A DNA stretch of 64,000 bases from Paenibacillus sp. OV219. GTDB lineage: Bacteria > Bacillota > Bacilli > Paenibacillales > Paenibacillaceae. The notes below the pieces were generated by a model. That model saw only the letters and a list, made by a program, of their open reading frames with translations, did not search any database and was not told the origin of the DNA. Every line of letters begins with the position of its first letter. Position 1 is the stretch's first letter. Below are positions 1 to 64,000 of this stretch, piece by piece. The position numbers and the translations under genes are program-made. The DNA is taken from contig NZ_FOCJ01000004.1 of the NCBI RefSeq assembly GCF_900110075.1, forward strand, positions 124,001 to 188,000, in the 5' to 3' direction.

Positions 1-223
1 GCCGCACTAGCTCCTGAATTTCCGTGAACAGCTCCGGCTCATATTCCTCAATCCATTTGTACAGAATGACCTCATTATGATTGAAAACATACCCTTCATA
101 TTCCCTGCAAAATTCAGCCGCAGCTCTGAACGTCGACACTGCTGCCGCAGCTCCTTCCTCCCATTCCCACTGCCATACAGGGTCCAAATGCGCATTGCTT
201 AACAAGTGAAGCTTCGCCGCCAT
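1..223 (-). CDS. Alpha-mannosidase, GH38 family (N-terminal 74 residues; runs off the window)
   Basis: Only the first 74 residues lie in the window; the rest is beyond position 1. The start ATG at 223 follows an AGGAGGA ribosome binding site at 231-238. Residues 5-18 read HLLSNAHLDPVWQW, the characteristic opening of glycoside hydrolase family 38, in which the His and Asp of the HLD triplet bind the catalytic zinc. Family members remove alpha-linked mannose and many bacterial ones are cytoplasmic; no signal peptide is seen here. The gene lies downstream of, and on the same strand as, the beta-helix/LacI/rbsD cluster but is separated from it by a terminator, so it probably has its own promoter in 224-338. 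The family call is firm, the exact substrate is not. Confidence 0.85.
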   Translation of the reverse strand, partial: MAAKLHLLSNAHLDPVWQWEWEEGAAAAVSTFRAAAEFCREYEGYVFNHNEVILYKWIEEYEPELFTEIQELVR

Positions 224-338
224 TCGTTCATCCTCCTGGAATCATTTTCTCCCATCAAACATGTTCGTTATTAACATTAAATGTTTCTATCAAACATACA
301 ATACCTCACATTCCATGCGCTGTCGATAGAAAAGAAAG

Positions 339-380
339 AAGGCGATTCTACCGCTCACCCTAGCCAAGTAGATTCGCCTT
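339..380 (-). terminator. Rho-independent terminator after the beta-helix gene
   Basis: Arms at 339-351 and 368-380 form a 13-bp stem with a single mismatched position. On the minus strand the hairpin is followed by a T-rich tail (CTTTCTTTT). It sits 13 nt past the stop codon of the beta-helix gene. Confidence 0.8.
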
Positions 381-392
381 CCCCTCTTACAT

Positions 393-2384
393 CTATTCTT
401 GTACAAACGCGATCTCGTCGAACGATATGGTGAAGTCTCCTCCGATAGATGTAATCTGAAGCTCCAATAGGTTCAGCTGGTTCAGATCAGGATTGCCTGT
501 CATGCTCCGCATCCATCCGTTCACTTCGCGGGTCAGGGGGATGCATTGATGCGACCATCCGTTTCGCGCTTCCGAAGCGATCTGCGTCCACTCGAAGAGC
601 GGACATGCGGCAACCCACTGCACGTACCGGTTGTCTGTTTGTTTCATACGGACGGTGAAGGCAGACGGCGGGAAGCCTCCCCATGTCTCATGCGAGAATT
701 TGATCCAGAAGTGAAGCTCACAGCCGAACGCTAGAGCATCATCCGCCGCTGTATTCGGTATATCAAACTGCAGCTTGACGAGTGAGGATGTGGCTTGCAG
801 CTGCACAGAAGGTCCGGCATCAACGGTCTCTTGCTCATTTAGCTCAAGATGAGCGCTTCGGCTCGGAAAGGCTTCCTTTATGACCGCCGAAACCATATCG
901 AAGCGGTACTTCACTTGCTCGTCAGCTGGCAGCACATGAAGGTCGATCCAATCGAGATCCACTGTGCCTAATGCGCTTATGACCGTAAGCCCCACTCGAT
1001 AAAATCCTGGCTCCGCGTATATATGTTCGACTACTGAATCCGCGCTTCTTGTTCCATCCCCCAAGTCCCATTGATAGGTCAGGCTGCTACCTCCGTCAAT
1101 ATCCTGGCTGTACGATCCGTCGAATTCCACCACGCCCCCTGCTCGCGGGCTTACAGTCGCGAGTGTTGCCACAGCTACCGGCGACGGGCCATCCGCAACA
1201 CAAACGGCAACTTGCGAGACGTTCACTTCGTGATGGAAATCTCCGCTGCCATTGCCAGTTATGGTGTTGCCGGCAAAATACAGCTGCTTCGCATGTTTGA
1301 TATAAACACCATACGTGTCGTTATCTGTAATCTCGTTCTGCTCGACGATCCAATGGTTCGCTTCATAGCCTTCCTTATAGCCGATCGCGAGCCCTACGCT
1401 CTTATTGTGATGAATCCGATTGCGCCGCATCGTGAAATGGCTGCTCGAGCCGTTCACGACCGCGATTCCCGCGTTGCCGAATTTCTCCGGTGCGTTCGCG
1501 ATTCGGAGACCATTATAAGCGGCTTCGTTCTCAATCAGCACCGCACGGCACGAGCCTCCGAGCCAGAAGCCGTAGCTGGAATGGTTGCCCTTATTGCGCA
1601 CAAACACGTTGCCTGGATCCCATACTTCCCATGCATTGTTGTTCGCATAGGATGCATCGTTATTTTCAAAATAGTTGCCTGTGCTTACATAGCCATTCAG
1701 CGAGCGAATAAACACGCCATCCCCGCCGTATGTAAAGTCGTTATTCCGAATCCGGTTGTCATTCGATCCGCTCTCGATGAGCACGGAGGTTGAATCTCTC
1801 GCATGGACCTCCCCCGGATCGATTCGAATGCCATAATTCATGACGTTGCTATCGATCTCGTTGCCAGAAGAACCCCATAGCTTCAAGCAAACATTCGTGC
1901 AATTGGCAAATGTGTTGCTGACTACCTTATTGCGGTTTGCGTATCTCAAATAAAGCCCGTTCCAGACACGATTGCCAATATTACGGGAGATGATGCTCGC
2001 TGAGACACGCTCGAGAAACAGCGCGCCGTACGGTTCTCCATCACCCCAGCCGTAATCAGGATCCGTATAGTTGTCGGAGAAGTCATTGCAGTCGATAACC
2101 CAATCTGAGCCATTCGACACCTTCATGCCGGTCTTGAAGCCATATACACTTAGATTCTTAACTGTAACACCACAATATCCATTGCAGGAAACACCTGTAC
2201 CGTCGTAGGTGTGAATATTGCCGGGCTTTCCTCTGCCACGAATAACTGCACCGTTGCCATCAATCGTAATATGGTCGGCAGCGATAACGATGCCCTTGCT
2301 ATTGCTGAACACATATTCACCTGGCTCAAAAATAACGTCCTCGGTAATAATCATACCAGCGTATGGCTTTACAGTTTGCAGCAT
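393..2384 (-). CDS. Right-handed parallel beta-helix protein with a PKD domain
   Basis: From the chosen ATG the protein has 663 residues. The first two thirds are short Asn/Gly-rich coils (NNDF, SGNEIDSN, RRNRIHHN, GNTITGNGSG) typical of the NosD/pectate-lyase-like beta-helix superfamily. A PKD domain follows, with YQWDLGDGT and HIYAEPGFYRVGLTV, and then a C-terminal beta-rich region of about 165 residues that may be a carbohydrate-binding or jelly-roll domain. Folds like this usually bind or cleave polysaccharides; no catalytic residue can be assigned by eye. No signal peptide is visible, which is odd for a PKD protein. The start is uncertain: the frame is open back to a TTG at 2492 overlapping the regulator gene, with ATGs at 2417 and 2384, and none has a convincing ribosome binding site. 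It is probably cotranscribed with rbsD and the LacI regulator. Confidence 0.75.
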   Translation of the reverse strand: MLQTVKPYAGMIITEDVIFEPGEYVFSNSKGIVIAADHITIDGNGAVIRGRGKPGNIHTYDGTGVSCNGYCGVTVKNLSVYGFKTGMKVSNGSDWVIDCNDFSDNYTDPDYGWGDGEPYGALFLERVSASIISRNIGNRVWNGLYLRYANRNKVVSNTFANCTNVCLKLWGSSGNEIDSNVMNYGIRIDPGEVHARDSTSVLIESGSNDNRIRNNDFTYGGDGVFIRSLNGYVSTGNYFENNDASYANNNAWEVWDPGNVFVRNKGNHSSYGFWLGGSCRAVLIENEAAYNGLRIANAPEKFGNAGIAVVNGSSSHFTMRRNRIHHNKSVGLAIGYKEGYEANHWIVEQNEITDNDTYGVYIKHAKQLYFAGNTITGNGSGDFHHEVNVSQVAVCVADGPSPVAVATLATVSPRAGGVVEFDGSYSQDIDGGSSLTYQWDLGDGTRSADSVVEHIYAEPGFYRVGLTVISALGTVDLDWIDLHVLPADEQVKYRFDMVSAVIKEAFPSRSAHLELNEQETVDAGPSVQLQATSSLVKLQFDIPNTAADDALAFGCELHFWIKFSHETWGGFPPSAFTVRMKQTDNRYVQWVAACPLFEWTQIASEARNGWSHQCIPLTREVNGWMRSMTGNPDLNQLNLLELQITSIGGDFTISFDEIAFVQE

Positions 2385-2472
2385 GCTGTTGCTTGACCCC
2401 CGCTTCTGAATTAGCATCAGTCCGACTGATCGTGATGAGCGATGCTTGAGCTCTACAGCTCTTGCAGGTGGA

Positions 2473-3459
2473 TTAAGTCGAGCTGCGTTCAATCAGCTGA
2501 ACGTCAAGCTCGTAGAAGCGATTCTCTCCGCCGTTTGATTCGATCTTGCCAATTAGGATCTCAGCGGCCATCTTGCCCATCTCCGCAATCGGCTGTGCAA
2601 TCGTTGTCAGCTCTGGCTCAGTCATGCGAGTCATTCCGATGCCGTCGAAGCCGCACAAGGCAATTTGCTCCGGTACTCGGATGCCCCGCCGGATTAGCCC
2701 CTTCAGCGCGCCAATTGCCATCATATCGTTGCCTGCGAAGATGCCGTCCACATCGGGATGGCGTTCTAAAAGCGATTGTACGGCTTCGATTCCGCTCTCA
2801 ACGCGGAAGTTCCCAGGTATGAGCAGTGATGGCGAGTACCAGGAATACTGCTGCGCAACTTGCTCATAACCTTCCAGACGCTCGCGCGCGGTGACGATAG
2901 ATTGCGGCCCGTAGATGTGCGCGATTTTGCGGCACCCCTTATCAAGTAGATGCTGAACCGCAAGTGTGCCGCCTTTTCGGTTGTCAGCACGAATGATACT
3001 GCAGTTGTCCGCATTGCCGCTCCGGTCGAGCACGACAATCGGTGTGCCGGATTGACGCAGCTCCTGCAGATCCTCTTGCAATAACGAATCCGTTGCAAAA
3101 ATAAACCCGGCTACGCTGTTGCGATGGAGCGACTTAATATAGGCGAGCTCCTTCTCCCTCTCATTGTCCGAGTTGCACAGAATGAGCGTGTAGCCTCGGC
3201 TAAGGCAAATGTCTTCGACCGCTCGAGCGAGCTCCGGGAAGAACGGGTTTGAAATATCCGGCAGGACGAGTGCGACAACTTCCATCCGCTTCCCTGCGAG
3301 CCCACGGGCAATCGAGCTCGGCTGATAGTTCAGCACTTCGATGGCCTGTTTGACTTTGCGTTCAGTCTCCTTGTTCACGTAACCGTTTCGGTTAATAAAG
3401 CGGGATACTGTAGCGACGGAAACGCCGGCAAGTGCAGCCACGTCGCGAATCGTAGCCAT
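2473..3459 (-). CDS. LacI-family transcriptional regulator (RbsR-like)
   Basis: A 328-residue protein. Residues 2-25 are the helix-turn-helix and hinge start (TIRDVAALAGVSVATVSRF), and the rest is a periplasmic-binding-protein-like effector domain (VVALVLPDISNPFFPELARA, GIFAGNDMMAIGAL, ALCGFDG). The start ATG shares one base with the TAA of rbsD (TAATG), which indicates translational coupling and fixes the start 18 bases inside the longest frame. Because it follows rbsD it most likely answers to ribose or a related pentose, as RbsR does, but the effector is inferred from context only. Its likely operator is the CCGG-centred near-palindrome upstream of rbsD. Confidence 0.9.
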   Translation of the reverse strand: MATIRDVAALAGVSVATVSRFINRNGYVNKETERKVKQAIEVLNYQPSSIARGLAGKRMEVVALVLPDISNPFFPELARAVEDICLSRGYTLILCNSDNEREKELAYIKSLHRNSVAGFIFATDSLLQEDLQELRQSGTPIVVLDRSGNADNCSIIRADNRKGGTLAVQHLLDKGCRKIAHIYGPQSIVTARERLEGYEQVAQQYSWYSPSLLIPGNFRVESGIEAVQSLLERHPDVDGIFAGNDMMAIGALKGLIRRGIRVPEQIALCGFDGIGMTRMTEPELTTIAQPIAEMGKMAAEILIGKIESNGGENRFYELDVQLIERSST

Positions 3460-3860
3460 TAGAATACAACTCCGCATACGAGAGATACATTCGCGTACGG
3501 CGTAAATTCACCTGTTCGGATGACCGCTCGCGCACCTTGCTTCACATGCGTCTTGAATGCCTGATGAGGCAAGTGGTGAATCGGCAATTGCGTGCCAGTC
3601 AGCGTAATCATTTGATGGTACAGCTCCGGACTTTTCTCGATCATTTCCTCAGCGATGATGAACTCTTGGACGCACAGCTCATTCAGAATGACTTGCAGCG
3701 TCTCGATAAATCCAGGCACGCCTTGCGTGAGCGCGAGGTCAATTCGCTTCATGTCCGCAGGAATCGGATACCCGCTATCACAAATAACAAGCTCATCCAA
3801 ATGGCCGAGCTCAGCGATCAATTTTGAAATTTTCGGATGTAAAAGAGGTGACTTCTTCAT
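3459..3860 (-). CDS. rbsD: D-ribose pyranase
   Basis: A 133-residue protein of full family length, preceded by GAAAGGAG at 3867-3874. RbsD interconverts the pyranose and furanose forms of ribose so that ribokinase can use it. The family pattern is clear: HPKISKLIAELGHLDELVI, DSGYPIP, DLALTQGVPGF near the N-terminus and the C-terminal RTGEFTPYANV. It heads a minus-strand operon with a LacI regulator and a beta-helix protein. Unusually, no ribokinase or ribose transporter follows it. A truncated sugar ABC ATPase at 59.7-60.4 kb is the only other remnant of a ribose-like import system in the window. Confidence 0.93.
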   Translation of the reverse strand: MKKSPLLHPKISKLIAELGHLDELVICDSGYPIPADMKRIDLALTQGVPGFIETLQVILNELCVQEFIIAEEMIEKSPELYHQMITLTGTQLPIHHLPHQAFKTHVKQGARAVIRTGEFTPYANVSLVCGVVF

Positions 3861-3900
3861 AAATGACTCCTTTCAGCATTCAGATAGAATGAAGATATTG

Positions 3901-3918
3901 TGTGGTACCGGTTACATA
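3901..3918 (-). promoter_or_regulatory. Candidate LacI-family operator upstream of rbsD
   Basis: The sequence TGTGGTACCGGTTACATA is an imperfect palindrome around a central CCGG, with 6 of 9 half-site positions symmetric. It lies between the promoter and rbsD, where a roadblock operator for the downstream LacI regulator would be expected. This is seen by eye and not tested. Confidence 0.4.
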
Positions 3919-3963
3919 AACGTTGAAAAAAATGGTTCAATCTGGAACCTCATACTCAGCGTT

Positions 3964-3992
3964 AGACTAGCATGGAAGCGTTTTCTTGTCAA
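3964..3992 (-). promoter_or_regulatory. SigA-type promoter with an embedded cre-like site
   Basis: On the minus strand a perfect TTGACA -35 (3987-3992) is separated by 17 nt from TAGTCT (3964-3969). The spacer contains AGAAAACGCTTCCA (3973-3986), which matches the CcpA catabolite-response consensus TGWAANCGNTNWCA at 12 of 14 positions. Repression of the rbsD operon by preferred carbon sources is therefore likely. Confidence 0.6.
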
Positions 3993-4014
3993 TTGTGAAA
4001 TACATGGACAGCGT

Positions 4015-4047
4015 AAAAAGCCGAGAACGGATGTGAACCGTCTCGGC
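4015..4047 (-). terminator. Terminator after the flap exonuclease gene
   Basis: GCCGAGA (4041-4047 on the complement) pairs with TCTCGGC (4020-4026) and is followed on the minus strand by TTTTTA. It lies about 25 nt past the stop codon at 4072. Confidence 0.8.
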
Positions 4048-4071
4048 CTCTATTGATATGTGGCTATGTTG

Positions 4072-4986
4072 CTAAACAGTCGCGAATGGGTCCATCTCAC
4101 GTAACGGATGGCCTTCGAGGATTTTAACCAGTGCGCCAAATTCAAGCTCTTCGAACTTTTGCTCAGCAGCTTCCTTCGTAATATGCCAGCTGCAGGCGGA
4201 CAGCTCGCAGCTTACCGGCACATTGATGCGAATCGTTGCGAGGTCACGGGACAGATGCAGCATATCGAGATCGGCCTCGATTTTGGAACGAACGCCCTTC
4301 GGCAGCTTATCTAGATTCAGCAGTACGCCTTCGATTGACTGGTATTCCAAAATGAGCTTGAGCGCTGTTTTCTCACCAATGCCTTTGACGCCTGGGTAAT
4401 TATCGCTCGTATCGCCCATAAAGCCCTTCAGATCAATAACTTGCGTCGGAGTCAGCTGCCTCTCTTCGAGCAGAACCGCCGGATCGTAGACCGCGTAATT
4501 CAGCTTGCCCTTCTTCATGATGACCACCTTCACCGTCTCGCTGACGAGTTGAAGCATATCATGGTCACCTGTTAGGATGTAAACTTCCGACTCCGAGCTC
4601 AGCTGTGTTGCGAGCGTGCCGAGACAGTCGTCTGCTTCAAAGCCGACGATACCGATATTCTGTATGCCCATCGATTCGACAACGTCTTTCACGAGATCGA
4701 ACTGCGGAATAAGCTCCTCTGGCGCTTCTCCCCGATTGCCCTTGTAATCAGCGAACTGTTCGGTGCGGAACGTCTTGCTTCCCATATCCCAGCAGCAAAT
4801 GACATGTGTCGGTTTGAATGTGTTGATCGCGTCAAAGAAATATTGGATAAAGCCATAGACCGCGTTCGTTGGCAGTCCTGCCTTCGTCTTGCGAATGTAA
4901 CCGGTATAGGATGTTGCATAGAATGCGCGGAACAATATGGCCATCCCGTCGACAAGCAGCACTTTGCGGTTCGTGCTCTCAGACAT
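4072..4986 (-). CDS. ypcP: 5'-3' exonuclease / flap endonuclease (YpcP-like)
   Basis: A 304-residue stand-alone version of the 5' nuclease domain of DNA polymerase I, which removes RNA primers and 5' flaps during replication and repair. The metal-binding acidic residues are visible in LLVDGMA (N-terminus), GFEADDCLGTLA and LTGDHDMLQLV. GDTSDNYPGVKGIGEKTA is the helix-3-turn-helix DNA-binding segment. A GGGGGA ribosome binding site precedes the ATG. It is a single gene closed by its own terminator and follows the aminotransferase gene at 5024-6247 on the same strand. Confidence 0.92.
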   Translation of the reverse strand: MSESTNRKVLLVDGMAILFRAFYATSYTGYIRKTKAGLPTNAVYGFIQYFFDAINTFKPTHVICCWDMGSKTFRTEQFADYKGNRGEAPEELIPQFDLVKDVVESMGIQNIGIVGFEADDCLGTLATQLSSESEVYILTGDHDMLQLVSETVKVVIMKKGKLNYAVYDPAVLLEERQLTPTQVIDLKGFMGDTSDNYPGVKGIGEKTALKLILEYQSIEGVLLNLDKLPKGVRSKIEADLDMLHLSRDLATIRINVPVSCELSACSWHITKEAAEQKFEELEFGALVKILEGHPLREMDPFATV

Positions 4987-5023
4987 GTAATCTCCCCCAT
5001 GATGATCGTTATATGAGATAAAT

Positions 5024-6247
5024 CTATGATTTCTTTTCGCCTCTTATGAATCTTCCGATTCGTTCTGCTGCTTCTACTAATCTAGCTTCGCTCTCTACGA
5101 GTGCGATTCGGACATAACCTTCCCCTTCAGCGCCAAAAGCATCGCCAGGGATGACTGCGACTCCAGCCCTTTCGAGCATTTCCCGGGAAATGCGACGAGA
5201 GTCCCATGGTTCCGACAGCTCCCACTGCATAACTGGAAGCTTCGCCCAAATAAACATGGTCGCTTTCGGATACGGCACTTCCCAGCCTTGATGGTGGAGA
5301 GCTTGGACGAATTGATCCCGGCGTTTCTCGTAAAGTGTCCCGACCGGCTTATGGGTGGTAGGCTCCATATCCTGCTGCAGCGCAATGATGCCTGCCTCCT
5401 GAACTGGGAGAAATACGCCATAGTCAATGTTCGCCTTCAGCTCGCGCAGCGCTGCAACGGCTTCACGATTCCCCGCGAGAAAGCCAATGCGGCAGCCGGC
5501 CATATTGAAGCTTTTGGACAAAGAATGAAACTCTACTGCAATGTCTAGCGCACCTTCTGCTTGCAAAATACTAGGAGGCCTGTAGCCGTCGAATGCCATC
5601 TCCGAGTAAGCGAGATCGTGAACGATGAGCACATTGTGCCGCTTAGCGTAAGTGATGGCTTTCTTGAAGAACTCCAGATCCGCCACTGCGGACACCGGAT
5701 TGCTCGGATAGTTCAGCAGCATAAACTTCGTGCGCTGCCATACCTGCTCCGGAATGGCGTCGAAATCGGGCAAGAACTGATTCTCTTCCCGCAGTGGCAT
5801 GAGATACGGCTCCACGCCTGCCAGTGCAAGCCCGGCGGCATATACGGGATAACCCGGGTCTGGGAGGAGGGCGATATCGCCCGGATTGCATAGTGAGAGT
5901 GCCAAGTGGCCGAGGCCATCTTGGGAGCCCATTAGGGAGACAAGCTCGTGCTCCGGATCAATCTGGACGCCGAAGCGGTAGGCGAGCCAGTCCGAGGCTT
6001 GCTTCAGGAAGCGAACGGATCCTTTGGATCCCGGGTATCCGTATGCATTGTCACGCAGCACCGCTTCGCTTAGTGCTGTTCGAATCGTCTGCGAGGGCGG
6101 CAGGTCCGGGCTGCCAATGCTCAAATCAATAACGTCGACGCCACTGGCGATCGCCGCTTTCTTCCACTCTGCTACTTCAGCAAAAATGGACGAGCCAAGA
6201 TGCGACAGTCGCTCAGCGCGCCATCCTTTTGTAGTCACTGTATTCAT
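5024..6247 (-). CDS. PLP-dependent class I/II aminotransferase
   Basis: About 407 residues. Fold-type I signatures are visible: GSQDGLGHL (cofactor phosphate region), LLNYPSNPVSAVADLEF, HDLAYSEMAFDGY and SLSKSFNMAGCRIGF, in which the Lys of SLSK holds pyridoxal phosphate. Proteins of this type are often annotated as LL-diaminopimelate aminotransferase, but the specificity cannot be read from the sequence. The longest frame starts at 6316 and overlaps the preceding gene by 44 nt; the ATG at 6247 (MNTVTTKG) is preferred, although its GGGGAGG box is unusually close, so the GTG four codons in could also be used. It lies 25 nt after the ArsC-family gene. Confidence 0.85.
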   Translation of the reverse strand: MNTVTTKGWRAERLSHLGSSIFAEVAEWKKAAIASGVDVIDLSIGSPDLPPSQTIRTALSEAVLRDNAYGYPGSKGSVRFLKQASDWLAYRFGVQIDPEHELVSLMGSQDGLGHLALSLCNPGDIALLPDPGYPVYAAGLALAGVEPYLMPLREENQFLPDFDAIPEQVWQRTKFMLLNYPSNPVSAVADLEFFKKAITYAKRHNVLIVHDLAYSEMAFDGYRPPSILQAEGALDIAVEFHSLSKSFNMAGCRIGFLAGNREAVAALRELKANIDYGVFLPVQEAGIIALQQDMEPTTHKPVGTLYEKRRDQFVQALHHQGWEVPYPKATMFIWAKLPVMQWELSEPWDSRRISREMLERAGVAVIPGDAFGAEGEGYVRIALVESEARLVEAAERIGRFIRGEKKS

Positions 6248-6272
6248 GCCTCCCCATGTGTCGATCAGAACG

Positions 6273-6635
6273 TTATCCGCGCCAAACTTGCTCGAAATCT
6301 TCTTCTTTGAAGCCAACGGTTACAGTAGTGCCATCCGTGACGACAGGGCGCTTAATGAGGCGTCCGTTCGACGCAAGCAGCTCGATCTTCTCTTGATCGG
6401 ACATGCTCGGCAGCTTGTCTTTCAAGCCGTGCTCTTTGTATGCATCACCGGATGTATTGAAAAATTTCTTCACTTCAAGACCGCTTAGCTTAATGAGCTC
6501 TGCAATCACGTTCGCAGGCGGTGCTGTCTCGAAGACATTGTGTGACTCTAGCTCGTAGCCGCTGCTCTTGAGCTTCTTAATCGCACTGCGGCATGTGCCG
6601 CATTTGGGATATTCATAAATGGTTAGTTTTTTCAT
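6273..6635 (-). CDS. ArsC/Spx-family thioredoxin-fold protein
   Basis: A 120-residue protein starting at the ATG preceded by TAGGAGA. It begins KKLTIYEYPKCGTCRSAIKK; the CGTC pair is in the position of the redox-active cysteines of the Spx/MgsR/ArsC superfamily. The later KLPSMSDQEKIELLASNGRL and IKRPVVTDG are also family features. Close relatives such as YusI are of unknown function. It lacks obvious features that would separate an arsenate reductase from a regulator, so only the family is claimed. It is followed directly by the aminotransferase gene. Confidence 0.85.
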   Translation of the reverse strand: MKKLTIYEYPKCGTCRSAIKKLKSSGYELESHNVFETAPPANVIAELIKLSGLEVKKFFNTSGDAYKEHGLKDKLPSMSDQEKIELLASNGRLIKRPVVTDGTTVTVGFKEEDFEQVWRG

Positions 6636-6669
6636 ATGATTGGAATCTCCTAAGATATTAAACCACCTC

Positions 6670-6800
6670 CTAAATCGAGGGCGATTGCCATCCCCTAAAT
6701 CCAGGGCGATTGCCACCCCCTAAATCGAGGGCGATTGCCACCCCCTAAATCGAGGGCGATTGCCACCCCCTAAATCGAGGGCGATTGCCACCCCCTAAAT
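6670..6800. repeat. 25-bp tandem repeat, five copies
   Basis: The unit CTAAATCGAGGGCGATTGCC followed by ACCCC starts at 6670, 6695, 6720, 6745 and 6770, and a partial sixth copy starts at 6795. Copies differ by only one or two bases. The array is followed by a perfect CCCCC/GGGGG hairpin at 6801-6815. It lies directly upstream of the ArsC-family gene and may reach its promoter. Confidence 0.9.
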
Positions 6801-6979
6801 CCCCCTAGAAGGGGGACCCCGAGGGCTCCCGCCCTCTGGACACCCAAAGGTATAACGTCGGGGTTAGAGAGGTGCTTTATTGGTGGTTTAGTGGGTTGAT
6901 CGCTTTCGTCCCTTGCGGGACACGCTTAACGTTTGCGCTGATGGTTAGTTGAACTGCATGGGAAGAAGCTCCCATTCCG

Positions 6980-7263
6980 CGAATGTGTATCCCTGGGGAT
7001 ATTCTTTGGTTACTTTCTGCGGATTTCCGCAGATGTAGGGTACCTGCTACCCTTCTTTCACCATTTGGAGCTGATTTACATCAATGTAGGGTACCTGCTA
7101 CCCTTCTTTCACCATTTGGGGCTGACTTCCGTCAATGAAAGGTATCTGCTCCCCTTCTTTCACCATCTCACGCGAATTTCCGCCAATGTAGCTGGGCTAG
7201 CCAGCTTCTTTACCCACTTCCGGCGGAAATTCCGCCGATGTAGCTGGCTTATCCAGCTACATC
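6980..7263. repeat. Array of palindromic intergenic repeats (period about 51 bp)
   Basis: Hairpin cores follow one another: TATCCC/GGGATA (6988-7001), CTGCGGA/TCCGCAG (7017-7032), GGGTA-CCTGC-TACCC (7038-7052 and again 7089-7103), AGCTGG/CCAGCT (near 7190-7206), GGCGGAA/TTCCGCC (7222-7236) and GATGTAGCTGG/CCAGCTACATC (7237-7263). They are joined by connectors resembling TTTCCRYCAATGTAG. The whole 6636-7268 interval has no credible gene. The array ends 6 nt from the stop codon of the pseudouridine synthase gene, so the last hairpin may serve as its 3' end. Confidence 0.85.
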
Positions 7264-7268
7264 GCCCG

Positions 7269-8264
7269 CTACTCCAGAGCGCGGAGAGCCACTTCAAGCT
7301 GCTGAAGATCATCCGGCAGCTTCGCTTCGAACGTCATCTGCTCCCCGGTAATTGGGTGCTTGAACGAAAGAATCGCCGCATGAAGAGCTTGGCGCTGAAC
7401 AGCTGCTTCAAGTGCTGAAGAGCCGCCTTCGGCTTCCTCTCCTGCAAAGCCGTATAGCTTATCGCCGATGAGCGGGCAGCCGATATGCTTCAGATGCACA
7501 CGAATCTGGTGCGTCCGGCCTGTTTCCAGCTTAATTCGCACTTTCGCTGCAGCACCACCGCCATAGACGGCCTCGACCTCATAGTGCGTCACGGACGGAT
7601 ATCCGTCCGCCTTGACGACGCGCAAATGCGGATTGTCCGTATCGCGGTCGATCGGCTCATCGACTGTGCCCATAGCTTCCGCAGGGCAACCGTACAAATA
7701 GGCGCGGTACCGCTTATTCACTTCTCCTGCCTGTAGCTGCTCCGATAGCTGCTGATGAATATAAGGATTCTTTGCAATCGCAACGAGACCACTCGTCTCT
7801 TCATCTAACCGATGAATCGGACGAAACCGCACCCTCTCCCCGCGCGACTTCCAATGATACACAACACCATTTGCCAGCGTCCCCGTATAATGCCCGTGCG
7901 TCGGATGAACAATAAGGCCTGGCGGCTTGTTCACGATAAGCAGATCCTTATCCTCATATACAATATCAAGCGCCATCTGCTCAGGCAAAATATCATCGGA
8001 CTCTTCTTGCTCCATCCGCAGCTCGACCACATCACCAACAGCGACGCGGTCATTCGTATACACTCGCTCACCGTTGACTGTAATGCCGCGCTCGGTCAGC
8101 TTCACCCGGGAAAGCAGCTTGCGGGACACACCGAGGCGGCGCTCCAGTACGTTACGAACCATTTTTCCATCGTCCTCAGGTTTTACGACAACAGTAAGAG
8201 CCTCATAGTACTTCACTACCGCTGCTGCATCTGCAGAAATGAACCTTCTAGTTTTCTCCGTCAT
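7269..8264 (-). CDS. RluD-family ribosomal RNA pseudouridine synthase
   Basis: About 331 residues from the ATG at 8264. It has an N-terminal S4 RNA-binding domain (RLGVSRKLLSRVKLTERGITVNG) and a catalytic domain with RPIHRLDEETSGLV, whose Asp is the pseudouridine synthase nucleophile; LETGRTHQIRVHL is the other family hallmark. It should isomerise uridines in 23S rRNA; the target site cannot be read. The start lies within a 9-bp tandem repeat that supplies an ATG in every copy, so the protein could begin with a variable Met-Thr-Glu ladder. It overlaps the adenosyltransferase gene by at least 17 nt in a different frame. Confidence 0.9.
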   Translation of the reverse strand: MTEKTRRFISADAAAVVKYYEALTVVVKPEDDGKMVRNVLERRLGVSRKLLSRVKLTERGITVNGERVYTNDRVAVGDVVELRMEQEESDDILPEQMALDIVYEDKDLLIVNKPPGLIVHPTHGHYTGTLANGVVYHWKSRGERVRFRPIHRLDEETSGLVAIAKNPYIHQQLSEQLQAGEVNKRYRAYLYGCPAEAMGTVDEPIDRDTDNPHLRVVKADGYPSVTHYEVEAVYGGGAAAKVRIKLETGRTHQIRVHLKHIGCPLIGDKLYGFAGEEAEGGSSALEAAVQRQALHAAILSFKHPITGEQMTFEAKLPDDLQQLEVALRALE

Positions 8265-8904
8265 TTCCGTCATTTCCGTCATTTCCGTCATTTCCGTCAT
8301 TTCCATCATGTCCGCTTTTTCCATCTTTTCCATCATCACTCTTCTTGCGGAACACATCCGCACTCCGTATATATTCAGTATCCGGCACACCGAGCTTCGC
8401 ATTCGCCGCGCGGGCAGCTGCGAAGAAATAATCGGACAACCGGTTCATATAAGTCTGCACCGGCTCATGCACCTGCAGCTCTGCAGCCAGCGTTACAATA
8501 CGACGTTCCGCTCTGCGACATACTGTCCGGCACACATGCAGCAGCGCCGACACTTCACTCCCGCCTGGCAATATAAACTTCGTAATCGCCGGAGCCGCAT
8601 CCGTATGCGCATCGATCCAGCCTTCAAGACGAGCAGCCGAAGCCGGCGCCATCTTCAACTCACGCCCATTCGGATCAGCAAAAGCAAGGTCCGAGCCACA
8701 GTCGAACAGCTCCTGCTGAATTTCCAGCAGCTCTTCCACAAGCTCTTGAAGTCCAGCCGCCGCAGCGACCGCTGCCGTCTGGCCGACAAAGCTGTTCAAC
8801 TCATCCACTGTGCCGTAAGCCTCAACCCGGTTGTCGTCCTTGCGAACCCGGCCGCCTTTGACCGATGTATTGCCTTTATCGCCTGTACGAGTATACAGTT
8901 TCAT
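8248..8904 (-). CDS. yvqK: PduO-type cob(I)alamin adenosyltransferase
   Basis: A 218-residue protein beginning KLYTRTGDKGNTSVKGGRV, the ATP-binding opening of PduO-type enzymes, followed by VEAYGTVDELNSFVG and the RTVCRRAERR motif. It adenosylates cob(I)alamin to coenzyme B12. The ATG at 8904 follows GGTGGCGAG. The last 30 or so residues are abnormal: after the conserved end the chain continues into Gly-Asn-Asp triplets (five copies) encoded by a 9-bp repeat that is also read in another frame as the start of the next gene. That tail is probably disordered and dispensable. Confidence 0.9.
   Translation of the reverse strand: MKLYTRTGDKGNTSVKGGRVRKDDNRVEAYGTVDELNSFVGQTAAVAAAAGLQELVEELLEIQQELFDCGSDLAFADPNGRELKMAPASAARLEGWIDAHTDAAPAITKFILPGGSEVSALLHVCRTVCRRAERRIVTLAAELQVHEPVQTYMNRLSDYFFAAARAANAKLGVPDTEYIRSADVFRKKSDDGKDGKSGHDGNDGNDGNDGNDGNDGEN
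8261..8305. repeat. 9-bp minisatellite at a gene overlap
   Basis: TCATTTCCG occurs at 8261, 8270, 8279 and 8288, with TCATTTCCA at 8297. The unit is three codons, so copy changes keep both reading frames open. Confidence 0.95.
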
Positions 8905-8972
8905 CGCTCGCCACCATCCCGTCCTATCCAAAATACTACTCCCCATCATAGCACAAAAGCTCCCGCTAACGC

Positions 8973-10145
8973 CTAGGTGGAGCCAATTTCCTGAGCTGCC
9001 ATACTGCCTCGTTTCCCATACACGGAAAGCAGAACGAGACTGAATAAGAGTGCACATAACGACAAGCTTGAAATAATTAAATAGAAATAATGCACGCCAG
9101 CCGATTCATACAGCACACCGCCCGCATACGAAGCAACGATTCCTGAGACGCCGAAGAACAGCAGCGCAAGAACAGTTTGTCCAGTCGCCTTCCACTCTTC
9201 CGGCACAATCCGGTACAGATACTGAATAGCAGCCGTGTAGAAGATTGGGAACGTGAACATTTGGATGCCTTGAATGTAAACGAGCGCGTGCGGGTCGGTC
9301 ACCCATGCCGATATAAAGAACCGCAAGAAATAGAAGAAGCTTGCAAAAGCAATCATAGCCAGCTCCCGCCCTTTGCGCATCCACCAGAAGCTCAGCGCAA
9401 ATACGAGAATTTCTGTGCCCGCCGCGAGGAACCACGCTTGCCCGACAAGCTCTGGACTGCCGCCTAGATCATGCAACGACACGCCTAAATACGTATCGTT
9501 CATCCGGGATGGCACGGCAGCGATGAAGATTAATACGAGAAACATAAGTGTCTCGCGATGGCTAAGAAACTGGGCTAAACTTTTCATCGAGACAGGCTTG
9601 CTCGCAGCAGGCACATCCGTCAACGTCAAACAGACGATGAAGCTTACCGCACACAGCGCAGCAAACAGCGGCGCCATGCCGCTCACACCGAAGTAAAGCA
9701 TGACGTAACCGACCGCAAGCGACATAACGGCATAGCCGAGCGCACCGAATGTGCGGATCGAGCCATAGCTGACGCCGCGCAGCTCGGAGATCTGGAAGTT
9801 GAGGCTCTCCGTCAGCGGATCCATCGGCAGCAGGAAGCAGTAGAGCAGCATCGTGAATAGCACGAGCAAGAGGAAGCTCCCTGAGGCGTAGAGCAGGTAG
9901 CCGATTACTGCCGAGCACGCGATAAGCACAAGCAGCACCTTGCGGATCGTTTTGGCACGGTCGCTAATCATTCCCCAGAACGGCTGGGCGAAGATCGACA
10001 CAAAGCCGCCCGTTCCGATAATGATGCCGATCTTCGTAGCAGATTGTCCTTGCGCATCCAGATAGACAGGCAAGAATGAGATAAACATCGCAAGTAACGC
10101 GAAAAATAAAAAGTTAAATAAGCGCAGATTTGCTGGGGATTTCAT
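8973..10145 (-). CDS. MFS transporter (12 membrane segments)
   Basis: A 390-residue integral membrane protein beginning MKSPANLRLFNFLFF with about twelve hydrophobic segments. GMISDRAKTIRKVLL in the loop between segments 2 and 3 is the major-facilitator signature. It resembles the MFS_1-like/LacY-type branch that includes sugar and nucleoside symporters, but the substrate is unknown. It ends 68 nt before the adenosyltransferase start, so the two may be cotranscribed; a functional link is not evident. Confidence 0.85.
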   Translation of the reverse strand: MKSPANLRLFNFLFFALLAMFISFLPVYLDAQGQSATKIGIIIGTGGFVSIFAQPFWGMISDRAKTIRKVLLVLIACSAVIGYLLYASGSFLLLVLFTMLLYCFLLPMDPLTESLNFQISELRGVSYGSIRTFGALGYAVMSLAVGYVMLYFGVSGMAPLFAALCAVSFIVCLTLTDVPAASKPVSMKSLAQFLSHRETLMFLVLIFIAAVPSRMNDTYLGVSLHDLGGSPELVGQAWFLAAGTEILVFALSFWWMRKGRELAMIAFASFFYFLRFFISAWVTDPHALVYIQGIQMFTFPIFYTAAIQYLYRIVPEEWKATGQTVLALLFFGVSGIVASYAGGVLYESAGVHYFYLIISSLSLCALLFSLVLLSVYGKRGSMAAQEIGST

Positions 10146-10280
10146 GTTGAATCGTTTACTCCTTCTTCTTTGCCAAGTGAAAACGGGCTATCGCCGTCTT
10201 CCGGTGGCGTATGCTAACGTTTCGCGGAGATATCTAAGCAAAGTGTGGTAAAAACTTATTCTTTCTTAGATTTACAAAAG

Positions 10281-10304
10281 AAAAGAAGTCCTTGATAAGG
10301 ACCT
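10281..10304 (-). terminator. Terminator after the Spo0E-like gene
   Basis: AGGTCCTT and AAGGACTT pair around ATC on the minus strand (7 of 8 positions) and are followed by CTTTTCTTTT. Confidence 0.75.
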
Positions 10305-10344
10305 CTTCCGCTCCCGAAGTCGACTGCCGCAGCGCCAACCCGTC

Positions 10345-10557
10345 TTACGAGTGCAACGCTGCGTAGCTTCTTCGAAATTGCATATATTCGTTTATTTTCA
10401 TATCGAGAAGCCGACTTAGGTCAATAACCTTCTCCGAGCTAAATGTCGCTTCTTCAATATAGGATTGCTCCATTTTGATTCGCAGCGCATAGATCTCGTC
10501 TTCAAGAAGACGTATGGATGAGGACATAAGCTTACGACCCGTTTTTGCACAAGCCAT
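10345..10557 (-). CDS. Spo0E-like aspartyl-phosphate phosphatase
   Basis: A 70-residue protein. LLEDEIYALRIKMEQSYIEE and VIDLSRLLDMKINEYMQF form the two-helix Spo0E fold, and SRLLD is the signature carrying the catalytic Asp. Such proteins dephosphorylate Spo0A-phosphate or related response regulators and so delay sporulation. The start is placed at the third Met (10557), 7 nt after GGAGG; the longest frame begins at 10575 with the ribosome binding site inside it. It is a single gene with its own terminator. Confidence 0.88.
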   Translation of the reverse strand: MACAKTGRKLMSSSIRLLEDEIYALRIKMEQSYIEEATFSSEKVIDLSRLLDMKINEYMQFRRSYAALHS

Positions 10558-10692
10558 TGCCATCCCTCCTGTCATCAGCTCAAACGAAGTAAACTTGCGC
10601 GCAATTATAAAGTTTTTTAAATTATAACAAAGTTTGGGAAAACTGAGTAGTATCCATTTTTAGTAAATTTGACCTATTGCGCACAAATGAAG

Positions 10693-11910
10693 CTAGTTGC
10701 CTTTAAGCTCTCTCACGTAAAGGCCGATTCGTTCGATCGCTTCGGTAATCAGATTCACTTGTGTCGCGTAGGAGCATCGCAGATGTCCTTCTCCGCCGAG
10801 ACCGAATACATCGCCCGGCACAGCTGCTACTTTATGCTTATTCAAGAGGCCAGTCGCAAACTCCTCCGAAGTAAGTCCAAGGCCGGCAATGGAAGGGAAG
10901 GCGTAGAACGCGCCTTGCGGCTCGTGGCATTCAAGTCCGATCTCGCGGAAGCCCTTAACAACGATTCTACGACGCTGATTATACGATTCCACCATCCGAT
11001 TCTTCTCTTCCATGCCGTTGCGAAGTGCTTCAAGCGCAGCAACCTGTGCCATATTGGAAGCACACATAACGGTATATTGGTGAATCTTCAGCATCGCCGA
11101 AATCAACTCAGGATGACCGCATGCGTAACCAATCCGCCAGCCCGTCATCGCGAACGCCTTGGAGAACCCGCTCACTAGAATCGTGCGGTCCTTCATGCCA
11201 GGCATCGCAGCGAAGCTGACATGCTTCGTGCCGTAAGTAAGCTCCGCATAGATTTCGTCAGAGATAACGATGAGATCATGCTCTTCCACAACCTTCGCAA
11301 TCGGCAACCAGTCTTCATAGGTCATAATGCCGCCTGTCGGGTTGCTTGGGTAGCACAGAATAAGCAGCTTCGAGCGTGGTGTAATCACTGCTTTGAGCGA
11401 TTCAGCCGTTAGCTTAAAGTTATCCTTCGCGAACGTCTCAACGCCGACTGGAACACCGCCGCTAAGCGCCGTAATCGGCGAATAAGAGATGTAACACGGC
11501 TCTGGCACGAGAATTTCGTCGCCCGGTTCAATCAAGGCACGCAGTGCAAGGTCAATCGCCTCGCTGCCGCCGACCGTAACTATGATTTCATTCGCCGGAT
11601 CATAGGTCACGTCAAATTCACGATTCAAATAAATGCCGATTTCCTCACGCAGCTCAGGCGTTCCAGCATTCGAAGTATATTGCGTCTTGCCTGTTTCAAG
11701 CGCATACACGCTTGCCTCACGTACATGCCACGGCGTCACAAAATCCGGCTCACCTACGCCAAGAGTAATAATATCTTTACGTCCGCTTGCCAAATCGAAG
11801 AATCGGCGGATGCCCGACGGTTTAATGGACCGTACTTGCTCCGAGAGATAGTCCGACATGGATGCGCGGCGCGTCAATGTTCCTGTTTGCTTTTCCTCGT
11901 CCTTAATCAT
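10693..11910 (-). CDS. alaT: Aminotransferase, AlaT/PatA type
   Basis: A 405-residue class I aminotransferase: GVGEPDFVTPWHVREA, TSNAGTPELREEI, CYPSNPTGG, VISDEIYAEL and SGFSKAFAMTGWRIGY, whose Lys binds pyridoxal phosphate. The immediately preceding Lrp/AsnC gene reproduces the B. subtilis yugG-yugH (alaR-alaT) pair, in which the enzyme transaminates alanine and pyruvate. Relatives (PatA) also act on N-acetyl-LL-diaminopimelate, so the symbol rests mainly on the gene neighbourhood. AAAGGGGTG precedes the ATG. Confidence 0.85.
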   Translation of the reverse strand: MIKDEEKQTGTLTRRASMSDYLSEQVRSIKPSGIRRFFDLASGRKDIITLGVGEPDFVTPWHVREASVYALETGKTQYTSNAGTPELREEIGIYLNREFDVTYDPANEIIVTVGGSEAIDLALRALIEPGDEILVPEPCYISYSPITALSGGVPVGVETFAKDNFKLTAESLKAVITPRSKLLILCYPSNPTGGIMTYEDWLPIAKVVEEHDLIVISDEIYAELTYGTKHVSFAAMPGMKDRTILVSGFSKAFAMTGWRIGYACGHPELISAMLKIHQYTVMCASNMAQVAALEALRNGMEEKNRMVESYNQRRRIVVKGFREIGLECHEPQGAFYAFPSIAGLGLTSEEFATGLLNKHKVAAVPGDVFGLGGEGHLRCSYATQVNLITEAIERIGLYVRELKGN

Positions 11911-11926
11911 ACGGAATTACACCCCT

Positions 11927-12418
11927 TTACGGCGAGACAAGAAGACGGTGATCGTCCTCATGCTCTTCGAATATAATGCCGTCCTGCTTATATTTCTTCA
12001 GAATAAAGAATGTTTTCGTAGAAAGTACAGCGTCGATTGGCGACAGTTTATTCGAAACGAAGGACGCGACGTCCTTAAGTGTCTTGCCTTGGACCTCAAC
12101 GAGCAAATCGTAGGCTCCTGACATCAGATAAACCGATTTCACTTCCGGATATAAGTAAATCCGTTCAGCGATGCCTTCGAAACCACGGCCCCGCTCCGGT
12201 GTAATTTGAACTTCTATAAGTGCAGTGACTTTCTCGTCTTCAACCTTGCTCCAATTAACAACGGTCGCATATTTGACGATGATATGATCCTGCTCCAATT
12301 CCGCAATCGCCTGCTTTACCTCCGCGGCGGGCGCGTCAAGCATTGTCGCGATTATTTCCGCGCTGCGTCTTGCATCCTCTTTAAGCAGTTCAAGTATTTG
12401 CCTTTTTCGTTCATTCAT
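11927..12418 (-). CDS. alaR: Lrp/AsnC-family regulator of the aminotransferase gene
   Basis: A 163-residue protein. Residues 1-50 form a winged helix-turn-helix (RQILELLKEDARRSAEIIATML, VKQAIAELEQDHII); the C-terminal half is an alpha/beta domain (TALIEVQITPERG, VYLMSGAYDLLVEVQG) of the RAM type that binds amino acids. The ATG at 12418 is 8 nt from AGGAGGG; a TTG two codons earlier is less likely. It lies 16 nt upstream of alaT on the same strand, matching alaR-alaT of Bacillus. Confidence 0.88.
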   Translation of the reverse strand: MNERKRQILELLKEDARRSAEIIATMLDAPAAEVKQAIAELEQDHIIVKYATVVNWSKVEDEKVTALIEVQITPERGRGFEGIAERIYLYPEVKSVYLMSGAYDLLVEVQGKTLKDVASFVSNKLSPIDAVLSTKTFFILKKYKQDGIIFEEHEDDHRLLVSP

Positions 12419-12548
12419 CGTCAAACCCTCCTGTTTCCTTCACATTTACGAAGCTTCCAAGCCTCCAAAGTGAAATAGCTATAAAGATTATATTACAACG
12501 AATCAGGGCGTCCTGCAAAGCAGAAAACAAATGCATGGTTTCCACACT

Positions 12549-12570
12549 AAAAAAGACCCCGAAGGGTCTT
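12549..12570 (-). terminator. Terminator after the CotF-like gene
   Basis: AAGACCC and GGGTCTT flank a four-base loop at 12553-12570; the minus strand continues into a run of six T. Confidence 0.9.
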
Positions 12571-12587
12571 GGATAGCGCCGCCATCC

Positions 12588-13058
12588 TTACATATAGTAC
12601 GGATTCGGGTTATGCTGCTGCTGGGACTGGCCTGCATGCTGCTGATACTGCGTATTTTGCGGCTGCTGATATTGTACCGGCTGGTACTGCTGCTGTATGC
12701 GATAACCGCCTCCGCCAAGAGAGAGCTGCTGTAGAAACTGATCGGTCTTCTGCGCAGTCTGCTGATTCTGTTTCAGCTGTTTGTCGATCTCTTGCCGAAG
12801 AGCTGGCGAAGATGTGCTGTACATATTGTTCTGTTCCATGACCTTAAAGAGCTGCCCCTGCATTTGCAGCGTGCTGTTCAGCAGATTCGTAAAGAGCGCT
12901 CGTACTTGCTGGCAGCTGGATTCTGTAGCGGCCGTTGTATACTCGCTGACGACTCGCTTCAAGTCGGCAAGTACGGTATAGGCTAGATCTTCATCGGTGA
13001 GTATCGGCTGATGAAGGGTTTGTCCTTGTTGTTGTTGTTGATATGGTTGCTGGTACAC
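12588..13058 (-). CDS. Spore coat protein, CotF-like
   Basis: A 156-residue protein from the GTG at 13058, chosen because GGGAGGG lies 9 nt upstream. Gln/Tyr-rich ends surround a helical core (PILTDEDLAYTVLADLKRVV, CQQVRALFTNLLNSTLQMQG) that resembles the CotF domain. The C-terminal 40 residues are almost all Gln, Tyr, Pro and Asn, typical of cross-linkable coat proteins. It ends a minus-strand series of coat genes and has a strong terminator. The precise coat layer is unknown. Confidence 0.8.
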   Translation of the reverse strand: MYQQPYQQQQQGQTLHQPILTDEDLAYTVLADLKRVVSEYTTAATESSCQQVRALFTNLLNSTLQMQGQLFKVMEQNNMYSTSSPALRQEIDKQLKQNQQTAQKTDQFLQQLSLGGGGYRIQQQYQPVQYQQPQNTQYQQHAGQSQQQHNPNPYYM

Positions 13059-13089
13059 TTTCGCTATCCCTCCCTTACTTGGCACAGCA

Positions 13090-13314
13090 TTATTGCTGCG
13101 GCTGCATCGGCGCTAGCTGCTGATGCTGGCTAATGGATTGAAGCAGCATTTGCACATGCTGCTTGTGGGTTTGAATCATTTGCTGACCTAGCTGACGTAA
13201 GGCAATATTGGTTGCGGACTCCGCCATAACTGCATTTTGCTTAATGAGCAAATCTTCATTCGAGATCGAATCGACCAAATACTCAAGTTCCTTGCCTGTC
13301 AAAGCTTGAAGCAA
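13090..13314 (-). CDS. Small CotF-like companion coat protein
   Basis: Seventy-four residues from the TTG at 13314, which is 9 nt after CAGGAGG; the longer frame from 13377 contains that ribosome binding site and is rejected. The chain is helical and Gln-rich (LGQQMIQTHKQHVQMLLQSI) with a Pro/Gln tail. It starts 31 nt before the CotF-like gene and is probably cotranscribed with it. The similarity to coat proteins is by composition and context only. Confidence 0.65.
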   Translation of the reverse strand: MLQALTGKELEYLVDSISNEDLLIKQNAVMAESATNIALRQLGQQMIQTHKQHVQMLLQSISQHQQLAPMQPQQ

Positions 13315-13433
13315 TGTTTTGTACCTCCTGGATGTAAAAAATGTCGTTTGCTTAGCTATTATGCCCTTTCTTTCCACTGCGTATGTAGCCGTTTCTCCCC
13401 GCAGAAAGGGAAGAAAGCGGTGAGTGCCTGCGA

Positions 13434-14102
13434 TTATGGCAAATGAACGGTTTTGACATGATCAAAGTGCAGAAATACCGGGTTGCCGCCTGCTGTAGAC
13501 AGTTCAATCATATTTTGGTCGAGGCCCTTGAGTACGCCGATCTTGTTCGGATTCTCCCCTAAGTCGAGGATGACAAATTCTCCAATCAGCTTGCGAAGCT
13601 GTTGATCAAAGGTTCTAGCGAGTGTAATAGGCGAGGGTTTGAGCGGAAATTGTTCTGGAGTCAGCGTATATGGCGTCACATTGGGGTTGTAAGGAATTAA
13701 ATATTTCAGATGCTGTAATGAGACGATAACGGAATGGTACACGGGTGAGTAGAAGACGAAGAAATCGTTCATTACGCTGGTCAAGTAGCCATGGATCGAT
13801 TGATTGCCGGTTATATACAGCTCGGAGAACATCCCTTTGGCATTCATAAGCACTTTGCGGTAAGAAATTGGATCATTCTGCGGTTCAAATGGGAGCTCAG
13901 GGACATCTATTTCTTGCTGCGTATCGTTCTTGGCCAGCCTAAGCTGCTGCAGATGGATCAAAGGAACATACAGAAACTGCGTACCGTTATGAAGCACGAG
14001 AATATCTTGACCTAGATCAATAAGCTTGCCGCGAATAGGCATCATCTTTCCTGAGATGTCAAGCTCGACATAACGGTCTAATAAAGGGTGACGATGTTTC
14101 AT
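13434..14102 (-). CDS. CotB-like spore coat protein
   Basis: A 222-residue protein starting at an ATG after AAAGGAGG. It is built of Sm-like beta-strand repeats such as GKLIDLGQDILVLHNGTQFL with IHLQQLRL, and IGVLKGLDQNMIELSTAGG with HFDHVKTVHL. These parallel the strand-turn-HVKSI pattern of CotB. It lacks the Ser-rich C-terminal tail of B. subtilis CotB. It probably binds in the coat beside the full-length CotB encoded upstream. The family call rests on the repeated pattern and the neighbourhood. Confidence 0.65.
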   Translation of the reverse strand: MKHRHPLLDRYVELDISGKMMPIRGKLIDLGQDILVLHNGTQFLYVPLIHLQQLRLAKNDTQQEIDVPELPFEPQNDPISYRKVLMNAKGMFSELYITGNQSIHGYLTSVMNDFFVFYSPVYHSVIVSLQHLKYLIPYNPNVTPYTLTPEQFPLKPSPITLARTFDQQLRKLIGEFVILDLGENPNKIGVLKGLDQNMIELSTAGGNPVFLHFDHVKTVHLP

Positions 14103-14122
14103 GAAATCGGCCTCCTTTCATC

Positions 14123-14425
14123 CTAATAAATGCGTCCATGCATAGAGACTGAGTAGACTTGCAAGCAGCGTTGCCCGCCGCCGGCGAGAATAGCGGACAC
14201 TGATATATGAAAGCCAAGTTCCGAAGCGAGAAAGCGGATCAGACCAGTTTGCTGCAAGCCGTCCACAATCACATCAATACCGAACGCAAAGAAGAGGAGT
14301 TGCCGAGGAGTCTTTGCCGCCACATCTCGCACGCAAGCGACGACGATGATCATGCAAATCTGAAACAGCCGCCAATTGACAGGAAGACTTTCTGGAGATG
14401 GTGTATGTGTGCTGGAAGTTATCAT
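14123..14425 (-). CDS. Small putative membrane protein in the coat cluster
   Basis: One hundred residues. An AGGGGAGA box 5 nt before the ATG is the main reason to accept it. Two hydrophobic stretches (ICMIIVVACV and QLLFFAFGIDVIVDGL) suggest membrane association. No family was recognised. It fills the gap between the two CotB-like genes on the same strand. It could still be a chance frame in an otherwise empty 418-nt gap. Confidence 0.45.
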   Translation of the reverse strand: MITSSTHTPSPESLPVNWRLFQICMIIVVACVRDVAAKTPRQLLFFAFGIDVIVDGLQQTGLIRFLASELGFHISVSAILAGGGQRCLQVYSVSMHGRIY

Positions 14426-14454
14426 GAATCTCTCCCCTTGTCAGCGTGTAAGGC

Positions 14455-14484
14455 TTAGCCGGGGCCGGCTTAATAGCCGTAGCC
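14455..14484 (-). terminator. Stable hairpin downstream of cotB
   Basis: CGGGGC/GCCCCG enclose a second stem CGGCT/AGCCG. There is no T tract, so it may be a processing or stability element, or a weak terminator, after cotB. Confidence 0.45.
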
Positions 14485-14520
14485 CCGACATGCACCTAGG
14501 CCTTATTAACCGTGGGAGAA

Positions 14521-15207
14521 TTACTTCCCGGATCTGCAGCTTTTACCGCTTTTGCCGCCTTTAGCAGATGCATTGCGATTGCCGCGTGCGTTGCCGTTTG
14601 CGCCGCTGTTGCCGCCGCTTTTGTTTCCTCCGCTGCCGCCTGTGCCACGGCTGCCTTGGCTACCTTTGCTGCCGCCGCTTGCATAGATGCCAGCAGTTTT
14701 AACTGTTTTGATGTGGTAAAGCGGGATTTGGACCAATTCTTGACCTACAACCAGCATAAGTGCTTGGTTGCCAACTTGTGCGACAAAGCCCTCGATACGT
14801 TCTGGACCGCCCCAGTTGATTTGAACGAATTTGCGAGTCAGCTGGTGGAGTACGCCGTTGAAGCTGTCTGCGTTAATAAATTTGTAATGATCCATTCCAC
14901 GGCTAGTTTGGCCTGGAAGGTCTGTAACGCTTTTAACATGAGATGCATTGATATACACGAAGCCTGTGCTAGACCGAAGCACGAGATAACCTGTTTTAAC
15001 ACCAATCATGCGGCCTTCAAGCGATTCAGGACCGCCGCGGTTAATGCGAACGTTCATACCCATTTGAGATTCCAAGAAGTTTTGCCCTCCCGATTCATGT
15101 TTTGGTGGTTGATTTCCACGACTTCCTTGCGTTCTTTGTGGTCTTTGACCGCTTCTGTTGCAGCAGCCGCCATTTCCCATTTGCCAATTGTTGCTCTTAA
15201 CTTCCAT
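14521..15207 (-). CDS. cotB: Spore coat protein CotB
   Basis: A 228-residue protein from the ATG at 15207, preceded by GGAGGG. It contains CotB units: VRINRGGPESLEGRMIGV and FVQINWGGPERIEGFVAQV, each followed by a strand and SHVKSV or YHIKTV. In B. subtilis CotB the same INRGGPE-type units occur. The C-terminal 60 residues are low-complexity Gly/Ser/Asn/Lys (SKGSQGSRGTGGSGG, ending KSCRSGK), the counterpart of the Ser/Lys/Arg tail that CotH phosphorylates. It is divergent from the Gly-Ser-X repeat gene and close to cotH, as in Bacillus. CotB is an outer-coat protein. Confidence 0.88.
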   Translation of the reverse strand: MEVKSNNWQMGNGGCCNRSGQRPQRTQGSRGNQPPKHESGGQNFLESQMGMNVRINRGGPESLEGRMIGVKTGYLVLRSSTGFVYINASHVKSVTDLPGQTSRGMDHYKFINADSFNGVLHQLTRKFVQINWGGPERIEGFVAQVGNQALMLVVGQELVQIPLYHIKTVKTAGIYASGGSKGSQGSRGTGGSGGNKSGGNSGANGNARGNRNASAKGGKSGKSCRSGK

Positions 15208-15513
15208 ACCAAAATCCCTCCGTAAAGTAATAGATTTTGACCTGTACCACGACGAAAGCACCGGTGCAAATACGTGACGATTCGACCTACCTAACATACG
15301 GTTCATCCATCTCGCTTCGGCATTCATCCCTCCATTACTTGCCCCGGTGAAATCTATCATGGGAGACAATTTATAATGTATTTATATGTATCCCGTATCT
15401 TAGAGGTACTAGTTTTATATCTATTTTCTAGAAGATTAGTCATTAGCCCGGTGCGATTGATAGATTCGAATCATAGCTTGTATTAGAAACTATTAAAGGA
15501 GGAATAACATACT
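15208..15513. promoter_or_regulatory. Divergent promoter region of cotB and the Gly-Ser-X gene
   Basis: This 306-bp gap separates two outward-facing coat genes and must hold both promoters. It is A/T-rich around 15360-15440. No clear SigK -10 (CATANNNTA) could be fixed by eye. A palindrome GATTCGAATC lies near 15464. No gene is seen in it. Confidence 0.5.
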
Positions 15514-16191
15514 TTGCAAAGAAAAATGACGATTTCGACACAAGGCAGCCAAGGTTCCCGTGGTTCCCAGGGCTCCAACGGTTCCCGTGGTTCCCAAGGC
15601 TCGCGCGGCAACCAACCATCTCAAGGTTCGCAGGGTTCCCGCGGTTCTCAAGGCTCGCGTGGCAACCAACCATCTCAAGGTTCGCAGGGTTCCCGCGGTT
15701 CTCAAGGTTCCCAAGGTTCGCGCGGATCTCAAGGCTCGCAAGGCTCCCGTGGTTCTCAAGGATCGAGTGGTTGGGAAGGCTACGAAGGAAATGGCGGCAA
15801 TGAATATGACTGGGGGAACAGCAAATCTGATGGTTCCTTTGGTATGAGTGCTTATACGCGGGGACGCAACGGCAATAACCAAAGCGGTGGCAACAACAAA
15901 AGCGGCAATAACCAAGGCTCCAACGGCTCTCGCGGTTCCCAAGGCTCCAACGGCTCCCGCGGCAGCCAAGGCTCCCGTGGATCTCAAGGCTCTCGCGGCG
16001 ATCAAGGCTCACGTGGATCTCAAGGCTCTCGCGGTTCCCAAGGTTCCCGTGGCTCCAATGGTTCTCGTGGTTCCCAAGGCTCGCAAGGCTCCCGTGGCTC
16101 CAATGGTTCTCGTGGTTCCCAAGGCTCGCAAGGTTCTCGTGGCTCCAACGGTTCTCGTGGCTCCAACGGTTCGAACGGATCCCGCTGCTAA
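15514..16191 (+). CDS. Gly-Ser-X repeat protein in the CotG position
   Basis: A 225-residue protein starting with TTG after AAAGGAGG. Almost the whole chain is Gly-Ser-Gln, Gly-Ser-Arg and Gly-Ser-Asn triplets, in two blocks (about residues 10-85 and 125-223) around a Gly/Asn-rich centre containing WEGYEGNGGNEYDW. It ends in SRC. It lies between divergent cotB and co-directional cotH, exactly where B. subtilis has cotG, another highly repetitive Ser/basic protein phosphorylated by CotH. It shares no sequence with CotG, so a role as a functional CotG analogue is inferred. The regular Gly at every third position also recalls collagen-like exosporium proteins, but Pro is nearly absent. Confidence 0.75.
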   Translation: MQRKMTISTQGSQGSRGSQGSNGSRGSQGSRGNQPSQGSQGSRGSQGSRGNQPSQGSQGSRGSQGSQGSRGSQGSQGSRGSQGSSGWEGYEGNGGNEYDWGNSKSDGSFGMSAYTRGRNGNNQSGGNNKSGNNQGSNGSRGSQGSNGSRGSQGSRGSQGSRGDQGSRGSQGSRGSQGSRGSNGSRGSQGSQGSRGSNGSRGSQGSQGSRGSNGSRGSNGSNGSRC

Positions 16192-16295
16192 CCTGCAGTT
16201 AGCGCCGCACCATTAGACGAATATCCGCATAGTGTAAATAAGCTGAAGCCTATCGAATGCGATAGGCTTTATCTTTTGGCTAAGGAGATGGTCTA

Positions 16296-17369
16296 ATGTC
16301 CGGGGAAGGACTGCCTACTCGTAAAATAACAATTGACCTCGAAGATTTGCGGAGGCTGGAATCGGACGTTTGGAGCAACGAGTTCGCTCCCGTCAAGCTG
16401 GAGATGAACGGCGTCGTGATGGATGCCCAGCTTCGGTTCCGCGGCGGTCACACACGCAACTATCCGAAGAAATCGTATGAGATCCATTATGGATACAATC
16501 AAATTCTGCACTGGAATGCCGAGTTTGACGATCCATCCATGATACGCAACGCGCTCTCTTTTCAATTTTTCAATCTGATGGGTGTCCCTTCGCCAAAGAC
16601 GAAGCATATGTGGCTCGAATGGAACGGCAATCCTCATGGCTGTTACTTAGAGCTGGAATCCGTTGATTCGAGGTTCTTCCGCAAGCGGGGAATTGGCGCG
16701 AGATCACTGATCTATGCTGTTAATGACAAAGCAAACTTCAGCAACATCGACCCTTATACGGACGCGGAGAAGGAGACTATGTTCGAAGGATATCGGGTCA
16801 TGAAAGGAACGGATTATACACGAACGAAGCTTGTTCGCTTCATAAGGCGTATTAACCGGCCGGCGAATTCATCGCTGCGGACTTATTTGGCGAACCGTCT
16901 TGACGTCTATTTATACTTGAAATGGCTCGCAGGCGCGGTATTGACCGGCAACTACGACGGGTTCGACCAGAACTACGCGCTGTATGAACATACAAGCACG
17001 GGCAGATACCGGATCATTCCGTGGGATTATGAAGGTACATGGGGGAGAAACTGCTACGGCAAATTATGCGGCAGTGATCTTGTCGATGTGAAGGGGTACA
17101 ACACGCTTACATGGAAGGTGCTTTCTTATAAGTCTTGCAGGCAGGCTTATCGCAAAATCCTCTCGAATATGCTCGCAACCAAATTCACTGTCGAAACGAT
17201 TGAGCCGATGATTGCGAACCTGTATGAGAAGCTCGGACCTGCGATTCGGGATGATTTTACGCGCAAATGGCCCTATTACGCCTTCGAACAGGAGCCGCAG
17301 ACTTTCCTGGACTACATTGAAGAACGCAGGGCCATTGTGCAAGAAGTGCTCGATACGTGGAAAGATTAA
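16296..17369 (+). CDS. cotH: Spore coat kinase CotH
   Basis: A 357-residue protein, ATG after AAGGAGA. It aligns by eye along its full length with B. subtilis CotH: FRGGHTRNYPKKSYEIHY, LELESVDSRFF, IYAVNDKANFS, LKWLAGAVLTGNYDGFDQNY and RIIPWDYEGTWGRN. The Asp of IPWDY (residue 244) corresponds to the catalytic Asp of this atypical kinase family. CotH phosphorylates Ser residues of CotB and CotG in the outer coat. The Gly-Ser-X gene ends 104 nt upstream on the same strand and is the likely local substrate together with CotB. Confidence 0.93.
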   Translation: MSGEGLPTRKITIDLEDLRRLESDVWSNEFAPVKLEMNGVVMDAQLRFRGGHTRNYPKKSYEIHYGYNQILHWNAEFDDPSMIRNALSFQFFNLMGVPSPKTKHMWLEWNGNPHGCYLELESVDSRFFRKRGIGARSLIYAVNDKANFSNIDPYTDAEKETMFEGYRVMKGTDYTRTKLVRFIRRINRPANSSLRTYLANRLDVYLYLKWLAGAVLTGNYDGFDQNYALYEHTSTGRYRIIPWDYEGTWGRNCYGKLCGSDLVDVKGYNTLTWKVLSYKSCRQAYRKILSNMLATKFTVETIEPMIANLYEKLGPAIRDDFTRKWPYYAFEQEPQTFLDYIEERRAIVQEVLDTWKD

Positions 17370-17377
17370 GCTAATTA

Positions 17378-18298
17378 TTATTCAAATAGTCCCATACTTA
17401 AATACCGCTCGCCGCTGTCCGGCGCGATACAAAGCACACGCCCGCCTTCTCCAATACGGCGGGCTTGCTCCATTGCCGCCCATACGGAAGCACCAGAGGA
17501 CGGACCAAGCAGCAGCCCTTCCTCTCTGGCAAGACGACGCATCGTCACAATAGCATCATCATCGGACACTCGAACGATTTCGTCATACACCGATGTGTTC
17601 AGAATAGCCGGTACGAAGCCCGGACTTGTGCCAACGAGCTTATGCGGCCCTGGCTTACCTCCCGACAATACTGGAGAACCAAGCGGCTCAACGACAGCGA
17701 CGTACAGTCCTGGCAGCGCATCCTTAAGCGTCTCGCCAGTTCCGGTAATTGTTCCTCCGGTACCTGCTGAAGCGACAAACACATCGAGCCTGCCTCCTGT
17801 TTGACGCAAAATCTCCTGCGCCGTCGTAACGCGATGAATGTCCGGATTCGCGTGATTCTCGAATTGGTTTGGGATATAGCTGCCCGGACGCTCTGCTTGC
17901 AGCTCGAATGCACGTTTGATCGCGCCTGGCATACGCTCGGAGGCAGGCGTCAGCTCGACCTCCGCTCCATATGCCTTGAGCAGGCCGATCCGTTCCTTGC
18001 TCATATTGTCCGGCATGACCAGAATTAGTTTATAGCCCTTGGCTGCAGCATTCATCGCTAGGCCGATGCCGGTGTTGCCGCTAGTCGGCTCGATAATCGT
18101 CGCTCCCGGAGCAAGAATGCCTTCCTGTTCTGCGGTGGCAATTAACGAGAACGCAGCACGGTCCTTCACGCTTCCGCTCGGGTTGAATCGCTCAAGCTTC
18201 ACGAGCACTTCAGCCATACCAGGCAGCCTAAGCCTTCTTAATGCGACGACCGGCGTCTCGCCGATCAGTTCAGTTACGTCGTTTACAATACGGGGCAT
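17378..18298 (-). CDS. cysK: Cysteine synthase (O-acetylserine sulfhydrylase)
   Basis: A 306-residue fold-type II PLP enzyme. RFNPSGSVKDRAAF contains the Lys that binds pyridoxal phosphate, EPTSGNTGIGLA is the substrate loop, and VASAGTGGTITGTG binds the cofactor phosphate. It makes cysteine from O-acetylserine and sulfide. Its end lies 8 nt from the convergent cotH. The MFS gene ends 21 nt upstream on the same strand, so it may be read from that gene's promoter. Confidence 0.9.
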   Translation of the reverse strand: MPRIVNDVTELIGETPVVALRRLRLPGMAEVLVKLERFNPSGSVKDRAAFSLIATAEQEGILAPGATIIEPTSGNTGIGLAMNAAAKGYKLILVMPDNMSKERIGLLKAYGAEVELTPASERMPGAIKRAFELQAERPGSYIPNQFENHANPDIHRVTTAQEILRQTGGRLDVFVASAGTGGTITGTGETLKDALPGLYVAVVEPLGSPVLSGGKPGPHKLVGTSPGFVPAILNTSVYDEIVRVSDDDAIVTMRRLAREEGLLLGPSSGASVWAAMEQARRIGEGGRVLCIAPDSGERYLSMGLFE

Positions 18299-18319
18299 AC
18301 ACAGCCCTTCCCTTCCCCA

Positions 18320-19651
18320 TCAGCCTCTCGAAGGAGAGGCACGTTCTTTATCAACAGGCTTCGTGCGAAGCAGCGGACGCATGAGCAGCCAGCCGAGAAT
18401 CGGAAAAGCACCAACAGCCAGCATAAGCGAAGGCACGACATACGGAGAGCGGTCAATGAACGGCAGAACGATTAAATATGCCGTTACGCCGATCACTCGA
18501 CCGACCGTCAGCCCTGCCTCCCTTAGAATGACGAACTCCTCCCGCTGCTTCGCGCTGTCTTCATCCCTTCCGATGAGATCGAATACAGCCGATGTCATCG
18601 GTATAATATAGAGCGGCATGAATAGTGCCGTTCCAAGACCAAAGATAAGCAGTGTCCGGTAATTCAGCGGCATGAAGAGCACGACTACGATTGCCGTTAT
18701 CGCAATCGAGCCGATCATCATGGCGACACGTCTTCGATTCGGCTTCAGCATCCGGCCAATAAGCCAGAAGCTTACGAGCGCGACGAGCGACGTAATTAAG
18801 GAGAAATTGCCGAGCTTCCCTTCATTCTTCGTCGCAATGTAGACAAGCAGGCCGATGAAGAACATAAAGACGCCTTCTCGCACCCCTTGCGCAATGATCG
18901 CCGGGACCGCCAGTCGCCAATGGTTGCCGTGCTCACGCAACACGCGAAAACCGTGAAACCATTCATACGTACCGCTTGACTCCCGCTTCTTCAGCCAGAA
19001 GCTGAGCACAACCGCCACGGCAAAGATGACAGACGACACCGTAAAAATAATACTGTACCCGCGCTCGCCCTGATTGATTGTGATGAGCCAGCCCGAAATC
19101 CAAGGCGCGATAATGCCTGCACCTGACCCGAGCAATCCGGCCCATCCGTTGAACCGGTCGCGGTTGCCAGGCTCGGTAATCTCGAAATAGACAACGTTGA
19201 ACGCAAGCCAGAAGCATCCATTGCCAATTCCAATCAGCAAGCCGAGCGGCACAATATAAGAAATAGCCGTTTTTCCAAGCAGCAGCACGACCAAATAGAA
19301 AACTCCGGACAGCGCAACGCCGAGCCGGAGGCTGTTCATTTTGTTATGCTCCTTCACCCATTTGCCAGCCAGCCAGAAAGTGAGGCCGCTTACGACGAAC
19401 TGGGTTAAATTGAACCAGCCGATCAGCGCGAACGAACCGCTCGCTTTCCATAGATAGACTGGCAGAAACGTGCCGGACAGCGCGTTCGCTATACCGAGCA
19501 GCGCTTGAACCGCGAGCAACACAATCGCTTGGCTATCGAGCGCGCGGCTGTCCATATTTCGCTTGTTTCCTTCATTCGATACGATGCGTTGCTTTTCTCG
19601 CGTTTTACCTGCATGCCAGCGTGATTGCACGGAATGTTTGCCTTGCTCCAA
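18320..19651 (-). CDS. MFS transporter
   Basis: A 443-residue integral membrane protein with about twelve hydrophobic segments, preceded by a basic 31-residue N-terminal extension. The TTG at 19651 follows GGGAGGG at good spacing, although the ATG of MDSRALDS further in is an alternative. LTFWLAGKWVKEHNKMN replaces the usual signature loop, and EITEPGNRDRFNGW lies between segments. No substrate can be assigned. It is closely followed by cysK. Confidence 0.8.
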   Translation of the reverse strand: MEQGKHSVQSRWHAGKTREKQRIVSNEGNKRNMDSRALDSQAIVLLAVQALLGIANALSGTFLPVYLWKASGSFALIGWFNLTQFVVSGLTFWLAGKWVKEHNKMNSLRLGVALSGVFYLVVLLLGKTAISYIVPLGLLIGIGNGCFWLAFNVVYFEITEPGNRDRFNGWAGLLGSGAGIIAPWISGWLITINQGERGYSIIFTVSSVIFAVAVVLSFWLKKRESSGTYEWFHGFRVLREHGNHWRLAVPAIIAQGVREGVFMFFIGLLVYIATKNEGKLGNFSLITSLVALVSFWLIGRMLKPNRRRVAMMIGSIAITAIVVVLFMPLNYRTLLIFGLGTALFMPLYIIPMTSAVFDLIGRDEDSAKQREEFVILREAGLTVGRVIGVTAYLIVLPFIDRSPYVVPSLMLAVGAFPILGWLLMRPLLRTKPVDKERASPSRG

Positions 19652-19744
19652 TCGTGAATCCCTCCCGCCTGCTGCATCCCTAAAGCTGCAGCCTTCTAGG
19701 CGTAAGTTTCCCCCATATGGGATGCGGCATGCCGGAAAATCCTT

Positions 19745-20323
19745 CTAGTCCTCCAAATTTGTAGCTTTGGATAACAAGCTGACCAGACGTTCTTGACCCT
19801 TCACGGACAATCGGTTCTGCGTGTGGAAGCAGGAAGGACATACATAGAGCACTAGCTCGAACGGCGCTTCTAGAATTGGCTCACCTAGAGCAGCAGACAC
19901 TTTTGGCGTAAACCGTTTCTCCTTCACAGTCTGCGTGCCCGCTTCGATCATAAACTCACGGCAGGACGGACATTCAGGCGCTTCTAGCTGATCGTCCAAT
20001 ATGCGGTTCATCGTCTCTTCAAGCGCAAGCTGGTCACGGTTATACGGTCTCAGCTCGGATAAGTCATGCGAATGAGAATGCGAACCTTCACCTTCACCTT
20101 CATCTTCATATTCTTCTTCCCAATCGGTGTCGTCCTCTTGTTCATTCGAATCCACTGTGTCTGTTTCTTCATCTTCCAGCTCCATACCGATTTGAAGCGT
20201 ACGGTAGCCGGACAGCTCATTCTCACAATGCGGGCAATTACGCTCTGGGCCAATTTCTTCATCCCATACGATCTCGGTATGACACCAAGGACAGATCGCG
20301 TGATCTTCGTGTTTCTCGTTCAT
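19745..20323 (-). CDS. Zinc-ribbon protein with an acidic linker
   Basis: A 192-residue protein, ATG after GGGAGAG. Two Cys-x2-Cys pairs near the N-terminus (ICPWCH and NCPHCE) form one zinc ribbon; further pairs (ECPSC and VCPSC) lie in the C-terminal half. Between them is a very acidic stretch with SHSHSHD. No named family was recognised. It lies downstream of DUF350 and mutS2 on the same strand and may be read with them. Confidence 0.7.
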   Translation of the reverse strand: MNEKHEDHAICPWCHTEIVWDEEIGPERNCPHCENELSGYRTLQIGMELEDEETDTVDSNEQEDDTDWEEEYEDEGEGEGSHSHSHDLSELRPYNRDQLALEETMNRILDDQLEAPECPSCREFMIEAGTQTVKEKRFTPKVSAALGEPILEAPFELVLYVCPSCFHTQNRLSVKGQERLVSLLSKATNLED

Positions 20324-20346
20324 TGTTGTTTCTCTCCCTATACAAA

Positions 20347-20424
20347 TTATTGAAGCAAATATACGACGCCAAAAATAACGAAAAGTGCGGCAAGCGCAAA
20401 CAACGTTCCCCATAAATATTTCAT
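20347..20424 (-). CDS. Possible 25-residue membrane peptide
   Basis: An ATG at 20424 opens a 25-codon frame, MKYLWGTLFALAALFVIFGV then VYLLQ, i.e. a short head and one membrane helix. It sits between DUF350 and the zinc-ribbon gene on the same strand, 23 nt before the latter's start. Upstream GAAAGG is weak and distant, so translation is uncertain. Confidence 0.4.
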   Translation of the reverse strand: MKYLWGTLFALAALFVIFGVVYLLQ

Positions 20425-20459
20425 TTGTTTAGCAACAGCCTTTCAACAATTAATGAAAG

Positions 20460-20879
20460 CTACGCAATCGTAGCGCCAATGACGTAAGAAAGCGATATCG
20501 AAATGATCATGGCAATAAATCCGACAGCCTTATTGTCCTTCTGAATCTCATCGTCGATCCGGAATACAGGCGTCAGAAATTCGAATAAGAAATATGCAGC
20601 AATCAGCAGCGCGAAACCGAACGTCGCCCACACAATGCTCTGGTAGACGGTCTCGTTCGCCTCAATCGAGAAGCGGAACAAATTGCAGATGCCGAAGATT
20701 TTGCCTCCGGTCGCCATCGCAACAGCCATATTCCCGCGCTTGATCTCTTGCCAACACTTATATTTGGTTACAAATTCAAAGAAGAACAGAAACACCAGCA
20801 AGGCAAGCACCGCTACTGACACATAAGCTAGCGATGCCGCAAACGTATTGCTGAGCAATTGATCGATTTCTTGTTCCAT
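20460..20879 (-). CDS. DUF350 membrane protein (YshE-like)
   Basis: A 139-residue protein with four hydrophobic segments (YVSVAVLALLVFLFFFEFV, VAMATGGKIFGI, IVWATFGFALLIAAYFLFEF, AVGFIAMIISISLSYVIGA). This is the DUF350 pattern of two paired repeats. It follows mutS2 by 18 nt, as yshE follows mutSB in B. subtilis. Function unknown. Confidence 0.85.
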   Translation of the reverse strand: MEQEIDQLLSNTFAASLAYVSVAVLALLVFLFFFEFVTKYKCWQEIKRGNMAVAMATGGKIFGICNLFRFSIEANETVYQSIVWATFGFALLIAAYFLFEFLTPVFRIDDEIQKDNKAVGFIAMIISISLSYVIGATIA

Positions 20880-20897
20880 CTATTTGCCCTCGCTTTG

Positions 20898-23258
20898 TTA
20901 CTTCAATTCTGCAACCGTAACGCCCGCGCCGCCTTCGCCATATCTGCCGAGACGGTAGCTCTTCACATGCTTATGTCTGCGCAGAAAATCGCTGATTCCG
21001 GTCCGCAGTACGCCCGTGCCAATGCCGTGGATAATAAACACTTGCCCGAAGCCCGCCAAGAACGACTCGTCGAGGAACCGATCCACCTCAATCATCGCTT
21101 CCTCTAAGTTCGATCCGCGCAGATCCAGCTCGGAACGCACATTCTCATCGCGAGTACGCTTGAGGCTAGCGGAAATCTTCGGCTGCGCCTTGTTCGCTTC
21201 CGCACGTTTCACAAGCTCCAAGTCGCTAACCGCAACCTTCATCTTCATAATGCCGAGCTGCACAAAAGCATCGTTGCCTGACAGCTCCACAACATGTCCG
21301 CGCTGATTCAAGCTGTACACCATGACCTCGTCGCCGTTCTCAATCTGCTGCGGCTTTGCAGTCTTCTGCTTCGTACCAGCCGCTTTGCGCTTCTCTGGCA
21401 TCGCTTCATCTAGCTTACGGCGTGCTTCGATCAGCTTGTGATCCTTCACCGCCGCGCCTTCCTCTTGCGCGAGCTTGCGCAGATCCGCGATGATGTCTTC
21501 CGCTTCGCGCCTCGCCTTCAGTAGCACTTCGCGCGCATCATCCTGCGCCTTCGCGAGCAACCGCTCGCGCTGCTCCTCAAACTTCTGCAGCTCCGCTTCA
21601 TGCCGCGTACGCTCCGCCTCCAGCTGCTTGCGCAGCGCTTCGGCTGTGTTGCGCTCAGCCTCGGCACCGATTCGATTCTCCTCCAAGGAGGCGATCATCG
21701 ACTCGACGCGCATATCTTCTTCGCTCACTTCGCCGCGCGCGTGATCTATAATGGTCCGCGTAAGGCCAAGCCGCTCCGCAATCGCGAACGCGTTGCTTCG
21801 GCCAGGAACTCCGATGAGCAAGCGGTAGGTTGGGCTCAGCGTCGCAATATCAAACTCCATGCTCGCATTGATTACGCCTTTGCGGTTGTAAGCATAAGCT
21901 TTCAATTCACTGTAGTGCGTTGTCGCTATGATACGGCATCCGAGCTTATGCATATGCTCGAGAATCGCAATCGCTAGTGCAGAGCCTTCCGCCGGATCGG
22001 TTCCTGCACCAAGCTCATCGAGCAGAACAAGACTCTTCGGCGTCATATTGCTCAAGATTCGGATAATATTCGTTAAGTGGCTGGAGAACGTACTTAGGCT
22101 CTGCTCGATGCTTTGCTCATCGCCAATATCGGCATAGATCGCATCAAATACGCATAGCTGGCTGCCGTCTTCAGCCGGTACGAACAAGCCGGACATCGCC
22201 ATCAGGCTGAGCAATCCGATCGTCTTCAGTGAGACCGTCTTACCGCCCGTGTTCGGACCTGTTACGATAATCGCCGTGTAGTTGTTGCCAAGCTCGACAT
22301 CAATCGGCACCACATGCTCGCGAGCAATAAGCGGATGGCGACCGCGGCGCAGCTTCAGGAAGCCTCTGTCATTCATGAGTGGCAGCGTTGCCCCCATCGT
22401 ATGTGCAAGACGCGCTTTGGCAAAGGCAAAATCAAGCTGTCCGAGCACATCCATATCCAGCATCAACTCATCCGCATATTCCGCTGTCAGTGCAGTCAGC
22501 TTTTGCAGGATTTTCTCAATTTCCCGCTCCTCCGCAAGCCGCAGCTCACGCAGTTTATTGTTCATGACAACAATCGCTTCCGGCTCGATGAACAGCGTCG
22601 CACCAGAGCCCGATTGATCGTGGACGATGCCTCCGAAATTCGAACGGTATTCCTGCTTCACTGGAATGACATAGCGGTCGTTCCGGATCGTAATAATGGC
22701 ATCCTGCAGCATCTTCTGCACAGATGAAGAACGAATCATGCCCTCAAGCTTCTCGCGTACGCGAGATTCACCGCTGCGCAGCTCTCTACGGATATTAGCG
22801 AGCTCGGCGCTTGCGCTATCCATCACTTCCGCCTGATCATCAATACAGAAGAAGATTGCGTCTTCCAAAGCTTTATGCTCGGTCAACTGCTCAACCATGG
22901 CCGCAAGAAGCGGAACCGAATGGTCATCATGAAGCTGCTCAACATGGCGTTTCACCCGGCGCGAACCGCGAACGGTCTCCGCAATTTCCAGTAGCTCCCC
23001 GGGGTTTAGCGTACCGCCGATCTTCGAACGAAGCAGGGACGGCTTAATATCGACAACACCGCCGAATGGCGCACTGCCTTTGAGCCGATCGGCTTTATAG
23101 GATTCATCCGTAATGGCTAGGGAATGCTTCACCATCTCCAAATCGGAGTTTGGTTGGAGCGCCTGAACAGCTGCTTTTCCAAGTGATGTCGCAGCATGCT
23201 GCTCTAATTTATTTACAATTTTGGCATAATCGAGTGTGTGTAATATTTTGTTGTCCAA
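20898..23258 (-). CDS. mutS2: MutS2 / RqcU ATPase with Smr domain
   Basis: A 786-residue protein from the TTG at 23258 (DNKILHTLDYAKIVNKLEQH), the usual family start, preceded by GAGGAG. GPNTGGKTVSLKTIGLL is the Walker A loop, LVLLDELGAGTDPAEGSALA Walker B, and the last 80 residues, beginning ELDLRGSNLEEAMIEVD and containing IIHGIGTGVL, form the Smr nuclease domain. MutS2 has been linked to suppression of recombination and, in B. subtilis, to rescue of collided ribosomes. Neighbours match Bacillus (DUF350 downstream), but polX, yshB and rnhC expected upstream are absent. Confidence 0.95.
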   Translation of the reverse strand: MDNKILHTLDYAKIVNKLEQHAATSLGKAAVQALQPNSDLEMVKHSLAITDESYKADRLKGSAPFGGVVDIKPSLLRSKIGGTLNPGELLEIAETVRGSRRVKRHVEQLHDDHSVPLLAAMVEQLTEHKALEDAIFFCIDDQAEVMDSASAELANIRRELRSGESRVREKLEGMIRSSSVQKMLQDAIITIRNDRYVIPVKQEYRSNFGGIVHDQSGSGATLFIEPEAIVVMNNKLRELRLAEEREIEKILQKLTALTAEYADELMLDMDVLGQLDFAFAKARLAHTMGATLPLMNDRGFLKLRRGRHPLIAREHVVPIDVELGNNYTAIIVTGPNTGGKTVSLKTIGLLSLMAMSGLFVPAEDGSQLCVFDAIYADIGDEQSIEQSLSTFSSHLTNIIRILSNMTPKSLVLLDELGAGTDPAEGSALAIAILEHMHKLGCRIIATTHYSELKAYAYNRKGVINASMEFDIATLSPTYRLLIGVPGRSNAFAIAERLGLTRTIIDHARGEVSEEDMRVESMIASLEENRIGAEAERNTAEALRKQLEAERTRHEAELQKFEEQRERLLAKAQDDAREVLLKARREAEDIIADLRKLAQEEGAAVKDHKLIEARRKLDEAMPEKRKAAGTKQKTAKPQQIENGDEVMVYSLNQRGHVVELSGNDAFVQLGIMKMKVAVSDLELVKRAEANKAQPKISASLKRTRDENVRSELDLRGSNLEEAMIEVDRFLDESFLAGFGQVFIIHGIGTGVLRTGISDFLRRHKHVKSYRLGRYGEGGAGVTVAELK

Positions 23259-23434
23259 GCGGGCACAACTCCTCTCGTTTCTTATTATAGCGGAAGGAAG
23301 CAGTCTATGCCATGACAAGCGATGCACCCATGAATGACAGTTACAAAAAAGGTAACACTACATGTACACGAGGAGTAACACCATCTCCGAGTAAGGAAGC
23401 TCTTCCAAAAAATAGGTACAGGAGGTTTTCCGTA

Positions 23435-23785
23435 ATGCATTTTCTGGGTCATGTAGTTAGATTCGTTGTATCAGCGATTGTATTAATGATCGTCGGTTAT
23501 ATTGTGCCACAATTCAGTGTCGGCGGATTCTGGAGCGCTTTATTCCTCGCTCTTGTCATCGCAGCGCTAGGCTGGATTATTGAAGGTATTTTTGGCAAAA
23601 GAGTTACGCCATTCGGACGCGGTATCGTTGGCTTCCTATGCAGCGTACTCGTCATCTGGCTTGCACAGTTTATCGTCGGCGGTGTTCATGCGACATGGCT
23701 CGGCGCGATACTGGCAGCGCTTGTTATCGGGATCATCGACCTATTCATCCCCGTCAGCACGCCTTACGAGGCTGGACGCGAGTAA
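23435..23785 (+). CDS. Phage-holin-family (YvlD-like) membrane protein
   Basis: A 116-residue protein from the ATG after CAGGAGG; a longer frame from 23312 is rejected. Four hydrophobic segments with VSAIVLMIVGYIVPQFSVGG, FWSALFLALVIAALGWIIEG and the final helices are typical of the YvlD branch of the holin-4 superfamily, small membrane proteins of Firmicutes often tied to the cell-envelope stress response. It is divergent from mutS2. No lysis genes are nearby, so a phage role is unlikely. Confidence 0.75.
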   Translation: MHFLGHVVRFVVSAIVLMIVGYIVPQFSVGGFWSALFLALVIAALGWIIEGIFGKRVTPFGRGIVGFLCSVLVIWLAQFIVGGVHATWLGAILAALVIGIIDLFIPVSTPYEAGRE

Positions 23786-23906
23786 ATAGAACGTTTCAAG
23801 CTACAGGCACTGCGCCTTCCCGTATTCAACAGATCGTCACAGTAATTTTACCCATGGCAAGGTATACTGGATACATTATTGATTCCAAGCTATGGAGGGT
23901 TATCTA

Positions 23907-24302
23907 GTGAAGAAATTACTGCTTATCGCTTTCATGATGGTTGCAGCGGTTCTTGTTCTGGCGGCTTGCGGCGAGAACAAATCTGACAATACGAATACAG
24001 GCGCAGGCGCCGGTGTAGAAGAAACAGGCACTGCGGCTTCGACCAAAATTACGATTAAAGCGAAACGTTACGAGTTCGAAAAGCCAGTCTATACGATCAA
24101 AAAAGGCGAGCCAACCGAAATTACGCTGAAATCGGAAGATGGCATTCACGGCATCGAAGTATCCGATTTGAACGGTCTGAAGATCGACAGCGACAAGCCG
24201 AAGGTTGTAACGATTAACGAACCAGGCGAATATGAATTCCACTGCGATATCATGTGCGGAAGCGGTCACTCTAAGATGATTGCGAAGCTGGTTGTTGAAT
24301 AA
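23907..24302 (+). CDS. Cupredoxin lipoprotein with a CuA-type site
   Basis: One hundred and thirty-one residues from the GTG at 23907, 7 nt after GGAGGG. A lipoprotein signal peptide ends in VLVLAACGE, so the mature protein is anchored at Cys. The domain that follows (ITIKAKRYEFEKPVYTIKKG) resembles the C-terminal domain of cytochrome oxidase subunit II. HGIEVSDL supplies a His, and HCDIMCGSGHSKM the Cys-x3-Cys-x3-His-x2-Met ligands of a binuclear CuA centre. No oxidase subunit is encoded nearby. It may carry electrons or donate copper; nitrous-oxide-type electron transfer is also possible. Confidence 0.85.
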   Translation: MKKLLLIAFMMVAAVLVLAACGENKSDNTNTGAGAGVEETGTAASTKITIKAKRYEFEKPVYTIKKGEPTEITLKSEDGIHGIEVSDLNGLKIDSDKPKVVTINEPGEYEFHCDIMCGSGHSKMIAKLVVE

Positions 24303-24322
24303 CACCTATAAACACCCATGAA

Positions 24323-24350
24323 ACCGCCCTTCCGGGGCGGTTTTTATTAT
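24323..24350 (+). terminator. Terminator after the CuA lipoprotein gene
   Basis: ACCGCCC-TTCC-GGGGCGGT followed by TTTTATTAT, 20 nt past the stop codon. Confidence 0.92.
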
Positions 24351-24517
24351 ACCGATTCGTAATGCTGTCCATCAGAAAAGCTGATGAAGCGCCTCAATTG
24401 TCATCTATATTGGTTTTACCAGCAGTAACGTATAAGAAATCCTTATAGCCGTACTATTTCTTTCGATTGCCTGTTACTGCTACGATGTTGTCAACAATGA
24501 TGCAAAGGGTGGTCTTC

Positions 24518-25201
24518 ATGGGCAAGCTGAGTGGACAAGTAGCGGTAATTACAGGTGCGGGCACGGGACTCGGCAGGGCAACGGCAATTGATTTTGCACG
24601 GGAAGGCGCTCATGTCGCTCTGCTCGGCAGACGGTCCCACAAGCTCGAAGAAACAGCTGAACGGATCAGAAACGATGCAGCCGGCGAAGGTAAAGTACTT
24701 GTACTGGCATGTGATATTACGATTGAAGAGCAAGTAGAAGCTGCTATTGCACGGGTCATGGCCGAGCTAGGCAAGATTGATATTCTCGCGAACAACGCAG
24801 CAGTACTGGAGCCTGGCAAAGTCATTGAACTGACGGCTGCAGAGTGGGCGCTTCAGCTTAGCGTGAATTTGACGGGACCTTTCCTCATGACGCGAGGTGT
24901 CCTGCCAACTATGCGCGAGGCACGCTATGGCCGGATTATCAACATTACTTCCGGTCTTGCATGGAACGGTGCCGGTGGTTATGCCGCATACAGCGCATCC
25001 AAAGCAGGCCTCGAATCACTAACGCGGACGACGGCCGATGAAGAGCATGATTTCGGCATTCTCGTGAACGCGTTCAATCCGGGCACAGTTCGCAGCGAAA
25101 TGCATGCAACAGGCAAGGATCCGCATCAAGTGACGTCTGAGCTTGTTCGCCTAGCCTCGCTTCCGCAGAACGGCGTGACGGGCTCGATCGTTACCCATTA
25201 A
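24518..25201 (+). CDS. Short-chain dehydrogenase/reductase
   Basis: A 227-residue Rossmann protein. TGAGTGLGRATA is the cofactor-binding TGxxxGxG motif, NNAA the structural motif, and YAAYSASKAG the catalytic Tyr-x3-Lys. The start ATG at 24518 follows AAAGGGTGG. The C-terminus is slightly short for the family and lacks the usual final GGxxxxG(G) segment, ending instead in GVTGSIVTH. It resembles FabG-like oxidoreductases, but the substrate is unknown. Confidence 0.85.
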   Translation: MGKLSGQVAVITGAGTGLGRATAIDFAREGAHVALLGRRSHKLEETAERIRNDAAGEGKVLVLACDITIEEQVEAAIARVMAELGKIDILANNAAVLEPGKVIELTAAEWALQLSVNLTGPFLMTRGVLPTMREARYGRIINITSGLAWNGAGGYAAYSASKAGLESLTRTTADEEHDFGILVNAFNPGTVRSEMHATGKDPHQVTSELVRLASLPQNGVTGSIVTH

Positions 25202-25227
25202 TGAAGCATTAAAGTGAGGTAGTCGCG

Positions 25228-25295
25228 AAAATAAGGGCTATGTCCGTATGAGCAGGTTCCAGTAGAAACCTTCATACGTCCATAGCCCTTATTAT
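25228..25295. terminator. Bidirectional terminator between convergent genes
   Basis: Long interrupted arms (AATAAGGGCTATG with CATAGCCCTTATT, then CGTATGA with TCATACG) close a hairpin flanked by A-rich and T-rich ends. It separates the dehydrogenase gene from the convergent coiled-coil gene and could serve both. Confidence 0.85.
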
Positions 25296-25319
25296 GTTGG
25301 TACGGATGGAGCTTTTCTC

Positions 25320-28300
25320 TTAGTTGTCCGAGATAAGCTCAATCCACTCATTATACTCCGTTTGCAGCTTCGAGTATTCAATCTGCAGCTTGCTGTGCTC
25401 CGTTTGCAGCTTCGCATGTGACTCACGTTGCTGTTGCTCGGCTTGACCCGCTTCATGCAGCGCCGATTCTAGCTCCGCGAGACGTTCGCTAATTTGCTGC
25501 GCCTCCTGCTTCACTTTCATCGCATCCTCTTCGGTTAGCAGTAGCTGCTCAAGCAACCCTGCTTCCGCTTCCGCATGCGCTGCGGCTTCCCGCTTCGCAA
25601 GCTGAATCTCCGAATCAGCCGCCTGTACCTGATCATTCAGCTTCGAGGACGCTTCATCTGCGATCCGCTCGGCTTCCGCCATGTGCTGACGAGCTTCGCG
25701 CATCCATTCGAATGCGCGATCTTCAGCAGCTTGCAATCTGCTTGCAAGCTCTTCCTTCTGCTCAGCGAGCTGCTTCAGTTCCTGCTGCAGCGTATCACGA
25801 TGTTCCACCAGCAGTTGGTGCTCATAATTGCTGCTTTCAGTTACCTGATGCGTTTCTTTCAGCTGTGCGCGTAGCTCTGCGAGCTGTTCTTCAAGCTCTT
25901 GCATCGCTTCAAGGCGGTGCTGGTCTTCCTGCTGGAAGGAGGCAAGCGCCTGTTCTATCTTAGATACTGCGTTCTCTCGCTCGTGAAGCTCTTGTTCAAG
26001 ACGCTTTACTGTTTTGCGCAGTGAATCGTCCTGCTCAGCTGCTTCCAAGACGAACAGCTCTGCCTGCTCTTCTGCTTCCTTAAGCTTGGCTTGCAGCACG
26101 CTCAGCTCTCGTCCCGTTTCATCAAGCAATGAGGAGAGCGCTTCACGTTCGTTCTGCCACAAAGTCTTTGAACTCTCCGCAGCTTCTTCAAGCGTCGCAT
26201 AACGAAGCGTTAGCTCCGCACGGACCGCGTCTAGCTCTTGCTTATATCTAGTGGCAACAGCTTCCGCCTCTTGCGATCCTTCTTGCAGTGCTTCCTCAAA
26301 CAGCGCTTGACCAGTACTGCGCTCCTGCTCGAGCACAGTTGCAGCCTGTTTACGCTCTTTCTCAAGCTCAGCCTGATGCTTCTCGCGCATTTGTGCAATC
26401 GTTGCAGCTGCGTCTTCATTCGCCTCTGCTAGCGCTGCTGCAGCTTCTTCTCGCTCGGTTTCTAGTAAGCTTTGCAAGGCTACACGCAGCTCCGACAGCT
26501 GCTCCTCTGCCGCCGCGGCTGCTTGCGAAGCCTCACCGCGAATGCGGTCGAACCGCTCGCGCGCCGCTTGGCGAATACGCTCCACTTCCACCTCTGCATT
26601 CACGCGCGCTTGCTCCGCTTGCTGCTGCAGCTCTGCTCGCGTTTCCTCGAACATCTCCACTGCTGCAGCTGCTGCCGTCTCATGCATCAGACGTTCTTTG
26701 CTGAGCTCCTCGTCAAACGCGGCGAGCGCATCCGCTAGCTGCGCTTCTGCTGCTTGGCGTTCACTTGCAAGCTGCGCTTGAAGTACCGCACGTTCGCTCT
26801 CATGTTCTTCGCGAGCTGTGCGAAGTGCAATAGCTTGCTCTTCGAGCTCTAGCTCCTGCTCAAAGCGCTGCTCCGCCATCACTGCTCCCAGCTGCTCACG
26901 TAGCTGGGCAAGCTCCGCTGCTGCTGCATCGCGGAGTTCTGCCAGCTGCGCGGTAGCAGCTACTCGCTCGCGAGCCAGCTGTGCCCGGCCCGCTTCGAGC
27001 GCTTGCTCATGCTGTGCTTCAAGTGCCGCGCACTCGCGATCATGCTCTTCGCGAGCTGTGCGCAATGCGATGACTTGCACTTCGAGCTCGAGTTCCAGCT
27101 CGAAGCGCTGCTCCGCCATCGCCGCATCCAGCTGCTCACGCAGCTGCACAAGCTCTGCAGCTGCCAGTTCGCGCTCACTTGCCGCCTCGATTGCTGCCGA
27201 TTCTATCGCTTGCTCAAGCCGTCCTTGCAATTCCGAACGGACCTGCTCTAGCTCAACGCGAGCCGACTCTTGCTCGCTCGCCAGTTGCTTCTGCAGCTCC
27301 GACTTTACTTGCTCAAGCAGGACGCGAGCAGTTTCCTGCTCATTCTCCCGCTCCGCCGTAAGCTCTACCCACACGCGCTCCAGCTCCGCTTGGGAGGCCG
27401 CAGCCGCATCACGCTCACTCGCGAGCTGCGCCTCAAGCTCGCCTTGCACCTGCGAGAGCTCCTCTGCCGCGGCTATAACCGCTGCGTTCATGCGCTCTTG
27501 CAGTTCGGCGCTTGTTCGCTCCAGTTCTACGCGCGCTGCCACGCGCTCGCTCTCTAGCTGAGCACGAACTCGCTCTTGCTCCGCCGCTACAGCTTCGCGT
27601 TCACTCGCGAGCTGCGCCTCAAGCTCACTGCGTACTCGCTCCTGCTCTTCACGCGCGACTTCACGCTCGAATCCAAGCGTCTCCTCTGCGTTCTTACGCT
27701 CGATGAGCAGCTTCACCTCAAGCTCGGTACGCACCTTCGCTTGCTCCGCTACCGTCTTACGCTCGCTCTCAACCTGTGCTAACAGCTCTTTTCGCACGCG
27801 TTCAAGCTCTTCACTCGCGACTTCACGCTCGAACTCGAGCGTCTCCTCTGCGTTCTCACGCACATTCACGAGCTGTGCTTCCAGCTCGACTCGTACTCGC
27901 TCTTGCTCCGCTGCCGCTGCTTCACGCTCGCTCGTGAGCTGTGCTTCCAGCTCAACTCGTACTCGCTCTTGCTCCGCTGCCGCTGCTTCACGCTCGCTCG
28001 TGAGCTGCGCTTCCAGCTCGACTCGTACTCGCTCCTGCTCCGCTGCCGCTGCTTCACGCTCGCTCGTGAGCTGTGCCTCAAGCTCGACTTGCACTCGCTC
28101 AAGCTCAGCCGCTGCTGACTCGCGCTCACTTGCAAGCTCCGCTGCCGCGGTGCGTGCCGCTTCTTCCAGGCGCCCTTGCAAAGCTGCGCTTGTCCGCTCC
28201 AGCACTTTACGCGCTGCCTCTCGCTCGCTCTCAAACTCGCCGAGTACTCGCTCTTGCTCTGCAGCTGCTGACTCGCGCTCACTTGCAAGCAGCTTCTCCA

Positions 28301-29621
28301 GCTCGACTCGTACTCGCTCCTGCTCTTCACGCGCGACTTCACGCTCGAATTCGAGCGTCTCGTCCGCTTTCAGACGCTCACTTGCCAGCTTCGCCTCCAG
28401 CTCGGCTCGTACTCGCTCTTGCTCCGCTGCCGCTGCTTCACGCTCGCTCGTGAGCTGTGCCTCAAGCTCGACTTGCACTCGCTCAAGCTCAGCTACTGCT
28501 GACTCGCGCTCACTCGCTAGCTTTACCTCAAGCTCAAAGCGTACTCGCTCTTGCGCCGCCGCAGCCTCGCGCTCGCTAGCTAGCAACGCCTCCAGCTCGC
28601 CGCGAACCCGCGCCAGCTCCGCTGATGCCGCCTCACGCTCGCTTGCAAGTACATCGGCCGCTACGCGGACCGCTTCTTCCATGCGCCCTTGCAGAGCAGC
28701 GCTTGTCCGCTCTAGCTCTTCGAGCGAAGACTCACGCTCGCTCTCAAGCTGCGCTTCCAATTCGCTTCGTAATCGCTCTTGTTCTTCTCGCGCTACTTCA
28801 CGCTCGAACTCGAGCGTTTCTTCCGCGTTCTCGCGTTCACTCGCCAGCTTCACTTCCAGCTCGTCGCGAATCCGCGCCAGTTCCGCCGCTGCGGCATCAC
28901 TTTCACTCGCGAGCTTTGCCTCCAGCTCACTTCGTACTCGTTCCTGCTCTCCCACAGCCGCCTCGCGTTCACTCGCCAGCTGCGCTTCCAATTCACTTCG
29001 TACTCGCTCTTGTGCTTCTCGTGCTACTTCACGCTCGAACTCGAGCGTCTCTTCAGCATTCACACGCTCGCTCGCGAGCAACGCCTCCAGCTCGCTTCGT
29101 ACTCGTTCCTGCTCTCCCGCAGCCGCCTCGCGCTCGCTCGCCAGCTTCACTTCCAGCTCGTCGCGAACCCGCGCCAGTTCCGCCGCTGCGGCATCATTTT
29201 CACTCGCGAGTTTTGCCTCCAGCTCAGTTCGTACTCGCACTTGCTCATTACGCGCTGCTTGGCGCTCCGAAGCAAGCGTCTCCTCAGCATCCGCGCGTTC
29301 TGCATCGAACTGCTTCTGCAGTTCATCAAGCAGCAGCTTCAACTGCTCAAGCTCAGCAACCGCTACCTTGCGGCGCTGTTCGATCTCATGCATGTGCTCG
29401 TTCTCGCCGCGCAGCCGGAAAACATCTTCAGCCATATGTACGGCAGCAAGCATGGAAATTTTCGGTAAATCCAGCATGGGATATCCCTTTGCCAGCTTAT
29501 GCATATTCTCATCAACAAGCGCGGCAATGCGCTTGATGTATTCGGGATTTGTATGTCCTGCTAGTTTAAATTGGTTACCGTATATATCAACCGTTACTCG
29601 TGTCCGATCGGCAGCGTTCAT
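25320..29621 (-). CDS. Giant coiled-coil protein with an N-terminal ZapA domain
   Basis: A 1433-residue protein, ATG after AGGAGG. Residues 1 to about 85 (RTRVTVDIYGNQFKLAGH, HMAEDVFRLRGE) match ZapA, the FtsZ-ring stabiliser that is normally about 85 residues long. All the rest is Ala/Glu/Arg/Leu/Gln coiled coil. Between roughly 110 and 750 it is built of modules of 22 or 33 residues, i.e. two or three 11-residue units such as ASEREAAAAEQ + ERVRVELEAQL, or ASERVNAEETL + EFEREVAREAQ. The tail changes to 7-residue repeats (KLQTEHS, KLQIEYS). There is no membrane segment. It occupies the zapA position downstream of pheT. A role as an extended Z-ring scaffold is inferred; the ZapA identity of the head is fairly firm. 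Confidence 0.85.
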   Translation of the reverse strand: MNAADRTRVTVDIYGNQFKLAGHTNPEYIKRIAALVDENMHKLAKGYPMLDLPKISMLAAVHMAEDVFRLRGENEHMHEIEQRRKVAVAELEQLKLLLDELQKQFDAERADAEETLASERQAARNEQVRVRTELEAKLASENDAAAAELARVRDELEVKLASEREAAAGEQERVRSELEALLASERVNAEETLEFEREVAREAQERVRSELEAQLASEREAAVGEQERVRSELEAKLASESDAAAAELARIRDELEVKLASERENAEETLEFEREVAREEQERLRSELEAQLESERESSLEELERTSAALQGRMEEAVRVAADVLASEREAASAELARVRGELEALLASEREAAAAQERVRFELEVKLASERESAVAELERVQVELEAQLTSEREAAAAEQERVRAELEAKLASERLKADETLEFEREVAREEQERVRVELEKLLASERESAAAEQERVLGEFESEREAARKVLERTSAALQGRLEEAARTAAAELASERESAAAELERVQVELEAQLTSEREAAAAEQERVRVELEAQLTSEREAAAAEQERVRVELEAQLTSEREAAAAEQERVRVELEAQLVNVRENAEETLEFEREVASEELERVRKELLAQVESERKTVAEQAKVRTELEVKLLIERKNAEETLGFEREVAREEQERVRSELEAQLASEREAVAAEQERVRAQLESERVAARVELERTSAELQERMNAAVIAAAEELSQVQGELEAQLASERDAAAASQAELERVWVELTAERENEQETARVLLEQVKSELQKQLASEQESARVELEQVRSELQGRLEQAIESAAIEAASERELAAAELVQLREQLDAAMAEQRFELELELEVQVIALRTAREEHDRECAALEAQHEQALEAGRAQLARERVAATAQLAELRDAAAAELAQLREQLGAVMAEQRFEQELELEEQAIALRTAREEHESERAVLQAQLASERQAAEAQLADALAAFDEELSKERLMHETAAAAAVEMFEETRAELQQQAEQARVNAEVEVERIRQAARERFDRIRGEASQAAAAAEEQLSELRVALQSLLETEREEAAAALAEANEDAAATIAQMREKHQAELEKERKQAATVLEQERSTGQALFEEALQEGSQEAEAVATRYKQELDAVRAELTLRYATLEEAAESSKTLWQNEREALSSLLDETGRELSVLQAKLKEAEEQAELFVLEAAEQDDSLRKTVKRLEQELHERENAVSKIEQALASFQQEDQHRLEAMQELEEQLAELRAQLKETHQVTESSNYEHQLLVEHRDTLQQELKQLAEQKEELASRLQAAEDRAFEWMREARQHMAEAERIADEASSKLNDQVQAADSEIQLAKREAAAHAEAEAGLLEQLLLTEEDAMKVKQEAQQISERLAELESALHEAGQAEQQQRESHAKLQTEHSKLQIEYSKLQTEYNEWIELISDN
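27870..28133 (-). repeat. Four 66-bp tandem repeats inside the coiled-coil gene
   Basis: Near-identical units start at 27870, 27936, 28002 and 28068, exactly 66 bp apart. Each encodes one 22-residue double hendecad. They cover about residues 496-584 of the protein. Confidence 0.92.
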
Positions 29622-29876
29622 AGGGGTGATCCTCCTATAGGTTCATAAGTCAAAACTACAGTTCTATGCGACAATCGTTGCCATCATCCACATTCAATCA
29701 AGCAAAAAACGACGACTATTTTGCCTCCGATTCATACAAGGTCTTACAAATAGGATAAAGCCGCATCGAATATTCGTTCAGAGGCCGCACAGCACGTATC
29801 GCCTATTACTAAAATAGACAATATCCGTTTTTGCTTGGCAAAGAACTAATTCGATACGGCTTCCCGCATCTCCTGC

Positions 29877-32324
29877 CTATTTACGCAATTCTGCTGCAAA
29901 AGATTGTTCCAAGTTTGCTACAACCTTGCCGTGTAGCTCCGTTACTTCTTCATCAGTCAACGTACGCTCAGCATGGCGGTAAACGAGCGACAATGCGACA
30001 CTCTTCTTGTCTGCGCCGAGCTTCTCGCCCATGTAGATGTCGAAGATGCGAACCGACTCAAGCAGCTCGCCAGCGGTCTCGCGAACAGCGCCAACCAGCT
30101 TGCCTGCTTCAACCTCAAGACTCAATACGACTGCAATGTCCCGCTCCATCGCTGGGTAGCGAGGCAACGCTTTGTATACAATATCGAAGCTCGTCGCATC
30201 ATACAGCGGCGCCAGCTCTACTTCAAGCACATACGTATCGCCAAGATCGTGATCGTTCTGTGTCGTTGGGTGCAGTTGACCCATGTAGCCGATTGTCACA
30301 GGACCGCGTTCGCTATCGAACACAATGGCAGCCGTACGGCCCGGATGCATATGCTCCGGCTGTGCCGCCTCATAGCTGATGTCGCCACTTACGCCAAGCA
30401 GATCGACAATTGTTTCCATGATGCCTTTCAAATCGTAGAAGTCATACGCTTCTGCTTTGCGGTTCCAAGATGCCACATTTTTATTACCTGTAAGCAAAAT
30501 CGCCAAACGATGCTTCTCATGCGGCAAGCGAGTAAGCTCCGCCTCATCTGTATGGAAGACGCTGCCGATCTCGAAGATCGCGGCATCATCATTCTTCCGG
30601 TTGCGATTGTACGTCGCCGTCTCAAGCAGTTGCGGCAGCAGACTTGTGCGAAGCACACTGCGGTCCTCGCTCATCGGCAGTGCCAGTCGAACAGGGAACA
30701 GATCTGCGCCAGTCAAAGCCGGGAACAGCTTCGTGCGGTCTGGATGCGTGAACGAATAGCTGATCACTTCATGAAGGCCTGCATCTGTCAGACGCTTACG
30801 CAGCTCGCGGCGGATTGCCTGCGGCTTCGTCAGCGCACCAGTTGTTGCTGAGCCTTCAATTGCAGTAGTTGGAATGTTATCGTATCCGAACAGACGGGCT
30901 ACCTCTTCAATCAGATCGACGTCGCGCGTAATGTCGCCGCGGCGCGAAGGTGTCTGAACGGTAAATACCCCATCCGCCGACAATTCAAACGGGAATTGCA
31001 AACGACCGAAGATTGTCTCGACTTCAAGCTTCGACAGCTCCGTGCCGAGGTAACGGTTGATTTTATGGAGAGATACGCTGACAACGGTTTGCTTCGGTTG
31101 CTCTGTAAGCTCTTCGACGATGCCTTCAAGCACAAGACCGTCCGCATACTTCTCCATCAGTGCCGCTGCGCGATTAAGCGCAGGCACGACACGCGCCGGG
31201 TCTACGCCTTTCTCGAAACGAACGCTCGATTCCGAGCGAAGACCGACTTGGCGGGATGTCTTGCGGATCGTTCCGCCGTCGAAGCGAGCCGATTCCAGCA
31301 GAATATTGACCGTGCCGTCAGTAACTTCCGTTGTCGCACCGCCCATTACGCCTGCGAGCGCAATCGGCTCGCTGCCATTCGTAATGACGAGCATGCTCGA
31401 ATCCAGCTTGCGCTCCCCGCCGTCAAGTGTTTCCAGCACTTCGCCGTCATGCGCCATACGGACAACGATACGTCCACCTGCTACTTTATCTGCATCGAAT
31501 GCGTGTAGCGGTTGACCGTATTCGAGCAGAACGTAGTTCGTAATATCAACGACGTTGCTGATTGGGCGAATGCCTGCAGCCATAAGGCGGTTCTGCATCC
31601 ATTGCGGTGAAGGACCGATCTTAACGCCTTTAATATAACGTGCGGAATAGTGCGAGCACTGCTCCTTCGCTTCAATGCGGACGGACACATGCGCAGAAGT
31701 CAGCTCTGCCGCATCGCTTACGCGATTGTCCGGCAGCTTAACTTCACGGCCTGTCAGCGCGCCTACTTCATAAGCAACGCCAAGCATGCTCAGGCAGTCC
31801 GAACGGTTCGGTGTCAGATCAAGCTCCAGCACTTCATCATCAATAGCCAGCACATCAAGAATCGACGCGCCTACTTTAGTACCTTCAGGCAGAACGAGAA
31901 TGCCTTCCTGCTGCTCCTTAGGAAGCAGCTTCTCGTTAAGGCCAAGCTCCTTCGCTGAACAGATCATCCCCTGGGATTCAACACCGCGCAGCTTAGCGCG
32001 CTTAATTGCAAAGTCGCCAGGAAGCACTGCGCCGATTGTTGCTACCGGAACGAGCTGGCCTGCCGCAACGTTCTTCGCGCCGCACACGATTTGCAGCACT
32101 TCCGGGCCGCCAACATCAAGTGTACATACGCTCAGCTTATCTGCATCCGGATGCTTTTCACGAGTTAGCACATGACCAACTACGACGCCGGCTTTAACGC
32201 CTTTGTTACGGTTTTCAACGACGTCAATCTCAATACCGCCGCTTGTCATCAGTTCCGCCAGCTGCTCGCCGGTGTAACCGTTCAGATCTATATATTCACT
32301 TAGCCATTTATAAGAAACATTCAT
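29877..32324 (-). CDS. pheT: Phenylalanyl-tRNA synthetase beta subunit
   Basis: An 815-residue protein of full length. It begins MNVSYKWLSEYIDLNGY; residues 40-150 are the tRNA-binding OB domain (VVVGHVLTREKHPDADKLSV), followed by the B3/B4 editing domain (GPSPQWMQNRLMAAGIRPIS), B5 domain (SLHKINRYLGTELSKLEVE), a catalytic-like core and the C-terminal ferredoxin-like anticodon-binding domain (LPRYPAMERDIAVVL). It pairs with PheS as an alpha2beta2 enzyme that charges tRNA-Phe. It starts 18 nt after pheS and shares its T-box control. Confidence 0.97.
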   Translation of the reverse strand: MNVSYKWLSEYIDLNGYTGEQLAELMTSGGIEIDVVENRNKGVKAGVVVGHVLTREKHPDADKLSVCTLDVGGPEVLQIVCGAKNVAAGQLVPVATIGAVLPGDFAIKRAKLRGVESQGMICSAKELGLNEKLLPKEQQEGILVLPEGTKVGASILDVLAIDDEVLELDLTPNRSDCLSMLGVAYEVGALTGREVKLPDNRVSDAAELTSAHVSVRIEAKEQCSHYSARYIKGVKIGPSPQWMQNRLMAAGIRPISNVVDITNYVLLEYGQPLHAFDADKVAGGRIVVRMAHDGEVLETLDGGERKLDSSMLVITNGSEPIALAGVMGGATTEVTDGTVNILLESARFDGGTIRKTSRQVGLRSESSVRFEKGVDPARVVPALNRAAALMEKYADGLVLEGIVEELTEQPKQTVVSVSLHKINRYLGTELSKLEVETIFGRLQFPFELSADGVFTVQTPSRRGDITRDVDLIEEVARLFGYDNIPTTAIEGSATTGALTKPQAIRRELRKRLTDAGLHEVISYSFTHPDRTKLFPALTGADLFPVRLALPMSEDRSVLRTSLLPQLLETATYNRNRKNDDAAIFEIGSVFHTDEAELTRLPHEKHRLAILLTGNKNVASWNRKAEAYDFYDLKGIMETIVDLLGVSGDISYEAAQPEHMHPGRTAAIVFDSERGPVTIGYMGQLHPTTQNDHDLGDTYVLEVELAPLYDATSFDIVYKALPRYPAMERDIAVVLSLEVEAGKLVGAVRETAGELLESVRIFDIYMGEKLGADKKSVALSLVYRHAERTLTDEEVTELHGKVVANLEQSFAAELRK

Positions 32325-32342
32325 CTTTAGTTAGCCTCCTTC

Positions 32343-33374
32343 TCACATTCGGACAAACTGGCTCAGGAAGCGCAGATCGTTCGTATAGAAATGACGAATA
32401 TCGTCGATGCCGTACTTGAGGAGCGCGATACGCTCTACGCCCATACCGAATGCGAAGCCGCTGACTTCGTTCGGATCGTAGCCGCCCATCTCGAGCACAC
32501 GTGGGTGAACCATGCCGCAGCCGAGAATTTCGAGCCAACCGGTCTGCTTACACATCCGGCAGCCATGACCGCCGCATTGTACGCAAGTGACATCCACTTC
32601 AGCGCTTGGCTCTGTGAATGGGAAGAAGCTCGGACGCAGACGAATTTGCGCCTGCTTGCCGAACATTTGCTGCACGAATTGCAGCAATGTGCCTTTCAAG
32701 TCGCTCATACGGATGTTCGGCCCGATTACGAGGCCTTCAATCTGATTGAACTGGAACGAATGCGTCGCATCGTCATCGTCTCGACGATAAACTTTGCCCG
32801 GGCAAATCACTTTAACTGGCTTGCCGTTCATCGCTTTCATCGTGCGAACTTGCACCGGCGATGTGTGCGTACGCATCAGAATATCTTCCGTTACGTAGAA
32901 CGAATCCTGCATATCGCGCGCAGGGTGGTTCTTCGGCAGGTTTAGCGCCTCGAAGTTATAGTAGTCGGACTCAACCTCAGGACCTTCCGCAATGGTATAG
33001 CCCATGCCGATAAAAGCATCCTCGATCTCCTGCGCCACCTTGTTAAGCGGGTGGATCGCGCCTGCGCCAAGCTTCTTGCCTGGCAGCGTGACATCAATGG
33101 TTTCCTCGCGAAGGCGATTCTCTGTCTCTGCTTGCTGGAATGCAGCCTGCTTCGTCTCGATGACTTCTTCGATTGCCGCGCGGACTTCGTTGCCGACTTG
33201 CCCGATAATCGGACGCTCTTCAGCGCTCAGAGCACCCATACCGCGAAGAATTTCGGTGAGCGCACCTTTTTTGCCTAAATATTTGACCCGCAAATCATTC
33301 AATTGCTGCGGCCCGGCTACTTGCTGCAGCTCCTGCAGCGCCTCGGCGCGCAATGCTTCCAAACGCTCTTTCAT
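32343..33374 (-). CDS. pheS: Phenylalanyl-tRNA synthetase alpha subunit
   Basis: A 343-residue class II synthetase subunit. The N-terminal coiled coil ([17 protein letters not shown]) binds tRNA; the catalytic core contains [39 protein letters not shown] (motif 2 region), [14 protein letters not shown] and the C-terminal [18 protein letters not shown] (motif 3). It has the expected length. The T-box leader upstream regulates it by charging of tRNA-Phe. Confidence 0.97.
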
Positions 33375-33402
33375 CTTCTGACCATTCCTCTCTTAAACAA
33401 AT

Positions 33403-33690
33403 AAAAAACGGTCCTCTCTCCCCGTAAGGGACGAAAGAACCGTGTTACCACCCTAGTTCGAACTCCTCCGCTATCAATCCTCGCGGAAAAATTCCTCAAA
33501 CTCCGGATATCGGCCGGAAAACCGGTACTCTCTACAAAGCTGTAGCTTTAGCAGCCACGCCCTTCAAGAGTCTGCTCGGAAGCGAACTTCGGCAGCCTGA
33601 TTTCCTAAAGACGCTCTCAATCTGTGGCGTCTTCTCCCTGTTAAGAAAGCACTGCGTACTCTTCTTCCTCATCGCATTTAAGATATATAA
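33403..33690 (-). promoter_or_regulatory. T-box leader of pheST
   Basis: On the minus strand the conserved T-box AGGGTGGTAACACGG lies at 33440-33454. It is followed by a terminator hairpin (33409-33442) ending in TTTTTT. Several hairpins that can form stems I-III lie between about 33480 and 33690. Uncharged tRNA-Phe should stabilise the antiterminator. I could not fix the specifier codon by eye; a Phe codon is expected from the downstream genes. The T-box explains the 374-nt gap before pheS. Confidence 0.9.
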
Positions 33691-33748
33691 CTTCTATTAT
33701 AAGTAATTATACTGTCACAGCGCAAGTCTTCTCCGCGAAAAGCTTGGA

Positions 33749-34498
33749 TTAACGTTTCTTCCGTGTTGCCGCCACGACAAGCGCTGCCGCTGCAAGCACC
33801 ACTGCTGCAATTGCAAGACCAAGCGTGACATTCGCTTTCGTACTGTCATCATCTGCTGTCATTGGCTGAGCTGTCTCTTGTGCCGAAGCAGATGCATCGT
33901 TCGTTGCTGCATTGCCAGTGGAGGTGTTGCTCGATCCCGCAGAAGCATTCGACGTTGCTGCGTTCTTGTCGCCAGCCGGCTCTGCCGATGTGCCGTTGCC
34001 GTGACTGTCCCCTTCTCCTGCAGCCGCCGCTGTAACCTTCGTTACGGAAGCTGGGTATTCCGCATCTTCGCCGCCAACCCATTCCACTAACGCTTTGTCG
34101 CTATACGTTTGGTACGCTTTCCATACGAGCTGTGTCGCGTCCTGTGCAACTTTGCCGGATACGCGGAAATCCGTAAACTCCGTCTGCGACAAGCCTGCGC
34201 CTTCCGCAGTCCACGTAATCGCGGTGATCGCCTTCGTATCTGCGTTGCGCTCAAGCTCGTATTTCCAGCCTGTTTTTGGCTCCACGCGGCTTACTTTTAC
34301 ACCGTCAGGCACTTTTACTTTAATAACCGTTGTTGTTACGTTCTCTTTCTCGCTCGGTACGCGAACCGAGAAGACTTGATAGCTGTTCTGCTCCGCTGTA
34401 GGAGGCTGCACCGTAACGTGCGCGCTTGCGATGCCTGCGAACAGGAATAGGGATAGTGCTGTTAGTGTAAGTACGGACCATTTTTTCAACTTATTCAT
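33749..34498 (-). CDS. ycnI: YcnI-like copper-binding protein (DUF1775)
   Basis: A 249-residue secreted protein. The signal peptide ends at ASA, leaving His as the first mature residue (HVTVQPPTAEQNSYQVFSVR), the copper ligand of the YcnI family. The DUF1775 domain covers about residues 27-150; a Ser/Ala/Asn-rich linker and a C-terminal membrane helix with a RKKR end (VTLGLAIAAVVLAAAALVV) follow, so it is anchored outside the membrane. It is the last gene of a copper block with a two-component pair and ycnJ. Confidence 0.9.
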   Translation of the reverse strand: MNKLKKWSVLTLTALSLFLFAGIASAHVTVQPPTAEQNSYQVFSVRVPSEKENVTTTVIKVKVPDGVKVSRVEPKTGWKYELERNADTKAITAITWTAEGAGLSQTEFTDFRVSGKVAQDATQLVWKAYQTYSDKALVEWVGGEDAEYPASVTKVTAAAAGEGDSHGNGTSAEPAGDKNAATSNASAGSSNTSTGNAATNDASASAQETAQPMTADDDSTKANVTLGLAIAAVVLAAAALVVAATRKKR

Positions 34499-34607
34499 TG
34501 TGGATTGCTCCTCCTCTTTATTCTCTACAGAGGAGTATAGCCCAGATTAATTTGGAGGGCATGACTCGATAGGGCTATATGATTGTTACAATAAATTGTC
34601 GGCTTGT

Positions 34608-35312
34608 TCATTTCTTCGGAATTAAACCCTTCTCAATCGCATAACGCGTAAGCTGAACCCTGTTATCCAAGTGAAGCTTCTGCAAAATGTTCTTCAGATG
34701 GTTCTTCACTGTATGCTCCGAAATGCCGAAGCTCTCCGCAATCTGCCGGTTGGAGCTGCCTGATGCGACCCCTTCAAGCACTTCGCGCTCGCGATGCGTC
34801 AGTGCGGTATGGTACGCTTCCTCCTCGGATGATCCTGCGCTGCTTCCCCCGCTTAGCGGTGTCCCGATTCCCTTGCTCCCGCCGTTAAACTCCTGCAGCA
34901 TCCGAAACGCCAGCTCTTTGGACAGCGGCGCCTCGTCAATCGCTACGGCGCGAAGGTATTCTAGCCACGCCGAAGGCGACAAGTTCTTAAGCAGGTAGCC
35001 TTGCGCCCCGCGCTTGATTGCTTCGAACAAATCGCTAATATCATCAGATACAGTCACCATAATGATCTTTATCCGAGGATCGATCGCTTTGATATGCTGC
35101 GTCGCTTCCATCCCGTTCATCACAGGCATATTTATATCCATCAAGACAAGATCCGGAACGAGCTCGGCAGCTAGCCTGACCGCCTCTTCACCGTTTACCG
35201 CTTCCCCTATAATGAAGAAATCCGCATCCCCGCTGACAATATCCCGCATTCCTTCACGACCATGCGGATGATCGTCCGCCAGCAGGACTGTAATCTGCTT
35301 CTGCTCGCTCAT
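34608..35312 (-). CDS. NarL/FixJ-type response regulator
   Basis: A 234-residue protein. The receiver domain has LLADDHPHGREGM and LVLMDINMPVMNG, whose Asp is phosphorylated, then VTVSDD and KRGAQGYLLKNL. The C-terminal LuxR-type helix-turn-helix is LTHREREVLEGVASGSSNRQIAES with SEHTVKNHLKNILQKL. Its first four bases overlap the end of the kinase gene (ATGA), so the two are coupled. Lying between ycnJ and ycnI, it probably controls copper genes, a role that a YcnK-type repressor takes in Bacillus. Confidence 0.92.
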   Translation of the reverse strand: MSEQKQITVLLADDHPHGREGMRDIVSGDADFFIIGEAVNGEEAVRLAAELVPDLVLMDINMPVMNGMEATQHIKAIDPRIKIIMVTVSDDISDLFEAIKRGAQGYLLKNLSPSAWLEYLRAVAIDEAPLSKELAFRMLQEFNGGSKGIGTPLSGGSSAGSSEEEAYHTALTHREREVLEGVASGSSNRQIAESFGISEHTVKNHLKNILQKLHLDNRVQLTRYAIEKGLIPKK

Positions 35313-36166
35313 CGATTGGACGCCTCCTTGATGACTTCTACTGTTGTGCCATGCGTGAGCTCATCTCGGCTTCGCACATGAAATTGCCAGCCCATTGCTT
35401 CTGCGCGGTCACGCATCATACGAATGCCGTATCGTCCTTTAGCGCCGAGCTGCTCAGGAAGCGCGCCAATGCCGTCATCCGTAATTGTGCAGTGGAAGTC
35501 AGCTCCATTAGACTCGCTTTCAGGCACGGCGCGCACAATCAGCTGCGTCGCATGCGCATGCTTCTGCACGTTCAGCATCGCCTCGCGGACGATTGCGAGC
35601 AGCTCCACCTTCTCTTTGCCGCTGAGCCGACTGTCTCCCAGTCGCCAATCCAGCTGCGCATCCAGTCCGCCGAGCCGCAGCTCCTCCGCCATCTCCCGGA
35701 CTGCCTGCATCCACTGCACGTCCGTTCGGGATGGCTCACTTCGCAGACTTGCAATAGATTGGCGCACATCTTCATAAACATGGCGGACGGTGCGCCGCAG
35801 CTGCTGCGCCGTCTCCATGACCTGCTCATTGTCCTTCGCCTGCTCAAGCTTGTCGAGCTTCACTGACAAGAGGAAGAGCGACTGCGATATGCCGTCATGC
35901 AGCTCGCGCGCCAGCTGCTCGCGTTCCATGAACGCCGCTTTGGCAGATTTGGCCTGCTGCAGCGACTCGTTCGTTTCTTCCAGCATTCGAAACAGCTTGA
36001 TGACGAGCGTCGCCGTTACTGTCATAACGAGGACAGGCGTTAACCAATTGCCAAGCTCCATCGATACATATGGCAACAGGATCGTATGCCTAAGGTATTC
36101 CCACAGCGCAATCGTCAACGTCGGCGTCCACAATATAAACCATTTGATCCGTTTATACGACGACAT
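35309..36166 (-). CDS. Sensor histidine kinase, HisKA_3 type
   Basis: A 285-residue membrane kinase. Two hydrophobic segments (ILWTPTLTIALWEYL and WLTPVLVMTVTATLVIKLF) are separated by only about 20 residues, so there is no real extracellular sensor domain. ARELHDGISQSLFLL carries the phospho-accepting His. The ATPase domain has REAMLNVQKHAHAT and TDDGIGALPEQLGAKGRYGI. It is the cognate partner of the overlapping response regulator and lies 45 nt after ycnJ. The signal is inferred to be copper or membrane state from the neighbours. Confidence 0.9.
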   Translation of the reverse strand: MSSYKRIKWFILWTPTLTIALWEYLRHTILLPYVSMELGNWLTPVLVMTVTATLVIKLFRMLEETNESLQQAKSAKAAFMEREQLARELHDGISQSLFLLSVKLDKLEQAKDNEQVMETAQQLRRTVRHVYEDVRQSIASLRSEPSRTDVQWMQAVREMAEELRLGGLDAQLDWRLGDSRLSGKEKVELLAIVREAMLNVQKHAHATQLIVRAVPESESNGADFHCTITDDGIGALPEQLGAKGRYGIRMMRDRAEAMGWQFHVRSRDELTHGTTVEVIKEASNR

Positions 36167-36211
36167 TCGCGCTTTCTCCCCCTTCCTCGAATTAGTTACT
36201 AGCCATCTAAA

Positions 36212-37858
36212 TTAGTAGTTGCGGAACTCCGTCTTCTCAACCGTTTCATTATCGTCTTTATCCATGACGCGGATTTCGGCTTGCCAACGACCTGCGAAAG
36301 GAACGAATGGGCCTTCCGACGTAAACGCCGCCTTCACGAAGCCGTCGAACGAAGTTATTTCTGGATCTTCAAAAGCTTTAATTGGCACATCAATCGGTCC
36401 TATATCTTTGCGATCGAGCGAAAACAGTCGCAGCTTCACCGACTTCGGCGCGCCTGTCGCATCCGGCAGCCATACTTTGACGATGAACGTGTTGTCTCCT
36501 GGCTTGTTAGGCGTTACTCGGAGCGAGAGGTGCATCTTGTCACCCATCTTGTGGTACAGCACCGGCTCATTCGCCGGCAATGGACTTATATAGGTAAAGA
36601 GCGCCGCGCACACGATAATAAGTGCCATTAGCGCTGCATCTACACGAAGCAGTACGGTTGTCGGCAGGTCGCCTCTGCGCACGCGCAGCTGAAGCAATCC
36701 TCCAACGACAAGCACAAGTACTACGAGGCCTGTCTTCACAAGTAGAATCGTTCCCCATGCGGTATAGAACAGGTAATGAAGCGACGGCAGGAAGAGCAGC
36801 GTGAGTCCAATCCCTGTCAGCACGAGCAGCGTAATAGACAGTAGGGCTGCCCGCGAGAATACAACAGCAAAGCGCCCAGCTTCCTTACGATCTGCGATCC
36901 ACAGCACCAGAAGCAGCAACAAGCCTCCTACCCACACGGATGCCGCCGCAAGGTGTACGAAATCGAACAGCACCGACGATATTTTCGGCGTGAATACGAC
37001 AGCGTGACCACTGAGGCTTTCCAGTACAAGAATGCCAACCGCCCACAACGCCTTCATTATTGGCCCGAATCGGACGATAATAAATCCGATGAGAGCGAGT
37101 ACTAGCAGCGCTACCCATTCATGGCCAATTGTCGTGCGCAGGAACAGCTTGCTGTATTCCGAGCTGGGATAGCCGGTAAGAATCTCACGCGCGTGTACGA
37201 ATATATAAAGAAGCGAAGCGACGAGAAGCGTCTGAAGAGCGATCATCTCCCATTTCTTCTGAAGCAGCCGCAGCTGTTCACCGCGTCCTCTTGTGAGCAG
37301 CGGCCATAGCATGAGGCCAGCCGTGAGCAATAGCGATGCGTAATAGACTGCGCGCACTGCATAAATAATGAATTGATTAATGGTTAGCTGTGTGGATACA
37401 CTATGTCCCTCATGACCAAGTTCTTTGTGCGGATCGAAGGTTGCAGCATCAACTCCTTCGGTCACATTACCGACAACAAATACGTACGATCCGCTAACGG
37501 GATGTCCGTCTTCGGAAATGACCGCATAAGAAACGGTGTATACGCCTTCTGTTAGCTTGGGGAGCGGCAGTGTAAGCGACTGTCCGTCCTTGCTGGCAGT
37601 AGGCGCTTTGTCTGTTACAGGGCGAGATTTAGAATCCAACACTTTAATGGCACCGACCTCAGGTTCGATCGGTTCGTTGAAGGCTAGCTCGACAGCCGTT
37701 GGACTTTGCTCATATTTCGCATTCGGCTCTGGTACGGTACGTTCAAGCTCCGCATGTGCGGCGGCGGCTCCCGGCATGCTAAGAAGCATCAGGCACATCC
37801 AGATGGAGATGGCTGCTGCTTGAATAAGAGATAGGTATTTGTTCGATTTACGGCTCAT
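36212..37858 (-). CDS. ycnJ: YcnJ-like copper import protein (CopC-CopD fusion)
   Basis: A 548-residue protein. After a signal peptide ending AAA, the mature chain begins HAELERTVPEPNAKYEQ, a CopC domain with the N-terminal His copper ligand and DGHPVSGSYVFVVG. About eight membrane segments form the CopD domain (residues 165-430), including SSVLFDFVHLAAASVWVGG. A C-terminal extracellular domain (residues 450-548, ITSFDGFVKAAFTSEGPF) is FixH/YtkA-like. It is the first gene of the copper block ycnJ - kinase - regulator - ycnI and is expected to take up copper. Confidence 0.9.
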   Translation of the reverse strand: MSRKSNKYLSLIQAAAISIWMCLMLLSMPGAAAAHAELERTVPEPNAKYEQSPTAVELAFNEPIEPEVGAIKVLDSKSRPVTDKAPTASKDGQSLTLPLPKLTEGVYTVSYAVISEDGHPVSGSYVFVVGNVTEGVDAATFDPHKELGHEGHSVSTQLTINQFIIYAVRAVYYASLLLTAGLMLWPLLTRGRGEQLRLLQKKWEMIALQTLLVASLLYIFVHAREILTGYPSSEYSKLFLRTTIGHEWVALLVLALIGFIIVRFGPIMKALWAVGILVLESLSGHAVVFTPKISSVLFDFVHLAAASVWVGGLLLLLVLWIADRKEAGRFAVVFSRAALLSITLLVLTGIGLTLLFLPSLHYLFYTAWGTILLVKTGLVVLVLVVGGLLQLRVRRGDLPTTVLLRVDAALMALIIVCAALFTYISPLPANEPVLYHKMGDKMHLSLRVTPNKPGDNTFIVKVWLPDATGAPKSVKLRLFSLDRKDIGPIDVPIKAFEDPEITSFDGFVKAAFTSEGPFVPFAGRWQAEIRVMDKDDNETVEKTEFRNY

Positions 37859-38207
37859 AGCGGATTAGAAGTCACGTCCTCTCATTTACAATAGGTTCAG
37901 TCGATTAACAACTCAGCCTTAGTGTACTAAAGGAAGACGACCAACACCAATGTCAATTTCGCAAACTGCTCTATTTCGAGCTGATTGATTCGACATGATT
38001 TATCCCTATTATTGTCACCACATGGACCGGGCAGTTAGTGCTATAATTAGTTTTCGTTGTTTGGATGTAGCTAACTTTTTTATAGGAGCGCTGTCTTGAT
38101 TAGTAGAGTTTTGTAAGACTTCAGAAGGTGCGTCACTGCACGTTTTCAACCTGTTTTCATGCCAAAAAACAGCTGTAACGGACTCGCTGGATGTCGAATA
38201 CTATAAC

Positions 38208-38236
38208 TTGACAGACACTATATATTGGTGTAATTT
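38208..38236 (+). promoter_or_regulatory. SigA promoter of nrdA-nrdB
   Basis: A perfect TTGACA (38208-38213) is followed after 17 nt by TAATTT (38231-38236). An NrdR-type box fills the spacer. The rest of the 37859-38309 gap holds no gene. Confidence 0.75.
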
Positions 38237-38262
38237 AGAAAAGCAATAACAACATATTGTGT
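38215..38262 (+). promoter_or_regulatory. Pair of NrdR boxes
   Basis: ACACTATATATTGGTG (38215-38230) and TAACAACATATTGTGT (38247-38262) each match the NrdR consensus acaCwATATATwGTGT at 13 of 16 positions. Their starts are 32 bp apart, three helical turns, as in known NrdR operators. The first overlaps the promoter spacer and the second the transcription start region. Confidence 0.8.
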
Positions 38263-38309
38263 ATCAGGGGTTGTCGGAAGACAATCTTCGACAAGGAGAG
38301 GCTCCGCTC

Positions 38310-40535
38310 GTGGATATAATTAAGAGGAACGGTCAGAAAGAAGAACTTATCTTTTCAAAGCTAAAAAAAGTCATCGATTTTTCGTGTGTGGGCTACAACG
38401 ATTGTGACCCGCTAGAGCTTGAGACAGCTTTGCTTCCATATTTCCGCAACAACATTACAACTAAGGAAATTCAACGCACACTCACACAAGTTGCAGTGGA
38501 GAAAACAAGCATCGAGCAGCCGAACTGGCAGTACGTTGCAGCTAAACTTCTTGTGTATGACCTCTATAAAGAATCTGCAATCAACCGCAAATACGGCTAT
38601 TTTGGCTATGGCGATTTCTACTCTCTCATTACGTACCTGACAGACAAAGGGCTCTATGGCAGCTACATACTAGAGCATTACACTCGCGAAGAAATCCGTG
38701 AGCTCGGCAACTACATCGTGCCTGATCGCGACTACTTGTTCAACTACATCGGCCTTAAGACGCTTGCCGACCGTTACTTGATCAAGAGCTTCAGCGGCGA
38801 TGTGCTTGAGCTTCCGCAAGAGCTGTTCATGGGCGTAGCGATGCACCTAGCAATGAAGGAGACGGACAAGCTGGGCTGGGCTCGCAAGTTCTACGACGTG
38901 CTAAGCCGCCTGCAAATGACAGTGGCGACGCCTACGCTCGCAAATGCGCGCAAGCCGTTCCATCAATTGTCCAGCTGCTTCATCGACACAGTGCCTGATA
39001 ACCTGTGGGGCATCTACAATGTAGACTCCAGCTTCGCGCAAGTGTCCAAATTCGGCGGCGGCATGGGTATCTACATCGGTAAAGTGCGCAGCCGCGGTTC
39101 CAACATCCGTGGTTTCAAAGGTGTTGCTGGCGGCGTTGTGCCTTGGATCAAGAACTACAACAATACGGCGGTTGCGGTTGACCAGCTAGGCGTTCGTTCC
39201 GGCGCGGTTGCGGTATACCTGGACGTATGGCATAAAGATATTTTCGACTTCCTGAACCTCAAGACGAACAATGGCGACGACCGGATGAAGGCGCACGACA
39301 TCTTCCCTGGCGTATGTATTCCAGACCTCTTCATGCGTAAAGTGAAAGAGCGTGAATCCTGGTGCCTGTTCGATCCGCACGAAGTTCGCAGCTACATGGG
39401 CTGGGCGCTTGAAGATGCATGGGGCGAAGAGTGGGAACGCCGCTATGAGGAGTGCGTGAACCATCCTGAGCTCTCCCGTGATGAAGTGCCAGCTATCGAG
39501 ATTATGAAGAAGATTCTTGCGAGCTCCTTCGAGACAGGTACGCCTTTCATTTTCTACCGCGATACGGTTAACCGGGCGAACCCGAACAAGCACAAAGGCA
39601 TCGTCTACTGCTCGAACCTCTGCACAGAGATCTGCCAGAACATGAGCGCGACTGAGTACTTGACGACGACGCATGAAGACGGCATTATCTCGACACAAGT
39701 GAAGAGCGGCGACTATGTCGTATGTAACCTCTCCTCTTTGAACCTCGGCCGTACGAGGACGCTTGAGGAAATTGAAGAGGTTGTATCCTGCCAAATGCGG
39801 ATGATGGATAATGTTATTGACTTGAACCATTACCCGATCCCGCAAGCGGAAATAACAAACCAGAAGTACCGCGCAGTTGGCCTTGGCACAAGTGGTTACC
39901 ACCAATGGCTTGCGCTCAACGGTATCGCATGGGAATCCGAAGAGCATCTGGACCGTGCTGATGAGCTGTACGAATGGATCAACTACTATGCCATCAAAGC
40001 GTCCATGGAAATTGCCAAGGAAAAAGGCTCTTACCGCGTATTTGAAGGCAGTGAATGGCATACGGGCGAATTTTTCGAGCGCCGCGGTTACGATGCCCCA
40101 CACTGGCAGAAACTGAAGAAGGATGTAGCCGAGAACGGCGTCCGCAACGCGTGGATGTTCGCAATCGCACCTACAGCGTCCACTTCACTTATCGCTGGTT
40201 CGACGGCTGGTATCGACCCGATCTTCAACAAGTTCTTCGTCGAAGAGAAGAAGAACGCGGTCATCCCGCAAACAGCGCCTAACCTGAACGAAGAAACGTT
40301 CTGGTTCTACAAAGAAGCACATCATATCGATCAGCACTGGAGCATCCGCGCAGCGGGTCGTCGTCAGCGCCACATCGATCAAGCGCAATCGTTTAACTTG
40401 TATATTACGCCGAACTATACGGCGAAGGAATTTATGGAACTCTACATGGCAGCATGGGAGAACGGGCTGAAAACCGTTTACTACTGCCGCAATAAGAGCC
40501 TTGAAGTCGAAGATTGTGTAAGCTGCAGCGCTTAA
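38310..40535 (+). CDS. nrdA: Ribonucleoside-diphosphate reductase, large subunit
   Basis: About 741 residues from the GTG at 38310, which follows AAGGAG; an earlier GTG at 38259 lies inside an NrdR box close to the expected transcript start and is rejected. Residues 1-90 form an ATP-cone (VDIIKRNGQKEELIFSKLKK). The active site has QLSSCFIDTVPDN, the NLCTEICQN segment, PTASTSLIAGSTAGIDPIF, and the C-terminal Cys pair in CVSCSA that is re-reduced by thioredoxin. With NrdB it makes deoxyribonucleotides aerobically. No nrdI is nearby, so class Ia is favoured. Confidence 0.93.
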   Translation: MDIIKRNGQKEELIFSKLKKVIDFSCVGYNDCDPLELETALLPYFRNNITTKEIQRTLTQVAVEKTSIEQPNWQYVAAKLLVYDLYKESAINRKYGYFGYGDFYSLITYLTDKGLYGSYILEHYTREEIRELGNYIVPDRDYLFNYIGLKTLADRYLIKSFSGDVLELPQELFMGVAMHLAMKETDKLGWARKFYDVLSRLQMTVATPTLANARKPFHQLSSCFIDTVPDNLWGIYNVDSSFAQVSKFGGGMGIYIGKVRSRGSNIRGFKGVAGGVVPWIKNYNNTAVAVDQLGVRSGAVAVYLDVWHKDIFDFLNLKTNNGDDRMKAHDIFPGVCIPDLFMRKVKERESWCLFDPHEVRSYMGWALEDAWGEEWERRYEECVNHPELSRDEVPAIEIMKKILASSFETGTPFIFYRDTVNRANPNKHKGIVYCSNLCTEICQNMSATEYLTTTHEDGIISTQVKSGDYVVCNLSSLNLGRTRTLEEIEEVVSCQMRMMDNVIDLNHYPIPQAEITNQKYRAVGLGTSGYHQWLALNGIAWESEEHLDRADELYEWINYYAIKASMEIAKEKGSYRVFEGSEWHTGEFFERRGYDAPHWQKLKKDVAENGVRNAWMFAIAPTASTSLIAGSTAGIDPIFNKFFVEEKKNAVIPQTAPNLNEETFWFYKEAHHIDQHWSIRAAGRRQRHIDQAQSFNLYITPNYTAKEFMELYMAAWENGLKTVYYCRNKSLEVEDCVSCSA

Positions 40536-40548
40536 TATGAGAATATAA

Positions 40549-40687
40549 GCCCGGAGGGCCGGATTGAAGTCGGAAAAGCGTAAGCGGTCGCCTTTGTAGT
40601 CGGATTCATACCTCTATATGTTTTATTGAATCAGTTGAATCCGAACTACAACAGCGATTGGAGACTCAATCCGGACCGCAGGGCTCC
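40549..40687. repeat. Large two-tier imperfect palindrome between nrdA and nrdB
   Basis: Outer arms CCGGATTGAAGTC (near 40559) and GACTCAATCCGG (40663-40674) pair with one bulged base. Inner arms TCGCCTTTGTAGTCGGATTC (from 40589) and its near-complement ending at about 40659 match at about 19 of 21 positions. It makes a single 139-nt stem-loop in the intergenic region. It could be a mobile palindromic element or an RNA processing site. Confidence 0.8.
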
Positions 40688-40746
40688 CTTTCTCAAATAA
40701 TAAACTAAGCAGCTACATGAGGAAGCAGAAGGAGGCAGCCCATTTT

Positions 40747-41784
40747 ATGGATCTGCAGAAGAAGAAGCTATTCAACGAGGATGGCGACCGGGATTGGGGT
40801 AAACGCCGCATCATTGGCGGAAACACGACGAACCTAATCGAGCTTAACAACGTAAAATATGACTGGGCATCGAAAATGTACCGCACGATGATGAATAACT
40901 TCTGGATTCCAGAAGAAATTCCACTTGCTCAGGATGCAAAGGATTATAGAAACCTGTCGCTCTCCGAGCGTAACAGCTACGATAAAATTATTAGCTTCCT
41001 AATCTTCCTTGATTCGCTTCAAACGGCGAATCTGCCGAACATTAATGAATATATTACAGCGCCTGAGGTAAACCTGTGCTTAACCGTACAAGCGTTCCAA
41101 GAAGCTGTTCATAGCCAATCCTACTCGTACATTCTGGACAGCGTCGTCTCTCCTGAAGTACGTGACCAAATCTACAACTTGTGGCGTGAAGATAAAAACC
41201 TGCTCAAACGGAACCGTTTCATTACGGACCTGTACGAGAACTTTATCGCGAACCCATCGTCGCAAAACCTTCTTAAGACAATTATGGCGAACTACATTCT
41301 CGAAGGCATTTACTTTTACAGCGGCTTCAGCTTCTTCTATGCGCTTGGTCGTCAAGGTAAAATGCTCGGGACTGTGTCCGAAATCAAATATATACAGCGC
41401 GATGAGCTGACTCATCTTGCATTGTTCCAAGGTATCTTCCGTGAAGTGCGTAAGGAGAACCCAGAGCTGTTCACACCGGTTCTGATCGAAGAGCTGCGCC
41501 AAATGATGCGTACAGCTGTTGAGCATGAAATCGAGTGGGGAAAATACATTACGAACAACCAAATTCCTGGTCTGACAGACGAAATTATCGAGAACTACAT
41601 CAAGTTCCTCTCCAACGAGCGTCTGCGCAAGCTGAACCTGGATATCCTGTATCCAGAAATCGTGGAGCATCCAATGAAGTGGGTTGAAAGCTTCAGCAAC
41701 ATGAACGGCATGAAAACCGACTTCTTCGAACAAAAAGTAACCAACTACAGCAAATCGTCCAACCTCAACTGGGGCGACCTGTAA
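40747..41784 (+). CDS. nrdB: Ribonucleoside-diphosphate reductase, small subunit
   Basis: A 345-residue di-metal protein from the ATG after AAGGAGG; an upstream ATG at 40717 lacks a ribosome binding site. Ligand motifs are visible: FLDSLQTANLPN, AFQEAVHSQSYSYI (Glu-x2-His), ILEGIYFYSGFSFFYAL, and QRDELTHLALF (second Glu-x2-His). It holds the radical that starts each cycle of NrdA. It shares the NrdR-controlled promoter 2.5 kb upstream and ends with a strong terminator. Confidence 0.93.
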   Translation: MDLQKKKLFNEDGDRDWGKRRIIGGNTTNLIELNNVKYDWASKMYRTMMNNFWIPEEIPLAQDAKDYRNLSLSERNSYDKIISFLIFLDSLQTANLPNINEYITAPEVNLCLTVQAFQEAVHSQSYSYILDSVVSPEVRDQIYNLWREDKNLLKRNRFITDLYENFIANPSSQNLLKTIMANYILEGIYFYSGFSFFYALGRQGKMLGTVSEIKYIQRDELTHLALFQGIFREVRKENPELFTPVLIEELRQMMRTAVEHEIEWGKYITNNQIPGLTDEIIENYIKFLSNERLRKLNLDILYPEIVEHPMKWVESFSNMNGMKTDFFEQKVTNYSKSSNLNWGDL

Positions 41785-41792
41785 AGCATACG

Positions 41793-41830
41793 AAGACTGC
41801 CGATTCCACTTGGCAGTCTTTTTGATTTTT
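41793..41830 (+). terminator. Terminator after nrdB
   Basis: AAGACTGCC and GGCAGTCTT pair around a ten-base loop, followed by TTTGATTTTT. Confidence 0.92.
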
Positions 41831-41940
41831 ATGTGTACAACATACTTGATTTGGCTTCTTCGTGATACAATAAGAATAAGAGATTTTTTGGACGTGCGGG
41901 TATGTAATCGATCAGTAATTGGACGATTATTCAATTCATC

Positions 41941-41969
41941 AATTGTCGAAACAATTTACATCCTATAAT
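41941..41969 (+). promoter_or_regulatory. Possible promoter and small palindrome before the membrane-protein gene
   Basis: A perfect TATAAT (41964-41969) lies downstream of the palindrome AATTGT-CGAA-ACAATT (41941-41956). No well-spaced -35 is evident; TTGTCG is 15 nt away. The rest of the 41831-42117 gap shows no gene. Confidence 0.4.
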
Positions 41970-42117
41970 GGAGATTACAACTAACGCGGTAGAACAACCG
42001 CCCAACATACTGGACTAACGTCCAGCAGAGAAACTAGACCAGAGCCAATTCACGGTAATAATGACTTCCTTGTACACTGAATAATGGAAGAACACGTGAA
42101 GAAGGAGGAAAATCATC

Positions 42118-42858
42118 ATGTCCGAGAAAGTTTATGTGACCAATGCTGTTCTTGTAATTGTACTGCTCCTGTTAGCTCTGTTCGCCGGACTGGCCTCTGG
42201 CAGTCTTGCTTTCCGCAAGACGATGGAAAGTTTGAAACGCACCGCCCTTGTTACGCTTATTCTGCTCGCAACCATGACACTTCTATCGATCGGCAAAATG
42301 ATACTTCTCATCGCGACATATTCCTACCGTGAATGGTTCGTGCTAGATAATTTGTTGCTATTCGTCACTTTAATTGCACTACCGTCAGCGGCTATGGCCT
42401 TCTTCTCAGTCCCACGCCTGCTGGAATTGATCCATCTGCAGCCTAAACACCGTGAAGAGATGGCCAATCGCACGAAACGTCGGGCCGCTTCAGAAGTGGC
42501 GCTCGTTGTTCCTATTCAAGCATTAGTGGTAGAAGCGTTGATCTATGCCGCGATTAACGTGTTTCCGCTCGGTATGGAATACCGCAAACTGACCTTGCTC
42601 GTCGGACTGCTCATTCTGTCTTCACCGGCACTGCTAATCTGGCGTCAATCCATCCGCCGCAGAACCATTCATCGCGATGATGGAACAGCGCTAATTCATA
42701 CGATAAAACGTGTCATCATCTATACGATGGCTTGTATGCTGCTCGCCTTCGGGATCATCCATACGATGAACAACGTAAAAACGCTCAGCACGACGGCTGA
42801 GCGTAATTCAACAATACGTATAACGATGACATCGACTTCGCCATCTCTCAATGAATAA
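42118..42858 (+). CDS. Unknown membrane protein
   Basis: A 246-residue protein, ATG after AAGGAGG. It has about six hydrophobic segments: residues 10-30, 43-68, 77-97, 125-148, 155-172 and 200-217. The middle loop is basic (KHREEMANRTKRRAASE). No family was recognised. It has its own -10-like sequence upstream and stands alone between nrdB and a convergent GGCT-like gene. Confidence 0.7.
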   Translation: MSEKVYVTNAVLVIVLLLLALFAGLASGSLAFRKTMESLKRTALVTLILLATMTLLSIGKMILLIATYSYREWFVLDNLLLFVTLIALPSAAMAFFSVPRLLELIHLQPKHREEMANRTKRRAASEVALVVPIQALVVEALIYAAINVFPLGMEYRKLTLLVGLLILSSPALLIWRQSIRRRTIHRDDGTALIHTIKRVIIYTMACMLLAFGIIHTMNNVKTLSTTAERNSTIRITMTSTSPSLNE

Positions 42859-42873
42859 GGAGCTACGCTTACG

Positions 42874-43287
42874 TCAGATCCGCCCTATCTTACGGGCAAA
42901 GTAATCAGGCCAATAAGGCTCCTCAATTGCAGGGTAGCCTCGCGGCGACTCCCATACATACACCCACCCGCTCATAGCAGGCGAATCCACATCCTGTACC
43001 CAGATCCGATCATAATCATTATCCTCTTCAATACCTAGAAACTGCTCCAATTCATCCATTCGTTTCAACCCTAATTCATTCACATCCACCCACAAACCGC
43101 GTACGACCATACTACATTCACGCGCTTTGTCATCACGGAGCAATGCCGGATACGGCCCGTAATCAACGAGCCGTCCCTGAATGACGCCAGACCGCGAGGC
43201 GCGGATATAATCCGCCGCCACATGATGATTGCTATGCCCCGGCAGTAATGAACCATAAATAAATACCGATGTAAACCGCTCCTGCAT
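42874..43287 (-). CDS. Gamma-glutamylcyclotransferase-like protein (AIG2/GGCT fold)
   Basis: A 137-residue protein beginning RFTSVFIYGSLLPGHSNHHV; YGSLLPG is the glycine-rich substrate loop of the GGCT fold. GRLVDYGPYPALL follows, and the conserved acidic residue is probably in LKRMDELEQFLG. AAGGAG precedes the ATG. GGCT-like enzymes produce 5-oxoproline, which is notable because the 5-oxoprolinase genes pxpBCA lie only 2.2 kb away on the same strand. Direct function is inferred. Confidence 0.8.
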   Translation of the reverse strand: MQERFTSVFIYGSLLPGHSNHHVAADYIRASRSGVIQGRLVDYGPYPALLRDDKARECSMVVRGLWVDVNELGLKRMDELEQFLGIEEDNDYDRIWVQDVDSPAMSGWVYVWESPRGYPAIEEPYWPDYFARKIGRI

Positions 43288-43312
43288 GATCTACAAGCTC
43301 CTTGGGACTAAG

Positions 43313-45439
43313 TTACGCGGACTGACTGCGATGCCTGAACCAATTCTCGAACAAGTTCGCCGGAATCGGCTTCGTAAAGTAAAATCCTTGCGCTTCCTCA
43401 CAATTGCTCTCACGTAAGAACTTGATTTGCTCGTCATTCTCGACGCCTTCAGCGGTCACCTTCAGCTTCAGATTCTTCGCCATCGTCGTAATGGTTGATA
43501 CGATTGCTGCGTCACTTCCGCCCTGCGATAAATCACCGACAAACGAACGATCGATCTTCAGCTTATCAATTGGGAACCGCTTCAAGGAGACAAGCGAGCT
43601 GTAGCCTGTACCGAAGTCATCAATACTAATCTGCACACCAAGCTCCTTCAAGCTTGTTAGCGTCTCAGCAGCAAACTCGACATCACTCGTCATACTCTCG
43701 GTGATCTCTAGCTCGAGAAACTGCGGCGGCATGCCGGTTTGCTCCAAAATCTCTTTAATCCGTTCCGCGAGCTGATGCTGCCTGAACTGGCGCATCGACA
43801 AGTTGACAGACATCATCATCTGCGGCAATCCTGCTTGCTGCCAAGCAACATTTTGCTTACATGCCGCCCTCAGTACCCACTCGCCGAGCTGGAGAATTAG
43901 TCCGTTCTCCTCAGTAAGCGGAATAAATTCGCCTGGCGGCAGCAGTCCACGCTTGGGATGATTCCAGCGGACAAGCGCTTCAACGCCGACTACTTTGCCA
44001 GTAGTTAAATTAACGAGCGGTTGGTAAGCCAATGAGAATTGCTCCTGTTCGATTGCCTTGCGCAAATCGCTCTCCAGACGTAGCCGGTCATGCGATTTCT
44101 GGTTCATCTCCGGCTCGTAGCTGCTATATTCGTTACGGTGCGCTTTAGCACTGTACATAGCAGTATCTGCGTTCTTCAGCAGCACTTCGACACTCTCGCC
44201 ATCCCTCGGGAAGAAGGAAATACCAAGACTGATCGTAATATGATATTCCGCATCGCCAAGCACGAACGGTGCATCAAACAGCCCCATAATCGCCTTTGCC
44301 TGCTTCTCGACACGTTCGTCCTCCGCTTCCTGAATGTCCGGCATCAGCATAACAAACTCGTCCCCACCCATTCGGAACAGATGATTCCCATTACCCGCCG
44401 CATAGCGCAACCGATCGGATACAGCGAGCAGCATCTGATCGCCAAATGAATGGCCTAGCGCGTCGTTGACGTTCTTAAACCGGTCGATATCAAATAGGAA
44501 AACAGCCAATCTGCTATCATTCAACCTGGCGCGCGTAAGCTCTTCGTCAAGCTTATCTTTGAGCAACCGGCGGTTGGACAAGCCTGTCAATTCATCATGG
44601 TAAGCCAAATAATTAATGCGAGATTCTGACCGTTTCTCTTGCTTGAACGGCTCGTAGATCGTTACGTAATAGATCCCCTTCATTAGAAAATAGTAGCCAG
44701 CAAGCTTATAAAGATGTCCGAATAACAAATCGCTGCCATGATCATTAGAGCCCAAGATGAATTGCAGACTCGCGATCGTAAAGAATACGAGCGACTGTAT
44801 AATCGTTAGAAGAGCTTGCGGACGCTCCGTACGATTCAAATACAAAACCATCGTAATTGTGCTTATGTAGGCAAAAATAATGACGAAATGTACAAGCCAG
44901 CGCAGCAATTCAAGCGGCTTGCCAACTAACACAGGTACCGATGACTGTTCGGCAATCATGTAATAGAGTATAGCAACTGTTGCAGCAAGGCCTAGCGACA
45001 AGGCGAAGGCTGGCAACCGTCTTGATGCTCGAATAGGTGCATCGTTCTTGCGGAAAATCACAAACAAGCCGACAGCGCCGACTACCTGAGCAGTATCGGA
45101 GAACAGCGCCGATAGCGATGTCTCCCCTGCCGTCATATAGTAGGGCATCCCTCTCGAGGTCAGCGCGTGCAACAGATCAAACAAGCCGATTGCACTAAAT
45201 AAGGCGGCGGTGTATAGCCGATGTTTCGATAATGATTTGGCGAAAAATAACCAGCCGAGTACTAGCATTGTGAAACTGATGGCAAAGCCGATAAATTCCA
45301 TGCCAGAATGAACGAATAGATACATCCGTTCTGGAATTGCCATATAGAGTTCACTATGGAAGCAACGCACAAGAATAAAGCTGAAGATGGCGACCAATGC
45401 CGTCCACATCGTTATTTTTTCCGCCCGGTTTATTGACAT
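43313..45439 (-). CDS. Cyclic-di-GMP protein: membrane sensor, GGDEF and EAL domains
   Basis: A 708-residue protein from the ATG after AAGGAGG. Residues 1-260 hold about seven membrane segments like the MASE3 sensor. The GGDEF domain has an intact RMGGDEFVML, so cyclase activity is possible; no RxxD inhibitory site precedes it. The EAL domain keeps VEALVRWNHP, LEITESMTSD, DDFGTGYSSL and AEGVENDEQ, so phosphodiesterase activity is also expected. Such hybrid proteins usually work in one direction at a time. The signal is unknown. Confidence 0.92.
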   Translation of the reverse strand: MSINRAEKITMWTALVAIFSFILVRCFHSELYMAIPERMYLFVHSGMEFIGFAISFTMLVLGWLFFAKSLSKHRLYTAALFSAIGLFDLLHALTSRGMPYYMTAGETSLSALFSDTAQVVGAVGLFVIFRKNDAPIRASRRLPAFALSLGLAATVAILYYMIAEQSSVPVLVGKPLELLRWLVHFVIIFAYISTITMVLYLNRTERPQALLTIIQSLVFFTIASLQFILGSNDHGSDLLFGHLYKLAGYYFLMKGIYYVTIYEPFKQEKRSESRINYLAYHDELTGLSNRRLLKDKLDEELTRARLNDSRLAVFLFDIDRFKNVNDALGHSFGDQMLLAVSDRLRYAAGNGNHLFRMGGDEFVMLMPDIQEAEDERVEKQAKAIMGLFDAPFVLGDAEYHITISLGISFFPRDGESVEVLLKNADTAMYSAKAHRNEYSSYEPEMNQKSHDRLRLESDLRKAIEQEQFSLAYQPLVNLTTGKVVGVEALVRWNHPKRGLLPPGEFIPLTEENGLILQLGEWVLRAACKQNVAWQQAGLPQMMMSVNLSMRQFRQHQLAERIKEILEQTGMPPQFLELEITESMTSDVEFAAETLTSLKELGVQISIDDFGTGYSSLVSLKRFPIDKLKIDRSFVGDLSQGGSDAAIVSTITTMAKNLKLKVTAEGVENDEQIKFLRESNCEEAQGFYFTKPIPANLFENWFRHRSQSA

Positions 45440-45501
45440 GATGTCCTCCTTCAACAAATGCCACTGCTGTCTGCATGTCTGTCGCGAATGAATAGATATT
45501 C

Positions 45502-46299
45502 TTAATAGGCATGCGGGGGACGAAGTTCAACACCAGCGCCCTCCAAGCCTTGACGCAGCAGCGCGGCAAACTCGGCGGCATGCGGACCGTCACCGTGCAG
45601 GCAGACGGTATCTCCCTGTACGGTCGTCTCCAGACCTGATGTTGTCTTGACCTTGCCATGGGTAAGAATGGCGAGCGTCTGCGCCAGCGCAGCGTCTGGT
45701 GTTGTAAGCAACGCGCCTGGCATATCTCGCGGCGTCAGCTTGCCATCTTGCTGATAGGTGCGGTCGGCAAACACTTCCGATACACGAAGCATCCCCTGCT
45801 TATCCGCAGCTGTCAGCAGCTCACTTCCCCATTGCCCGAATATCAAAACGCGTGCATCGAATGATTTCACGGCGCGCACGAATGCCTCCGCAAGGGCAGG
45901 GTTGCGGCCGGCCATATGATAGAGTGCGCCATGCGGCTTCACGTGTCGCAGCGTGCCGCCGGTGATGCTTTGAACGAAAGCTTGCAGCGCTCCGATTTGG
46001 TAGAGCGTCAAATCGTAGACCTCCTGCGGGCTGACTGCCATCTCCCGACGGCCGAAGCCGAGCCGGTCAGGCAAGCCCGGATGCGCACCGATGGCAACGC
46101 CCGCTCCTGCGGCCCGTTCCACTGCTTCTCGCATCGTGTGCGGGTCGCCGGCATGGAAGCCGCAGGCGATATTCACGGAGGTCACATGCTTTAGGAGCGC
46201 TGCATCTTGACCAAACGAATATGCTCCATATCCTTCGCCAAAATCACAATTCAAATCAATGCTTCTCTTCGCTTGAATCATACCTGTATCAATAGTCAT
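45502..46299 (-). CDS. pxpA: 5-oxoprolinase subunit A (LamB/YcsF family)
   Basis: A 265-residue protein. SIDLNCDFGEGYGAY, VNIACGFHAGDP, AIGAHPGLPDRLGFGRREM, HVKPHGALYH and VCLHGDGP are the family landmarks. With PxpB and PxpC it hydrolyses 5-oxoproline to glutamate with ATP. It is last in the minus-strand order pxpB-pxpC-pxpA and starts 28 nt after pxpC. Confidence 0.94.
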   Translation of the reverse strand: MTIDTGMIQAKRSIDLNCDFGEGYGAYSFGQDAALLKHVTSVNIACGFHAGDPHTMREAVERAAGAGVAIGAHPGLPDRLGFGRREMAVSPQEVYDLTLYQIGALQAFVQSITGGTLRHVKPHGALYHMAGRNPALAEAFVRAVKSFDARVLIFGQWGSELLTAADKQGMLRVSEVFADRTYQQDGKLTPRDMPGALLTTPDAALAQTLAILTHGKVKTTSGLETTVQGDTVCLHGDGPHAAEFAALLRQGLEGAGVELRPPHAY

Positions 46300-46327
46300 A
46301 TCGGCAATTGGCGCTCCATTCTTTACC

Positions 46328-47401
46328 TCAAATTAAGTGGATGCGGCTACGCAGCCGAATCGCTGCGGAAAGCAGCCGCATCTCGCGTTCTTGGTCAAGT
46401 AGAATACGCTGCGCCTCGCCTAATGTAACTTCTGTAAATGTCAGCCAATCACCAGGCCTGCACTGCGCAAGCACAGGCAAATCGGCGCTAATGACGTGCG
46501 CGATCTTCGGATAACCGCCGGTCGTCTGACAATCGGCGGCTAATATAATCGGCGTCCCGCCATGCGGCACTTGCACCGTGCCGGCGATGACGCCATGGGA
46601 CAGCAGTTCTGCGCTGTCCGAGATTTCAAGAGGGGGGCCATCTAGGCGGACCCCCATTCGATCCGAGGCGGGAGCAACGCGGTAGCGCTCCCGCATAAAC
46701 GCCGTACGGGCCGCTTCGCGGAATTGCCCGTACTCGGCGCCAGGCACCACGCGAAGCACCGTGGTGCTACGTTTGCCGCTGCTGCTAGGCGAAGCCAGCA
46801 GCGGCGTTCGCGGCGGAGCCGCGAACCAGGCCGGGGCCGCCCAGTTCGGGCGGCGGCCCTCGGCCCCGGCGGCGGCACGCGCGGCGAGCGAAGCGTGCCA
46901 CGCGGCCGCGCGTGCGCGCCCTGCGGCGTCGGCGTCGCTGCCGCAGGGGAGCACGTCGCCGCCGCGAAGCGCGCGGCCCGCGATGCCGCCGATGCCGGCG
47001 CGCGTGTCCGTGCTGCGGCTGCCGAGTACGGGCACCGCGTCAATGCCGCCGGCGACGGCGACGTAGGCCCGGCAGCCGCTGACCGCTTGGCCGAAGGCGA
47101 TAACCGCGCCTGCGGCAGCCCATACCGGCCGCCACTGAGGCAATGGCTCGCCGTCGATTGTCGGCGCCATCTGCGCACCGGTCACAGCGAGCAGCACATC
47201 CTGCTCGAGCCGCAGCTGCGGCCCGTTTAGCGTCAATTCAAGCGCTGCTGCGCCTTCGGCATTGCCGACAAGCATATTGGCTATCCGCAGCGCGATGCGA
47301 TCCATCGCGCCGCCCTCCGGTATGCCGCCTTGGCGCCAGCCGGGACGTCCCAAATCTTGCACCGTCGTATGAAAGCCCGGTTTCATAACGATTATAGTCA
47401 T
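46328..47401 (-). CDS. pxpC: 5-oxoprolinase subunit C (biotin-dependent carboxylase-like, KipA family)
   Basis: A 357-residue protein beginning IVMKPGFHTTVQDLGRPGWR, with GGAMDRIALRIAN, SDRMGVRLDG and the C-terminal TTGGYPKIAHVISADL, all typical of the family. It overlaps pxpB by 4 nt (ATGA). Residues about 150-216 are an Ala/Arg/Pro-rich linker encoded by extremely G+C-rich DNA that contains six consecutive perfect inverted repeats, unlike the rest of the gene. The reading frame stays open, so the protein is probably functional with an enlarged loop. Confidence 0.92.
   Translation of the reverse strand: MTIIVMKPGFHTTVQDLGRPGWRQGGIPEGGAMDRIALRIANMLVGNAEGAAALELTLNGPQLRLEQDVLLAVTGAQMAPTIDGEPLPQWRPVWAAAGAVIAFGQAVSGCRAYVAVAGGIDAVPVLGSRSTDTRAGIGGIAGRALRGGDVLPCGSDADAAGRARAAAWHASLAARAAAGAEGRRPNWAAPAWFAAPPRTPLLASPSSSGKRSTTVLRVVPGAEYGQFREAARTAFMRERYRVAPASDRMGVRLDGPPLEISDSAELLSHGVIAGTVQVPHGGTPIILAADCQTTGGYPKIAHVISADLPVLAQCRPGDWLTFTEVTLGEAQRILLDQEREMRLLSAAIRLRSRIHLI
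46755..46946. repeat. Chain of perfect inverted repeats within pxpC
   Basis: Arms (bp): AGCACC/GGTGCT (46755-46768); GCCGCTGCTG/CAGCAGCGGC (46775-46805); GTTCGCGGC/GCCGCGAAC (46806-46826); CCGGGGCCG/CGGCCCCGG (46831-46869, with an inner GCCGCCC/GGGCGGC stem); GCACGCGCGGC/GCCGCGCGTGC (46875-46915); CTGCGGC/GCCGCAG (46921-46946). All arms are perfect. Confidence 0.9.
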
Positions 47402-48090
47402 CGCGATTCTCCCAGAGCATACGAGCCTTCATCGATAGGGACGAATCGAACGACATCGCCCGTCCGCAGCAAAATCGGCTCAGCTCGCTTCGGATCAAAC
47501 AAACTTAGCGGCGTGCGGCCAATTAACTGCCAGCCACCTGGCGTAGCCAACGGGTAAACGCCGGTCTGCCCGCCTGCGATGCCAACTGCCCCTGCCGGAA
47601 CGACGCTTCGCGGCGAGGACCGGCGCGGTTGGCTAAGCTCCGGCGGCAATCCTGTCAAATACGGAAATCCCGGCATAAAGCCGATCATTGCCACCCGGTA
47701 CACCGCTTCGGCATGCCGCTTAATAAACTCTTTCTCGCTCATCCCAGCCCGCTCCGCGCACTGCGGCAGATCAGGCCCATCCATTTTGCCATAATAAACG
47801 GGAATTTCGATGACGCGTGGTTCGGGGAGCAATGTTGGATCAGGCTGTATATGGCCCTGTAGAAGCGTCCACACCTCGGCAGCCGCCTCTTCATACAAGA
47901 GCTGCAAAGGATCATAAACGACGGTTACCGTCGTATATGCCGGAACAACATCTAGGATCCAACTGCGTCCCGCTGATCGAAGCACTTCCGCCATCCCCGC
48001 ACTTTGCTGCCCTACGGGCTGATTCTCATGCTGAAGCGGCAGCTGAATGACCAGCGCGCGGTCGCCAAGCGGTATAATGTTCCTATTCAT
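47398..48090 (-). CDS. pxpB: 5-oxoprolinase subunit B (KipI family)
   Basis: About 230 residues from the ATG at 48090 (NRNIIPLGDRALVIQL), the usual family opening; the frame is open back to 48129 and the true start is uncertain because no strong ribosome binding site is seen. EIPVYYGKMDGPDLPQCAER, FMPGFPYLTGLP, VPAGAVGIAGGQTGVYP and TPGGWQLIGRTPLSLFDP are family landmarks. It is first in the pxpB-pxpC-pxpA operon. In Bacillus the homologue KipI also inhibits the sporulation kinase KinA. Confidence 0.9.
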   Translation of the reverse strand: MNRNIIPLGDRALVIQLPLQHENQPVGQQSAGMAEVLRSAGRSWILDVVPAYTTVTVVYDPLQLLYEEAAAEVWTLLQGHIQPDPTLLPEPRVIEIPVYYGKMDGPDLPQCAERAGMSEKEFIKRHAEAVYRVAMIGFMPGFPYLTGLPPELSQPRRSSPRSVVPAGAVGIAGGQTGVYPLATPGGWQLIGRTPLSLFDPKRAEPILLRTGDVVRFVPIDEGSYALGESR

Positions 48091-48268
48091 TCCATCCGCC
48101 GCGGTCACAAAATTCACCATTTTTCTCAAATTTTCTACATTGCAAATAGAAGTTGGAAGTTAATTCCGTTTATGTTGTTACCCTCTAGTTTGTACCATTA
48201 CAGCCCTTTTTGTCTAGCATCTTCTTAACACTTTCCTAAAACATTTTCCGACAAAAGAAGCCTTTCTT

Positions 48269-49678
48269 CTACGAAGTATAACGATTGATTACATCGACGA
48301 GCAGATCGTTCAGCGCTTTCACTTCAAATTCGCCGACCGCTGGCTTCAAATGGTCGTTTCCAATGCCGCTGTGATCGGTCAAGAACAAGTAAGTACCGCC
48401 TGTGGCAGCCGCAATAAACCGCATCAAATACTCCGTGCTGACATCCACGCCGCTTGATGCGACCGGGATGATCCGAATGGCTTCGGCAGATGCTGTCTCG
48501 ATCAGCTCATGCATGTGTTTCGTCACTTTGCGATCATGGTGCGGCGGGGCATCCATGACGAGGAACAAAAGGCGTGCTCTAGCGTCATTGCTCCATTTGT
48601 GCTCATTGATCGCATTGTCCAGCGCTTGGTCCACTGCCTCCGGAAAATCTCCACCGCCTGCTGCTTTCTGCTCTCCAAGCTGTTTCACGACATCATCAAT
48701 ATCGCCCGTAAACGGAAAATCACGCACGACATAGGCATCGTTCTTATCCCGGTAAAAGTTCGCGCTCACCCGGATATCTAGCTGTTGTCCGTTGTCCTGG
48801 CCGACTCGCTCGACAACGTCCTTCAGCTCTGTTTTGAGATAGTTCAACTCATCCTCCATCGAACCCGTCGTATCTACGACTAGCATCAGATCAAGCGCAC
48901 TAGGGATTTTGGCAGAAGCGTCGAGATCTATCTTCAAGGCAGAGTCTCTTGGGATCGGCACATTCTCGTACCGTTTCTCGCTGTTGCCAGATTGCACAAC
49001 CACGCCGTACGTGTCGTCCGTCCCTTGCTCATCGAACAAGCCTGCAAAAGCATACGCTTCTCCGTCCATATTGGTGTGCGCTTCCCAGATTGTCTCTCCG
49101 TCTTCATCCACGATGCTGACATCAGCGTCAGGTACCGGCTTGCCGCCTCCCGTCACGATCACCTCTAGCCGATTCTCCGGAAACATCGACCAGTACGACT
49201 CGTTATCTGCCCCTTCATTACCCTGAAGCAGCTTCTTCCACCTCTTCCACTCCCCGAGGTCATCCCATTCTCCCGCTGTCAATTGGCCCGGTTGCGAGCT
49301 GTCGTATTGCGAGTTGCCAGTTTCATCATGAGAATCCTTAGTGTCAGTCCGATCTGTGTCGTCTGCCGCGGGTTTGTCTGGAGCGGCTGTGCTGTCTGAT
49401 GTGCTGGAATTGGAGTTACTGCTGGAGCTGTTGTCCGCTTTGTTTGCAGAGCTGCTGTTGTCTGCGGCATCCGAGCTTGCTGCGTTCCCCGTATCATTCG
49501 TCGCCGTATTCGAAGCATTTTCCGAAGAACTGTTATTGCCTTGATTGTTGTTGCCGGAAGAACATCCCGTCATAAGCGTAATGAGTGCGGTTGCCAGTAA
49601 TAGGCCTACTTTGAGCTTTGCTGCGCGTTTCTGAATTCTTTCTCTCTTTAGTTTGAATCGCTTCATTGGTTGTTGCAT
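48269..49678 (-). CDS. VWA-domain lipoprotein
   Basis: A 469-residue protein from the ATG after AAGGGGGAA. A basic leader and hydrophobic stretch end in the lipobox LMTGC, so the protein is anchored outside the membrane. A Ser/Asn/Asp/Thr-rich linker of about 100 residues follows, then a short beta domain (VTGGGKPVPDADVSIVDEDG, transthyretin-like) and a von Willebrand A domain with the metal site LVVDTTGSM and VMDAPPHHD. Such proteins mediate adhesion or protein assembly. The partner is unknown, and it is transcribed alone, divergent from a small unknown gene. Confidence 0.85.
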   Translation of the reverse strand: MQQPMKRFKLKRERIQKRAAKLKVGLLLATALITLMTGCSSGNNNQGNNSSSENASNTATNDTGNAASSDAADNSSSANKADNSSSSNSNSSTSDSTAAPDKPAADDTDRTDTKDSHDETGNSQYDSSQPGQLTAGEWDDLGEWKRWKKLLQGNEGADNESYWSMFPENRLEVIVTGGGKPVPDADVSIVDEDGETIWEAHTNMDGEAYAFAGLFDEQGTDDTYGVVVQSGNSEKRYENVPIPRDSALKIDLDASAKIPSALDLMLVVDTTGSMEDELNYLKTELKDVVERVGQDNGQQLDIRVSANFYRDKNDAYVVRDFPFTGDIDDVVKQLGEQKAAGGGDFPEAVDQALDNAINEHKWSNDARARLLFLVMDAPPHHDRKVTKHMHELIETASAEAIRIIPVASSGVDVSTEYLMRFIAAATGGTYLFLTDHSGIGNDHLKPAVGEFEVKALNDLLVDVINRYTS

Positions 49679-49836
49679 TCCTATTCCCCCTTGAGTCGCA
49701 AGTTCAGACTCCAATATTTGTAAAAGGCGTCTTATCACTTTCGACGTGTGGGCCGGAGCAATTGTTGCAATATGAGAGGTGGGACATTACAATCGGGAGA
49801 AGATTATTTTTGCGAGAAGGAAGGAGGCTTATTGCC

Positions 49837-50139
49837 TTGGAAACGTATCATTTGGCGGAGCTTAGTATTACATATAACGAGAACACCACGCGGCTTGCTT
49901 TCACGGCTGCCCAGCTCGTAGTTGTCACGGAGACGGGCTTTAAGCTGTGGTACATTGAGATTGACGGGATGACGCAGACGTCGCTGCTTCGTATGTTCAA
50001 CGAATCCGAGCAGATCGGCGTTACACTTGCGGGGATCACTGCCGGTGGCAAACCGTTCAACGCATATGGCTACTTCCATCCGAACGTCCAGCACCACGCA
50101 GCAGCAATCCGCGGCGATGGGGAGTTGGCAGGGTTTTAA
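49837..50139 (+). CDS. Small protein of unknown function
   Basis: One hundred residues from a TTG 9 nt after AAGGAGG; the longer frame to 49666 has no ribosome binding site. The chain looks like a mixed alpha/beta cytoplasmic protein (LSITYNENTTRLAFTAAQLV, TGFKLWYIEIDG) with no signal peptide or Cys. No family was recognised. It is divergent from the VWA gene and followed by a hairpin with a T6 tail. Confidence 0.65.
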   Translation: METYHLAELSITYNENTTRLAFTAAQLVVVTETGFKLWYIEIDGMTQTSLLRMFNESEQIGVTLAGITAGGKPFNAYGYFHPNVQHHAAAIRGDGELAGF

Positions 50140-50159
50140 AAGAGAGCTCAGCAGAGAGA

Positions 50160-50196
50160 CGCGTCGAGGTGAGGACCTCTCCTCGCGTTTTTTCCG
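50160..50196 (+). terminator. Terminator after the small unknown gene
   Basis: CGCG ends enclose an inner GAGGT/ACCTC stem, followed by TTTTTT; about 20 nt past the stop. Confidence 0.7.
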
Positions 50197-50223
50197 TTGG
50201 TATGCAGCGTAGGAGAGGGCAGG

Positions 50224-51220
50224 AAAGCACTCTTGCGTGATTTTGTTTGGTTTTCTGAGTAAGAGGGGTACGGGGTACTCCTCTTGGGCTATTTTTGCTG
50301 ATCTTCTGCTCAAGAGGGGTACCTGCTACCCCTCTTGGGCTGTTTTTGCTGGTTTTCTGCTCAAGTGGGGTACTGGTTACTCCTCTTGAGCTGTTTTTGC
50401 TGGTTATCTGCTCGAGTGGGGTACTGGTTACTCCTCTTGCACCTGAGGAATTTCGGTCGCAGTGAGGTATCTCGCACATTGATAGAGTAACTAGTTAGTC
50501 AACTAGACCTGCTACATTCTCCCATCCCTACTATGTAGTCCACCTAACCAGCTACTTTCCTACTTTCCTCATTCCACCAAATTCCCACCAATGTAGTCCA
50601 CCAGAGCAGCTTCTTTCACTCATCCCACCGGATTTACACCAATGTAGTCCACCAGACCAGCTACTTGCCTTCATTCCGCTAGATTTCCACCAATGTAGTC
50701 CACCAGACCAGCTACTTTCTCTCATTCCGCAAGATTTTCCACCAATGTAGTCCACCAGACCAGCTACTTTCGCTCATTTCGCCAAATTTCCTCCAATGTA
50801 GTCCACCAGACCAGCTACATTCTCAAATTCCACCGATTTTCCACCAATGTAGTCCATCTAACCAGCTACTTTCTCTCATGACACCTGAATTCCGCCGATG
50901 TAGTCCACCAGACCAGCTACATTCTCAAATTCCATCGAAATTCCACCAATGTAGTCCAACAATCCAGCTACTTTCCCTCATTCCACCGAATTTCCACCAA
51001 TGTAGTCTACCAGGCCCCAGCTACTTGACTCCAAAGAAGAGCACTACGTGATACTACTCTGTCGGCATCCCGACCCATTTCCCCCCAATGTGTATCCCTG
51101 GGGATACTCTTTCAGCTTTCCGGTCCATTTCCCGCCAATGTGCATCGCTACGGGATACTCTTTCGGCATTCCGACCCATTTCCCCCCAATGTGTATCCCT
51201 AGATGACTCTCTTTCACACC
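50224..51220. repeat. About 1 kb of palindromic intergenic repeats in three sub-families
   Basis: First, 51-bp units with an AAGAGGGGTA-CCTGC-TACCCCTCTT core (50312-50336 is perfect) recur at about 50260-50440. Second, about ten units of about 52 bp carry GTAGTCCACCAGACCAGCTA joined by ATTTCCACCAAT connectors (50510-51020). Third, three units carry GTATCCC-TG-GGGATAC or degenerate forms (51090-51210). The 50140-51332 interval contains no credible gene; short frames rich in Gly-Leu-His-Trp are repeat translations. Confidence 0.9.
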
Positions 51221-51332
51221 ATTCACCGTTGTTCCCCTCCAAGGACCCTCACTCCCCACTCCAACCAAAAAAAACACCGACCTCATCCCCATTCGGATGA
51301 AGCCGATGCCCATAAACACATCATCACTGCCT

Positions 51333-51911
51333 TTACACCGTAATGCCTCTAAAAAACAACTCGAATGCCATCGCCATCCGACTATCGAGCGGCTCGTCGT
51401 TCTCCTCCATCGACCAGATGATGAGTGTTCCAAAGTAAGATTGGAACGCCTGCTGGGCAATCATCTCGGCTGGCATGTCGCGGCGAAGCTCGCCGTTGTC
51501 CTGGCCTTGTCGGATGAGCGGGAGGAGCACCTCCTTGAGCGAGTCGAGCAAACGATTGTGCGACCCCAGCTGACGCTGGCTGCCGAACATCGCTTGGAAG
51601 AGCGCTCGCGTGAGCGTCTTGCTCAGCTCAAACTCCTTCACGAGCTGGAAGATCAATAACTGAAACCGCGGTACGAGCGGTCCCGGCTGGTCCTTTAGCT
51701 TCGCGACCTCATTCATGGCGAATACTGCCTGCAAATCACATATAAGCTCATCCTTCGATGAGAAATAGTTAAAAAAAGTCCCCTTCGCAACACCAGCCTG
51801 CTTCGCGATCTCTTCGATCGTCGTCGCTTCATAGCCATGATCGGCGATCAAATCAAGCGCCGCTTCCTTGATGCGCAGGCGCGTCTGTTCCTTCTTGAGC
51901 TCGCGCTTCAT
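51333..51911 (-). CDS. TetR-family repressor
   Basis: A 192-residue protein from the ATG 8 nt after GGAGG. Residues 10-55 are the helix-turn-helix (AALDLIADHGYEATTIEEIA with VAKGTFFNYFSSKDEL). The C-terminal helical domain binds an unknown ligand. It is divergent from an MMPL exporter gene and two similar operator-like sequences lie between them, so it most likely represses the exporter and itself. Confidence 0.92.
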   Translation of the reverse strand: MKRELKKEQTRLRIKEAALDLIADHGYEATTIEEIAKQAGVAKGTFFNYFSSKDELICDLQAVFAMNEVAKLKDQPGPLVPRFQLLIFQLVKEFELSKTLTRALFQAMFGSQRQLGSHNRLLDSLKEVLLPLIRQGQDNGELRRDMPAEMIAQQAFQSYFGTLIIWSMEENDEPLDSRMAMAFELFFRGITV

Positions 51912-51986
51912 CGCTCGTTCCTCCGTCATTTCTGCGTTTTACTCTCTTTTATTGTAGCATAGCCCCTACTTAACGTAAACATTACT

Positions 51987-52097
51987 TGACCGTCGGTATA
52001 AGTTTCTTATAATTCATGATACAACACATTCACATAAAAACTCTTATATGCCTGATATATCTGTGAAATACAATGTAAAATAATTATGACCGACAGT
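51987..52097. promoter_or_regulatory. Two candidate TetR operators
   Basis: TGACCGTCGGT (51987-51997) and TGACCGACAGT (52087-52097) agree at 9 of 11 positions; the first contains the perfect palindrome ACCG-T-CGGT. They flank the divergent start regions, 100 bp apart. Confidence 0.65.
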
Positions 52098-52105
52098 CCA
52101 AAATA

Positions 52106-52135
52106 TTGACTTCTGTTCTTCCGTTACGCTATAAC
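52106..52135 (+). promoter_or_regulatory. Promoter of the MMPL gene
   Basis: TTGACT (52106-52111) and TATAAC (52130-52135) are 18 nt apart, immediately downstream of the second operator-like site. Confidence 0.65.
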
Positions 52136-52174
52136 TAAACTTAGAGAATACGAAGTTTAGGGAGGAATTCAGAA

Positions 52175-55108
52175 ATGACAGAACGTTTAATCCGCGGACT
52201 TGCCAAAGCAAGGTGGGCGATTATTATCGGCTGGCTCGTCATTACATTCGTTTCCGTACTAACGCTGCCGAATTTACAGTCCATCGTCCGCCAAACGGAG
52301 CAGAAGTTTATCCCGGCAGATTCCGAATCAGTCGTTGCGAAACAGCTGCTTGAGCGGATCAATCCGGAGACAACGGTGAAATCAAGCGCCATTATCGTCT
52401 TTTCACGGGAAAATGGCCTTACAGAGCAGGATCGCAGCTGGCTGAAAGCCAAAGTCGATGAGCTCTCCTCGCTGAAGGAGGATCAGGGCTTCAAATCCGT
52501 GCAATCGGCGTATGAAACGCCTGAGCTTGCATCCAAGTTCCGAAGCAAGGACGGTACGACGGAGCTCGTCATCGTCGGCTTCACGAACGCGGATAACGAC
52601 ATGCTCACGCAAGAAGCGGTCGATATTTTAGCCTCCAAGGTCAAAGACGCCCCAAATGGCACCAAGGTTGAGCTGACAGGCAGCGCGCCGATCGGGAAAG
52701 ATTTTCAGAGCAGCTCAGAGGAGGGATTGAAGAAGACGGAGCTCCTTACCGTCGTTCTTGTCCTTGTTATTCTGCTCATTGTCTTCCGTTCCCCGGTTGC
52801 ACCGTTCATCCCGCTCATTACGATCGGTCTATCGCTCGTCATTACGACAGGCCTTGTAGCGGCGGCGACGCATCTCGGCATGCCAGTCTCCTCCTTCACC
52901 CAATCGTTCCTGATTGCGGTCATGTTCGGAGCTGGTACGGACTACTGTATTCTGCTCATTCAGCGGTTCCGCGAGGAGTTCAGCCATGATGGCGATAAAG
53001 TAGAAGCACTAGTCAGAACGATGAGGACAGTCGGCAAGACAGTCGCTTTCTCGGCTAGCACCGTGTTCGTCGCGTTCTTCCTGATCGGCTTCGCACAGTT
53101 CGGACTGTACCAGTCAGCTGTAGGTGTAGCGATCGGCGTGGCAGTTACGCTTATTGCAGGTTTAACGCTGACACCTGCGCTCTTGATGGTGTTTGGCAAA
53201 GCAACATTTTGGCCTTCCAAAACTGCGGGCCAAGGTCATGGCGAATCGAAGCTGTGGAAAGGAATGGCGTCCCTGGCTGCACGCAGGCCGGTTGCCATCC
53301 TGGTAGTAACCGTCTTGCTGTTGACTCCACTGACGCTGCTCTACCATAACAAGCGTTCTTTCGACGATCTCGCCGAAATCGATCCGAAGCTCGGCTCCGT
53401 TCAAGGGTTCCGTCAAGTCGAGCATTCCTTCGGCTCCGGCGAAGTGTTCCCGCTGTCCGTCGCGCTGACATCCTCTGAGTCCATGCGAACGTCGTCTGCA
53501 CTTGCCGCACTTGAAACCGCAAGCGCAAGCGTCGCGAAGCTAAGCGGCGTCAAAGAAGTACGCAGCGCCGTCCGCCCACTCGGCGAGCAGCTGAAGGATC
53601 TAACCGTATCAGACCAGCTGACTAAAACCTCTGATGCGCTTCAGCAGATGAAAAACGGTGTTAACAAAGTAGCCGGCGGCCTTCAAGATGCCAGTGGTTC
53701 GCTTGACAGCGGTCAAGGTGACGTTCAGAAGCTGACGGATGGACTTCGTACGATGGCATCCAAGACGGCCGAGGCACAGAAAGGGCTGCAGCAAATTTAT
53801 GGCGGACTGGAGCAAGCTTCCAAAGGAGCAGGCAGCCTGTCCGGTGGACTGAAGCAAAGCACAGACGTCTCGGATTCGATGAGTGGCAACTTTCAGGCGC
53901 TGCTGAAGAAATATCCTGAGCTTGCCAAAGAACCTGAGATGCAGCAGCTGCTCGGCAAGCAAAAAGGGCTCTCCGGCGGCTTGCATCAGCTGCAGAGCGG
54001 CGCAAGCCAGCTCGCCACAAGCTTCACGAAGCTGAATCCCGGTGTGCAATCGGTCACGAACGGTCTCGGCCAGCTCGCAGCCGGACAGAACGATGCAGCC
54101 GACGGAACAGCGAAGCTCGGCGGCGGCCTCAAAGAGCTAACGAGCGGTCTTAAAGATGGCGCGAAAGGCCTTGCTGATGTTTCCAGTGGTCTCACAACCG
54201 TAAGCGACGCTCAGAAGTCCATCGGTGACAGCCAAATTCCAGGCTGGAACCTGCCGCAGGCAGCACTTGATACGCCAGAAATGCAGCAAGCTCTTGATTA
54301 CTACATCTCGACGGACGGCAAGACCGCGAAGCTTGATATCGTGCTGTCCGTGAACCCTTATTCGCCGGAGGCGCTAACGACGGTGGAACAAATCCGCGAT
54401 GCGCTGCACAGCAGCCTCGATGGCGGCTCCATTAAAGAGGCTAAACTGTATATTTCCGGTACATCGGCTCAGATCAATGAGCTGAAGGACATCTCGAAGA
54501 CAGACTTTATGAGAACTGGCTCCTACGTGCTGATCGGTATTTTCATCGTGCTCATGATTCTACTCCGCTCGATTATCGCGCCGCTCTATGTACTGCTGTC
54601 GCTCGGCTTTAACTTCCTCGTGACGATGGGTATCGTCGAATTTATCTTCGTCGATCTGCTAGGCAAGGAAGGGCTGTCGTGGAGCGCATCGTTCTTCGTC
54701 TTCCTCATCATCGTTGCGCTTGGTGTTGACTACAGCATCTTCCTGATGGCAAGGTTCAAGGAAGAATACCGACCGCGCGGCATTACGTATGCGATGACGA
54801 AGGCGATGTCGACGACCGGTGGCGTTATTATTTCGGCAGCTGTCATCATGGGCGGCACATTCGCTGCACTGATGCTCTCGGGCGTCAATACGCTGCTGCA
54901 GATCGGTGCGGGCATCGTAATCGGTCTGATCCTGTACGCAACTGTGTTCATGGGACTCGTTGTTCCAGCTCTCGCCAACTTGTTCGGTGAAGCAAACTGG
55001 TGGCCGTTCCGCAAGCTGGCTGCACAATCACAGCCACAAGCAGAAGCCGATGGTGAATTAGACACAGCGGTAAAAGCAAAGTCGAAGCAAGCCCCTAAAT
55101 TAACTTAG
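52175..55108 (+). CDS. MMPL/RND-family exporter
   Basis: A 977-residue protein, ATG after GGGAGG. It has two halves each with about six membrane segments (residues 10-360 and 775-955), with GTDYCILLIQRFREEF and GVDYSIFLMARFKEEYRPRG as the duplicated MMPL motifs containing the proton-relay Asp. The second half is separated by a 300-residue extracellular region full of GGL-x-GxxxL repeats like those of YhgE/Pip. It resembles B. subtilis YdfJ and may export a lipid, antibiotic or siderophore. A hairpin terminator follows. Confidence 0.92.
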   Translation: MTERLIRGLAKARWAIIIGWLVITFVSVLTLPNLQSIVRQTEQKFIPADSESVVAKQLLERINPETTVKSSAIIVFSRENGLTEQDRSWLKAKVDELSSLKEDQGFKSVQSAYETPELASKFRSKDGTTELVIVGFTNADNDMLTQEAVDILASKVKDAPNGTKVELTGSAPIGKDFQSSSEEGLKKTELLTVVLVLVILLIVFRSPVAPFIPLITIGLSLVITTGLVAAATHLGMPVSSFTQSFLIAVMFGAGTDYCILLIQRFREEFSHDGDKVEALVRTMRTVGKTVAFSASTVFVAFFLIGFAQFGLYQSAVGVAIGVAVTLIAGLTLTPALLMVFGKATFWPSKTAGQGHGESKLWKGMASLAARRPVAILVVTVLLLTPLTLLYHNKRSFDDLAEIDPKLGSVQGFRQVEHSFGSGEVFPLSVALTSSESMRTSSALAALETASASVAKLSGVKEVRSAVRPLGEQLKDLTVSDQLTKTSDALQQMKNGVNKVAGGLQDASGSLDSGQGDVQKLTDGLRTMASKTAEAQKGLQQIYGGLEQASKGAGSLSGGLKQSTDVSDSMSGNFQALLKKYPELAKEPEMQQLLGKQKGLSGGLHQLQSGASQLATSFTKLNPGVQSVTNGLGQLAAGQNDAADGTAKLGGGLKELTSGLKDGAKGLADVSSGLTTVSDAQKSIGDSQIPGWNLPQAALDTPEMQQALDYYISTDGKTAKLDIVLSVNPYSPEALTTVEQIRDALHSSLDGGSIKEAKLYISGTSAQINELKDISKTDFMRTGSYVLIGIFIVLMILLRSIIAPLYVLLSLGFNFLVTMGIVEFIFVDLLGKEGLSWSASFFVFLIIVALGVDYSIFLMARFKEEYRPRGITYAMTKAMSTTGGVIISAAVIMGGTFAALMLSGVNTLLQIGAGIVIGLILYATVFMGLVVPALANLFGEANWWPFRKLAAQSQPQAEADGELDTAVKAKSKQAPKLT

Positions 55109-55122
55109 TCTGTAACAGGAAT

Positions 55123-55173
55123 GAAGAAGGACCTCATGATCACGTAATACACGTGGTCATGAGGTCCTTCTTC
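55123..55173. terminator. Bidirectional terminator after the MMPL gene
   Basis: Arms at 55123-55145 and 55151-55173 match at 22 of 23 positions with a five-base loop. It separates two convergent genes. Confidence 0.88.
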
Positions 55174-55189
55174 TCTGAGATCTGAATGA

Positions 55190-55795
55190 TTAAGTTTCCA
55201 ATACGCGCTTAGCCGCTTCACACGTATAGTCGAACAGCTCTATCAGCTCCATATGCTGCACATATTCAATCGCGCTTCTGGTCTCCTCCGAAAGTGCTCC
55301 GCTCTCCTGCAGCGCAACCATGCTCGTAAATGCATTTGGGTTCCAGCGAACCTGCTGTTTCATATGTAGCAGTGCATCACGGATCTGGCCGTCTGGCAGA
55401 TCTCCAAGAACGACGCTGTTCTGAATCCAGTCAGCTACCCGCACCTGCAGCTTCTCCATCGCTGGATGAGCGCCTGCTTGGCTGAACCAATAGTTCGCGT
55501 TCGAGTAATCGCCTTCCATGCGGTGCATAATGCCGTGCCAGTAAGCGCCTGTCGCGTCATCCTCAATCTCCTGCGACTGCGAATGTGAAGCATCCAAATT
55601 ATCATTGAGCAGATACATCCCTGCCCGGAGCGCAATAAGCGCAGCCTCGGCAGCCCTTGTCCTTAATGTTGTTTCAAGTGGCAAGTCCGCAATTTGATCA
55701 TCGAGCGACGAGTCCCACGCAAGCTTCGGCGACAATGCCGGCAAAGTAGGGCGTGCTTCCAAACGCCTCTTGATTAGCGCTAATGTATTCTCCAT
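55190..55795 (-). CDS. Unknown cytoplasmic helical protein
   Basis: A 201-residue protein from the ATG preceded by GAGAGGGAG. It is largely alpha-helical, with GAYWHGIMHRMEGDYSNANY resembling a single tetratricopeptide-like helix pair, and no membrane segment. No named family was recognised. Confidence 0.65.
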   Translation of the reverse strand: MENTLALIKRRLEARPTLPALSPKLAWDSSLDDQIADLPLETTLRTRAAEAALIALRAGMYLLNDNLDASHSQSQEIEDDATGAYWHGIMHRMEGDYSNANYWFSQAGAHPAMEKLQVRVADWIQNSVVLGDLPDGQIRDALLHMKQQVRWNPNAFTSMVALQESGALSEETRSAIEYVQHMELIELFDYTCEAAKRVLET

Positions 55796-55951
55796 GTCAC
55801 AGCCACTCCCTCTCAAGTTCAGTAACGCCAATCATGGTATAGAATGGACTTTATTGTAATGGAAGCCTTACCAAATTTCAATATGGACTAGTAAAAGAGT
55901 CGAATCATATAAAAACAGCACGGAATTGCTCCGTGCTGTGCTTCGATAAGT

Positions 55952-56749
55952 TCACCCGTACGGCCCGCGCGGATGAAAGCCCATCAGCCGCTTCAGCCTC
56001 GGATTTCCCTCCATAAGATTAATCACTTCCTGCGGCATCACATAGTTGATAAAAGGATAAAATCGCTGCGACACCCAACGTCTGCCGTATGTGACTTGCT
56101 GGACTTGCCGGACTCGGTCGCTTTCATTTTTGGCGCCACGATGCCAGGTTTGGCCGTTGAAGTATAGCACATCGCCCTTACGTGCCAGAATCGATACCGG
56201 TCCTTGGTCGTTATAATATGGCGTCTCCTTCGGAGAAGCCGGATGCCGGCCGCTGCGGTGGCTGCCCGGTACAAGCTGTGTCGGTCCCATATCTTCTGTC
56301 ACATCCGTAAGGTAGTACATGGCGCTGAACATGAAGCACGGCATCGTAATGCGCGGATCCAACTCGGCTTCCTCTGGGATGGGGAAGAACAAATCTTCAT
56401 CCACATGCCAGAAATCAATGCCTGTGCCCGGCGTCGTATAGAGCGCATTGTTCGAGAACATGTGGCAGTTCGCGCCAAGCACCGCTTCCGCAAACTCCAC
56501 GGTCGGCGACTTATTGATGAGCTGGAGGAAGATATCCCCTCGCTCGAACATTTTGGTTCGCAGATTGGCGCCATACCCGTCCGGCTCGGTCGTCTCGAAG
56601 ATATGCCGATGCTGCCGCTGAAGCTCATCCGCTTCCTCTTCACTTAGTACGTTCCGTACCAGCGTGAAGCCGTCCCGGTAAAACTGCTCGATATGCTGCT
56701 GCAAATCCACCGAGTCAACGCTTGTCCCCCGCTTGGTTTCATCATTCAT
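55952..56749 (-). CDS. Phytanoyl-CoA dioxygenase (PhyH) family oxygenase
   Basis: A 265-residue protein from the ATG at 56749 after GGAGG. It is an Fe(II)/2-oxoglutarate oxygenase: FWHVDED carries the His-x-Asp pair of the metal triad, GDVLYFNGQTWHRGAKNES the distal His, and MGPTQLVPGSHRSG the conserved central segment. The natural substrate is unknown; in bacteria these enzymes often modify small metabolites. Upstream lies a 9-bp repeat (GCTTGATTC-type, about 56773-56805). Confidence 0.85.
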   Translation of the reverse strand: MNDETKRGTSVDSVDLQQHIEQFYRDGFTLVRNVLSEEEADELQRQHRHIFETTEPDGYGANLRTKMFERGDIFLQLINKSPTVEFAEAVLGANCHMFSNNALYTTPGTGIDFWHVDEDLFFPIPEEAELDPRITMPCFMFSAMYYLTDVTEDMGPTQLVPGSHRSGRHPASPKETPYYNDQGPVSILARKGDVLYFNGQTWHRGAKNESDRVRQVQQVTYGRRWVSQRFYPFINYVMPQEVINLMEGNPRLKRLMGFHPRGPYG

Positions 56750-56858
56750 TTGTAACCCAACCTCCAGATAAGGTTCGCTTGATTCGCTTGGTTCGCTTGA
56801 TTCGCACGGAGTCTCTATTACGTGTATGTGGGAAATCAACGAAGCATGACCGTACACG

Positions 56859-56895
56859 AAAAAGACGACAAAAGGTCTAAAGCCTTCTGCCGTCT
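56859..56895 (-). terminator. Terminator after the aldolase gene
   Basis: AGACGGCAGAAGG and CCTTTTGTCGTCT pair on the minus strand (11 of 13 positions), followed by TTTTTC. Confidence 0.8.
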
Positions 56896-56917
56896 CTTGC
56901 CCTGGTATGTGATTAGA

Positions 56918-57883
56918 TTATTTGCTATGCAGTACTTCCGGTGTCGTCAGCTTGTCATAGAAATCGACCGCTTTATCTTTGTCCTCGGAGTCGCGAAGCG
57001 CCATCGCCGAGCGAGGGTGCTCATCCAGCATACCTGTAATCATGTAAGGAATAATGTAGCCCCATTCTTCTTTCTCACGGAGCGTAATCATATATTTCTC
57101 GATCATGTCCAGAACTGGACGCACGTTGTACTTCGTATTCTTCAAGTGAGCAACAAGCAGCTCAGTTGGGCAGTTACCCGCTGCGCGGCCCATGCCGTAT
57201 ACGGAAGCGTCGAGGAACTCTACGCCCTTCTCAACAGAGATAAGCGTGTTCGCGAATGCCAGTTGCATGTTGTTGTGCGTGTGCACACCAAGACGCTTGC
57301 TTGGCAGGTACTTCTGGAATTTGCTAACTAGGTAGTTGAAGTCGTTCGGATCCAAGCTGCCGTACGAGTCTACAACATAAACCACGTCTACGACACTTGC
57401 TTCGATCAGTTCAAACGCTTCAAGCAGCTGGTTCTCCATAACGTTGGAGAGCGCCATAATGTTGAGAGTGGTTTCATAACCACGCTCGTGGAATACGTTA
57501 ACAAGCTCAAGTGCCTTCGGCACGTCTTGAATGTAGCACGCAACACGGATCAGATCAAGCATACTCTCTTCACGCGGCAAAATATCATTCTCATCTACAC
57601 GGCCGATATCGACGAGCGCAGACAGCTTCGTGTTCAGCTTCTGCGGAATGACTTTACGCAAGAAGTCATCATCTAGGAAACGCCAAGGACCTGCGCCTTC
57701 AGCACCTTTGAGCAGCTTCGGCGAGTTCTTGTAGCCGATTTCCATATACTCAACGCCAGCTTCATTCAACGAATGATATAAGTGCTGAACGAACTCTACG
57801 CTGAAATCCCAGTTATTGACGAGTCCGCCATCGCGGATCGTACAGTCGACGATTTTGCAGTTACTTTTCTTCGAAGCATTCAT
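56918..57883 (-). CDS. DRE-TIM metallolyase / aldolase-type protein
   Basis: A 321-residue TIM-barrel protein. DCTIRDGG near the N-terminus and HTHNNMQLAFANT in the middle provide the metal ligands of the HMG-CoA lyase, isopropylmalate synthase and 4-hydroxy-2-oxovalerate aldolase superfamily. The Arg in CTIRDGG is the catalytic residue. The partner dehydrogenase of the aldolase route is not nearby, so the substrate is open. AGGAGA precedes the ATG. Confidence 0.82.
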   Translation of the reverse strand: MNASKKSNCKIVDCTIRDGGLVNNWDFSVEFVQHLYHSLNEAGVEYMEIGYKNSPKLLKGAEGAGPWRFLDDDFLRKVIPQKLNTKLSALVDIGRVDENDILPREESMLDLIRVACYIQDVPKALELVNVFHERGYETTLNIMALSNVMENQLLEAFELIEASVVDVVYVVDSYGSLDPNDFNYLVSKFQKYLPSKRLGVHTHNNMQLAFANTLISVEKGVEFLDASVYGMGRAAGNCPTELLVAHLKNTKYNVRPVLDMIEKYMITLREKEEWGYIIPYMITGMLDEHPRSAMALRDSEDKDKAVDFYDKLTTPEVLHSK

Positions 57884-58029
57884 AGCACGATAGTCTCCTT
57901 TGCAGCCAGATCTTTTCTAACCATAATACTTGATATTGGCTATGAACGCAAAGTCAATTTGTCAGATTTGCACGAATTATTAGCATAACCCAATTAGAAA
58001 ATTTTGTTTCATGCTGGCAGTAGAGAACG

Positions 58030-59409
58030 CTAAACCATATCCTCCGCACGAACGACTTCATCGAACTTCTCAGCTGTTAGCAGTCCGCTTCGAATAGCTG
58101 CCTCCCGCAGCGTTAGCCCTTCCTTGTGCGCCGCCTTGGCAATCGCAGCCGCATTCTCGTAGCCGATGTGCGGATTCAGCGCAGTTACGAGCATAAGCGA
58201 CTCGCTAAGATGGCGGGCAATGGCCTCGCGGTTCGGTTCAATGCCGCGCGCACAATGCTCATCGAAGGAGCGCATCGCGTCGCTCAGCAGCCTCGCCGAC
58301 TGCAGGAAATTGTGAATAATGACCGGCTTGAATACGTTCAGCTCGAAATTGCCTTGGCTTGCTGCGAACCCGATCGTCGCATCGTTGCCCATTATTTGAC
58401 AAGCAACCATTGTTATTGCTTCACATTGTGTCGGATTAATTTTCCCCGGCATGATGGAGCTGCCAGGCTCATTCTCTGGAATCCGAATTTCCCCAATGCC
58501 GCAGCGCGGGCCGCTCGACAGCCAGCGGACGTCGTTGGCGATCTTCATCAGATCCGCCGCCAGTGCCTTAAAGGCGCCGTGCACGAAGACGATCTCGTCA
58601 TGGCTCGTTAGCGCTTGGAACTTGTTCGGTGCACTGATGAAGCCTTTGCCTGTGAGATCGCTGATCGCCGCTGCGACTTTCTCGCTGAATCCCGGCGGGG
58701 CGTTCAGCCCTGTGCCTACAGCCGTACCGCCAATCGCAAGCTCGCGCAGCTCCTCGAGACTATGCTTTACGTTGCGCTCACCTTTCTCGAGCATGCGAAC
58801 CCAGCCGCTAATCTCCTGCCCCAACGTGAGCGGAGTCGCATCTTGCAGATGCGTGCGCCCAATCTTGATAATATCGGCGAACGCTTTGCTCTTCTCCGCG
58901 AGTGTTGCCTTCAGCTGTGCAATTGCCGGAAGTACGGTGTCTTCGACCGCAATAAGCGCTGCGATATGCATCGCCGTCGGAAAGGTGTCGTTCGAGCTCT
59001 GGGAGCGGTTCACGTCATCGTTCGGATGTACAGCCGCGTCCGTCGCGCCTTGCTCCTGGAGCAGCTGCGCCGCTCGGCGGGCAATGACTTCATTCACATT
59101 CATATTGGACTGCGTGCCGCTGCCTGTCTGCCATACGGAGAGCGGGAATTCCTCCAACCACTTCCCGGCGATTACTTCATCAGCCGCAGCCGCAATCGCC
59201 TCTGCCTTCTTCGCATCCAGCTTGCCAAGTCCACTGTTGACGGTTGCTGCCGCTTTCTTCAAGAATGCGAATGCTGTGATGAGCTCCCGCGGCATCTTCT
59301 CTGTGCCAATCTTAAAATGGTGCAGGCTCCGCTCGGTCTGAGCGCCCCACATCCGGTTCGCCTCTACCGCAATTTCACCCATGGAGTCTCGCTCCATCCG
59401 ATAGTTCAT
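58030..59409 (-). CDS. fumC: Class II fumarate hydratase
   Basis: A 459-residue protein of full length, ATG after GGAGG. It shows [30 protein letters not shown] and the fumarase/aspartase signature [13 protein letters not shown]. It interconverts fumarate and malate in the citric-acid cycle. It is a single gene upstream of which lies the terminator of a sugar-transporter remnant. Confidence 0.96.
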
Positions 59410-59469
59410 CGTTAATGCCTCCCTCGGTCTTCGATCTTCTTATGATTGACCCATCTCTATAGCCTATGA

Positions 59470-59497
59470 AAAAGGCGATGCTGCTTAGCATCGCCTT
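59470..59497 (-). terminator. Terminator of the remnant sugar-transport operon
   Basis: AAGGCGATGCT and AGCATCGCCTT form a perfect 11-bp stem (59472-59497), followed on the minus strand by TTTTTC. Confidence 0.9.
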
Positions 59498-59539
59498 CTG
59501 TTCCATGATTTCCTATTTCATTATGCCCGATACAGCCAT

Positions 59540-59718
59540 TTAACGTTTCTGATCCAGGAAAGGGAACAGCAGCTTCTGATTTTCTTTGCCGTACATCGTC
59601 TTTTTCCAAATTACCTGCGAGCCAGTATCCATACGAGGGGCAGCTTTCTTACCTTGATGCAGCTGCACAGCCGTTTTGACGGCGAGATAGCCCATATTGA
59701 ACGGCTTCTGCACGACGA
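59540..59718 (-). pseudogene. C-terminal fragment of a sugar ABC binding protein
   Basis: The minus strand reads VVQKPFNMGYLAVKTAVQLH, a run of about 59 codons to a TAA at 59540, ending in FPFLDQKR. This is the C-terminal segment of an RbsB/MglB-type periplasmic sugar-binding protein. It has no start of its own and is joined out of frame to the truncated ATPase. Confidence 0.85.
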
Positions 59719-60432
59719 TTTAATCCGATCAATCGACGTATCTGCCGTCGGTACCGTTCCGATGTACTGACCGTCGCGCATGACCGTGATCCGGTCGCTG
59801 ATCTGCTTCAGCTCCTCCATCCGGTGAGAAATATAGACGATGCCAACGCCTTCCGCCCGCAGCTGCCGCACCATGCGGAACAGCTCCTTGATTTCCGTAT
59901 CGGTCAGCGCCGCCGTCGGCTCGTCCATGATGAGCACTTCGGCGTTATAGGAAAGCGCTTTGGCAATTTCCACCATCTGCTGCTTGGCGACCGACAAATC
60001 GGAAGCCTTCAAGCGCGGATCCAGCGTCAGGCCGAGCCTGCCGAGCCATTCGGCCGTCCGTTCGTTAATTGTTCTGTCGTCGAGGGCAAGGCCGAAATAT
60101 TTGCGGGATTCCCTGCCGATGTACAAGTTCTGTGCGAGCGTCAAGTCGGGAATTAAATTCAATTCCTGATGGATAATGCTGATTCCCAGCTGCTGCGCGG
60201 CCTTCGTGCCTAAGATCGCTGTTTGTTTGTCGCTCAGCCAGATCGTACCGGCATCTTGCTGATAGATGCCCGCTAATATTTTCATGAGCGTGGATTTACC
60301 AGCGCCATTCTCGCCAACCAGTGCGTGCACCTCGCCCGGCATCAGCTCGAAACGGCCTTCTGAGAGCGCTTGCACACCAGGGAACTGCTTCATGATCCCT
60401 TCCATTCGTACGAGTGGATGCGTCATCGTCAT
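59611..60432 (-). pseudogene. Truncated sugar ABC transporter ATPase (RbsA/MglA type)
   Basis: The first 237 residues or so are normal: GENGAGKSTLMKILAGIY (Walker A), LSVAKQQMVEIAKAL (signature), VLIMDEPTAAL (Walker B). After VPTADTSIDRI, where family members continue into a second ATPase domain to about 500 residues, the sequence switches to the end of a binding-protein gene. The frame then runs on for about 36 irrelevant residues to 59611. GAGGTG precedes the ATG. It is a deletion product that removed the second ATPase domain, the permease and most of the binding protein. Confidence 0.88.
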
Positions 60433-60550
60433 CGTGCTTCACCTCAATATCCGAAATCTGATCTTATTGTAAAAAGAATGCGCGGTTTTGAGAGTGGAGT
60501 TTTTTATTGGAAAAGTCGAAAAAATTACGATTAGTTAATAAAGGCAATAA

Positions 60551-60600
60551 AAAAGACACACGCGAACATTTCTAACAATAGAAATGTTCATGTGTGTCAT
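60551..60600 (-). terminator. Terminator after the thioesterase gene
   Basis: GACACAC/GTGTGTC and GAACATTTCT/AGAAATGTTC form a long hairpin, followed on the minus strand by TTTTTTATT. Confidence 0.9.
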
Positions 60601-60621
60601 TGGATTTAGCTGTTTTTGTTA

Positions 60622-61026
60622 TTAACTCTTCTCATGTTCAAAAAACTTCCGCAGCTGCTCCGGTACTTCGCGGCTCTTGCGCGTCTCCACATCCATCGTG
60701 ACACTTGTCACAAGCGCATCGGCGCACAGCTCCCCGCGGTTATTCACGATTTGCTGCTTCAGCACGTAGCTTGTGCGCCCTACCTGCTCCGGCGCTGTCG
60801 TGACGGTCAGCTTGTCGCCTTGCTTGCACTCTTTGCGGTAACTAATGTTAATGTTCACTGTCACCGTTTGAATGCCCATCCCAAGGAAGACGTTGTAGTG
60901 CAGCCCTGCCTGCTCGTACCACTCTTCTCTCCCCCACTCCAAGTATTCGAGATACTTGGCGTTATTCACATGCCCGTTCACATCAATCTCCGTGGAACGG
61001 ACGATTATATCCAGCTTCGCTTCCAT
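60622..61026 (-). CDS. Acyl-CoA thioesterase (4HBT hotdog fold)
   Basis: A 134-residue protein from the ATG at 61026 after AAAGGAG. VRSTEIDVNGHVNNAKYLEY contains the Asp of the 4-hydroxybenzoyl-CoA thioesterase family, and LEWGREEWYEQAG is typical of that branch. It should hydrolyse an acyl thioester; the chain length is unknown. Confidence 0.88.
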   Translation of the reverse strand: MEAKLDIIVRSTEIDVNGHVNNAKYLEYLEWGREEWYEQAGLHYNVFLGMGIQTVTVNINISYRKECKQGDKLTVTTAPEQVGRTSYVLKQQIVNNRGELCADALVTSVTMDVETRKSREVPEQLRKFFEHEKS

Positions 61027-61140
61027 TGCACACGTTCGCTCCTTTGCCCGCCGCTTGCGTTGGCTCGATACCCGGCAGCGGTGCTTCGTTGCCTTCATGG
61101 TAGCGAGTTGTGGGGTGGTTGTCAAAATTTTCAATGTTGA

Positions 61141-61570
61141 GAGCTGAGAGAACGTATACGATCTCTCAGCTCTCAACTCACCGCTTTTTCCGCGTGAGAG
61201 AACGTATATGATCTCTCAGCCTTGGATTCCGCCCGATCCAGGCTATTCTCTGCTCTGAGAGATCCATATCTGCACTCTCAGCTATATAATCGTTCCTTTT
61301 TCCGCGTGAGAGAACGTATATGATCTCTCAGCCTTGGATTCCGCCCGATCCAGGCTATTCTCTGCTCTGAGAGATCCATATCTGCACTCTCAGCTATAAT
61401 CGTTCCTTTTTCCGCGTGAGAGAACGTATATGATCTCTCAGCCTTGGATTCCGCCCGATCCAGGCTATTCTCTGCTCTGAGAGATCCATATCTGCACTCT
61501 CAGCTATAATCGTTCCTTTTTCCGCGTGAGAGAACGTATATGATCTCTCAGCCTTGGATTCCGCTTCAGG
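61141..61570. repeat. 110-bp tandem repeats built of TGAGAGA hairpins
   Basis: CGCGTGAGAGAACGTATATG starts at 61191, 61303, 61413 and 61523 (periods 112, 110, 110). Each unit has two hairpins with 7-bp stems: TGAGAGA-TCTCTCA and CTGAGAG-CTCTCAG. A shorter related unit precedes it at 61145. The 61027-61927 interval holds no gene. Confidence 0.92.
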
Positions 61571-61615
61571 TACACTAAATGAGGAATTGTAGCGTGAATG
61601 AGGTTGGCAAGCGAG

Positions 61616-61785
61616 GTTTTAGCCTCTCTCGGAAGAAGAACCGCTGCCCGATGCAGGCAGGCCTTAAACAAGTTGAGAGAGGATTATTCCTCTCTCCGGG
61701 TGCATACGACGAGAAATTGGTCGTAGAGAGGGGAATAGCCCCTCTCTAGGGGCGTTTTAGGCGTGCGAAGCAGTTTCGCTGTTAG
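61616..61785. repeat. Series of GAGAGG hairpins
   Basis: GAGG-TTTTAG-CCTC (61612-61627 region), GAGAGAGGA-TTAT-TCCTCTCTC (61676-61700 region) and GAGAGGGG-AATAG-CCCCTCTC (61725-61750 region) follow each other at about 45-70 bp. All arms are perfect. Confidence 0.8.
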
Positions 61786-61830
61786 AAAGAGAATTTACCT
61801 CTACCTGTTTCAACCGATGAATTACAGCCT

Positions 61831-61883
61831 CCCAAAAAAAGCCCCCTCTCTAAGTACTAAGTAGAGAGGGGGCTTTTTTTGGG
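61831..61883. terminator. Perfect 22-bp inverted repeat, terminator of the galactonate operon
   Basis: Arms at 61831-61852 and 61862-61883 are perfectly complementary around a nine-base loop. They include A7 and T7 tracts, so the hairpin works in either direction. A run of ten G follows at 61881-61890. Confidence 0.92.
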
Positions 61884-61927
61884 GGGGGGGCGGGCTTAGA
61901 GAGGGGGGCCGGCCCTATTCTACTCGA

Positions 61928-63061
61928 TTACCATTCCGCGAACGATCCGTCATCGTACGCGAGGCGAGGCGTGTCCCAGTCCCCGCCGAAGCTGCGTTCG
62001 ATGAGCGCTTCTTCGTTGATTTCGATGCCAAGCCCCGGACCTTGCGGGATCGCGACATGACCGTCGATGACTTCGAACGGCTTCTTCAGATAGCCTTCGC
62101 CAAGGTCCCACTTCTCCGCCATCGACGGATGCTCTTGAATGAGGAAGTTCGGCGTGCACGCATCAAGCTGCAGGCAGGACGCGAGCGAGATCGGTCCGAG
62201 CGGATTGTGCGGTGCGATGGACGCGTAGTAAGTCTCTGCCATGGCGGCGATTTTGCGGCCTTCGAAGATGCCGCCGGCATGGCACAGATCCGGCTGCACG
62301 ATCGCGACCGCGCCTTTCTCCAGCGCTTCGCGGAAGCCCCAGCGCGTGAACAGCCGCTCGCCTGTCGCGATCGGAATGCTCGTCGATTGCGCGACGCGCA
62401 GCAATTGATCGACATTCTCCGGCAAGCACGGCTCTTCGATGAACATCGGATAGTACGGCTCCAGCGCAGCCGCCAATCGAATTGCCATCGCCGGGCTGAC
62501 GCGCCCGTGGAAGTCAATTGCAATATCGACACCGCTGCCAACCGCTTCGCGAGCAGCCGCGAACTTGTTCACTTGGCTCTCCACGAAGGCGAGCGAATCC
62601 ACGTTGCGTACAGGCGCATCTACGCCGGTCTTGATCGCGTCAAAGCCCGCCGCGACCCGCTTCTTCGCGTTCTCCGCGAACTCCTCAGGCGTTGCGCCTC
62701 CGCAGTGGCAGTACATGCGGATCTTATCGCGCACGCGGCCGCCGAGCATCTCATAGACAGGCAAGTTGTAGAACTTGCCTTTAATATCCCACAATGCTTG
62801 CTCAATGCCGCTAATCGCGCTGACGAGCACAGGACCGCCGCGGTAGAACGTTCCACGGTACATGACCTGCCAGTGATGCTCAATGCGAAGCGGATCTTCG
62901 CCAATCAGATAGCGCTTCAGCTCTTCAATAGCCGTCGCAACCGTCAAGGCTCGGCCTTCCACAATCGGCTCGCCCCAGCCCACAATCCCCTCGTCGGTCT
63001 CAATCTTCAGGAACAGCCAGCGAGGCTTGACATGGTAGAGCTTCATATCTGTTATTTTCAC
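61928..63061 (-). CDS. dgoD: D-galactonate dehydratase family enzyme
   Basis: A 377-residue enolase-superfamily protein from the GTG at 63061, 9 nt after AAAGGAG. It runs parallel to E. coli DgoD: PRWLFLKIETDEGIVGWGEP, TFYRGGPVLVSAISGIEQAL, DIAIDFHGRVSPAMA, MFIEEPCLPEN, IATGERLFTRWGF, IVQPDLCHAGG and SIAPHNPLGPISLA. The Asp, Glu and Glu of the middle motifs bind magnesium; the His residues are catalytic. It follows an SDR gene by 50 nt and a sugar ABC permease, so a sugar-acid pathway is clear, but related dehydratases act on other acids. Confidence 0.88.
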   Translation of the reverse strand: MKITDMKLYHVKPRWLFLKIETDEGIVGWGEPIVEGRALTVATAIEELKRYLIGEDPLRIEHHWQVMYRGTFYRGGPVLVSAISGIEQALWDIKGKFYNLPVYEMLGGRVRDKIRMYCHCGGATPEEFAENAKKRVAAGFDAIKTGVDAPVRNVDSLAFVESQVNKFAAAREAVGSGVDIAIDFHGRVSPAMAIRLAAALEPYYPMFIEEPCLPENVDQLLRVAQSTSIPIATGERLFTRWGFREALEKGAVAIVQPDLCHAGGIFEGRKIAAMAETYYASIAPHNPLGPISLASCLQLDACTPNFLIQEHPSMAEKWDLGEGYLKKPFEVIDGHVAIPQGPGLGIEINEEALIERSFGGDWDTPRLAYDDGSFAEW

Positions 63062-63111
63062 AATTCGAATCTCCTTTGCTTCGTAGACTTGGCCACCCAA
63101 ACCTTCGCCGT

Positions 63112-63888
63112 CTAGCCGTTATTCCCCTTCTCCGCCCATACCGGAAGCAGAGCGCCGCCATCCATATAGATCGTCGTTCCCGTCATATAGCCCGCGCTGC
63201 CCGAAGCTAGAAACACTGCCGCTTCGCCAACCTCCTGCGGTGTGCAGAACCGTCCCATCGGAATGCGCGAAGAGATATTCTCGATCATTTTCTGCACACG
63301 TTCACTTCCATCCGCCCAGCTATTCTTCGTGTAGCCAGGGGCAATACCGACGACCCGAATGCCGTGCGGAGCAAGGTCCAGCGCCATGTTCTTCGCCAGC
63401 TTGTTCACCGCAGCCTTCGATGCCGCGTACACGGTCGAGTTCGCCCAGTTGCCCTCCGCATGATTCGAGCTGATATGAATGATGACGCCCTGCGTACCCT
63501 GCTTCACCATCAAGCGAGCCGCATGCTGCGAGCAGAAATACAAGCCGCGAAAGTCGGTGTGAACCACCTCGTCGAACAGCTCTGGAGACGTCTCGAGGAA
63601 CGGCTTCATTCGCGTAATACCCGAATTGTTCACGAGGACGTCGAGCCGACCGAACCGGCTCTCCACCTGCTCGATAAGCGAAGCCACGTTGTCGAGGTCG
63701 GCAATGTTCGCTTGCACCGCTTCTGCCTTCACGCCAAGCCCACGCAGCTGCTGAACGACTTCCTCCGCCTGCTTGGCGCTCTTATTATAGTTGACACACA
63801 CGTCGTAGCCCGCGTTGGCAAAAGCATGCGCAATCCCTTTGCCAATGCCGCGCCCCGAACCGGTTACTAAAGCCACTTTACGTTCCAA
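63112..63888 (-). CDS. Short-chain dehydrogenase, sugar type
   Basis: A 258-residue SDR, TTG start 7 nt after AGGAG. TGSGRGIGKGIA is the NAD(P)-binding motif, VNNSGIT the structural motif, YAASKAAVNKLAKNM contains the catalytic Tyr-x3-Lys, and GYMTGTTIYMDGGAL is the classical C-terminal end. Context suggests oxidation of a sugar to the aldonic acid used by the dehydratase downstream. It starts 9 nt after an ABC permease gene. Confidence 0.88.
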   Translation of the reverse strand: MERKVALVTGSGRGIGKGIAHAFANAGYDVCVNYNKSAKQAEEVVQQLRGLGVKAEAVQANIADLDNVASLIEQVESRFGRLDVLVNNSGITRMKPFLETSPELFDEVVHTDFRGLYFCSQHAARLMVKQGTQGVIIHISSNHAEGNWANSTVYAASKAAVNKLAKNMALDLAPHGIRVVGIAPGYTKNSWADGSERVQKMIENISSRIPMGRFCTPQEVGEAAVFLASGSAGYMTGTTIYMDGGALLPVWAEKGNNG

Positions 63889-63897
63889 AGCGATCTC

Positions 63898-64000
63898 CTA
63901 CCCTTTGAGCCCTGTGAAAGAAACGCCTTTCTCAATCAGCTTCTGACAGGACGTAATGATGAGCATAAGCGGAATCGTAGCGATAACGAGACTTGACATA
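63898..64000 (-). CDS. C-terminal end of a carbohydrate ABC transporter permease (partial)
   Basis: The last 33 or so codons read SSLVIATIPLMLIITSCQKL and end in EKGVSFTGLKG, the usual C-terminus of MalG/LplC-type permeases (a final helix, then a Lys-Gly-x-x-x-G-x-x-KG end). The rest lies beyond the window. It heads the SDR-dehydratase cluster seen here. Confidence 0.8.
   Translation of the reverse strand, partial: MSSLVIATIPLMLIITSCQKLIEKGVSFTGLKG

Follow-up and report, generated by a model that had tools for sequence, protein, structure and literature searches.

ZapA with a long predicted coiled coil ahead of its own C-terminal helix in Paenibacillus sp. OV219 and other Paenibacillales

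The window analysed here is a stretch of 64,000 nucleotides from the genome of Paenibacillus sp. OV219. Positions 25320..29621 of its minus strand form a single ORF of 1433 aa, with an ATG start and without internal stop codons, preceded 9 bases 5' of the ATG by the Shine-Dalgarno sequence AGGAGG (29631..29636, minus strand). We refer to this gene, which encodes a ZapA head, a putative inserted coiled coil and a ZapA-type tip, as zapA-long. Upstream on the same strand lie pheT (29877..32324) and pheS (32343..33374; named from its sequence), and the downstream neighbour is mutS2 (20898..23327, minus strand), with three opposite-strand genes in between. The location downstream of pheT, given in the original prediction, was confirmed: when eight reference genes were looked for, pheT was the nearest upstream one in all 60 Paenibacillales loci. 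The gene order zapA after pheT is that of Bacillus too. A frame of 645 aa is also open on the opposite strand (27703-29640), as biased repeats allow such frames; the coding frame is the minus-strand one, which is homologous and conserved. A chance ORF was ruled out by the homologous head, the Shine-Dalgarno sequence, selection and the conserved tip.

ZapA is a widespread cross-linker of FtsZ, and models of the division ring are partly built on its fixed short length. The ZapA head claimed in the original prediction was recovered by a profile search, in which the first 100 aa matched Pfam ZapA (PF05164) with an E-value of 4.8e-15 and a score of 56.1 bits, well over the cut-off (23.8). The alignment pairs profile positions 1-83 of 88 with residues 9-93 (29343..29597, minus strand), a dimer head that would bind FtsZ by homology. 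The best solved relative of the head is the ZapA structure 2mmv_A (E 8e-16); the uncharacterized 138-aa protein 3hnw_A gave a weak match that is not significant (E 0.17). The full-length 1433-aa query returned zero Pfam families, and the NCBIfam ZapA equivalog PRK14126 scored 66.1 bits for the head and 60.4 bits for the whole protein, below its cut-off of 80. The protein belongs to the ZapA superfamily but lies outside the short equivalog, and family scans hint little at this architecture, the whole chain having no Pfam match and falling under the NCBIfam ZapA cut-off. A match to the SMC model TIGR02168 (21.6 bits over residues 1202-1425, cut-off 567) reflects coiled-coil resemblance only, and EzrA membership was rejected, PF06160 not being matched in the Pfam scan. 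In the OV219 genome (6.1 Mb, 99.99% complete), zapA-long is the single ZapA match (55.7 bits in the whole-genome search); the second ordinary zapA that, together with absence from division sites, would have spoken against the original prediction was not found.

The head is followed by a proline-free rod rich in E, A, L, R and Q (residues 96-1401; 25419..29336, minus strand), with 0 Pro, 17 Gly and 1 Cys among 1308 residues; the pooled proline content of 47 rods is 0.02% in 42,906 residues. The hydrophobic pattern of the rod repeats at lags of 11, 22, 33 and 44 residues (z 7.0, 8.0, 4.8 and 3.2, respectively, against shuffles). On the basis of composition and periodicity, the rod is read as a probable coiled coil, and the predicted 1433-residue chain with a coil of ~1350 residues corresponds to what was found, namely one ORF with a proline-free periodic rod. 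Across the family, a lag-7 or lag-11 signal above z 5 was present in only 24 of 49 proteins, and in a few (L122, L082 and L080) the spectral peak barely rose above shuffles. Repeats are also visible at the DNA level: a 231-bp repeat (77 aa = 7x11; 28732..29290, minus strand) and 66-bp tandem repeats (22 aa = 2x11; 27870..28127, minus strand) make slippage or duplication in the rod evident.

The chain ends in a conserved tip (residues 1402-1432, HAKLQTEHSKLQIEYSKLQTEYNEWIELISD; 25326..25418, minus strand), whose final ~22 residues follow the pattern EYxKLQxEYNEWIELIE whatever the length of the rod. The tip could be examined in 59 of the 60 loci, L106 being cut by a contig end, and is encoded in all 59: in frame in 56 and in a shifted frame in three (L095, L101 and L136). 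The rods of these three genes, and probably that of G020, are apparently frameshifted; loss of the tail was ruled out for the three by the tip found downstream in another frame, and in the L095 assembly mutS2 is also split in three. To assess the relationship of the tip to ordinary ZapA, a matrix was built solely from the ends of ordinary ZapAs of Bacilli, 25 distinct sequences drawn from 30 loci after removal of duplicates and of three ordinary loci (two without the pattern and one ended by a stop). With this matrix, the tip ranked first among all segments in 55 of 56 proteins and, in the OV219 protein, scored 13.7 bits, compared with at best -9.3 among 1301 other segments. A strict version placed it first in 25 of 26 proteins, the mean for column-permuted matrices being 0.28 and the maximum 4 of 26. 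The final helix of ordinary Bacillota ZapA has the motif (A)DEYFRLRQEYEELIKLLEE, which is recognisable in the tip as EEYxKLQxEYNEWIELIE; the tip reads N-E-W-I where ordinary ZapAs mostly have E-E-L-I, with Trp in the place of Leu, Ile or Met.

A tip profile run against 183 genomes outside the family gave weak matches (E 0.002-0.009) in seven, and in three of these (G586, G572 and G631) the matched place is the end of an ordinary ZapA. The possibility of a general bacterial motif was discarded: among 80 matches listed, 79 belong to Paenibacillus, Paenibacillaceae, Fontibacillus or Longirhabdus, and the remaining one (L200) is an unrelated frame. Among 29 relatives, only G395 lacks a strong tip; its open frame of 129 aa carries EDYAKLRAAYTELKQKV before the last residues, a version of the tip without W. 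Judged by its sequence, the tip can be recognised as the helix that closes an ordinary ZapA of ~90 aa; the rod therefore sits inside ZapA, before ZapA's own end. Of the original proposal, a ZapA domain joined to a coiled coil, the head and the coil stand, but the coil is internal rather than terminal, and the conserved copy of the C-terminal helix at the far end suggests that it either was inserted or follows a duplication. The head-rod-tip architecture is well supported by these comparisons and is an example of a protein that has gained length through a coiled coil set ahead of its end segment.

Another important question is how widely this architecture occurs. In all 22 genomes of the genus, the open frame of ZapA spans 805-1528 aa, so the long form is not a one-off, and the surveys of genus and order ruled out a fusion unique to OV219. 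The intact proteins of the order (n = 56, without L106 and the three frameshifted genes, as in the tip counts) range from 138 to 1892 aa, ~14-fold, with lengths taken from the first start codon of the frame, so that some are too long by tens of residues. ZapA with a rod of very variable length is a feature of the order Paenibacillales. Nine distinct genomes gave no ZapA match in the surveys; seven were searched again (all except G486 and G515). Five of them (G091, G465, G476, G478 and G503) contain the gene with a divergent head that exceeds the cut-off after summing of same-frame stretches, and the tip was read in all of these except G465, where the stretch is incomplete; G199 yielded nothing and G086 nothing credible in this ZapA search. 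Genomes as a rule carry a single zapA, though with exceptions: among the matches listed, G239 (10% contamination) and G391 have two each. The ZapA frames of G934 and G918, given as 660 and 687 aa, actually read 100 and 104 aa; similar survey values in G717, G833 and G941, and 354 aa in G756, are provisional.

Is the length of the rod then immaterial, its repeats growing by slippage in a protein that still does the short-range job of an ordinary ZapA? Such neutral drift would agree with the ~14-fold length range and the 22-aa and 77-aa repeats, as well as with a rod that evolves faster than the head and tip. It would also agree with the MutS2 tree of 50 loci (six loci without a MutS2 above 600 aa, L106 and the three frameshifted genes being left out), in which the long/short label needs four changes at a 300-aa limit, three of them forced by well-supported branches, and five at a 400-aa limit, four of them forced, L113 being short by one residue. 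We nevertheless regard drift as quite unlikely. With dN/dS values of 0.16-0.24 in six pairs, the rod is under purifying selection, and these values together with the near absence of proline indicate that it is kept helical. Rod indels mostly preserve the helix phase, in a comparison restricted to indels of at least 4 aa and leaving aside the divergent pairs L093/L094 and WIN/L083. In addition, among the ~160 of 393 survey matches listed, open frames span 275-1616 aa and none is of ordinary size.

The closest comparison is ordinary Bacillota ZapA (PF05164; PDB 2mmv, 86 aa), which shares the head domain and is likewise single-copy as a rule; it forms one piece of ~80-125 aa, whereas rod ZapAs have up to ~1800 helical residues between head and end. 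According to passages of four reports (PMC12216130, PMC6917738, PMC12754632, PMC7246612), the dimer heads of studied ZapAs are joined via a bundle of four C-terminal helices, and the dimer-only variant I83E shows neither FtsZ bundling nor complementation. The helices unite two dimers into a dumbbell tetramer that cross-links FtsZ. In gamma-proteobacterial ZapA (PMC12216130, PMC12754632) the bundle is short, is assumed to be rigid (PMC6917738) and holds the heads apart. The literature seen on tetramerisation via C-terminal helices concerns gamma-proteobacterial ZapAs, and the passages found contain none on the short Bacillota form.

We propose, with a probability of about 0.45, that rod ZapA dimerises as a parallel coiled coil, carries its heads at one end and a dimer-dimer joint at the other, and acts as a long-range FtsZ cross-linker. 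The sole ZapA detected in the genome would have been rebuilt as a long rod, and two chains would pair in parallel into a coiled-coil dimer with paired FtsZ-binding heads at one end. The ~1350 helical residues would measure ~200 nm if fully extended. The tip most likely joins a second dimer, a proposal based on the joining of two dimers by the C-terminal helices of studied ZapAs. Tip-to-tip joining would then place the heads up to ~400 nm apart, and antiparallel joining along the rod ~200 nm apart, so that FtsZ filaments or clusters could be cross-linked over a long, lineage-specific distance. The proposed principle, FtsZ-binding dimer heads with a C-terminal joint, is that of the tetramers of E. 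coli and K. pneumoniae as outlined in parts of PMC12216130 and PMC12754632, with a head spacing of ~200-400 nm in place of a short bundle. Several observations speak against this reading: a rod of ~200 nm is longer than the 80-100 nm given as the width of the Z ring in E. coli and B. subtilis (PMC12754632), lengths that differ even between members of the genus (805-1528 aa) fit poorly with precise spacing, the periodicity is weak in part of the family, and a few genes look frameshifted. The spanning or bundling of FtsZ filaments put forward in the original prediction is plausible, and the titles and opening lines of abstracts returned by literature searches on long ZapA mention no described function for such a protein, in line with the prediction.

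An extension of this reading, offered only tentatively, is that Paenibacillales build their Z rings with a cross-linker of adjustable length, in which the length of the rod decides how far apart FtsZ filaments or clusters lie and the species form a natural series of rulers. Both ends of ZapA would be kept, their separation (~9 to 270 nm of helix) being reset repeatedly as helix-phase-keeping repeats are gained or lost. This common, large bacterial order, with a rod length that varies ~14-fold by species between fixed ends, provides a ready natural test of whether the width, condensation and dynamics of the Z ring depend on how long the cross-linker is.

Tip residues E13, E20, N22, E23 and I25, each conserved in at least 90% of 56 tips, lie off the 4-3-4-3 core and exceed the needs of a plain two-stranded coil, which speaks for the proposed joint. 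A surplus of invariant surface residues, including the Trp, would also suit a docking site for another partner (a membrane anchor, DivIVA or a chromosome factor), which would make the protein a one-ended tether reaching from FtsZ to a target at most 200 nm distant, as if ZapA and ZapB shared one chain; SepF, present in 29 of 29 relatives, implies at least one other ring part. We consider docking unlikely, as homology of the tip to ZapA's own end makes a new partner needless, no partner candidates were found, and the motif does not recur strongly elsewhere in the genome (next tip-like place, E 0.38). The link to envelope or nucleoid suggested earlier likewise found no support: hydrophobic stretches of the length of a membrane helix are absent, as no 19-residue stretch in 56 proteins reached a Kyte-Doolittle mean of 1.6 (maximum in the OV219 protein, 0.86), and the Pfam and NCBIfam scans revealed no DNA-binding domain. 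ZapA-ZapB and the Caulobacter coiled-coil pair, mentioned in parts of PMC12754632, PMC7246612 and PMC6917738, similarly combine ZapA with a coiled-coil partner, but as two proteins, whereas rod ZapA is one chain with a ZapA-derived tip.

Long coiled coils require control of register, and the core of the tip is heptad-compatible and partly aromatic. The tip might accordingly only nucleate or register the two chains, as a trigger or clamp, in an otherwise ordinary dimeric ZapA on an inert stalk; we find this very unlikely, given that the tip is retained in near-rodless proteins of 138-178 aa (L130, L128, L126 and L127), where register poses no problem.

Finally, the rod could compensate for the lack of EzrA, which regulates FtsZ in other Bacilli and is likewise long and helical. 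EzrA (PF06160) consists of spectrin-like triple-helix repeats and is membrane-anchored, according to passages of PMC4243239 and PMC4113482, unlike rod ZapA, which lacks an EzrA Pfam match. With 6-8 candidates scored per genome, the order shows no canonical EzrA (best score 71.9 bits, 19 of 159 above the 39.6 cut-off) and OV219 none, as opposed to 129 of 200 above the cut-off in a draw from the class, with top scores of 346-664 bits. Relatives with short ZapA also match weakly (G400, 160 aa, 19.8 bits; G402, 149 aa, 23.9 bits), and Bacilli with ordinary-sized ZapA frames (G524, G525, G533, G535 and G536) have no match either, leaving compensation a slight chance.

The long zapA (window 25320-29621, minus strand) is a single open frame of 1433 aa, the ATG of which is preceded by AGGAGG. 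The original prediction of a ZapA head was borne out: the first 100 residues scored 56.1 bits against Pfam ZapA (cut-off 23.8), and the closest solved relative of the protein is ZapA 2mmv_A (E 8e-16). It scores less well than ordinary ZapA (66 bits against the NCBIfam equivalog, cut-off 80), and a search of Pfam with the full-length 1433-aa protein matched no family. The prediction had named a second ordinary zapA elsewhere, combined with a lack of localization to division sites, as evidence against it, and no further ZapA match was found in the organism's own genome (6.1 Mb, 99.99% complete). The proposed position at the pheT locus proved general: pheT was the nearest upstream reference gene in 60/60 zapA loci read (59 fetched loci and the window), and mutS2 was found downstream of zapA in 54, some of the stretches stopping short of the mutS2 position. 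The long protein is a ZapA by its head, place and end, and its architecture is new. As had also been claimed, its function seems undescribed: no account of a long ZapA was found in the titles and abstract openings of the mainly open-access literature.

ZapA matches were present in all 22 same-genus genomes (in open frames of 805-1528 aa), in 391/394 genomes of the family survey (275-1616 aa among the matches listed, ~160 of 393) and in 239/246 genomes of the order draw. Nine distinct genomes had no match; five of the seven searched again carry the gene with a divergent head. The intact proteins (n = 56) ranged from 138 to 1892 aa with a median of 911, and the ZapA frames of non-family genomes in the class draw measured 74-258 aa among the matches listed. 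The tabulated lengths agreed, to within the start-codon difference, with ~20 of the 59 fetched loci compared by eye. For two Bacillota genomes of the phylum draw (G934 and G918), frames of 660 and 687 aa were tabulated, and stop-to-stop reading gives 100 and 104 aa. With 50 loci placed on a MutS2 tree, a long/short division at 300 aa requires four changes (three forced by well-supported branches) and one at 400 aa requires five (four forced); thus, ZapA length was altered repeatedly.

Beyond close relatives, no alignment was obtained for the region from head to end of the long ZapAs. The last ~22 residues, or tip, follow the consensus L-x2-EY-x-KLQ-x-E-[YF]-NEWI-[EQ]-L in 56/60 loci, the invariance of W being due partly to the search pattern, which demanded it. 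Among the four loci lacking an in-frame tip, three carry it farther downstream, out of frame, and the fourth is truncated by the contig end. Searched with a profile built from 36 tips, 28/29 relatives showed a single strong place (E <=1.4e-9), all other places having E >=0.026; 15 of these 28 had contributed no row to the profile. The strong place lay within a frame equal in length to the ZapA frame in 26 of the 28; in G020 it lay in a separate frame, and for G401 the ZapA frame was not among the matches listed for the comparison. In G395, the sole relative without such a strong place, a 129-aa open frame carries the tip in a W-less form. In the class draw, a strong tip occurred in 17/17 family members vs 0/183 other genomes. 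A DNA pattern for the tip core matched at least 120 stretches of the GTDB collection; 79 of the 80 match titles listed named Paenibacillus, Paenibacillaceae, Fontibacillus or Longirhabdus, and one was an unrelated frame.

Where did the tip come from? The C-terminal end of ordinary Bacilli ZapAs reads ..NIADEYFRLRQEYEELIKLLEE, and a matrix of 25 distinct such ends, all from outside the order, was scored on every window past residue 110. The tip ranked first in 55/56 proteins (rank 5 in L112), with partial scoring in 30 of the 56, where the matrix window overran the protein end. When a full window was required, the tip ranked first in 25 of the 26 remaining proteins; 300 column-permuted matrices gave a mean of 0.28 rank-1 tips and a maximum of 4. 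With half the matrix columns the signal was weaker (16/26 and 8/26 at rank 1). A head-adjacent copy of the terminal segment persists in L085, L115, L122 and L128 (12-23 bits). Since the tip matches the ordinary ZapA end and this segment stays beside the head in some lineages, the long form arose by duplication, or opening, of the terminal helix, with a coiled coil growing between the two copies.

The window rod comprises 1308 residues with no proline and a net charge of -158. Its hydrophobic residues recur at lags 11, 22, 33 and 44 (z 7.0, 8.0, 4.8 and 3.2), and its DNA contains repeats of 66 bp (22 aa) and 231 bp (77 aa), which together indicate a hendecad pattern. Among 49 proteins, lag 11 gave the stronger signal in 32 and lag 7 in 17, but that stronger signal surpassed z 5 in only 24; spectral peaks fell at 3.49-3.67 residues, in a few proteins scarcely above shuffles. 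Such weak periodicity in part of the family counts against the long-range linker proposed below. Proline made up 0.02% of 42,906 residues pooled from 47 rods, and no 19-residue membrane-helix candidate was present in any of 56 proteins. The dN/dS values were 0.16-0.24 for the rod (the six pairs where computable), 0-0.14 for the head (seven pairs) and 0-0.18 for the tip (six pairs). Five closer pairs yielded 29 rod indels of at least 4 aa, 14 of them multiples of 11. Clustering in helical phase is seen for the full set of 29 (Rayleigh p 2e-8, period 11/3) and for the 15 that are not multiples of 11 (p 0.006, period 3.6); slippage by 22-aa units accounts for some of this. At 0.1485 nm per residue, helix length would come to ~200 nm in the window protein, within a span of 9-269 nm from the shortest protein to the longest.

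Excerpts of published reports describe ZapA dimer heads that bind FtsZ and a dumbbell made of two dimers coupled by a four-helix C-terminal bundle; a mutant restricted to the dimer state neither bundled FtsZ nor complemented (PMC12216130, PMC6917738, PMC12754632, PMC7246612). B. subtilis ZapA is placed on the Z ring (PMC10780868, in excerpt). Because head and end are kept and only the distance between them varies, the simplest reading is that the tip probably still joins dimers, so that FtsZ filaments would be linked across one or two rod lengths. The tip could alternatively bind a partner or serve as a register clamp. Rod length might also reflect neutral drift. Several points count against a long-range linker. 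Length variation within the genus speaks more for a loose tether than for a precise ruler, and the Z-ring width given for model bacteria (PMC12754632) is smaller than the rod length here. A few genes appear frameshifted, at least one such assembly also having a broken mutS2, and the evidence for a tetramer was obtained in other bacteria.

As a rival to the dimer-joining tip, long ZapA could compensate for EzrA: across 159 genomes of the order the best EzrA match reached 71.9 bits and no canonical form was seen, but two relatives with short ZapA likewise match EzrA only weakly. SepF was found in 29/29 relatives. Open frames of 550-910 aa in G381, G413, G477, G405 and other Paenibacillales show partial, weak EzrA similarity (39-72 bits) and are possibly distant EzrA relatives or merely coiled coils.

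The gap at window 25201-25320, which separates zapA from the opposite-strand SDR gene, leaves no room for a CvpA gene, so the zapA-cvpA order of Bacillus seems broken here; at several other Paenibacillales loci, CvpA comes after zapA (single CvpA reference). At window 15514-17369 (plus strand), a 225-aa collagen-like ORF with serine-rich GSQGSRGS repeats (93.8 bits for Pfam Collagen) directly precedes a gene for a CotH kinase (219.9 bits for Pfam CotH). Because CotH phosphorylates Ser-rich spore-coat repeats, the two are a possible kinase-substrate pair. The opposite-strand neighbor at 14521-15369 (minus strand; DUF6897, 26.4 bits) encodes a Gly/Ser-rich C-terminus with GSQGSRG, resembling these repeats. 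Two tandem arrays with a repeat unit of ~51 bp and the common core CAATGTAG lie far apart at 7019-7258 and 50560-51026, and 61184-61564 holds 3.4 copies of a direct repeat of 110 bp (99% matches).
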